This document shows, piece by piece, positions 1-25,388 of a DNA stretch of 25,388 nt. The notes below the pieces were generated by a model, which was given only the letters and a program-made list of their open reading frames with translations, ran no database searches and had not been told where the DNA came from. Origin of the DNA: a virus; IMG/VR virus record IMGVR_UViG_3300021483_000006, positions 1 through 25,388 of that record. One strand, 5' to 3'. Position 1 is the first letter of the stretch, and every line of letters begins with the position of its first letter. The position numbers and the translations under genes are program-made.

Positions 1-507
1 CAATAAAAGCTTTAAAGTGCATAAATCACTAGACTCTAAAGTAGAAGTAGAAGTAGCATCCCCACCATATATAACTTTGGTCGGAGAACTGGCTAATGCA
101 CTAAATATGGCATCACCTGTCTCCTGCCTCTTCCAAATCCCTAATACTCTCCTCGCTGTCTCCCTCATATTAAAGGCAACTGCCTTCTCTTCCATATTAC
201 CATAAAGACGTATACCACCACGATATTCATGAAGAGTTACATCCTGATGGTAATTGGTAATATTCATCTCGTTGCCTTCAAGAGTATCATCATCAACAAT
301 CGGGTCTCCTTCAGGGACCATAGTTAAATAAAACCTCATACTATTCCCAGGCCCCCTCGTAAAATCCTCTATCAACTGTATTACATTATTCTCATCCTTA
401 CCTACATACCCATGCTTATCCCACCAAATACCTGTTTTGTATTCAATAAAGGTAGATGTGGCATACCTCTTCGCATACATTAAACTCCCAGGTTTCCAAT
501 CTGCCAT
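1..507 (-). CDS. Major capsid protein, N4-gp56/P22-like family (partial, N-terminal 169 codons)
   Basis: The reading frame begins at ATG 507-505 (minus strand) behind a good ribosome site (AGGAGG, about 514-521) and runs open to the window edge, so the C-terminus is missing. The translation begins MADWKPGSLMYAKRYATSTF. It carries the stretch LEGNEMNITNYHQDV (about residues 77-90), followed by EYRGGIRLYGNMEEKAV and NMRETARRVLGIW. This combination is typical of the N4-gp56/DUF4043 type of HK97-fold capsid subunits, which build the icosahedral head. It is transcribed away from all the small genes of the window, as expected for a late structural operon. The recognition is from memory of the family motif; a related coat protein subfamily is the only realistic alternative. 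Confidence 0.82.
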   Translation of the reverse strand, partial: MADWKPGSLMYAKRYATSTFIEYKTGIWWDKHGYVGKDENNVIQLIEDFTRGPGNSMRFYLTMVPEGDPIVDDDTLEGNEMNITNYHQDVTLHEYRGGIRLYGNMEEKAVAFNMRETARRVLGIWKRQETGDAIFSALASSPTKVIYGGDATSTSTLESSDLCTLKLLL

Positions 508-888
508 CTTACCTTACCTCCTATATAAATTTATTACATTCACACGTTTGTACGTTAACCTATTCACCCTTAGGCTGGCGAGACCTATTACAGCCAAATA
601 ATGGAAAATTAAAGAATTAAAAGAACGGAGTGGCGAACTCCCTTTACGGCCAGATATATATCCAATAACATATTTGTAACTAATTGTCAAGAACCATTCT
701 TAATCATAGCGTGGAGAGGGAGGGGAGGATATAACCCCCCATAACACCCTTCACCCCTGCCTTTTCCTACCCCCCCTTGGTGCTGGCTATGGTAGCAGGC
801 TACAGGCACAGATAAAACTAAACAAAACTGCACAAGGGTAGCACTCTGCTTTCAAAAAAGCTTGGGCACTACGGCACATAGGCATAGT
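508..888. other. Non-coding divergent control region
   Basis: About 380 bases without a credible gene separate the leftward capsid gene from the rightward early genes. The capsid-proximal half is AT-rich and contains a GGTTAACG motif on the minus strand (plus 552-559), the same word that is repeated at 1160-1325, plus a short hairpin (GGAGT/ACTCC near 631-645). The half from about 710 to 870 is richer in G+C with runs of purines and C. It should hold the late promoter for the capsid operon and the first early promoter at 889. Confidence 0.6.
662..690 (-). promoter_or_regulatory. Possible promoter for the capsid operon
   Basis: On the minus strand there is a perfect TTGACA at 690-685, followed after 17 bases by TATTGG (667-662), about 155 bases upstream of the capsid start codon. 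The -10 box is a poor match, so this may be activator-dependent or not a promoter at all. No better minus-strand candidate was found closer to the gene. Confidence 0.3.
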
Positions 889-918
889 TTGACTTGAAAA
901 AGTCAATTGTGGTAGAAT
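889..918 (+). promoter_or_regulatory. Sigma70-type promoter with palindromic operator
   Basis: TTGACT (889-894) and TAGAAT (913-918) are separated by 18 bases, and the -10 is extended (TGG immediately before it). The perfect palindrome TTGACT-tgaaaa-AGTCAA (889-906) covers the -35 and half the spacer, which is the usual position for a repressor that competes with RNA polymerase. It drives the single gene at 953-1096. Confidence 0.75.
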
Positions 919-952
919 AAGGGTAAATCAAGCAAGGGAGGAGGTGAGGTAA

Positions 953-1096
953 ATGAGGAAGAGAGTCGCAATAGTAGATACGTTCAAAGAGGCCGAAGAT
1001 TTGGCCTCTGAGCTTATGGCCAGTGGCCGTTTTATTGAAGTCTGCTACTTTAGAGCAGACGACGGCCTTTACGAGGTCTGGGTCGAAGAAAAGTAA
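953..1096 (+). CDS. Small early protein, unknown function (47 aa)
   Basis: ATG 953 follows a strong ribosome site (GGGAGGAGGTGAGGTAA). The 47-residue product begins MRKRVAIVDTFKEAEDLASE and ends DDGLYEVWVEEK, with a predicted beta-alpha-beta-beta pattern and no recognisable family. It forms its own transcription unit between the promoter at 889 and the terminator at 1118-1146, unlike almost every other gene here, which suggests an immediate-early, independently controlled role. Its base composition is richer in G+C (repeated GGCC) than its neighbours, a possible sign of separate origin. A longer open frame on the opposite strand is only a shadow, because promoter, ribosome site and terminator all agree with the plus strand. 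Confidence 0.8.
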   Translation: MRKRVAIVDTFKEAEDLASELMASGRFIEVCYFRADDGLYEVWVEEK

Positions 1097-1117
1097 ACCC
1101 AAACCTCACCCTCCACT

Positions 1118-1146
1118 GCCCAAGTCGCTCTGGCTTGGGCTTTTTT
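1118..1146 (+). terminator. Rho-independent terminator
   Basis: A perfect 7-bp stem GCCCAAG / CTTGGGC (1118-1124 and 1134-1140) with a 9-base loop is followed directly by six T residues. It closes the 953-1096 unit. Confidence 0.9.
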
Positions 1147-1159
1147 ATGTCTAAATCAG

Positions 1160-1325
1160 CCGGTTAACCTTCTGGCACTTTCCTAGACTAAACTAGCTGG
1201 TTAACGTAAAATAACGGAGGTTAACGAGAATAACGAGCTTTATTGAACTAAATTGGTTAAATAAAGAGAATAACGAGCTTTATTGAGAATAATGGTTAAC
1301 TAACGAGGTTAACGAGGTTAACGAG
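1160..1325. repeat. GGTTAAC / TAACGAG iteron-like repeat array
   Basis: GGTTAAC occurs exactly at 1162, 1199, 1219, 1294, 1307 and 1316, with a near copy (GGTTAAA) at 1255. TAACGAG occurs at 1222, 1231, 1271, 1301, 1310 and 1319. A 21-base segment (1226-1246) is repeated exactly at 1266-1286, a 40-base period, and the last copies are spaced 9 bases apart. GTTAAC is itself a palindrome. The array lies in a gene-free stretch between the terminator at 1146 and the promoter at 1706. It could be a regulator-binding array, a partition-like site or a second origin. Confidence 0.8.
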
Positions 1326-1705
1326 AGCAGGGCATTCTTTCTCCTTTATTATTTAATAAGCCATATCTCTTATAATGCAGGCTATTTCTACAAAAACAAG
1401 GGAAACATATCATTTAAAATGAGTGTTAGTTTAGAATGATTCTAAATTAAGAATTGTTTAAGAGTAAGAACAGTTTTAATTTTATTCAGAACAGATGAAA
1501 AGAAGTAAGATTGATTTTGCAAGTAATTCAAGCAAGTCAGTAAATAAAGAGTTTGACAGCTTCATATTTCAATTCTAAGCAAAGTTTGAACGCAAAGGCA
1601 TATAAAGTATTGCGTTGAAGTTTTAATCAAGCTTACAAGTTAAATATGTGCGAGTTTTGTTCAAAGGCTTGTGTGGTGTGGGTTTGAGGGGAAATAAAAT
1701 AGGGC
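1326..1705. other. AT-rich non-coding stretch
   Basis: No open frame with a ribosome site was found here. The only clear structure is the perfect 17-bp palindrome TTTAGAATGATTCTAAA at 1430-1446. A TTGACA at 1553-1558 has only TAAGCA at the -10 position and is a weak promoter candidate. The rest shows nothing I can interpret. Confidence 0.5.
1430..1446. promoter_or_regulatory. Perfect 17-bp palindrome, possible operator
   Basis: TTTAGAAT-g-ATTCTAAA reads the same on both strands around a central base. It stands alone in a non-coding region, about 260 bases upstream of the promoter at 1706. A dimeric repressor site is the simplest reading. Confidence 0.4.
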
Positions 1706-1734
1706 TTGACAACAAAATTTAGTTGTAGTAGAAT
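1706..1734 (+). promoter_or_regulatory. Sigma70-type promoter with 18-bp operator-like palindrome
   Basis: TTGACA (1706-1711), a 17-base spacer, and TAGAAT (1729-1734) lie just upstream of the strong ribosome site of the 1768 gene. The near-palindrome ACAACAAAATTTAGTTGT (1709-1726) overlaps the -35 and the spacer. Closely related 18-mers sit in exactly the same register in the promoters at 5691 and 15071. Confidence 0.85.
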
Positions 1735-1767
1735 TGGGGTATCATAAGAAAGGGAGGTGATAAAGTA

Positions 1768-1839
1768 ATGATTTATTGGTATGAGGGAAGATGTGAAAAT
1801 TGTAAAAAAAAGGGAAGGGAAGGAGGAGAAGGATGTTAA
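1768..1839 (+). CDS. 23-residue Cys-containing leader-like peptide
   Basis: ATG 1768 follows GGGAGGTGATAAAGTA. The product is MIYWYEGRCENCKKKGREGG plus EGC, with a CxxC pair. Its 3' end contains the ribosome site (GGAGGAGAAGG) of the next gene and overlaps that gene's start at 1833. It is the first open frame behind the promoter at 1706. It may be a true small zinc-binding peptide or a leader that couples translation to the next gene. Confidence 0.45.
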   Translation: MIYWYEGRCENCKKKGREGGEGC

Positions 1840-2240
1840 AGGTAAGAGTTTTTCAAGGGAAAAGCAAAAACTACGGTGTTGAAATCCTAAACGCCCAGGA
1901 ATTACCCTGTTCGGTATATGAATTAAACAAAGCACTCAAGCTAGGTTGCACAAGCCAAGAACGTTTTAGTTTTAATTTTGGAGACCAAGATTGGCTTATT
2001 CAAAGGATTGAGCCGTATAGTGAAGTTTCCGAAGCAATAAACTTTGCCAAAAATGTAACAAACAAACTTATAAAACTTGGTGCAAATACTAAATTGGAAA
2101 TAGCTGACTATATTTTAACTTCTAAGAAAATAAAAGTTGATATTAAAAAAGTGAGACGGAGGATTGAGGACGTTCTCCGCAAAAGCAATGTTGATGTTAT
2201 TAAAATGGTAGCAATTATCTTGAATGTAAAAATGAACTAA
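1833..2240 (+). CDS. Hypothetical protein (135 aa)
   Basis: ATG 1833 is preceded by GGAGGAGAAGG. The N-terminal half (about 1-60) looks beta-rich, and the C-terminal half is helical and Lys-rich (SKKIKVDIKKVRRRIEDVLR, about 97-116). I do not recognise the family. It is the main product of the operon that starts at promoter 1706 and ends at the terminator at 2270-2316. Position directly behind the first controlled promoter suggests an early takeover or regulatory role, but nothing in the sequence proves it. Confidence 0.8.
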   Translation: MLKVRVFQGKSKNYGVEILNAQELPCSVYELNKALKLGCTSQERFSFNFGDQDWLIQRIEPYSEVSEAINFAKNVTNKLIKLGANTKLEIADYILTSKKIKVDIKKVRRRIEDVLRKSNVDVIKMVAIILNVKMN

Positions 2241-2269
2241 TACGGCACAGCACCGCTTTTAAGCAAAGC

Positions 2270-2316
2270 AAGGCCGAGTTTCAGCAGGCATTAAGCCTGT
2301 TGGCTCGGCCTTTTTT
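2270..2316 (+). terminator. Rho-independent terminator
   Basis: The arms AAGGCCGAG (2270-2278) and CTCGGCCTT (2304-2312) enclose an inner stem AGCAGGC/GCCTGTT, and a run of T follows. It ends the 1706 operon. Confidence 0.9.
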
Positions 2317-2345
2317 AATTTTTGAAAGAAAGGAGGTGAGACAAA

Positions 2346-2486
2346 ATGAAAAGCATCAAAAACATTGAAGATTTAAAAGAGTTTTTGGCGAATTATGAAG
2401 AATTAAAAAAGCTGGCTCGCTCTCTACATAATCTATACACTCAGCGCTGCAACTCTAGCTTAACTTCTAGACAAAAAAAAGAGTGA
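2346..2486 (+). CDS. Small helical protein (46 aa)
   Basis: ATG 2346 follows a strong AAAGGAGGTGAGACAAA site. The product starts MKSIKNIEDLKEFLANYEEL and is predicted to be almost wholly helical with a Ser/Arg/Lys tail. Its TGA stop overlaps a GTG start of the next frame (GTGA, 2483-2486). No promoter lies between the terminator at 2316 and this gene, so it depends on read-through or an unrecognised promoter. Confidence 0.7.
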   Translation: MKSIKNIEDLKEFLANYEELKKLARSLHNLYTQRCNSSLTSRQKKE

Positions 2487-2641
2487 TAAAACTTGAAAAG
2501 AAAGTCAAAGAAATAGCTAAAAAATGGGAACTTCATGTGGATATTTGCTCAGACCCTAGAGGGATGCCCTTATGTCTTCATTCTGATTTAGAAAAGCTTA
2601 AATCTTGGAGATATAACGGAATAGTCATTCCATTGAAATAA
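2483..2641 (+). CDS. Small hypothetical protein, GTG start (52 aa)
   Basis: The GTG at 2483 overlaps the previous stop (GTGA), suggesting translational coupling. The frame gives VIKLEKKVKEIAKKWELHVD then ICSDPRGMPLCLHSDLEKLK and ends SWRYNGIVIPLK, a sensible amphipathic composition. There is no ATG and the upstream ribosome site is weak, which is why confidence is moderate. No family is recognised. Confidence 0.6.
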   Translation: MIKLEKKVKEIAKKWELHVDICSDPRGMPLCLHSDLEKLKSWRYNGIVIPLK

Positions 2642-2653
2642 AAGGAGGTGAGC

Positions 2654-3049
2654 ATGATTAAATGTATGTGGTGCAAACGGGTTTTAGGAAGCAAGCAAGG
2701 CACGGGCACTATTTATGTTATGTGCCCCGAATGCCTTGCGAAACTTCGGTCTGAAATCGTCACCTTGCGGCGTCACTTAATTGGCGCTGAGCGGGCGACG
2801 GAAAAAATTTTGAAGAATTTTGAAGAAAGGAGGGGAGTAACAATGCAAACATTTAATTTGATTGGGAAGGAAGTTATCCTTATAAAAGGAGACCACAAAG
2901 AGGAAAGAGGTAAAATTGTTAAAATCACCGGTTATACTGAAGCCTATGGAGTTGTCGCAAAAATCAAACTAAGCAATAAAAAAGTTGTAGAGTATTCTGC
3001 CGATTTTTGGGAAATAATAAATAATAAGGGAGGAGACAAAAATGACTAA
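2654..3049 (+). CDS. Zinc-ribbon / KOW-like two-domain protein (131 aa)
   Basis: ATG 2654 is chosen because AGGAGG (2643-2648) is spaced correctly for it; a GTG two codons upstream lies inside the ribosome site. Residues 4-27 hold two CxxC knuckles (CMWC and CPEC), a zinc ribbon. A helical, Arg/Glu-rich linker follows to about residue 60. Residues 64-131 resemble a small KOW/SH3-like barrel (GKEVILIKGDHKEERGKIVK). A second, excellent ribosome site (AAAGGAGGGGAGTAACA) sits in frame just before ATG 2843. The C-terminal domain can therefore probably also be made alone (about 68 aa). The zinc-ribbon half is visibly richer in G+C than the rest, hinting at a recent fusion. Function unknown, perhaps nucleic-acid binding. 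Confidence 0.78.
   Translation: MIKCMWCKRVLGSKQGTGTIYVMCPECLAKLRSEIVTLRRHLIGAERATEKILKNFEERRGVTMQTFNLIGKEVILIKGDHKEERGKIVKITGYTEAYGVVAKIKLSNKKVVEYSADFWEIINNKGGDKND
2843..3049 (+). CDS. Internal translation product: KOW-like domain alone
   Basis: ATG 2843 lies in frame inside the 2654 gene and has one of the best ribosome sites of the region 8 bases upstream (GGAGGGG). The product would start MQTFNLIGKEVILIKGDHKE. It may be a nested gene, or the original gene to which an upstream zinc-ribbon gene has been fused by loss of a stop codon. Confidence 0.5.
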   Translation: MQTFNLIGKEVILIKGDHKEERGKIVKITGYTEAYGVVAKIKLSNKKVVEYSADFWEIINNKGGDKND

Positions 3050-3287
3050 AGAACAAAAATTTAAACAGGTAAAGAAGCAAATAAACGAAATGCTAGAAAA
3101 TTCAAAACAAACAATGTATGAAATGGCTCAGCAAGCACTGAATAGCGGTGCATTATCGGATGAGATGCTAGAAGATAACTATCTACTTGCTAAAGCCATA
3201 ATTGACATTTGGTGCAGGAAACGGCCTTATGCTCCACTTTCACGATTTACCAAAAAGGAAGTAAATAATTTAGCTAAATTTATTTGA
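3042..3287 (+). CDS. Hypothetical helical protein (81 aa)
   Basis: ATG 3042 overlaps the end of the previous gene by 8 bases and has GGGAGGAGACAAAA upstream. The product (MTKEQKFKQVKKQINEMLEN start) is mostly helical and amphipathic, and ends TKKEVNNLAKFI. I do not recognise a family. It belongs to the cluster that ends at the terminator at 3647. Confidence 0.78.
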   Translation: MTKEQKFKQVKKQINEMLENSKQTMYEMAQQALNSGALSDEMLEDNYLLAKAIIDIWCRKRPYAPLSRFTKKEVNNLAKFI

Positions 3288-3303
3288 AAGGAGGTAAGTA
3301 ACA

Positions 3304-3621
3304 ATGTTAGAAAAAAGCTTAAGAAACGCAAAAAGTAAGAGAATCTTAGAGAAAGGAGCGTATGTATGTTTGGGTTGGTATGATTTCCCCAACGGTGCTA
3401 AATGGCTAGCACGGTATCGGGGAAAGCTTTACTTAATTATTCATGACGGAACGGGTAATCAATTCTTTCATTCTCACGCACCCGAAGAAGTTTCTGAAGC
3501 TGAAGCAAAACGATTATTACTTGAGAGTTTTGACAATGAAATTGAGTTAAAAGAGTATGCAGAGCATTTAGATTTGAAAATAACAGATGAAGAAATTGAC
3601 AGAGTTTTGGGCTTAGCATAA
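3304..3621 (+). CDS. Hypothetical protein (105 aa)
   Basis: ATG 3304 follows GAAAGGAGGTAAGTAACA. Residues 15-60 look like a small beta sheet (AYVCLGWYDFPNGAKWLARY), and residues 60-105 are acidic and helical (PEEVSEAEAKRLLLES). No family is recognised. It is the last gene before a strong terminator. Confidence 0.8.
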   Translation: MLEKSLRNAKSKRILEKGAYVCLGWYDFPNGAKWLARYRGKLYLIIHDGTGNQFFHSHAPEEVSEAEAKRLLLESFDNEIELKEYAEHLDLKITDEEIDRVLGLA

Positions 3622-3646
3622 GTAATTTAACACCCACCCTTAAAAG

Positions 3647-3680
3647 GCTCGGTGTTCCTTTTGGAGCATCGGGCTTTTTT
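3647..3680 (+). terminator. Rho-independent terminator
   Basis: GCTCGGTGTTCC (3647-3658) pairs with GGAGCATCGGGC (3663-3674) over 12 bp including G-T pairs, with a TTTT loop and six T after the stem. Confidence 0.88.
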
Positions 3681-3700
3681 ATTTTGAAAGGAGGATTGAA

Positions 3701-3934
3701 ATGGCTACTTTTTACATTCATGTTCAAGAAAACAAAACTACAATATCTTTCATAGACGAGCACTACCGTTCTAATGGTGAAGCTCCTTTAGCGTATAGTG
3801 CAATGGAGGTATGGATATATAAGGGATATTGTTTTATCGGGATCATCCGAAATGGTTTTATACATTGCTCGTCATGGAAATATAAAGTCAAATTCGGCAA
3901 GCTTGTTGTAGCTTGTCGGGTAGACGAGATTTAA
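3701..3934 (+). CDS. Paralogous family protein A (77 aa)
   Basis: ATG 3701 follows GAAAGGAGGATTGAA. The product (MATFYIHVQENKTTISFIDE start) shares with the genes at 5042 and 5741 a common pattern: N-terminal I-H-V-type strand, then P-L-x-Y-S near residue 30, x-V-x-[IM]-Y, a Y/F-I-G turn, G-x-[IV]-x-C-x-S-[WF]-K-Y (CSSWKY here, about residues 57-62), and a final strand FGKLVVACRV. It is predicted to be a compact all-beta protein with a conserved Cys and Trp. Function unknown. Three diverged copies in 2.3 kb imply repeated duplication and selection to keep them. Confidence 0.85.
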   Translation: MATFYIHVQENKTTISFIDEHYRSNGEAPLAYSAMEVWIYKGYCFIGIIRNGFIHCSSWKYKVKFGKLVVACRVDEI

Positions 3935-3949
3935 AAAGGAGGTTTGGAG

Positions 3950-4048
3950 ATGTGGCAAATAGAAACTTTAAATAGGTTGTTAAAAACAAAAGAAATAATA
4001 GAAAAATCTCAGAATATGATGACTGAAGTAGCAAAAAAAGGGAGTTAA
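3950..4048 (+). CDS. Small helical protein, probable 5' part of a frameshifted gene (32 aa)
   Basis: ATG 3950 has AAAAAGGAGGTTTGGAG upstream. The frame gives a helical peptide, MWQIETLNRLLKTKEIIEKS then QNMMTEVAKKGS, and stops at 4046-4048. Just before the stop is a run of seven A followed by GGG (4033-4042). A shift of one base back there continues the same helical, charged sequence into the frame that runs to 4158. Confidence 0.65.
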   Translation: MWQIETLNRLLKTKEIIEKSQNMMTEVAKKGS

Positions 4049-4158
4049 ATAATATTGAAAGTGCTATTTATTATCTTAAAGAAGAAATCAGAGAAATACA
4101 AAGAAAAAACAAAGTTAACGGTGCAGAGGACGAACTTGAAAATAGGGAGATTAAATAA
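4027..4158 (+). pseudogene. Downstream part of the 3950 gene in the -1 frame
   Basis: The frame open from 4027 to the stop at 4156-4158 encodes RELNNIESAIYYLKEEIREI then QRKNKVNGAEDELENREIK. It has no start codon of its own. Joined at the A7 run (AAAAAAAGGG, 4033-4042) to the frame starting at 3950, it would make one helical protein of about 69 residues. This is either a homopolymer indel (real or from sequencing) or programmed -1 frameshifting. A competing frame through the same bases lacks a plausible composition. Confidence 0.5.
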
Positions 4159-4160
4159 AA

Positions 4161-4180
4161 AACTAGACTAAATTGTTTGC
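4161..4180 (+). repeat. CTAGACTAAATT repeat, copy 1
   Basis: AACTAGACTAAATTGTTTGC here and AACTAGACTAAATTATTTGT at 5662-5681 differ at only two of 20 positions; CTAGACTAAA also occurs at 1183-1192. Both copies lie between a stop codon and the next gene. Possible processing or regulator site, or a duplication trace. Confidence 0.5.
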
Positions 4181-4196
4181 AAAAGGAGGTAATAAA

Positions 4197-4364
4197 ATGG
4201 ATACTAAAACATATCAACAACTGTTAACAGAATTTTTTGAAAAATATAGTGATTTACTCAATAAAAAGCCTTCTAGCAGAAAAAGAGGGCACTTTACAAA
4301 ATGTGTCCTTAAAAGAAGGAGAAGAAATGAAATTGCAAAAAACACAAGGAGGAAGCAAAAATGA
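4197..4364 (+). CDS. Small basic protein, tandem paralog 1 (55 aa)
   Basis: ATG 4197 is chosen because AAAAGGAGGTAATAAA fits it. The product has an acidic/aromatic N-terminal helix (YQQLLTEFFEKYSDLL), the motif KKPSSRKRGHF (about 27-37) and a strongly basic tail of Arg/Lys, suggesting nucleic-acid or ribosome binding. It resembles the next gene residue by residue. Its last codons (RRKQK) are encoded by the ribosome site of that next gene (AGGAGGAAGCAAAAATGA), and stop and start overlap as ATGA. Confidence 0.75.
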   Translation: MDTKTYQQLLTEFFEKYSDLLNKKPSSRKRGHFTKCVLKRRRRNEIAKNTRRKQK

Positions 4365-4504
4365 AAGACAAAACAGATGAAGAAATATTAGCACAATTTT
4401 TAAAAGATTATGGTGTTTTACTTCATAAAAATCCTTCTAGTAAAAAAAGAAAATATTTCAAAAAACTACTAAAGAAAAAACAAAAAAGGAGGAAGCAAAA
4501 ATGA
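4361..4504 (+). CDS. Small basic protein, tandem paralog 2 (47 aa)
   Basis: ATG 4361 overlaps the previous stop (ATGA) and follows AAGGAGGAAGCAAAA. The product has FLKDYGVLLHKNPSSKKRKY followed by an almost pure Lys/Arg tail, clearly related to the 4197 product (FFEKYSDLLNKKPSSRKRGH). Its RRKQK tail is likewise encoded by the ribosome site of the next gene. The pair arose by tandem duplication. Function unknown; binding to nucleic acid is inferred only from charge. Confidence 0.72.
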   Translation: MKDKTDEEILAQFLKDYGVLLHKNPSSKKRKYFKKLLKKKQKRRKQK

Positions 4505-4575
4505 TTGATTTTTTCGGCTTTTTAATAATGTTTTGGTTATGTGGGTGGATTATTTGTAAGTGGATAAACAGTTAA
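4501..4575 (+). CDS. 24-residue single-span membrane peptide
   Basis: ATG 4501 overlaps the previous stop (ATGA) and follows AAAGGAGGAAGCAAAA, an almost exact copy of the preceding ribosome site. The product begins MIDFFGFLIMFWLCGWIICK and ends WINS, one hydrophobic helix with two Cys. Small phage membrane peptides can act on host membrane enzymes or on lysis, but nothing specific is visible. Confidence 0.6.
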   Translation: MIDFFGFLIMFWLCGWIICKWINS

Positions 4576-4586
4576 AGGAGGCTAAA

Positions 4587-4763
4587 ATGTATAAAGAAAA
4601 ATATCAAAAAAAGAAATTGCCTAAAATAGGATTTGTCCGAGTTGGGCATTGTTCACATCTAAAAGGATTTAGAAGAATGATAGCAAATAAGGCATTTAGA
4701 AAAAAATTTGAAATTGTCTCAGATAAGCAGTGCAGAAAATTAGAGCAAGAATTAGTTGAATAA
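4587..4763 (+). CDS. Small basic hypothetical protein (58 aa)
   Basis: ATG 4587 is favoured over an upstream GTG because AAAGGAGGCTAAA lies just before it. The product is Lys/Arg-rich with the segment GFVRVGHCSHLKGFRRMIAN (about 15-34), and its C-terminal helix contains DKQCRKLEQELVE. A Cys-x-His pair and a distant Cys could bind metal, but this is weak. No family is recognised. Confidence 0.72.
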   Translation: MYKEKYQKKKLPKIGFVRVGHCSHLKGFRRMIANKAFRKKFEIVSDKQCRKLEQELVE

Positions 4764-4778
4764 ACAAGGAGAAAAAAT

Positions 4779-5045
4779 ATGAAGCATTTAAAATTATATG
4801 AAGCATTACAAACAATAGAATGGCCTGAAAATATCAAATTTAAAGAAATAAATCTGCTTGATGTAGAACATCAGGTCATGCCTACTATATGGCTTTATAA
4901 AGAAAATATCAAAAAATTTAGAGATGGTTATCTTATCTTGTTAAACTTTGTCGCTTGTGTATGTGAAACAGACCCTGAAAACCTGACCCTTTTTCACATT
5001 CTCTCATATTTAATAAAACAAACCAAAAAGGAGCTTGTGAGATGA
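4779..5045 (+). CDS. Hypothetical protein (88 aa)
   Basis: ATG 4779 follows ACAAGGAGAAAAAAT. The product (MKHLKLYEALQTIEWPENIK start) is helical with a hydrophobic core, and its last residues (KKELVR) overlap the ribosome site of the next gene. Stop and next start overlap as ATGA at 5042-5045. Family not recognised. Confidence 0.78.
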   Translation: MKHLKLYEALQTIEWPENIKFKEINLLDVEHQVMPTIWLYKENIKKFRDGYLILLNFVACVCETDPENLTLFHILSYLIKQTKKELVR

Positions 5046-5332
5046 ACCTATATAATATTCATGTAACAGAACGTAAAACTATTATAATATATTTTTGCGG
5101 TAATAAAATTATAGGCGTGCCTCTTTCTTATTCTACATTAAAAGTAATAATGTATAGCGGTATAAATTATATTGGAGTATTAGAAAAAGGTAATGTTTGG
5201 TGCACCTCTTGGAAATATGATCTTCACTTTGGGAAATTATGCGTTGTTTGCCAGATAGAAACTGAAATGGAATGTTTAAAAGAGACATTATTAGAATGGG
5301 AAAAGGCTACTTTTACCTGTTTTGAAAAATAA
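5042..5332 (+). CDS. Paralogous family protein B (96 aa)
   Basis: ATG 5042 sits behind GGAGCTTGTGAG. Residues 1-77 match the 3701 product strand for strand: NIHVTERKTI, VPLSYSTLKVIMYSG, YIGVLEKGNVWCTSWKY and FGKLCVVCQIE. A helical C-terminal extension of about 20 residues (LKETLLEWEKATFTCFEK) is absent from the other two copies. The 22 bases around its start (5025-5046) recur exactly at the next gene (5332-5353), evidence of local duplication. Function unknown. Confidence 0.83.
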   Translation: MNLYNIHVTERKTIIIYFCGNKIIGVPLSYSTLKVIMYSGINYIGVLEKGNVWCTSWKYDLHFGKLCVVCQIETEMECLKETLLEWEKATFTCFEK

Positions 5333-5348
5333 AAAAGGAGCTTGTGAG

Positions 5349-5672
5349 ATGAAAAATCTAATTGTCATGTTAATTATTTTATGGATTGCCTCTGTGATTT
5401 TATCCTTCCATATCTGGCAAAAAATAAAACTTCCTCACAACCACAATTTACAAGTGAACACTACACCTGCTAACTGGGTATTCACTAAAAGCATTGTCGG
5501 GAATACCTACAAAACCTCTATTTCTCTTGAACCTAATTTATCTCCTATGGATACCATAAAGATAGCACAATACTTTGTGAAACAAAAATGTAAAACCGCT
5601 AAGATAAAGCGGATTACTATTCTCTACACACCTAAGACAAATGTCTGGGTAATTTGGGGAAAACTAGACTAA
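5349..5672 (+). CDS. Membrane-anchored protein (107 aa)
   Basis: ATG 5349 is chosen over an upstream TTG because AAAAAGGAGCTTGTGAG precedes it. Residues 1-20 form one hydrophobic helix (MKNLIVMLIILWIASVILSF), either a signal anchor or an uncleaved signal sequence. The remaining 85 residues should face outside and end VWVIWGKLD. Expression of an envelope protein in the early region could mean superinfection exclusion or host membrane remodelling, but that is only inference. The end of the gene overlaps a repeat also found at 4161. Confidence 0.75.
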   Translation: MKNLIVMLIILWIASVILSFHIWQKIKLPHNHNLQVNTTPANWVFTKSIVGNTYKTSISLEPNLSPMDTIKIAQYFVKQKCKTAKIKRITILYTPKTNVWVIWGKLD

Positions 5673-5681
5673 ATTATTTGT
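5662..5681 (+). repeat. CTAGACTAAATT repeat, copy 2
   Basis: This is the second copy of the element at 4161-4180. It overlaps the stop codon of the 5349 gene and lies ten bases before the -35 box of the promoter at 5691. Confidence 0.5.
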
Positions 5682-5690
5682 GAAAGAACC

Positions 5691-5719
5691 TTGACAAAAA
5701 AATTTAATTGTTTTATAAT
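5691..5719 (+). promoter_or_regulatory. Consensus sigma70 promoter with shared operator
   Basis: TTGACA (5691-5696), a 17-base spacer and TATAAT (5714-5719) match the consensus at all 12 positions. The 18-mer ACAAAAAAATTTAATTGT (5694-5711) agrees with the operator at 1709-1726 in 16 of 18 positions and in register. It drives the gene at 5741. Confidence 0.92.
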
Positions 5720-5740
5720 TAAAGAAAAAGGGAGGAGAAA

Positions 5741-5977
5741 ATGGGCGAATTAAAAAACATTAAAATCAGTGAAGAAGGTGTATTTTGTTATTATTACCCA
5801 AATTTGCATTGGAAAGAACCTATTATTGTTCCGCTGTCCTATGATAAAATTAATGTCTATCTTTATTCTTCTCATAATGCAGATTATTTAGGTTGGATAG
5901 ACAAAGGCAGTATATGGTGCAAGAGTTTTAAATATAAAAGATTTAAAAAAAGCATTGCTTTGAATGTTTATATTTAA
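5741..5977 (+). CDS. Paralogous family protein C (78 aa)
   Basis: ATG 5741 follows GGGAGGAGAAA about 20 bases behind the promoter. It is the most diverged member of the family also seen at 3701 and 5042. The shared landmarks are VPLSYDKINVYLYSS, DYLGWIDKGSIWCKSFKYKR and a final strand KSIALNVYI. The conserved Cys and the S-[WF]-K-Y motif are kept. It is first in its operon, whereas the other two are internal, so the copies are probably expressed differently. Function unknown. Confidence 0.83.
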   Translation: MGELKNIKISEEGVFCYYYPNLHWKEPIIVPLSYDKINVYLYSSHNADYLGWIDKGSIWCKSFKYKRFKKSIALNVYI

Positions 5978-5987
5978 GGGGGCCAAA

Positions 5988-6200
5988 ATGATGATTAAAG
6001 CTGACGAGGTAATAATAAATGTAGATAAAGTTTCTAGATTTGTGGAAATTATTTCTACACAAAGCAATATAAAACTTGGAATAGGCAAAGTTGAAAAAAT
6101 CACTGATTTTTTGGCTAAAATTATTATTCCAAGGTTAACTGAAGATATTGTGTGTTTTGTAATATCTCAAAAATATCCAATAGAAATAAAATTTCTTTAA
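5988..6200 (+). CDS. Hypothetical protein (70 aa)
   Basis: ATG 5988 (with a second ATG at 5991) follows AAGGGGGCCAAA; an upstream TTG in frame has no ribosome site. The product starts MMIKADEVIINVDKVSRFVE and looks alpha/beta, hydrophobic and soluble. Family not recognised. Confidence 0.72.
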   Translation: MMIKADEVIINVDKVSRFVEIISTQSNIKLGIGKVEKITDFLAKIIIPRLTEDIVCFVISQKYPIEIKFL

Positions 6201-6211
6201 GGGAGGCCAAA

Positions 6212-6892
6212 ATGAATGAGAAAGAAATAATAAAACAAAGAATTAAAAAGCGATTGGAGAATAAAAAGATATTCAATTTTCTTAATTATTTAGAACTAAA
6301 ATCTATTTATCTGGCTGGGAACTCTTTAAATGCTTCTACTCCGAAAGATTATGATTTTTTCTTTAAAAGGGAAAAAGATTTTTTAGAAGCAGAAAAAAAA
6401 TTAAAAAAGAAGGCTACAATTATAACTACAAATGCAATTACTGTTACTTTTAACAAAACAATTTTACAATTTTGTAAATATTTTAAACCTTCTTTAAAAG
6501 AATTAGTTGAAAGTTTTGATTTTGCTCATATTAAATTAGGAATTGAATTACAAAAGAATAATGCATGGGAAGTTTCTGAAATTTATTTAAGTAAAGATTT
6601 TATGAAAGCACAAATTATAGGAGATAGTTTTTATACTGGCTCCGAGTATCCGTTAGCAAGCCTCAATAGATTATTCAAATATTATAAAAGAGAAGAAATC
6701 TCAAGAGTAATGAAAAATAAAGCATTTCTACAAATTTTAATAAATATAGTGAGGCGGGGCTTTAAAAATTATGAAGATTTTTTAGACCAAATAGAAGCGG
6801 TTGACCTCACAATACCACCTGATGACTTTGCCTTAATACCTCGCAGTTTATTTACAGACCTTTATAATTTATTAAAAAGGGAGGAAATTTAA
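6212..6892 (+). CDS. Putative nucleotidyltransferase-fold protein (226 aa)
   Basis: ATG 6212 is chosen because AAGGGAGGCCAAA precedes it. Residues 33-50 read YLAGNSLNASTPKDYDFF, which has the G-[N]-S ... D-x-D layout (S38, D46, D48) of the DNA polymerase beta-like nucleotidyltransferase fold, as in tRNA nucleotidyltransferases and several phage proteins. The segment SFDFAHIKLGIEL (about 99-111) and the later SLNRLFKYYKR resemble phage members of that fold. The usual third carboxylate is not obvious. It could transfer nucleotides to RNA or protein, or be an inactive relative. Neighbours are uncharacterised. Confidence 0.62.
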   Translation: MNEKEIIKQRIKKRLENKKIFNFLNYLELKSIYLAGNSLNASTPKDYDFFFKREKDFLEAEKKLKKKATIITTNAITVTFNKTILQFCKYFKPSLKELVESFDFAHIKLGIELQKNNAWEVSEIYLSKDFMKAQIIGDSFYTGSEYPLASLNRLFKYYKREEISRVMKNKAFLQILINIVRRGFKNYEDFLDQIEAVDLTIPPDDFALIPRSLFTDLYNLLKREEI

Positions 6893-6893
6893 A

Positions 6894-7121
6894 ATGAATG
6901 AGAAACGAGTTATAGCACGGCGGATGGACTATCATTTCAGAGGCCTCACTGAAAAAGAAGCTTCTGAAGTGGTAGAGTTATGGGAAACGGGGCATTTGGA
7001 AAAAGTGCAACAAAAATATAACCTGTTTGAATGGGATAGTTGTCCTAGCTGTGGAGCTTTCATTATGTCAGATGGCCGTATTACAGGATGTATTATTTGC
7101 AATCATAGTTTTGTGGAGTAA
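6894..7121 (+). CDS. Zinc-ribbon protein (75 aa)
   Basis: ATG 6894 follows AAAGGGAGGAAATTTAAA and begins one base after the previous stop. The N-terminal 48 residues are helical (GLTEKEASEVVELWETG). The C-terminus carries two knuckles, CPSC and CIIC, about 17 residues apart, forming a rubredoxin-like zinc ribbon. The first codons (MNEK) and their upstream bases copy the start of the 6212 gene. Function unknown. Confidence 0.78.
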   Translation: MNEKRVIARRMDYHFRGLTEKEASEVVELWETGHLEKVQQKYNLFEWDSCPSCGAFIMSDGRITGCIICNHSFVE

Positions 7122-7143
7122 AAGAGGTGTTAATTAAGAAATT

Positions 7144-7172
7144 TTGACAGAAAACTTAACTCATCATAGTTA
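7144..7172 (+). promoter_or_regulatory. Probable sigma70 promoter
   Basis: TTGACA (7144-7149) and TAGTTA (7167-7172) are 17 bases apart, upstream of the ribosome site of the 7197 gene. The inverted repeat TTAAC/GTTAA (7156-7160 and 7169-7173) overlaps the -10 and shares the GTTAA word with the array at 1160-1325. Confidence 0.6.
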
Positions 7173-7196
7173 ATAAATAGAAAGGAGGAGGAAACA

Positions 7197-7712
7197 ATGG
7201 AAAAAGAAATACCAAAAACTTACAATGGATTTCCTGTTTTCTTTACTAAAAATGTTACTGATTACGGTGTGAGGCATAGTCGCAGAAATATCAAAGGGTT
7301 TGAAATGGATATACCAAATTGGAAATATAGAGAAATTCTAGATTGTTATTTCCGCAGTCCTTATCCTGATATTGAGCCTGTTAATAAAGAACAAACAGGG
7401 AATTGGAAAAAGCTCCCTGAAAAATTTTATCTGCTTGAATACTCATCAAGAAGCAGTAATGCAGGTGATTCTAAAATCATTAAACTCACCCTATGGAATA
7501 AAAACAACAAAATTGGACAGATTGTATATGAAAAATATGAAGATTCATTTCCTCATCCTGAATGTAAAATAGCCTGTGATGGTCTTTGCCCTTACCTCTA
7601 TTATGATGCCTCAAAAGAGCCAAATTGTTGTCCGCATGGTTTTTGTCTTTATAAAGATGAAAAGGGAACTCCTCCCAATTGGTTAAACACAATAATTGAA
7701 GAAATATTTTAA
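7197..7712 (+). CDS. Cys-rich hypothetical protein (171 aa)
   Basis: ATG 7197 follows AAAGGAGGAGGAAACA and is the first gene behind the promoter at 7144. The N-terminal 110 residues look alpha/beta with several aromatic residues. Residues 120-152 hold seven Cys in the spacing C-x3-C-x3-C ... CC-x3-C region (CKIACDGLCPYLYY, then CCPHGFCLY), enough to bind an iron-sulfur cluster or one or two zincs. I do not recognise the family. Confidence 0.78.
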   Translation: MEKEIPKTYNGFPVFFTKNVTDYGVRHSRRNIKGFEMDIPNWKYREILDCYFRSPYPDIEPVNKEQTGNWKKLPEKFYLLEYSSRSSNAGDSKIIKLTLWNKNNKIGQIVYEKYEDSFPHPECKIACDGLCPYLYYDASKEPNCCPHGFCLYKDEKGTPPNWLNTIIEEIF

Positions 7713-7741
7713 GAAATGCGTCATAGAATAAGGAGGAAATT

Positions 7742-7948
7742 ATGCCTTGGGAAAGTCATAATTACATAAAAAGTAATGGTAAATGGATTGCTATTGGTTA
7801 TAACCGCAGAATACATAATTTCTTTTATGCCTTAAATAATCTTTTGCCTAAAGAGAAACAGCTTTCTGCTCCTGAGATTGAAAGAATTAGCTCTTATTTG
7901 CATGAAGTTCTAGAAAAAGACAATAAAAGACTTGGTTTAAGAGAGTAA
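7742..7948 (+). CDS. Hypothetical protein (68 aa)
   Basis: ATG 7742 follows TAAGGAGGAAATT. The product (MPWESHNYIKSNGKWIAIGY start) ends in a charged helix and lies three bases upstream of the exonuclease gene. Because the exonuclease has no clear ribosome site, translation of this gene probably feeds the next one. Family not recognised. Confidence 0.75.
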   Translation: MPWESHNYIKSNGKWIAIGYNRRIHNFFYALNNLLPKEKQLSAPEIERISSYLHEVLEKDNKRLGLRE

Positions 7949-7951
7949 ATT

Positions 7952-8467
7952 ATGCGTTATCCAAGGGTCACAGAGGTAATATCGCCTTTCTTAGAATTTC
8001 CTGTCTCAAATAACACACTGGAATTAGCCTGTGAACGAGGTAAGTTGATTCATAAGTATTGTGTAGCTGAACTTGAAAATTTGTTTATTCCTGAATACGG
8101 AGAACTGGAAGGGTATATTCAATCTTTTAGAAGCCTGTTACCTGTAAAACTAATCAAAGCTGAGTTTGAAGTGAAACATGAGCAGTTTGGCTATATCGGA
8201 CATCCAGATATGGTCGTTGAATGGAAAGGTGAAAAATGGTTATGGGATTTGAAAACTTCTGAGGTAGCTAATAAAGCATGGATCATGCAATTAGCAGCGT
8301 ATTATTATGCTCTGCCTAAAGAATTGAAGCCTGACAAAGTAGCAGCGGTGAGACTTAGAAAGGACGGGAAACCTGCTATTGTTGATGTGGTATGTGATGA
8401 GGAAATTCCCAAGGCTTTTCAAGCATTTCTGGGATTTTTGAATGGGTGGAGATATTTGAAAGGATAA
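7952..8467 (+). CDS. PD-(D/E)XK exonuclease, RecB/Cas4-like (171 aa)
   Basis: The product shows the ordered motifs of the superfamily: RGKLIH (H34), an acidic strand KAEFEV (about 70-74), GHPD (D86), WDLKTS (D99, K101) and QLAAYYYAL (Q113). D86, D99 and K101 are the metal and catalytic residues of PD-(D/E)XK nucleases, and H34 and Q113 are typical of the RecB/Cas4-type exonucleases. Such an enzyme resects double-stranded DNA ends so that the annealing protein encoded at 10141 can load. It starts four bases after the previous stop with no ribosome site, so it is probably translated by coupling. Length is at the short end for the family. Confidence 0.83.
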   Translation: MRYPRVTEVISPFLEFPVSNNTLELACERGKLIHKYCVAELENLFIPEYGELEGYIQSFRSLLPVKLIKAEFEVKHEQFGYIGHPDMVVEWKGEKWLWDLKTSEVANKAWIMQLAAYYYALPKELKPDKVAAVRLRKDGKPAIVDVVCDEEIPKAFQAFLGFLNGWRYLKG

Positions 8468-8484
8468 ATTTAAAGGAGGCAAAA

Positions 8485-8868
8485 ATGGAAATCAAATTTA
8501 GGGCAGTAATTCCTGAAAGAAATGCTATAATTTATTTTACGCTAAATGATTTATTACAAGATAAATTCTCTAATAGAGAAATTTTATGGGAGTGGTTGGA
8601 AAAAGGAAATCAACCTGATTTATTTATAGGTTTGAGGGACAAGAAGAATAAGGAAATTTATGAGGGGGATATTATAAGAAAAACAAATTGGAAGGATTAC
8701 CCTCAATTAAATATTATAGGACAAGTTGTTATAGGAACACGAGGCGTGAAATTAAAAGAATATCCAGATAGGTTCTTAGAAGAAACAGGTTATTCATTGG
8801 AAGTAATAGGAAATGTATGGGAACATCCAAACTTATTGAAGGGAGGAAAAAATGCAACAAAAAAATAA
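8485..8868 (+). CDS. YopX-like phage protein (127 aa)
   Basis: ATG 8485 follows AAAGGAGGCAAAA. The segment FIGLRDKKNKEIYEGDII (about 47-64) and the C-terminal VIGNVWEHPNLL are the hallmarks of YopX-family proteins, common in Firmicute phages and of unknown biochemical role. It sits inside the recombination module. The gene overlaps the next start by 17 bases, with the ribosome site for the next gene inside its 3' end (GGGAGGAAAAA). Confidence 0.82.
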   Translation: MEIKFRAVIPERNAIIYFTLNDLLQDKFSNREILWEWLEKGNQPDLFIGLRDKKNKEIYEGDIIRKTNWKDYPQLNIIGQVVIGTRGVKLKEYPDRFLEETGYSLEVIGNVWEHPNLLKGGKNATKK

Positions 8869-9526
8869 CGGAGTGTTTACAGAATTTAGAGCCAATCTAG
8901 CTCTGATTGAAGCACAAAACGCTTTCTTAGTTTGGAAGAAAAGATTTACTCAGTTAGAAGAAAAAGTGAAAACACTGGAAATAACAAATGAAGAAAGTTG
9001 CCAAAAAGCAGCTGAGTTACTGGCTACAATAGCAAAATATGAAAAGAAAATTAACGAGGAATGCGAAAAAAGAATAGCTATCCCTAAAACATTTATTAAA
9101 AAAGTAAAGGCCAGAGCAAATGAGGTTGTCAAACCTCTTACCAATTCAAAAAAAATAGTGAAGTTGAAATTGAAAGACTATAAAACTCGCCTTGAAATGG
9201 AAAGGCGTGAAATGGAAAAGAAGGCAGAGGAAGAAAGAAAAAGACTGCAAAAGCAATTGGACCAAGAAGCCAAAGAAAAAGGGATTGAACCAGTTAAGTT
9301 GCCTGAAGTTACCATGCCCAAGGAAAAATTAAAAGTAACCACGGAAGATGGCACTGTATATGAAAGAAAACACTGGACATTTAAAGTAGTGGATTTTGAG
9401 AAAATACCAAGAGAATATTTAATGGTGGATAGCAAAAAGGTTAATGCGGCTATCAGGGCAGGAGTAAGAAGTATTGATGGCCTTAAAATTTATCAAGAAA
9501 TAGAAATTTCAACAAGGAGGGTTTAA
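8852..9526 (+). CDS. Coiled-coil recombination-associated phage protein (224 aa)
   Basis: ATG 8852 follows GAAGGGAGGAAAAA. Residues 20-160 form a long, highly charged coiled coil. The C-terminal 60 residues (from about VTTEDGTVYERKHWTFKVVD, then IPREYLMVDSKKVNAAIRAG and VRSIDGLKIYQE) match a domain seen in many phage proteins encoded beside RecT or RecE homologues. A helper of the exonuclease/annealase pair is likely by position; the exact role is not known to me. Confidence 0.75.
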   Translation: MQQKNNGVFTEFRANLALIEAQNAFLVWKKRFTQLEEKVKTLEITNEESCQKAAELLATIAKYEKKINEECEKRIAIPKTFIKKVKARANEVVKPLTNSKKIVKLKLKDYKTRLEMERREMEKKAEEERKRLQKQLDQEAKEKGIEPVKLPEVTMPKEKLKVTTEDGTVYERKHWTFKVVDFEKIPREYLMVDSKKVNAAIRAGVRSIDGLKIYQEIEISTRRV

Positions 9527-9933
9527 TGGCAAAGAAAAAATTTAAGCAAGGAAAAGCTATAACTCGTATTGATGAGTTAATGGAGATTTTAATTATTAAC
9601 AAGGAATGGGTTTATTATAAAGACAAACCCAAACATCCTGAATTTATCCTTCACATGCAATTAAAAACAGTAATTCAAGGATTGACAAATCGGTGTTTTA
9701 AAGAAGCAATTAAATTAGAAGAAGAAACTTCTAATAAAAGATGGATAAAGAAAATGAGTGAAGAGCTTTTTAATTATTACAAAGAACCTGAAGATAAAAA
9801 TTTGAGATGCTGTAAATGTAGACGTATTTTAAAAATGCAGGATAATAAATATATTGTCTGTTCATTAGAACAAAAAAATCTTGTATCTAAATTTTTATGT
9901 GAAAAATGTTATAAAAAAGATAAAGGAGAATAA
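9526..9933 (+). CDS. Zinc-ribbon protein of the recombination module (135 aa)
   Basis: ATG 9526 overlaps the preceding stop (TAATG) and follows AAGGAGGGTTT. Residues 1-70 contain FKQGKAITRIDELM and a segment WVYYKDKPKHPEFILHMQL that resembles small proteins of phage replication modules. The C-terminal 45 residues bear CCKC and CEKC knuckles of a zinc ribbon. Function unknown. Confidence 0.75.
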   Translation: MAKKKFKQGKAITRIDELMEILIINKEWVYYKDKPKHPEFILHMQLKTVIQGLTNRCFKEAIKLEEETSNKRWIKKMSEELFNYYKEPEDKNLRCCKCRRILKMQDNKYIVCSLEQKNLVSKFLCEKCYKKDKGE

Positions 9934-9936
9934 AAG

Positions 9937-10137
9937 ATGAAAACATTTTGTTATTTTGTAGTTATATTTTTAATTTTGCTTAGTAATATTGGACTTAGAA
10001 TAAAAGCAAAGTTTCCTGAAAAATCAAATCCAGCTACTTTCTTTTTTACTTTAGTGCTACCTTCTATCATTGTTTTTTCTTGTATTGTTGTAGCAATAGA
10101 TTTAACTTTTAAAATAATAAATTTATTAGGAGGGTAA
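9937..10137 (+). CDS. Two-span membrane protein (66 aa)
   Basis: ATG 9937 follows AAAGGAGAATAAAAG. Two hydrophobic helices (about 4-19 and 37-60) flank a short basic loop (RIKAKFPEKSNP). The size and topology would suit a holin-like or pore-forming protein, but the position between a zinc-ribbon gene and recT argues against a late lysis gene. Function unknown. Confidence 0.7.
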   Translation: MKTFCYFVVIFLILLSNIGLRIKAKFPEKSNPATFFFTLVLPSIIVFSCIVVAIDLTFKIINLLGG

Positions 10138-10140
10138 GCC

Positions 10141-11361
10141 ATGAAAAAAAATCAATTAGAAGTAATCAAGGCTAAGCTAGTTTCTCCTGAAACAGAGGAG
10201 AAATTAAAAGTGCTACCCAAGGGAATGAAAAAAAATGTTCTGTTAGCTGCCTTCTGGAATGCCGTTTTAAAAAATCCTAAGTTACATCAATGCACTCCTG
10301 AAAGCATAGTTAGTGCTTTGCTAAAGTGTGCAGAATGGGGACTGCTTCCAGGAGGGGACAATGTCTATTTGATACCTAGGCATAACAATAAGAAGCCTGG
10401 GCGTCCTTTGGAGTGTAATCCTCAAAAAGGATATCAGGGGTTAATTGAGCTAATTTACAGAGTGACAGGGGCTAATGTAGAAGCTCATGTGGTATATGAG
10501 AATGATGAATTTGATTATCAATTTGGCACTGATGGTTACTTACACCATAAACCAGCATTCAAAAATAGAGGAAAGGCTGTTTGTGCTTATGCTCTCTGGA
10601 AAAAAGATGGCGTGGTGGACTTTGATATTATTTCAATGGAAGAAATTGAGAAACGCAGGAAAATGTCCCTAGCTTATCAAAAGGCTGAAAAGTTTGGGAC
10701 TAAAGACAGCCCTTGGCATCTATGGCCTGAAAGCATGATGCGGAAAAGTGCCATCCTAAAGATGTTAAAGATGAAACCAAAGACACCTGAATTAGAATTA
10801 GCTATTTCTGAGGAAGAAGAAGACATTACATTACCTTCAGTAGAAGAACCTGAAGAAAAGGTTTTTCAAGGCAAAGTAATTGATGTGGAAGCTAAAGAAA
10901 AAAAGGAAGAAAAGCCTAAACAAATTGAAAATCAAGCTCCTGCACCTGAAAAAGAATTAAGTTTTGATGATATAATCACTGAAATGGATTTGGATAAAAA
11001 AAAGGTGGAAGAATATATTGAAACGGTAGCTAAAAGTGTTAATTGCTCAGTGGATTATGTGAAAGAAAAAGCCTTCAAGAAAATGGATAGTTTTATAGAG
11101 AAGTTTAAACAATGGGAAGCAAAAAACAAGCCTGCTACTCCTTCTCCAAAGCCTAAAGCTAAACCAGAAAAGAAAACTCAACCTGCACAGTGGTTAATAG
11201 AACTTGAAGAGCAATTATCAAATTATGACCATGAATTGGTAAATGAAGTTTTAAAAGAGAAAGGCTATAACAGCATTTATGACATTCCAAACGAAGAAAT
11301 AGCAACGGAAGTTTATTTAATCATTGATACTAAGGCAAAGGAATTAGAGGAATTATTTTAA
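10141..11361 (+). CDS. recT: RecT-family single-strand annealing protein with long C-terminal extension (406 aa)
   Basis: ATG 10141 follows AGGAGGGTAAGCC. Residues 1-215 carry the RecT signature: TPESIVSALLKCAEWGLLPG, NVYLIPR, CNPQKGYQGLIELIYR (about 92-107), and near the end SPWHLWPESMMRKSAILK (190-207). RecT proteins anneal complementary single strands exposed by the partner exonuclease, here the 7952 product. RecT proteins are usually near 270 residues. This one has about 185 extra residues, first acidic, then Pro/Lys-rich linkers alternating with helical segments (about 265-330 and 350-406). The tail may recruit single-strand-binding protein or other replication partners. Confidence 0.9.
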   Translation: MKKNQLEVIKAKLVSPETEEKLKVLPKGMKKNVLLAAFWNAVLKNPKLHQCTPESIVSALLKCAEWGLLPGGDNVYLIPRHNNKKPGRPLECNPQKGYQGLIELIYRVTGANVEAHVVYENDEFDYQFGTDGYLHHKPAFKNRGKAVCAYALWKKDGVVDFDIISMEEIEKRRKMSLAYQKAEKFGTKDSPWHLWPESMMRKSAILKMLKMKPKTPELELAISEEEEDITLPSVEEPEEKVFQGKVIDVEAKEKKEEKPKQIENQAPAPEKELSFDDIITEMDLDKKKVEEYIETVAKSVNCSVDYVKEKAFKKMDSFIEKFKQWEAKNKPATPSPKPKAKPEKKTQPAQWLIELEEQLSNYDHELVNEVLKEKGYNSIYDIPNEEIATEVYLIIDTKAKELEELF

Positions 11362-11367
11362 ATCATA

Positions 11368-11431
11368 GCCTACACGGGCAAACAGGTCCCACCTTTCCTC
11401 CTCCCTTTCTTGCCTGTTTGTCTGTGTGGGC
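11368..11431 (+). promoter_or_regulatory. Uninterrupted 19-bp RNA hairpin with anti-Shine-Dalgarno loop
   Basis: Bases 11368-11386 pair without a gap with 11413-11431 (16 Watson-Crick and 3 G-U pairs). The 26-base loop is all pyrimidine except three bases and contains CCTCCTCC (11397-11404), which complements the GGAGGA ribosome site (11445-11450) of the next gene. There is no T run, so it is not a simple terminator. It lies between the recT stop and the 11454 start, where it could hide the ribosome site. Confidence 0.75.
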
Positions 11432-11453
11432 AATTTTGAATATGGAGGATAAA

Positions 11454-12053
11454 ATGACCCGTAAAGAAATGATTAAAAGGTTAATGAAAGGTGAAGACCC
11501 ACTTGATTTGGGTATTGAGAAATGGAGAGATATAGTTGAACATTTAGAAAAAATTAGCAGTTTTGAGGAATATGATGAGAGACTTGAAAAAGGACAATAC
11601 AATTGCGCATTATGCGAGTTATATTTAAAAAACAAATGCGTTAAATGTCCTGTTAAAATAGCAACTGGTTTTACAGAATGCCGTAAAACACCTTATCACC
11701 GTTTTTGGTGTGCATGGGAGATTAAAGACCTTGAAGGAATGCGAGAAGCAGCAATGGCTGAATTAGAATTTTTGAAATCTTTGAAAAAGAAATTTCCAAA
11801 AATAACATATATCTTGGTTAAAAGATATACGAAATGTGAAGAATTAGATGAATTTGATGTTGATAAAACTTGTCAAATTTCTATACGGTTTGAGGCAAAT
11901 TTTTGTGGTTGTAATGCCGAAGGCAAAACAGTAAACGAAGTCTTAAGTAAACTAGAGAAAAAAGTTAATAAAGATATAAGCTCTTTGCCAGTATATATAG
12001 CATATTTTCTCAATGGACCTTATGTAACTCTTTTCCCATTTGAGAAAGATTGA
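11454..12053 (+). CDS. Cys-cluster protein with HicB-like tail (199 aa)
   Basis: ATG 11454 is chosen because GGAGG (11445-11449) precedes it. Residues 50-85 contain NCALCELYLKNKCVKCPVKI followed by a Cys and a TPYHRFW motif: C-x2-C-x7-C-x2-C-P, a probable metal site that recurs in the gene at 19671. The C-terminal part (FCGCNAEGKTVNEVLSKLEK, about 157-176) resembles the second half of a HicB fold (compare GCGAEGKTVDEALEKIWEAK in the 18631 gene). The gene is bracketed by two structured RNA elements that share sequence, suggesting special control. Function unknown. Confidence 0.75.
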   Translation: MTRKEMIKRLMKGEDPLDLGIEKWRDIVEHLEKISSFEEYDERLEKGQYNCALCELYLKNKCVKCPVKIATGFTECRKTPYHRFWCAWEIKDLEGMREAAMAELEFLKSLKKKFPKITYILVKRYTKCEELDEFDVDKTCQISIRFEANFCGCNAEGKTVNEVLSKLEKKVNKDISSLPVYIAYFLNGPYVTLFPFEKD

Positions 12054-12079
12054 CAAATTAAAAATAATTTGGTAAGAAT
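12050..12079 (+). promoter_or_regulatory. Promoter for the 12085 small RNA
   Basis: TTGACA (12050-12055) overlaps the stop codon of the preceding gene. A 17-18 base spacer leads to TAAGAAT (12073-12079), with an extended -10 (TGG before it). The palindrome AAATTA-aaaa-TAATTT (12055-12070) fills the spacer. The predicted transcription start falls at about 12085-12088, exactly where the RNA structure begins. Confidence 0.7.
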
Positions 12080-12084
12080 AAATC

Positions 12085-12195
12085 AAGATGAGCGGAGGGT
12101 ATCTTAGAAATAAAACCCGCACAGGCAGGCAAGGCTATCTTTTGGCCTCCGCTCATGTCAAAAAGTCTTGTTCTGTCTGTGTGGGTTTTTTTGTT
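12085..12195 (+). ncRNA. Putative small RNA: pseudoknot plus intrinsic terminator
   Basis: The segment lacks any open frame. ATGAGCGGAGG (12088-12098) is perfectly complementary to CCTCCGCTCAT (12146-12156). Between them starts a second, longer stem: 12112-12129 pairs with 12072 bases further downstream, namely 12172-12189, and continues after one bulged base with 12130-12135 pairing 12165-12170. The second element of the first helix lies in the loop of this hairpin, so the two helices interleave as an H-type pseudoknot or compete as alternative folds. The hairpin ends in TTTTTTTGTTTTT. Promoter, structure and terminator together define an RNA of about 105-110 bases. It could act in trans (its loop carries an anti-Shine-Dalgarno CCTCC), or as an attenuator for the HNH gene at 12210. 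Confidence 0.72.
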
Positions 12196-12197
12196 TT
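12112..12197 (+). terminator. Long-stem intrinsic terminator
   Basis: AACCCGCACAG (12114-12124) pairs with CTGTGTGGGTT (12177-12187) and the stem continues inward for about ten more pairs around a 29-base loop. The 3' side runs into 12 T in 13 bases. It would end the 12050 transcript 15 bases before the 12210 gene. Confidence 0.8.
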
Positions 12198-12209
12198 TAG
12201 GGAATTAAA

Positions 12210-12824
12210 ATGGAAAAATGGGAAGAAGCATTAAAAGAAGCCTGTTTATTAGTGCCTATTGAAGTAAATCAAACAGAAGTCTTTAACAGAGTAAGAGAAT
12301 TTTTAAAGCTAAGACAATACGAAACTACTTGTTTAGTTTGTGGAAAAACTATAATTGTGAATAATAAATGGGATTTTAAGAATGCAATTTGTCCTGAATG
12401 TAAAAAAATACGAGACGAAAAACGCAAAGAAAGAGAAGAAAGAGCTGAATTAGAACGCCAAAAAAGAGAAAAAGAAAGACAACATAGAAAACTAGCAAAT
12501 TTTGGGACAGGTAAAAATACTCCAGCTTGTGACTTTTATTTATTATTTGATTTAATAACCGAAAAAGATATAGAAATCTTAACCAGTATGCCTTATAAAA
12601 ATTTTCTTAAAACCCTTTATTGGCGAGTTGTATCTAGATATGTCAAATGGAAAAACCCTACTTGCTCGTTATGTGGTTCAGACCAAAATTTAAATGTTCA
12701 TCATAAAACCTATGAAAATAGAGGGAGAGAATATTTAACATGGAAAAAAGATTTGATAGTGCTATGTGATAATTGCCATAAAAAATTTCATGATATATTT
12801 CAGGAGGAGTTAAATGAGAAATGA
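12210..12824 (+). CDS. HNH endonuclease with N-terminal zinc finger (204 aa)
   Basis: ATG 12210 follows TAGGGAATTAAA. Residues 41-64 hold CLVC and CPEC knuckles, residues 68-95 a strongly charged helix, and residues 152-194 the HNH module: CSLC, then LNVHHKTYE (H164, H165), then DLIVLCDNCHKKFHD (C186, C189, H190, H194). The His pair and the later His are the catalytic and metal ligands of the beta-beta-alpha-metal nucleases, and the two CxxC pairs hold a structural zinc. In phages such enzymes are either homing nucleases or packaging/replication helpers. Lying next to the origin gene and away from the terminase, it may be a homing nuclease or recombination helper. Confidence 0.83.
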   Translation: MEKWEEALKEACLLVPIEVNQTEVFNRVREFLKLRQYETTCLVCGKTIIVNNKWDFKNAICPECKKIRDEKRKEREERAELERQKREKERQHRKLANFGTGKNTPACDFYLLFDLITEKDIEILTSMPYKNFLKTLYWRVVSRYVKWKNPTCSLCGSDQNLNVHHKTYENRGREYLTWKKDLIVLCDNCHKKFHDIFQEELNEK

Positions 12825-13971
12825 AATAAATGAACAATGTAAAAAACTAATTGGCGTTGAACTTCCTGGTAATACTGTCCCTTTAAGTTGGTATAGATAT
12901 ATAAAAACTGAAAAAGGAACAGTAAATCATGTAGCTATAACATTATTGGCGGACATTGTTTTTTGGTATAGGCCAGTTGAAGAAAGAAATCCAGAAACAG
13001 GTGAACCAATTGGTTATAGACAAAAGTTCAAAGCTGATAAATTACAAAAGAATTACCAGTCTTATGTGGATTTATTTGGCTTTACAAAAATACAAGTTAA
13101 AAGAGCCTTTGATGATTTAGTAAGATTAAAACTTATCAAAAGAGAATTTAAAACAATAGAAACTAACGAAGGGTTAAAATTTTCAAATGTCATGTTTATA
13201 GAACCAATTATTGATAATGTCCTTAAAATTACATACGACCAACGCAAATCTAAAAAAACCTCCTCTTTACCTCAAAATAACCACCTTCCTACTTCAGAAT
13301 CACCACCTCCTAACTCCGAAGTAAATACCTCTTTACTTCAAAGTAACCACCCCCCTACTTCAAAGTTACCACCTCCTTCTCCTGAAGTTAAGACAAATAC
13401 AGAGAATACTACAGAGAATACTACAGAGAATACTACAAATATAAAATCTTCTTTAAATAATTCTTTTAGTAATAATAAAAAAAATAATATAAATAATAAA
13501 CTATATAGCTCTAAACATTCAAATAAGAAAAGTGAATTCATCAGTGGAAAAGAAAAACCAAATTCACCTACTCCTAAAAACAACTCACCTAGCTATAAAC
13601 CACCAGATAATTTATCACCAGAAAACATTAAAAAGCAAAGAATTTTATTTGAAAAGTTTTGGTTAAAGTATCCTAGAAAAGTGAACAAAGTAGGAGCTTT
13701 AGCAGAGTGGTTAAAGATAAATCCTGATGAAGCCTTATTCAACCAAATAATGGAAGGCTTAGAAAATTATTTAAAATATGAATGGCCTAATATGGAACTA
13801 GAATATATAATATATCCAAGCACCTTCCTTGCTCAACGGCGGTGGGAAGATAAACCAGGGGTTCAATATTCTAGACCTGAAAAAGTCTGGGCAACTGGTG
13901 AGGAAGAAAAAGACGGGCTGTATGATAGCCACATTAAGCCTTTTGTTTCAGGCGTTTTAAAGGATGTTTAG
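12814..13971 (+). CDS. Replisome organiser / replication initiator (385 aa)
   Basis: ATG 12814 overlaps the HNH gene by 11 bases and follows CAGGAGGAGTTAA. The N-terminal domain (1-140) has the layout of phage replication initiators with a winged helix (VNHVAITLLADIVFWYRP, then LFGFTKIQVKRAFDDLVRLK and LIKREF). Residues 145-270 are a low-complexity linker encoded by the iteron array and AT-rich DNA. The C-terminal domain (about 276-345: FEKFWLKYPRKVNKVGALAE, then IIYPSTFLAQRRWED) matches the helicase-loading half of phage replisome organisers. The protein should bind the origin inside its own gene and recruit the helicase, probably the 16449 product. Confidence 0.82.
   Translation: MRNEINEQCKKLIGVELPGNTVPLSWYRYIKTEKGTVNHVAITLLADIVFWYRPVEERNPETGEPIGYRQKFKADKLQKNYQSYVDLFGFTKIQVKRAFDDLVRLKLIKREFKTIETNEGLKFSNVMFIEPIIDNVLKITYDQRKSKKTSSLPQNNHLPTSESPPPNSEVNTSLLQSNHPPTSKLPPPSPEVKTNTENTTENTTENTTNIKSSLNNSFSNNKKNNINNKLYSSKHSNKKSEFISGKEKPNSPTPKNNSPSYKPPDNLSPENIKKQRILFEKFWLKYPRKVNKVGALAEWLKINPDEALFNQIMEGLENYLKYEWPNMELEYIIYPSTFLAQRRWEDKPGVQYSRPEKVWATGEEEKDGLYDSHIKPFVSGVLKDV
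13245..13395. repeat. 22-bp iteron array inside the initiator gene: predicted replication origin
   Basis: 19-base units with the consensus YTACTTCAAAGTWACCACC start at 13267, 13289, 13333 and 13355. A diverged unit at 13311 matches at 14 of 19 positions, and partial copies lie at 13245 and 13377. All are exactly in a 22-base phase, about two helical turns. Because 22 is not a multiple of 3, each copy is read in a different frame, so the repeat is conserved as DNA and not as protein. Confidence 0.8.
13399..13434. repeat. 12-bp tandem repeat, three copies
   Basis: ACAGAGAATACT is repeated exactly three times, directly after the iteron array. It encodes TENT-type repeats in the linker of the initiator and can expand or contract without a frameshift. 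Confidence 0.9.
13436..13515. other. AT-rich candidate DNA-unwinding element
   Basis: About 80 bases are nearly all A and T (for example AATAATATAAATAATAAACT), next to the iterons and inside the linker-coding part of the initiator gene. Iterons followed by an easily melted AT stretch is the classical origin layout. Confidence 0.6.
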
Positions 13972-13980
13972 GAGAAAATT

Positions 13981-14166
13981 ATGGACTACAAAATAGCTTT
14001 TGAAGTTGCTTTAAAATGGCTTCATCACGAGGTTTATAAGGATATTACAAACGAAATTAATTACAATGAAGCTCTAAAGAACAACGACTATTGCCCAGAA
14101 TATATCCAAGATTTAAAACTTCTCAGAAGGGCTTATTTAGATTTAAGGAGAGATAACCATGAATGA
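13981..14166 (+). CDS. Hypothetical helical protein (61 aa)
   Basis: ATG 13981 follows TTAGGAGAAAATT, ten bases after the initiator gene. The product starts MDYKIAFEVALKWLHHEVYK and is helical and charged. Its stop overlaps the next start. Family not recognised; co-transcription with the initiator suggests a replication accessory role at most. Confidence 0.72.
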   Translation: MDYKIAFEVALKWLHHEVYKDITNEINYNEALKNNDYCPEYIQDLKLLRRAYLDLRRDNHE

Positions 14167-14353
14167 TTTTATACCTCTAGAAGGCAAAGAAGATATAGAG
14201 AATTTCATTGTATTAAAATTCAATCCTTCTAGTATTATATCTACATTCCAATATACTTATATTTTATGGAAGTTAGCTAAGGCTGGACGGTTAGAAGAAG
14301 AATTGAACAAACGAATATTAGAGAAAATAGAAAAATATAAAAAAAAGAGATAA
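14159..14353 (+). CDS. Hypothetical protein (64 aa)
   Basis: ATG 14159 follows AAGGAGAGATAACC and overlaps the previous gene by 8 bases. The segment YTYILWKLAKAGRLEEEL (about 38-55) with its basic tail faintly resembles the end of the 17416 product (YFIYKLAKEGKVKLPKGRKR). Function unknown. Confidence 0.72.
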   Translation: MNDFIPLEGKEDIENFIVLKFNPSSIISTFQYTYILWKLAKAGRLEEELNKRILEKIEKYKKKR

Positions 14354-14356
14354 ACC

Positions 14357-14557
14357 ATGCAAAAAATTAAGCGAGAAATAGCAAAACTAATTTCTAATTC
14401 AGGGGATTGTTGTGGTGCTACTTGGGAAGAATTGGAGAAAATAGATAAACTTATTAATCTTTTTAAGTCCTATGCTCGTTCAGTGGTGCCTAAAAGTATA
14501 AAAGTTAGAAAATTATCAGAGGACAAAAACAATGCACAACCCAGACAGCAGGCTTGA
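14357..14557 (+). CDS. Hypothetical protein (66 aa)
   Basis: ATG 14357 lies three bases after the previous stop with only a weak AGAGA ribosome site, so coupling is likely. The product (MQKIKREIAKLISNSGDCCG start) is basic and helical with a CC pair. Its last 26 bases overlap the next gene in another frame. Family not recognised. Confidence 0.65.
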   Translation: MQKIKREIAKLISNSGDCCGATWEELEKIDKLINLFKSYARSVVPKSIKVRKLSEDKNNAQPRQQA

Positions 14558-15074
14558 AATCTTTAAGGACATTGCCAAACAAAATGATGTGGTGGTTCAT
14601 GAGAAAGAAATGATGAGACTAATCACTATTAGCGACGATTATACAGATTTGGAATTTATTGAGGCAGTAGAAAACTTTTGCAAGTTAAGAGGCAGAAAGA
14701 ATTGCTTTGCCGCCTTTTGTCTTTTTCTATATGACAAATTGAAAAAAGGGATACTTTCCTCTCAACAAGTCATAAACAAAGTAAGAATTAAATACCACCA
14801 TGAACATCCAGAAGAACCTCAACCAACCCCTTATGACAGATTTAAAATAAAAGATTGTAAACTACCTAATCCAAATGATATGGAATATAATGCACTGTTA
14901 CGAGTAATGAATGCCTATAATTATAATAAGCCTTACACAATTAGTTCTTCCGATAGCGAAATAGCAACGAAATGGTGGAGGCAATTAAGAAAAGCAAATT
15001 ATTTTATAACAGGCGTTAAAATCACTCAGGAAGGGAAAAAAATTATTCTTAAAAAAATTAGACCAAAGGGTTGA
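14532..15074 (+). CDS. Hypothetical protein of the replication operon (180 aa)
   Basis: ATG 14532 follows CAGAGGACAAAAACA inside the end of the previous gene. Residues 1-75 (EKEMMRLITISDDYTDLEFI, then FCKLRGRKNCFAAFCLFLYD) look helical. The C-terminal 70 residues (about 118-180: MEYNALLRVMNAY then IATKWWRQLRKANYF) look like a small winged-helix-type domain. It is the last gene before the promoter at 15071, whose -35 box overlaps its stop region. Function unknown, perhaps a DNA-binding accessory protein. Confidence 0.75.
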   Translation: MHNPDSRLEIFKDIAKQNDVVVHEKEMMRLITISDDYTDLEFIEAVENFCKLRGRKNCFAAFCLFLYDKLKKGILSSQQVINKVRIKYHHEHPEEPQPTPYDRFKIKDCKLPNPNDMEYNALLRVMNAYNYNKPYTISSSDSEIATKWWRQLRKANYFITGVKITQEGKKIILKKIRPKG

Positions 15075-15099
15075 CAAAATAAATTAGTTGTTTTATTAT
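15071..15099 (+). promoter_or_regulatory. Sigma70 promoter with shared operator
   Basis: TTGACA (15071-15076), a 17-base spacer and TATTAT (15094-15099). The 18-mer ACAAAATAAATTAGTTGT (15074-15091) lies in the same register as the operators in the promoters at 1706 and 5691 and keeps the outer ACAA and TTGT. Confidence 0.85.
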
Positions 15100-15118
15100 A
15101 AACAACATGGAGGAGACA

Positions 15119-15157
15119 ATGGCATTCAGATTAGATTTTTTATTGGATTATAAATAG
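15119..15157 (+). CDS. 12-residue leader-like peptide
   Basis: ATG 15119 has a perfect GGAGGAGACA site about 12 bases after the predicted transcription start. It encodes MAFRLDFLLDYK and stops at 15155-15157. A strong ribosome site spent on 12 codons suggests a leader peptide or a remnant of a larger gene. The next start, 15166, has no ribosome site of its own. Confidence 0.4.
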   Translation: MAFRLDFLLDYK

Positions 15158-15165
15158 AAATAAAA

Positions 15166-15321
15166 ATGAAAGGCCAATTTGAAATCAGGTATCTAATAAA
15201 CAGCTCATCCGCTCTCAGACGCACATATTTCAACGCTGAGCCAGTTTCTACCTCAAAGACATATAAAAGTATGTCTAGGCCATTAAACCTTGCTCAGAAA
15301 CAAAATATGGCGGAGTTTTAA
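15166..15321 (+). CDS. Possible small protein (51 aa)
   Basis: An open frame of 51 codons runs from ATG 15166 to TAA 15321 and touches the next gene's ATG. There is no ribosome site; re-initiation after the 12-residue leader is possible. The product (MKGQFEIRYLINSSSALRRT start, Ser/Lys-rich middle) is unlike any family I know. A 7-bp hairpin (AGACATA/TATGTCT, 15257-15276) lies inside. The frame could be fortuitous. Confidence 0.35.
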   Translation: MKGQFEIRYLINSSSALRRTYFNAEPVSTSKTYKSMSRPLNLAQKQNMAEF

Positions 15322-15477
15322 ATGAAGACTTTTATAGAAGTATATAAAGGCTATAAAATCTTTTTAAAAAATAAAAGATATACAGCTACAAAGAACGAGA
15401 CGGTATCTATTTCAGCAGAAAGTTTAGATGATATTAAAAAAATAATAGATGAAATTGAAAAGGATGAAACAGAATAA
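15322..15477 (+). CDS. Small hypothetical protein (51 aa)
   Basis: ATG 15322 follows GGCGGAGTTTTAA. The product has a beta-rich N-terminal half (MKTFIEVYKGYKIFLKNKRY) and an acidic helical end (SLDDIKKIIDEIEKDETE), which looks like a folded small protein. Family not recognised. Confidence 0.65.
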   Translation: MKTFIEVYKGYKIFLKNKRYTATKNETVSISAESLDDIKKIIDEIEKDETE

Positions 15478-15543
15478 TATATTATATTTATTACTACTAC
15501 CCCCGATACATTTTGAGCAGAATTTTAAAAGGTGTTTTTAAAA

Positions 15544-15678
15544 ATGGTATATTGGATACTTAGCACGAGTGGTGAAATTCAAAGTTTGAATAACGAAGTA
15601 AAATTGGTTAATTTTTTAATGAATTGTAGAGAGGTTAGCAAATTCAAACTTTTTCACGTAATTAAATTATTTTATTGA
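15544..15678 (+). CDS. Small hypothetical protein (44 aa)
   Basis: ATG 15544 has only a weak AAAGGTG site upstream. The product starts MVYWILSTSGEIQSLNNEVK and ends FHVIKLFY; its stop is followed after one base by the next start. The perfect palindrome ATTCAAAgTTTGAAT (15577-15591) lies in the coding part and might be a regulator site. Moderate support only. Confidence 0.5.
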   Translation: MVYWILSTSGEIQSLNNEVKLVNFLMNCREVSKFKLFHVIKLFY

Positions 15679-15679
15679 A

Positions 15680-15967
15680 ATGACACGGCAAATTGTCGGC
15701 ATTAAATACATCAAGAGAACATCTGAGACTTGCCCCAGCCAATGGGAAGTAAAGCTAATGGATGGTAGGATGGTCTATGTAAGATATAGATGGGGAATAT
15801 TAAGTATCAGAGTATCTTCAAAAAAAACTGATAATATCATGGATGCCGTAAATGGTAAAGAAATCATTGGGGGAAAATTAGGGACAGGCTTTGATAGCTT
15901 TTTGGATGATGATGTTATGAAACAGTATTTGAAAAGAGCTTTAGAGAAATTAGCAAATGAAATGTAA
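15680..15967 (+). CDS. Hypothetical protein (95 aa)
   Basis: ATG 15680 lies one base after the previous stop, with no separate ribosome site, implying coupling. Residues 1-48 are a run of beta strands (WEVKLMDGRMVYVRYRWGIL) and the C-terminus is a charged helix. It resembles short beta-barrel-plus-helix phage proteins of unknown role. Confidence 0.75.
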   Translation: MTRQIVGIKYIKRTSETCPSQWEVKLMDGRMVYVRYRWGILSIRVSSKKTDNIMDAVNGKEIIGGKLGTGFDSFLDDDVMKQYLKRALEKLANEM

Positions 15968-15987
15968 ATAGTATAAGGAGATTTAAA

Positions 15988-16200
15988 ATGGAACAACCTT
16001 TTAAAGTAGGAGACATTGTGAAGATTTTGCCCTGCCCTATCGCAAAGATATATGATATTGAAGACATGCTAGCAAAAGTAATTAAAATAACCGAACATTC
16101 AATCAAGGTGAAACTATTGAATAATATATATTTTGAAGACTGTGATACATTTTATTTGCATCCAATGGAATTAAAAAAGATTAAAGGAGATGAAAAATAA
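15988..16200 (+). CDS. KOW/SH3-like small protein, paralog of 23199 gene (70 aa)
   Basis: ATG 15988 follows TAAGGAGATTTAAA. The product shares with the 23199 gene the opening FKVGD-x-V-x-ILP, then K-[IL]-[YF]-DI, an A-x-V strand and a closing FYL-x3-E-[LV]-KK. It is probably a five-stranded KOW/SH3-like barrel of the kind used to bind RNA, DNA or proteins. It is the gene before the repressor operator region. Confidence 0.75.
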   Translation: MEQPFKVGDIVKILPCPIAKIYDIEDMLAKVIKITEHSIKVKLLNNIYFEDCDTFYLHPMELKKIKGDEK

Positions 16201-16203
16201 ACA

Positions 16204-16253
16204 TTATTTCAATTTATTAAGCAAACTTGAAATAAAAGAAAAACTTATTTCAA
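16204..16253. promoter_or_regulatory. Operator region: three TTATTTCAA half-sites
   Basis: TTATTTCAA occurs at 16204-16212 and 16245-16253, and its reverse complement TTGAAATAA at 16227-16235. The spacings put the copies roughly 18 and 23 bases apart, and the last ends 19 bases before the ribbon-helix-helix gene at 16272. Autoregulation by that protein is the natural reading. Confidence 0.6.
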
Positions 16254-16271
16254 TAAAGGAGGGTAAAGCGA

Positions 16272-16424
16272 ATGAAAATGCAACGAGGAAGAAATACCAC
16301 GGTAACAGTTTCTCTACCTCTTGATTACTTGGTAAGGATTGACAAAGAGTGTGAGAAAAAAGATGTCAATCGGAGTTACATAATAAGGCAGGCATTGAAA
16401 CAGTATTTTAAAATCAAAGACTAA
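16272..16424 (+). CDS. Ribbon-helix-helix (CopG/Arc-like) DNA-binding protein (50 aa)
   Basis: ATG 16272 follows AAAGGAGGGTAAAGCGA. The product has the complete fold in 50 residues: a basic beta strand RGRNTTVTVSLPLDY (5-19), then helix one (LVRIDKECEKKDV), the turn NRS and helix two (YIIRQALKQYFKI). RHH proteins bind as dimers with the paired strands in the major groove. Three copies of a 9-base half-site lie immediately upstream, so it is probably self-repressing. It sits directly before the DnaB-like ATPase gene and may control it. Confidence 0.85.
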   Translation: MKMQRGRNTTVTVSLPLDYLVRIDKECEKKDVNRSYIIRQALKQYFKIKD

Positions 16425-16448
16425 AAGTGACATCTGGACTTACGCTAA

Positions 16449-17384
16449 ATGGCACAGCGAGGCTCTGTTTTAAAGTTGGTCTTGGAGTATTTGGACAGTT
16501 TTCAAGACCATGACGGTGAATTTGTTTTTACCATTAAAGAGATGATGCAAACTCTTGGATTAAGTAGTAGCCAATATTCAACGGCGTATAAGATACTAAA
16601 TAAAGCCGTGGAGTTTGGTAAAGTAGAAAAGGTTAATTCAAGAGACTATCGCATTATCAAACACACCACACCTACTGCCTTTGAAGATATGTTGAAGCCT
16701 GAACTTAAAATACCTTTACCATTTGGCATAGGATACAAATGTTTATTATTTCCTTCAGATATAATTTTGATATATGCAAGTTATGGACAAGGCAAATCTT
16801 ATTTTGCTATAAACATTGCTCTTTTTTATTTACAAAGAGGACTGCCTGTTCATTATTACTATTCTGAATGCAAAGAAAATATTGCTTATCGGTTTGCTAA
16901 ACTAGTTGATGTAGAACAAATGATTGAATGGGAAGAACAAGGAAAGGTTAGATTTATCCCTATTACAGATCCGTTTATGAAGCCTTTAGCAATAAGCAAA
17001 AACAGCATAATCATTTGGGATTGGGCAGATTTGACAGGTAGGTATGATAGAGTAAATAAGTTTATTCGTAAGTTACAGGAAGGACACAAAAGCTTAATCT
17101 TTCTATTCTGGCAGGCCAGAGAGGAATATGGAAAATTGAAACCTTATGGTAGAGAAAGCTCACTACAGCGTCCTGCTTATGGCTTTGAAATCTTGTATGA
17201 CGGTGAAGATAAAAAGAGAGAATATCCAATCTTACAATTTACCAAAGTTAGGCAGAGTGAATTTTATACAGAAGGAAAAGAGATTTATTTGAAATTTGAA
17301 GAAAATGGCCGTTTGGTTCATTTAGAAGGATGCCATCATAAAGGGCAGTTGAAAGAGATATTAAGGGAAGGAGAGGATAACTAA
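16449..17384 (+). CDS. Winged-helix + DnaB/RecA-like P-loop ATPase, probable replicative helicase (311 aa)
   Basis: Residues 1-72 look like a winged helix (SVLKLVLEYLDSF, MMQTLGLSSSQYSTAYKILN). Residues 100-300 follow the DnaB-type core in order: Walker A ASYGQGKS (110-117), the strand HYYYSECKENIAYRFAKL whose E140 takes the place of the DnaB catalytic Glu, Walker B SIIIWDWADL (D191), the sensor LFWQAR (Q222), and the final strand ILQFTKVRQSEFYTEG. DnaB proteins usually have an all-helical N-terminal domain and about 450 residues; here a winged helix replaces it. A RecA/Sak4-type recombinase is the alternative. The start ATG has no ribosome site and lies 24 bases after the repressor gene. Confidence 0.72.
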   Translation: MAQRGSVLKLVLEYLDSFQDHDGEFVFTIKEMMQTLGLSSSQYSTAYKILNKAVEFGKVEKVNSRDYRIIKHTTPTAFEDMLKPELKIPLPFGIGYKCLLFPSDIILIYASYGQGKSYFAINIALFYLQRGLPVHYYYSECKENIAYRFAKLVDVEQMIEWEEQGKVRFIPITDPFMKPLAISKNSIIIWDWADLTGRYDRVNKFIRKLQEGHKSLIFLFWQAREEYGKLKPYGRESSLQRPAYGFEILYDGEDKKREYPILQFTKVRQSEFYTEGKEIYLKFEENGRLVHLEGCHHKGQLKEILREGEDN

Positions 17385-17385
17385 A

Positions 17386-17415
17386 ATGTGTTACAAAATA
17401 TGTAAGGAGAGATAA
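17386..17415 (+). CDS. Nine-residue minigene
   Basis: ATG 17386 is preceded by GGAGAGGATAACTAA and encodes MCYKICKER, ending in a TAA that abuts the next ATG at 17416. The ribosome site of that next gene (AAGGAGAG) lies within it. It may be a translational coupler; a chance frame is equally possible. Confidence 0.3.
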   Translation: MCYKICKER

Positions 17416-17679
17416 ATGGCTTCAGTAGATATTGTATTGAATAATGTTTTTTATATGATTGAATATTCTTTAGTAACAGGAGAAATTAAAGACTTTATAA
17501 AAATAAATATACTTAATAGAGAAAGAGTAAAGGTTACTAATGAAAAAGAAAAAATGCTGGTTATATATGAAATAATAAAAGCCCAATCGCAAGATAAATT
17601 TATTCCTGGATATTCATATTTTATTTATAAGTTAGCTAAAGAAGGGAAAGTAAAATTGCCAAAAGGGAGAAAAAGATGA
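17416..17679 (+). CDS. Hypothetical protein (87 aa)
   Basis: ATG 17416 follows GTAAGGAGAGATAA. The product (MASVDIVLNNVFYMIEYSLV start) is alpha/beta, with a basic C-terminus KLAKEGKVKLPKGRKR that resembles the end of the 14159 product. Stop and next start overlap (ATGA). Function unknown. Confidence 0.75.
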   Translation: MASVDIVLNNVFYMIEYSLVTGEIKDFIKINILNRERVKVTNEKEKMLVIYEIIKAQSQDKFIPGYSYFIYKLAKEGKVKLPKGRKR

Positions 17680-18197
17680 TTGAATATAAAGCTAAATATA
17701 AAATAATTAATATTGATGTAGCAGGAATAAAAGAAAATAGAGAAAAGAAAAGAAAAGAAATAAAAAAAGATGGTATAGATATTTTAAATATTATACGAAT
17801 GGATATAGATTTCTTTTTACATTATCACAAATTCTCACTAGAAGAAATTGTAACAAAATTAAAAAGAGCATTTCATATTTGGATTCTAAATAACTATTAT
17901 CTTTCTGATTTACCAAAACTTAAAGAAGAAATTGAAAATACTATTAATGACCTTTCTAAAAAGTATTTTAGTTATAGTAAAAAAGCGGATATGTGGATAA
18001 TTAACCGCTCCTCAGTCAACTCAATCAAACTTATATTTAATAAAAATGGGAAAATAGAATTTCTTTATTATTCAGATTATTATTTGAGTAGCATAAAGTT
18101 TGATGTTACAAATGATGAGATATTTCAAGCATTGAAATATTATTTAGAACCCAAAAAAGAAGAATTAAGTAATGATTATTTATATTCCCTATTATAA
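17676..18197 (+). CDS. Hypothetical protein (173 aa)
   Basis: ATG 17676 overlaps the previous stop and follows AAAGGGAGAAAAAG. The product has a Lys/Glu-rich segment near residues 20-35, a long helical middle and a beta-rich end (IKLIFNKNGKIEFLYYSDYY). It is very AT-rich in codon choice. Family not recognised. Confidence 0.75.
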   Translation: MIEYKAKYKIINIDVAGIKENREKKRKEIKKDGIDILNIIRMDIDFFLHYHKFSLEEIVTKLKRAFHIWILNNYYLSDLPKLKEEIENTINDLSKKYFSYSKKADMWIINRSSVNSIKLIFNKNGKIEFLYYSDYYLSSIKFDVTNDEIFQALKYYLEPKKEELSNDYLYSLL

Positions 18198-18211
18198 AAA
18201 AGGAGAAATAA

Positions 18212-18643
18212 ATGAAAGATACTCGGAGAAAGAAAGGACTAGCCTTCCAAGACTGGATTAAAAAATGGCTTGAGGAGATGGGTTGGGTTGTTCATAACCA
18301 GAAACCTGTAGGCAGAATGATTGTTACAAAAGACAAATTTGGCAAGAAGAAGCAAATCTATATCAGCCAACGAAACGATATATTTGGTTGTGTGGATTTA
18401 ATCGCCAAAAAAGAGAATAAGCCTACCTTATGGATACAAGCTACCCTTCATACAGGGCTGGGTGAGAAAAAGAAAGCCTTGCAAACAGTGCCTTGGGGTA
18501 AAGAAGATATGGTGCAAGTATGGGTCAAAAGAGAAGACGGGCATGTGGATATATTTATATTGGGATGTGATAGTTTACATTTAATTGGGAAAATAATTAA
18601 AAGAAAGTTTTATAAAGGAGAAAATGTGGTATGGGAGTTTTAA
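18212..18643 (+). CDS. Holliday-junction-resolvase-like PD-(D/E)XK nuclease (143 aa)
   Basis: ATG 18212 follows AAAAAAGGAGAAATAA. Residues 5-25 (RRKKGLAFQDWIKKWLEEMG) match the first helix of archaeal-type resolvases. Residues 55-77 read NDIFGCVDLIAK then WIQAT, giving the catalytic pattern D56 ... D62 ... Q76 in place of the more usual E-x-K, a substitution known in phage members. The enzyme would trim or resolve branched replication and recombination intermediates before packaging. It follows the ATPase in the replication operon. Confidence 0.75.
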   Translation: MKDTRRKKGLAFQDWIKKWLEEMGWVVHNQKPVGRMIVTKDKFGKKKQIYISQRNDIFGCVDLIAKKENKPTLWIQATLHTGLGEKKKALQTVPWGKEDMVQVWVKREDGHVDIFILGCDSLHLIGKIIKRKFYKGENVVWEF

Positions 18644-19011
18644 AAAAAGATTTATCATACTATCTCAGCTTACGTTATCATATCGTAATTAAAAAGGATT
18701 TTGATTATGATGGTAAGGGATATTATGTTGCAGAAATACCTGATTTGCGTGGTTGTGGAGCAGAAGGTAAAACAGTAGATGAAGCACTTGAAAAAATATG
18801 GGAAGCAAAGAGAGCATGGTTAGAGGTTAGGCTTGAAAGAGGTTTAAATATTCCTGAACCAAAAGATAATGTAAATGTTGTTACTATATATGATATTGAT
18901 GCTACAAATATGACAGCTAGCATTGAAATAGGCAATAATAGTGATGAAGAATTTGATTTTGAAAGCGAAGATTACATAGAAATAAATTGGGGGGGGGAGA
19001 AAAAACAATGA
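18631..19011 (+). CDS. Orphan HicB-like protein with acidic C-terminal extension (126 aa)
   Basis: ATG 18631 overlaps the nuclease gene by 13 bases, and AAAGGAG lies about 11 bases upstream. Residues 14-78 give the HicB fold: YHIVIKKDFDYDGKGYYVAE, then IPDLRGCGAEGKTVDEALEK and a following helix ending in IPEP. HicB proteins normally neutralise the mRNA interferase HicA, but no HicA-like gene (small, double-stranded-RNA-binding fold with GSH motif) is nearby. In place of the usual DNA-binding C-terminus there is an acidic extension (about 85-126). It may inhibit host HicA toxins. Confidence 0.78.
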   Translation: MGVLKKDLSYYLSLRYHIVIKKDFDYDGKGYYVAEIPDLRGCGAEGKTVDEALEKIWEAKRAWLEVRLERGLNIPEPKDNVNVVTIYDIDATNMTASIEIGNNSDEEFDFESEDYIEINWGGEKKQ

Positions 19012-19172
19012 ATGCAAGAGTAGCTAAACAATTAAGACGGCAAGTATATGGCAATCAGTATAGTCCTCGTTTCAGAACTTACCAAAAAATAGGCGGGCAA
19101 ATAATAGCAGATGTAAAAAGGCAGGCTTATAAAGAGTTAAAGAAAAAATATAAAAATAAGGAATTACTGTAA
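19008..19172 (+). CDS. Small basic conserved phage protein (54 aa)
   Basis: ATG 19008 is chosen because a run of nine G (18989-18997) followed by AGAAAAAACA serves as its ribosome site; upstream alternatives lie before it. The product starts MNARVAKQLRRQVYGNQYSP and has RFRTYQ and a final RQAYKELKKKYKN. This pattern is common among small phage proteins of unknown role near replication or packaging genes. Confidence 0.78.
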   Translation: MNARVAKQLRRQVYGNQYSPRFRTYQKIGGQIIADVKRQAYKELKKKYKNKELL

Positions 19173-19382
19173 ATGCAGTTCAGAGACTTTGATTGCCCAG
19201 TCTGCGGCGGGAAGCAGACTTTAAAAGAGCGGTTTTGGTTTGACAGTCACGGTGATGGAAAGGTTTATTGGGAGTGTGAAAAGTGCGGTGCGGAGAGTAA
19301 TAGCTTTGATGCAGATTTTGTTTTTTTAAAAATTGCAGAAATGCTTAGGTCAGTTCGGCTAAATAAAAATAATTCAAAATAG
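19173..19382 (+). CDS. Zinc-ribbon protein (69 aa)
   Basis: ATG 19173 directly abuts the previous stop. Residues 8-39 carry CPVCGGKQTL and, 24 residues later, CEKCGAE, a classical zinc ribbon like those of primase and transcription-factor zinc domains. The rest is a short helix. It might serve as a detached primase-type zinc finger, but no primase core is seen in the window. Confidence 0.78.
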   Translation: MQFRDFDCPVCGGKQTLKERFWFDSHGDGKVYWECEKCGAESNSFDADFVFLKIAEMLRSVRLNKNNSK

Positions 19383-19392
19383 GAGGTAAAAA

Positions 19393-19656
19393 ATGAGTGA
19401 AGTAACGGCAAAAAATCCAGTAATAGAAAAAGTAACAACAATACTAAGCGAATTAGATAATTTGGCCGAATTGATTGAAGCTACAACCAATAGATTATCT
19501 CTTTATTTGTTGCCTATGCCTGAAGAAAAATGCAAAGAAATTGGCCATAACGACGAACAAAGCTTTTCTCCTCTTGAAGACTATTTAATACGAATCTTAG
19601 AAAAAATAGATGGTTTAAAAATAAGACTTAATCAATTACATAGCCGTATTAGATAA
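19393..19656 (+). CDS. Helical hypothetical protein (87 aa)
   Basis: ATG 19393 follows AATAGGAGGTAAAAA. The product (MSEVTAKNPVIEKVTTILSE start) is two amphipathic helices around a Pro-containing turn (LLPMPEEKCKEIG), probably a small coiled-coil dimer. Function unknown. Confidence 0.78.
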   Translation: MSEVTAKNPVIEKVTTILSELDNLAELIEATTNRLSLYLLPMPEEKCKEIGHNDEQSFSPLEDYLIRILEKIDGLKIRLNQLHSRIR

Positions 19657-19670
19657 AGGAGGAAGGAAAA

Positions 19671-20066
19671 ATGAAAATCCCATTAAAAGAAGTTTTAGAA
19701 GCAACCGCTCAATCAATAGAACATTGGGAAAAGATGATTAATTGGGCAAAAACACAAATGCCCAATGAAGCAGTTACAGTGGGCAAGATGTTTGAAAAAA
19801 TAAAAGAAGTTTGGTCTAGTGATGATTGTCCTCTTTGCCAAACTTTTTTTCATTTGAATATAGATGATTATGATTTATGTAAGCATTGCCCTCTTAGGGT
19901 AATATTTGGAAGCTGTAACAAAAAGCAAGAAATGAATGCATGGCAAGATGTTAGTAATGCTAAAACTTGGGGAGAATGGGTGGAGAGTGCAGAAGTTATG
20001 TTACAGCAATTACAGGCTGTTTTTCAAATTATAAAAATGAGGGGGGAAAAATGGAACAAGAATTAA
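19671..20066 (+). CDS. Cys-cluster protein related to the 11454 product (131 aa)
   Basis: ATG 19671 follows AAAGGAGGAAGGAAAA. The N-terminal 45 residues are helical. Residues 53-83 contain CPLCQTFFHLNIDDYDLCKH then CPLRVIFGSC, the same C-x2-C ... C-x2-C-P-[LV] ... C plan as residues 50-75 of the 11454 product, so the two share a metal-binding domain on different backgrounds. The C-terminus is helical. Its last 16 bases overlap the next gene. Confidence 0.76.
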   Translation: MKIPLKEVLEATAQSIEHWEKMINWAKTQMPNEAVTVGKMFEKIKEVWSSDDCPLCQTFFHLNIDDYDLCKHCPLRVIFGSCNKKQEMNAWQDVSNAKTWGEWVESAEVMLQQLQAVFQIIKMRGEKWNKN

Positions 20067-20356
20067 CTAAAAAAGGAAAGATTGCAATAAAGACTTCAAT
20101 GGATTTTGAAGAAGAACTAAGAAAAATTTGGAGTGGAAATCTTAATTGGGAAACATTTGTAAGAAAAATAATGAATGTTTATGCACATTGCTGTTTTTTT
20201 GTCTTCCTGCCCCCTGAAGCAGACCTTAAAGAAATGAAAAAGCATTGGAAAGTCCCTGGAAATGAACTTCGTGCATATAGAGACGGTTGGAATGATTGCA
20301 GAAAGGCTGTGCTAAACAGAATTCTATTAGTAATAGAAAGCTGGTTCAAATGGTAA
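20051..20356 (+). CDS. Hypothetical protein (101 aa)
   Basis: ATG 20051 follows GAGGGGGGAAAA. The product starts MEQELTKKGKIAIKTSMDFE, is helical and ends VLNRILLVIESWFKW. Its first 22 bases (20050-20071) recur exactly at the start of the 20385 gene, so the two genes share a duplicated start. Family not recognised. Confidence 0.76.
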   Translation: MEQELTKKGKIAIKTSMDFEEELRKIWSGNLNWETFVRKIMNVYAHCCFFVFLPPEADLKEMKKHWKVPGNELRAYRDGWNDCRKAVLNRILLVIESWFKW

Positions 20357-20384
20357 TAAATTAAATGGAGGCCATTATGAAGAA

Positions 20385-20672
20385 ATGGAACAAGAATTAA
20401 CTAAAGAACAATATAACCAAATTTTGAAAGAGCTTAGAGAAATTAAGCAGATTATGGTTACAAAGAAAGATATTAGAGAAATAAAAGACATCGTTGAAAA
20501 TATATGTAATAGAATTGATAGTATGTGCCATAAAATGAATGAGGCTATTCTTGATGCGTATGGTATGCCATTTTCTCCTCGGAGAGGATGCAGAAATGTA
20601 TGGCGTCCAATTTATTATGGGGAAGATGGCATCAATAGCACGAGGGCAAGAAGCACTGATTACACATATTAA
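20385..20672 (+). CDS. Coiled-coil protein with doubtful C-terminus (95 aa)
   Basis: ATG 20385 copies the start of the 20051 gene (MEQELTK). Its ribosome site GGAGG (20367-20371) is better placed for an ATG at 20377 that gives only MKKWNKN, so spacing here is unusual. Residues 1-63 are a natural-looking coiled coil. The last 30 residues (from PRRGCRNVW to TDYTY) look like out-of-frame sequence, whereas the +1 frame over the same bases continues a helical protein into the next gene. A frameshift near 20570-20590 is possible. Confidence 0.6.
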   Translation: MEQELTKEQYNQILKELREIKQIMVTKKDIREIKDIVENICNRIDSMCHKMNEAILDAYGMPFSPRRGCRNVWRPIYYGEDGINSTRARSTDYTY

Positions 20673-20967
20673 AGAAATTATGGAGGCCATTATGAAAGAA
20701 ATTATTTCAAGACAATTAAAATACCAAAGGAAGATGATGGAACAAGAAAGATGCCCTATTTGTGGGAAACCTGCTATCCCAGGCACTAAATATTGTGTGA
20801 AATGTTGGCTCAATCAATACATAAAAAATAAAAAGACAAGTAAACGAAAATCGGTTAGCAATTCAAAGACTATAAAAGCACTGCAATTACTGGTGAATGA
20901 AGATTGGGAAAGAAGAAATAGACCTACTAAAGACAAAGCTCCTTCTCCTTTTACTGTTTATGGGTAG
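20596..20967 (+). CDS. Zinc-ribbon protein (up to 123 aa)
   Basis: ATG 20596 has GGAGAGG eight bases upstream; a second start, ATG 20692, has GGAGG five bases upstream in the same frame, and either may be used. From 20596 the N-terminal part is helical (MYGVQFIMGKMASIARGQEA). The central domain holds CPIC and CVKC, 15 residues apart, and the C-terminus is basic. The bases at 20680-20695 repeat those at 20365-20380. The protein may be the second half of a frameshifted fusion with the 20385 gene. Confidence 0.7.
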   Translation: MYGVQFIMGKMASIARGQEALITHIKEIMEAIMKEIISRQLKYQRKMMEQERCPICGKPAIPGTKYCVKCWLNQYIKNKKTSKRKSVSNSKTIKALQLLVNEDWERRNRPTKDKAPSPFTVYG

Positions 20968-20981
20968 GTGGATGTGAAATA

Positions 20982-21515
20982 ATGAGGCGTAATAAAATAC
21001 TTAAATTAGAAATTTCAAATAGAGATGCTAAGGAATTATTTGAATGGGCTGATAAGCTTAATTATCCTTTGTCTGCGAAACTGAAAAGTGCAATAGTCTC
21101 TACTATCACTGCTAGCTCAGCGGGCTCTTTCCTTTGGCATATATTTTATTATTACAAATGTGATGCTGAAAAAGTAAAAACAGAGCTAGAGCGTCAGTAT
21201 AATGAAGAAGGAACAAAGAAAATGGCATTGAGATGGGGATTTGAACGAACTACAATTTTACAAGGACTTAAAAAATTGAGAATTAAAACTAAACCTAGAG
21301 AGTATAATCATGCTCCTCATGGACTTGCAAGGGAAGCTTTTAAACGATATGGAGGAATAAAAAAAGTATTAAAAGAATTTGGAAGTGTAATGAAATTTAG
21401 TAAAGCTTGCAAAGTTCATGCTGTCAATCTGGCAATTTATCTAAAAAAACAGGGATACTATTATGACAAAGATGAAAGAAAATGGAAATTTAAAAGGAAA
21501 GCAAATGGAAATTAA
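20982..21515 (+). CDS. Putative HTH DNA-binding protein (177 aa)
   Basis: ATG 20982 has an imperfect AGGTGG upstream. Residues 75-102 (EEGTKKMALRWGFERTTILQ then GLKKLRIKTK) read as a helix-turn-helix of the resolvase/sigma-like kind. A second possible helix pair lies at about 117-160 (AREAFKRYGGIKKVLKEFGS). The C-terminus is strongly basic (YYYDKDERKWKFKRKANGN). A transcription regulator or a homing-nuclease-like DNA-binding module are both possible. Confidence 0.68.
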   Translation: MRRNKILKLEISNRDAKELFEWADKLNYPLSAKLKSAIVSTITASSAGSFLWHIFYYYKCDAEKVKTELERQYNEEGTKKMALRWGFERTTILQGLKKLRIKTKPREYNHAPHGLAREAFKRYGGIKKVLKEFGSVMKFSKACKVHAVNLAIYLKKQGYYYDKDERKWKFKRKANGN

Positions 21516-21819
21516 AGGATTTATTTGTGGGCCAAGGCGTGGTAGGTGGAGCAAGCCCAAACCAGTAACAGAGTCAAAGGAGTATAAAAAAGGCAAATTA
21601 CCTAAAAAACTACGTTGTGACAACGACCATTTGCTACATGGTAGGAAATTATGGTTTCCTACTGAACAATGTTTTTATGTAACATGGGAACTGACCGAAG
21701 AAGAATTTGATAAGGCATTTGAAGAAGGTGATTTATTTTCTTTGGATATGCATGCTAAAATTCTATGCCCTGACTGTGCAAAAATATTTGAAGAAGAATA
21801 TTTAAAAAGGAGGGAATAA
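21505..21819 (+). CDS. Cys-containing hypothetical protein (104 aa)
   Basis: ATG 21505 is preferred because AAAAGGAAAGCAA precedes it; an upstream ATG at 21463 has no ribosome site. The product has a basic N-terminus (CGPRRGRWSKPKPVTESKEY) and an acidic middle (WELTEEEFDKAFEEGDLFSL). Cys/His residues (RCDNDHLLHG, then CPDC about 50 residues later) could bind one zinc. Family not recognised. Confidence 0.72.
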   Translation: MEIKGFICGPRRGRWSKPKPVTESKEYKKGKLPKKLRCDNDHLLHGRKLWFPTEQCFYVTWELTEEEFDKAFEEGDLFSLDMHAKILCPDCAKIFEEEYLKRRE

Positions 21820-22080
21820 ATGAATACACTTTGTCTTTTTAAAGTAACGGTTAAGGGGTTTTCTGGTAGCCAATATAAAAGTGTATATGTGATATCTGAT
21901 AGTATGGATGATGCTTATCAAACTTATCGGGATTTCTTAGATATAAAAGATTTAGAATTTGATGATGACAGGGAATTAGAAAAAATAGAGTTGGTAGCTA
22001 AATTTTATACGAAAGCTGAAGGAGAATGTAAAAAACTATTTATATCAAATTCAGTAAGAAACTTATTTAAAAAGGAGTAA
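21820..22080 (+). CDS. Hypothetical protein (86 aa)
   Basis: ATG 21820 abuts the previous stop and follows AAAAAGGAGGGAATAA. The order beta (LFKVTVKGF, YKSVYVISDS), helix (MDDAYQTYRDFLD), beta (KIELVAKFY) suggests a small alpha/beta fold. Function unknown. Confidence 0.78.
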   Translation: MNTLCLFKVTVKGFSGSQYKSVYVISDSMDDAYQTYRDFLDIKDLEFDDDRELEKIELVAKFYTKAEGECKKLFISNSVRNLFKKE

Positions 22081-22083
22081 GCA

Positions 22084-22308
22084 ATGCCAGAAAAAGTAAT
22101 CCAAACAAAGCCAGACACAGATTATTGGTTACGTATTGCATTACAGGTAGATTCAATTATTTCTCTTGTGCGTAGCTCTATCAAATTGGAAGATGTGGAA
22201 AGGTTAAATCGCTTCTTGATGAGCCAAGAAGCACTGGATTTATTTGGAGAAGATTATCCTAGCTTGGTAACAAGAGTAAGAATAATAGAGAATGCTTTTA
22301 AGTGGTAG
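22084..22308 (+). CDS. Hypothetical helical protein (74 aa)
   Basis: ATG 22084 follows AAAAAGGAGTAAGCA. The product starts MPEKVIQTKPDTDYWLRIAL and is mainly helical. It ends ten bases before the next start. Family not recognised. Confidence 0.76.
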   Translation: MPEKVIQTKPDTDYWLRIALQVDSIISLVRSSIKLEDVERLNRFLMSQEALDLFGEDYPSLVTRVRIIENAFKW

Positions 22309-22318
22309 GAGGATATCA

Positions 22319-22615
22319 ATGACTGATAAAGTTAAAAAACAGGTTGAATGGGTGGTAAATAAACTGCTTTCTCAAGCTAATGAAAGTATTGTCCTTTGCG
22401 TGATATACGTCAAAAGGAAAAATGAAGCCAAAATTTATTTAGATGGTGAAAAGGTAGCTACTATATCTGAAGAAGTAAGTAAATTTGGGTGGCCATTTGA
22501 TAATTTAGCTGAAGAAGAAATAAGAAAGTATATGCAAATAATGGCATCAGGAACAAAAGGAGGGAGATTTAATGGGGATGTGTTTTTCAAATTAAAAGAA
22601 TTAAAAAGGAGCTAA
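22319..22615 (+). CDS. Hypothetical protein (98 aa)
   Basis: ATG 22319 follows GTAGGAGGATATCA. The product starts MTDKVKKQVEWVVNKLLSQA. Then two beta strands (ESIVLCVIYVKRKNEAKIYL) and helices follow, with the motif SGTKGGRFNGDVFFKL at the end. Function unknown. Confidence 0.76.
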   Translation: MTDKVKKQVEWVVNKLLSQANESIVLCVIYVKRKNEAKIYLDGEKVATISEEVSKFGWPFDNLAEEEIRKYMQIMASGTKGGRFNGDVFFKLKELKRS

Positions 22616-22618
22616 ATC

Positions 22619-23221
22619 ATGATTAAAGTTTATGCCCTATCTGGTAGCCATAATGTTGGCAAGACAACTACTTTCTTTTTTCTTAAATACTGTTTGCCTC
22701 CTAATAAATTTGCTTTTGTTGGTGAGTTTGCAGATAGTATATTAAAACAAATGGACATTAAACAAAATTGGAAAGAAAAGATTTTTACTAACCGTTTAGC
22801 TTATAGTCTGTTTGAAGACGCATTGGACAACTGCACTATTGCTAGTTATTTGGTACATAAAGATAAGATAATTGTGGCAGACAGAAGCATTATAGATAAT
22901 TGTGCTTATCGGTTGTTAGCTAACTTACCATATACTACCTCTTTGTGTGATTTGGAATTTCGGGGGATTGATTTATATACATTCTTTCTGCGGTCTAAAG
23001 AAAGAGAAGACATTAGGGTAGTTAAAGCTATGAAAGAAATATTAACCAAACATTACTGGCCTTTTGAAGAAATATGGATAAAAGAAGCTGAAATACCTAA
23101 AGATGCTGATGACCATATTATAATGAGAATAATCAATCATCAAGCAAAAGAAACAGCTAGAATAATTGCAGATAAAATTTTGGAAATGGAGGGAAACAAT
23201 GCCCCATTTCAAAGTAGGTGA
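22619..23221 (+). CDS. P-loop nucleotide kinase / AAA_28-like ATPase (200 aa)
   Basis: ATG 22619 follows AAAAAGGAGCTAAATC. Residues 3-17 carry the Walker A ALSGSHNVGKTT (K15, T16), and residues 83-99 IIVADRSIIDNCAYRLL supply the DR-x(2,3)-D motif typical of NadR-, thymidylate-kinase- and AAA_28-type P-loop kinases. Length fits that group. It may phosphorylate a nucleoside or nucleotide for phage DNA synthesis, but the substrate cannot be read from the sequence. It overlaps the next gene by 23 bases. Confidence 0.8.
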   Translation: MIKVYALSGSHNVGKTTTFFFLKYCLPPNKFAFVGEFADSILKQMDIKQNWKEKIFTNRLAYSLFEDALDNCTIASYLVHKDKIIVADRSIIDNCAYRLLANLPYTTSLCDLEFRGIDLYTFFLRSKEREDIRVVKAMKEILTKHYWPFEEIWIKEAEIPKDADDHIIMRIINHQAKETARIIADKILEMEGNNAPFQSR

Positions 23222-23432
23222 TAAGGTGATAATTTTACCTAGTTTTTTTACTAAACTGTTTGATATAGCTGGCAAAAAGGCTACTGTGGTGTGGGTAAGC
23301 AATGGCAATTCTGAACAACTTGAACAAGTAAGGGTGGAAGTGCCAGATAAAGGGAGGTTTTATTTATTGTTGAGTGAGGTAAAAAAATATGAGTATTCAA
23401 ATATCCCATTTTTTATGGTGGAAAGAAATTAA
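23199..23432 (+). CDS. KOW/SH3-like small protein, paralog of 15988 gene (77 aa)
   Basis: ATG 23199 is chosen because GGAGGGAAACA precedes it. The product starts MPHFKVGDKVIILPSFFTKL and shares its plan with the 15988 gene: FKVGD-x-V-x-ILP, K-[LI]-FDI, A-x-VV and FYLLLSEVKKY. The C-terminus (SNIPFFMVERN) overlaps the start of the peptidase gene in another frame. Confidence 0.76.
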   Translation: MPHFKVGDKVIILPSFFTKLFDIAGKKATVVWVSNGNSEQLEQVRVEVPDKGRFYLLLSEVKKYEYSNIPFFMVERN

Positions 23433-23775
23433 GCATTTTACCCCTGAAGAATTTGCCTGCCCTTGTTGTGGTAGATGTGAAATGAGACAAGAGTTTGTGA
23501 AAAAACTAGATGAGTTAAGGGATTGGATAGGAGAACCATTGAATATTACTTCTGGTTTTAGATGTGTAAAACACAATAAAAAAGTGGGTGGTTCTGAAAA
23601 TTCTGCTCATTTAAAAGGACTTGCAGCGGATATTTATATTCCCAATTCAACTTTCAGATATAAAATTATTGCTTTTGCTATAATTCTTGGCATACGGCGT
23701 ATGGGAATAGGTGCAAATTTTATTCATTTAGATATAGATAAGACAAAACCGCACCCATGTATTTGGGTATATTAA
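23389..23775 (+). CDS. M15-family peptidase, probable endolysin (128 aa)
   Basis: ATG 23389 follows TGAGTGAGGTAAAAAAAT. Residues 53-83 contain ITSGFRCVKHNKKVGG then SAHLKGLAADIYI, and residues 109-116 FIHLDID. These supply the zinc ligands H74, D81 and H113 of M15 (VanY/peptidase M15_3) D-Ala-D-Ala or peptide-crosslink hydrolases, which phages use to cut peptidoglycan. An N-terminal CPCCGRC cluster (24-30) is also common in this subfamily. No signal sequence is present, so a holin would be needed. Its place at the end of the early operon, far from the structural genes, is unusual. Confidence 0.88.
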   Translation: MSIQISHFLWWKEIKHFTPEEFACPCCGRCEMRQEFVKKLDELRDWIGEPLNITSGFRCVKHNKKVGGSENSAHLKGLAADIYIPNSTFRYKIIAFAIILGIRRMGIGANFIHLDIDKTKPHPCIWVY

Positions 23776-23791
23776 ATTTTAGGAGGTAAAA

Positions 23792-23941
23792 ATGAAAAAA
23801 ATACTTACATTTTTATTTGCTCTTTACTTTTGTATTATAGTGCCAGCTGGAGAATTATGTCCTATTGGGACATTCCCTTCAGGATTGTGCACTATTGATG
23901 GACAAGTATATACAATTTGTTGCACTGGCGATGAAGAATAA
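23792..23941 (+). CDS. Small secreted Cys-rich protein (49 aa)
   Basis: ATG 23792 follows TTAGGAGGTAAAA. Residues 1-20 (MKKILTFLFALYFCIIVPAG) form a textbook signal peptide. The short mature part has four Cys (ELCPIGTFPSGLC, then ICC) and an acidic end. It directly follows the peptidase gene and could be a lysis partner, a host-envelope effector or an exclusion protein. Its stop overlaps the next gene's start codons (ATGAAGAATAA). Confidence 0.7.
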   Translation: MKKILTFLFALYFCIIVPAGELCPIGTFPSGLCTIDGQVYTICCTGDEE

Positions 23942-24365
23942 ATGGTTTGATGGGCCAATAGAAAAACCAAAAAGAAAATACCGTAAATTAAGGAAGCAAT
24001 ATTATGAAATTTTAAAGAAATTGTCTCAAGCAACTGGTATATCATTTGGCTCTTTATGCAGATGGGCACATCAGGATACAAGACCCTCTTTAGAATTAGC
24101 AAAAAAGTTAGAACAAGTAACAGGAGTTAGTAGATTATGTTGGCTGTATCCAAAAGAATTTGGTAACCCTCTTTTGAAAGTGTTAGAGTTAACAGAATTG
24201 GCTAAAATGGATGTGAAAAAAAGAGTAAAAGAAATAGAACGAGAAAAAGAAAAAGCCCGTTTAAGCAAACAGGAGATGTATAAAATGATACAGTTAGAAA
24301 AGGAAAAAGAAATACGACTTATGAGAAAATTAAGACAGCTTAAAAATTTAGCAGAAACAGATTAA
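23931..24365 (+). CDS. XRE-like helix-turn-helix protein with coiled-coil tail (144 aa)
   Basis: ATG 23931 overlaps the end of the previous gene, with no clear ribosome site; coupling is likely. Residues 24-80 form a Cro/C1-like domain: YEILKKLSQATGISFGSLCR then WAHQDTRPSLELAKKLEQVT, followed by WLYPKEFGNPLL. Residues 85-144 are a charged coiled coil. It is the last plus-strand gene and its TAA overlaps the stop codon of the convergent scaffold gene. As the final early gene it may time the switch to late genes, or help packaging as a small-terminase-like DNA-binding protein. Confidence 0.75.
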   Translation: MKNKWFDGPIEKPKRKYRKLRKQYYEILKKLSQATGISFGSLCRWAHQDTRPSLELAKKLEQVTGVSRLCWLYPKEFGNPLLKVLELTELAKMDVKKRVKEIEREKEKARLSKQEMYKMIQLEKEKEIRLMRKLRQLKNLAETD

Positions 24366-25330
24366 TCCAATTCCCCTTTTCTCCACTTCTCTATTATTTC
24401 AGGTGGAACATTCATTATCTCATCAACAGACATATTTTCTAAATCCTCTGCTGTATATTCTGTTTTTGTAGATACTCTACCCATAGGTGGTGTTGGGGCT
24501 GTTGCTCTTTGTTGTAATTTCTCAACAATTTGTCTTTGCCCAGCTTTAAAAGCTTCCTTAGCTACATCAGGTTCACTTTTATCTAAAGCTTTTAAAACTT
24601 CAAATAAAACCTTACCTGCATTTTCTCCAAATACATAAAAACTGTTCCAGAAAGGTGCTAATCTATCTTTGGTCGGTTCTACATGCTTTTTAACGAGGTC
24701 AATAAATTCTGGATTTTGACTTACTTCTTCTAATCCTCTTTGCAGTCTATCCATTTCTATTTTTTCACTTACTTTTTCATCTACTAAACGAGCAATATCA
24801 GTTGGAGAAATTTGTGGTTGTTGTAAACCTTGCACTTGATAAATATAATCAGTATAAGCACGAATTTTATTTTGTAAAATTTCTTTTGCTTTAGCAGCAG
24901 GGTCATCTGCTTCAGCTATTTCTGTTTCTTCTTGAGGACTAAATTCGGTTATATCTTTAGACAAAGCAGGAGAAGTAGGAGTAACATTAGGTGGCACAGA
25001 ACCAAAAGGAGTAGGCACTGTTGGCGTAGGAATAAGAGGAGTTTGTGGAATATTCTGTGGGAATGGTTGTTTAGGAATATCATAAGGAGGTTGAATTGGC
25101 TGAACTTGTGTTTGTTTTGCTAGATTAGCATAATAATCAACTAATTTCTTTTGTTTCTCTAATTCATTTCTTAAAACTTTGAAGTTATATTCTTTATCTT
25201 TTTTCTCTGGCGGTGTTTCAGGTTTTTCCTCAGGTTTTTCAGATGGTTGTATTTCTGTAGTTTCTTCAGTTTCTTCTGGTGGTAAAGTTTCTTCCATTCC
25301 TTCTTCTTTTTTTTCTTCTGTATTATCCAT
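24362..25330 (-). CDS. Scaffold-like capsid assembly protein (322 aa)
   Basis: ATG 25330-25328 (minus) follows AAGGAGGGTAAGGT. Residues 1-48 are almost only Glu, Pro, Thr and Lys. Residues 49-75 form a coiled coil (FKVLRNELEKQKKLVDYYAN), residues 75-125 are Pro/Gln-rich, and the rest is helical, ending MSVDEIMNVPPEIIEKWRKG. This highly acidic, disordered-plus-helical plan is typical of phage scaffolding proteins encoded just before the major capsid gene. It is on the same strand as the capsid gene at 507-1, but 24 kb of early genes lie between them. Confidence 0.72.
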   Translation of the reverse strand: MDNTEEKKEEGMEETLPPEETEETTEIQPSEKPEEKPETPPEKKDKEYNFKVLRNELEKQKKLVDYYANLAKQTQVQPIQPPYDIPKQPFPQNIPQTPLIPTPTVPTPFGSVPPNVTPTSPALSKDITEFSPQEETEIAEADDPAAKAKEILQNKIRAYTDYIYQVQGLQQPQISPTDIARLVDEKVSEKIEMDRLQRGLEEVSQNPEFIDLVKKHVEPTKDRLAPFWNSFYVFGENAGKVLFEVLKALDKSEPDVAKEAFKAGQRQIVEKLQQRATAPTPPMGRVSTKTEYTAEDLENMSVDEIMNVPPEIIEKWRKGELD

Positions 25331-25333
25331 ACC

Positions 25334-25388
25334 TTACCCTCCTTGTTTAAATGGAGTTTGTAATTGTCTTATATTTTGTGGCAATTTT
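25334..25388 (-). CDS. C-terminal end of an upstream late gene (partial)
   Basis: On the minus strand an open frame enters at the window edge and ends with KLPQNIRQLQTPFKQGG before a TAA at 25336-25334, two bases into the scaffold gene's leader. By position it would be the portal or another head gene. A second frame (ending TITNSI) is also open, so the assignment is tentative. Confidence 0.4.
   Translation of the reverse strand, partial: KLPQNIRQLQTPFKQGG

Follow-up and report, generated by a model that had tools for sequence, protein, structure and literature searches.

The CI RNA of phage P4 and the c4 RNA of phage P1 are immunity RNAs that derive from a leader near replication genes, where complementary segments control termination; both pair with separate targets in the leader. 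A phage RNA with its own promoter and terminator is IsrK from the Salmonella prophage Gifsy-1, which is found both as a short RNA and at the head of a longer mRNA made by read-through, and which pairs with the downstream orf45 region (PMC4825925). The RCd22-abiF locus of a Clostridioides difficile prophage, for which read-through was measured, consists of a SigA-type promoter, an RNA of about 100-130 nt and an intrinsic terminator, after which the next ribosome-binding site follows without a promoter between; the downstream gene is a constant toxin (AbiF) and the RNA carries abiF motifs (RF03085) (PMC12373285). The antitoxin RNAs of type III systems (ToxI, CptI, TenpI), for which pseudoknots are known (PMC5086642), consist of tandem short repeats; an intrinsic terminator separates them from the gene of an endoribonuclease toxin. 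The put RNA of phage HK022 has about 70 nt, two stem-loops and no terminator (PMC9378689).

Here we analyzed a stretch of 25,388 nucleotides of viral DNA (positions 1 to 25,388 of the metagenome-derived IMG/VR record IMGVR_UViG_3300021483_000006), which is called the window in the following. On its plus strand a predicted promoter is followed by a structured RNA, a terminator and, without a further promoter, a start codon. This is the layout of a leader, and the RNA appears to work most like a promoter-ncRNA-terminator leader. The order of elements is like that of RCd22-abiF, and the RNA resembles IsrK in having its own promoter and terminator. The differences are also clear. In RCd22-abiF the toxin gene is constant and the RNA has abiF motifs, whereas here the gene varies, the RNA has no match in Rfam and the terminator loop forms a pseudoknot. 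A search for an AbiF system found no RF03085 motif in the window and no Abi toxin downstream; HNH, GIY-YIG, MT-A70 or replication proteins are encoded there instead. Unlike IsrK, the RNA shows no tuned pairing with the downstream ribosome-binding site: when loop and arms of the pseudoknot were paired with that region, its own arms were no better than the arms of other types described below. The RNA also differs from P4 CI and P1 c4 RNA in that it has only one complementary segment, which is located at its own 5' end. We found no published description of this topology, in which the 5' end is locked into the loop of the RNA's own terminator.

The starting point was a preliminary description made from the sequence alone, which proposed that an 11-base segment at 12088-12098 pairs perfectly with 12146-12156 and that this helix interleaves with a second stem. 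This is correct: in the window sequence the 5' arm (AUGAGCGGAGG), which begins about 3 nt past the predicted transcript start, is the exact reverse complement of the 3' arm (CCUCCGCUCAU) within the terminator loop. The arm pair is the sole GC-rich 11-mer inverted repeat with a spacing of 30-70 nt in the window; dinucleotide shuffles gave 0.03 per window. The second stem had been given as about 22 pairs between 12112-12135 and 12165-12189. It does run into a T tract, but it is slightly narrower, with 21 pairs between 12115-12135 and 12165-12186 and one bulged U at 12171, and continues into TTTTTTTGTTTTT. The stem ends in UUUUUUUGUUUUU, with the U tract of the terminator at 12186-12198; all homologues likewise have a T-rich stretch behind the stem on the plus strand. 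Folding of the RNA region gave a minimum free energy z-score of -5.8, and none of 200 shuffles was as stable. The pseudoknot arm is joined to the terminator stem by a linker (12099-12114), the length of which varies between 14 and 21 nt. A second, A-rich linker (GUCAAAAA, 12157-12164) is conserved apart from the length of its A run and one C in homologue L130; it could possibly serve as a minor-groove strand. A weak candidate for an inner stem, formed by UUUUGG at 12140-12145 and its partner at 12158-12163, had 88% of cells paired without a compensatory change, and it is the only helix that conflicts, for geometric reasons, with the full pseudoknot.

The two major helices have no bases in common and can co-exist in one molecule. 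For this reason we reject the suggestion that the first helix competes with the terminator in a mutually exclusive switch; the pseudoknot could influence termination only through kinetic or steric effects. In line with this, no antiterminator built from bases of the terminator stem, as in attenuators of the riboswitch type, was found, the pseudoknot using separate bases.

Relatives of the RNA were gathered by scanning with a degenerate pattern of the arms, and also with the replication and RecT proteins; they come from uncultured phages, all from metagenomes. Including the window, this resulted in 10 distinct RNA sequences, eight of which (the window among them) belong to phages with related recT genes. 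The other two, L101 and L130, represent another group with an unrelated replication protein. The sequences fall into four arm types with the 5' arms AUGAGCGGAGG (I), AUGAUGGAGGG (II), AUGGUGAAAGG (III) and AUGGUGGAAAG (IV), and in each sequence the loop arm complements the 5' arm without a mismatch. For counting, variable linkers were removed from the alignment and the arms were held in register; the full sequences were each checked against the fetched DNA. All 11 pairs of the pseudoknot helix are Watson-Crick pairs in 10/10 sequences, with no G-U pair. The preliminary description had named arms that vary without compensating changes as evidence against the structure; in the related phages 7 of the 11 pairs are changed on both sides, a count that treats related sequences as separate, so the independent covariation events are fewer than counted, at least three or four. 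None of 500 shuffles reached the covariation score of the helix. When the partner was shifted by 1-3 columns, pairing fell from 96% in register to 35-57%. A fully compensated change is also seen between near relatives: L101 and L130 have a closely similar downstream gene and differ in two arm positions on both sides.

The terminator stem is conserved in a different manner. Here 97% of cells are paired, with eight pairs changed on one side and two on both sides, mostly via G-U. Since these changes run mainly through G-U pairs, the folding strand must be the plus strand; a reading on the minus strand is ruled out by the G-U pairs and by the T tract, which is consistent on the plus strand only. 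Template switching at a quasipalindrome was considered as a source of the perfect arms and is unlikely, given that the terminator arms, which are closer and longer, are imperfect.

A descriptor search for a 9-nt arm, its complement in a terminator loop and a T tract in 1.09 Mb of fetched DNA returned the pseudoknot-RNA family as the only consistent group, and a scan with the promoter pattern added no further member by descriptor among the loci listed. Searches with a covariance model detected a single copy of the RNA per phage record and, as the one related element, hairpin A (see below). No family of Rfam 15 was found in the window at gathering score; with relaxed thresholds the best E values were about 0.5-1, all far below gathering. 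There was no convincing blastn match of the RNA to annotated phages and plasmids and no match of the 3'-stem pattern in a scanned genome collection. There is hardly any doubt that a conserved pseudoknotted RNA exists, and on the evidence of the alignments it is a real RNA family that was not described before. It is a phage ncRNA with direct covariation support and an unusual, strongly conserved topology.

The preliminary description had also placed a promoter with an extended -10 box at the start of the structure. The homologues agree with this prediction. The -35 box TTGACA (12050-12055, plus strand) is identical in 10/10 homologues, and TGGTA of the extended -10 box TGG-TAAGAA (TGGTAAGAA, 12070-12078), which follows after a 17-nt spacer, is kept in all of them; the spacer is altered in the most divergent ones. 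Transcription is predicted to start at about 12085, and the fold, kept by compensatory changes, supports the proposed pseudoknotted RNA of about 105-110 nt (approximately 107 nt) with a promoter and a terminator of its own. A general promoter scan of the window found promoter-like sites no more frequently than in shuffles of this AT-rich DNA and is thus uninformative, so the case for the promoter rests on conservation. The elements are those of a housekeeping-type promoter that is presumably active. A recT search in genomes gave distant matches only, for which reason no host was assigned. In L130 a 12-bp tandem duplication (AACCAACCTAAA) within 1580-1640 lengthens the spacer and breaks the spacing between the -35 and -10 boxes; in this phage the extended -10 box alone would remain.

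The RNA is located after recT and hairpin A, from which an additional gene separates it in some cases, and ahead of the replication region; both neighbours vary. In the window the next gene (12210-12824, plus strand) encodes an HNH endonuclease of 204 aa, and its start codon lies 24 nt past the stem. L024 also has an HNH gene at this site, while L042 and L045 have a GIY-YIG gene and L043 has a 78-aa ORF. An MT-A70 methyltransferase, the N-terminus of which we read as possibly ParB-like, follows in L047, and replication proteins follow in L049, L048, L101 and L130. Although the genes differ, 21-34 nt separate the stem from the following start codon in all nine sequences measured. This leaves no room for a second promoter behind the cassette, and the downstream genes therefore need transcripts that pass the cassette terminator, either from its own promoter or from farther upstream. 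L101 and L130 carry the cassette, whereas their close relatives L128 and L129 lack it as a clean block of about 170 bp. The alignment of L130 with the latter two extends up to position 1579 and resumes at 1751, so that the missing block is essentially the unit from promoter to terminator. The fact that L128 and L129 lack it means that the cassette is modular and dispensable for having that replication gene. The RNA travels as a small cassette before differing genes.

From its position, control of the downstream genes via leakage of the terminator is the best reading, and we see about an even chance that the cassette is a mobile promoter-ncRNA-terminator leader from which a stable pseudoknotted RNA is released and which restricts how many transcripts continue into the replication genes. 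The cassette of about 150-170 bp, composed of a housekeeping-type promoter, an ncRNA of about 107 nt and an intrinsic terminator, would act as the leader of whichever gene comes next, that is, of replication genes or of genes inserted ahead of them. During synthesis the 5' end of the RNA would pair with the 11-nt segment of the future terminator loop; the 21-bp stem would then close, and at the U tract the majority of transcripts would stop. With both ends structured, the RNA set free in this way should be stable, and the simplest role of the pseudoknot would be to lock and protect its 5' end. A minority of read-through transcripts would express the downstream replication operon, and in this way the cassette would set both the level of the operon and how much short RNA is made relative to mRNA. 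As an attenuator of this kind, it would be a transferable control module for the replication genes of phages. Several points speak against such a reading. With a terminator as strong as predicted, there could be next to no read-through, and the downstream genes may use farther promoters. Also, a purely attenuating leader would not need a conserved pseudoknot, and the lost -35/-10 spacing in L130 and the uninformative promoter scan count against it as well.

The main competitor, which we regard as possible although clearly less probable, is a stand-alone sRNA acting in trans on mRNAs or proteins of the host or the phage; the terminator would then merely end the RNA, and the downstream genes would be transcribed from elsewhere with antitermination. 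This would agree with the fact that the RNA is kept while both neighbour genes change and comes and goes as one block. The preliminary description had pointed to CCTCC in the loop as an anti-Shine-Dalgarno word, and C-rich loops are indeed a feature of sRNAs that bind Shine-Dalgarno sites. The word does lie in the loop, but the C-rich form occurs in only two of the four arm types (the loop words are CCUCC, CCCUCC, CCUUUC or CUUUCC) and is paired with the RNA's own 5' arm in the pseudoknot; furthermore, the loop sequence is free to change as long as the arm follows. No co-varying target or partner of the loop was found elsewhere in the phage genomes, and a free sRNA gene would not need the constant site right before a start codon. 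Hairpin A, with its conserved loop (CCUCCUCCC) that is complementary to several phage ribosome-binding sites over 10-12 nt, would again favor an action in trans.

The conserved ends of the helix suggest another idea. Its outermost three pairs are AUG x CAU in 10/10 sequences, while 7/8 inner pairs vary; this invariance would be explained by a leaderless start codon that is gated by the pseudoknot. With the AUG about 0-3 nt past the transcript start, an early ribosome would trail the polymerase and keep the terminator open; otherwise the pseudoknot would hide the AUG and transcription would stop. The nearly constant distance from the -10 box to the AUG is consistent with this, and the AUG frame is open through the terminator in 9/9 sequences tested, the other frames usually containing stops. 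On the other hand, stops are scarce in the terminator region whatever the frame, some of the stops in frame 1 are due to ATGA itself, stops occur near the next start codon in all frames and there is no Shine-Dalgarno sequence. The peptide is not conserved either: indels shift the frame in its middle between relatives and there is no third-position bias of substitutions, which also led us to reject a conserved small protein across the RNA. We consider such a gate rather improbable. The broader notion of a new RNA switch, in which a leaderless AUG is held in a pseudoknot with the terminator loop, immediate translation decides on transcription of the replication operon and the arm pair could also be a type-specific tag between phages, seems unlikely too, if slightly less so. 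If the 5' AUG does matter, the RNA would be a compact sensor of translation. Still less credible is an element at the DNA level, with the arms as inverted operator or recombination sites for a protein of phage-specific specificity. The arms are always exact copies without G-U and gene exchange occurs at the cassette edges, as expected for such sites; but there are no extra copies of the arms in the phage genomes, one arm is always in the loop of a hairpin that, judged from its G-U pairs, must form as RNA, and the type of rep does not track the arm type, rep of L024 and rep of the window being 82% identical while their arms differ.

Two further classes of RNA come close to being dismissed. The put-like antitermination RNA raised in the preliminary description, or another RNA that modifies RNA polymerase for processive antitermination, would be highly structured and begin directly at a promoter in the early phage region, as the RNA does here and as put lies just downstream of an early promoter. 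However, this RNA has one long terminator stem plus a pseudoknot rather than the two hairpins of HK022 put, ends in its own terminator, which makes identity with put unlikely, and has no Rfam match. Equally far-fetched appears a role as RNA antitoxin, be it in a type III system or in one resembling AbiF. The order of promoter, RNA, terminator and gene is the same, with a terminator between the RNA and the next gene as in type III loci, and pseudoknots occur in those antitoxins; but the RNA is present in a single copy per phage record searched, without tandem repeats and without a match to RF03085, and it has no constant partner, since the next gene may encode an HNH, GIY-YIG, methyltransferase or replication protein or the 78-aa ORF.

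The same phages contain a second, related RNA element. Hairpin A (11368-11431, plus strand) is located directly behind the stop codon of recT and occurs in all relatives that carry recT. Its 19-pair stem belongs to the same sequence family as the terminator stem of the pseudoknot RNA, but it lacks the T tract and the pseudoknot. The loop is CU-rich and highly conserved (CCUCCUCCC; CACCTTTCCTCCTCCCTTTCT), and its complementarity to several phage ribosome-binding sites extends over 10-12 nt. In the window (11418-12053) and in the relatives, flanking genes are swapped between otherwise similar phages, and the junctions fall either at hairpin A or at the pseudoknot RNA; the two elements look as if they were borders for cargo genes.

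Two other repeat patterns were seen in the fetched DNA. In L009, an unrelated contig, tandem GGAGCGGAGG repeats face CCTCCGCTCC repeats across a T-rich spacer at 6970-7070 and matched the arm pattern; they probably have no relation to the pseudoknot RNA. In L101 (about 1510-2000 and 2010-2887, both on the minus strand) and L128 (about 3650-3950), 9-nt repeats ending in CCA alternate with 9-nt spacers in an 18-nt period. The array in L101 adjoins a Transposase_20-like protein of 292 aa directly ahead of the replication gene; the pair resembles a TIGR array and its solo-Nop Tas protein (compare PMC12045711).
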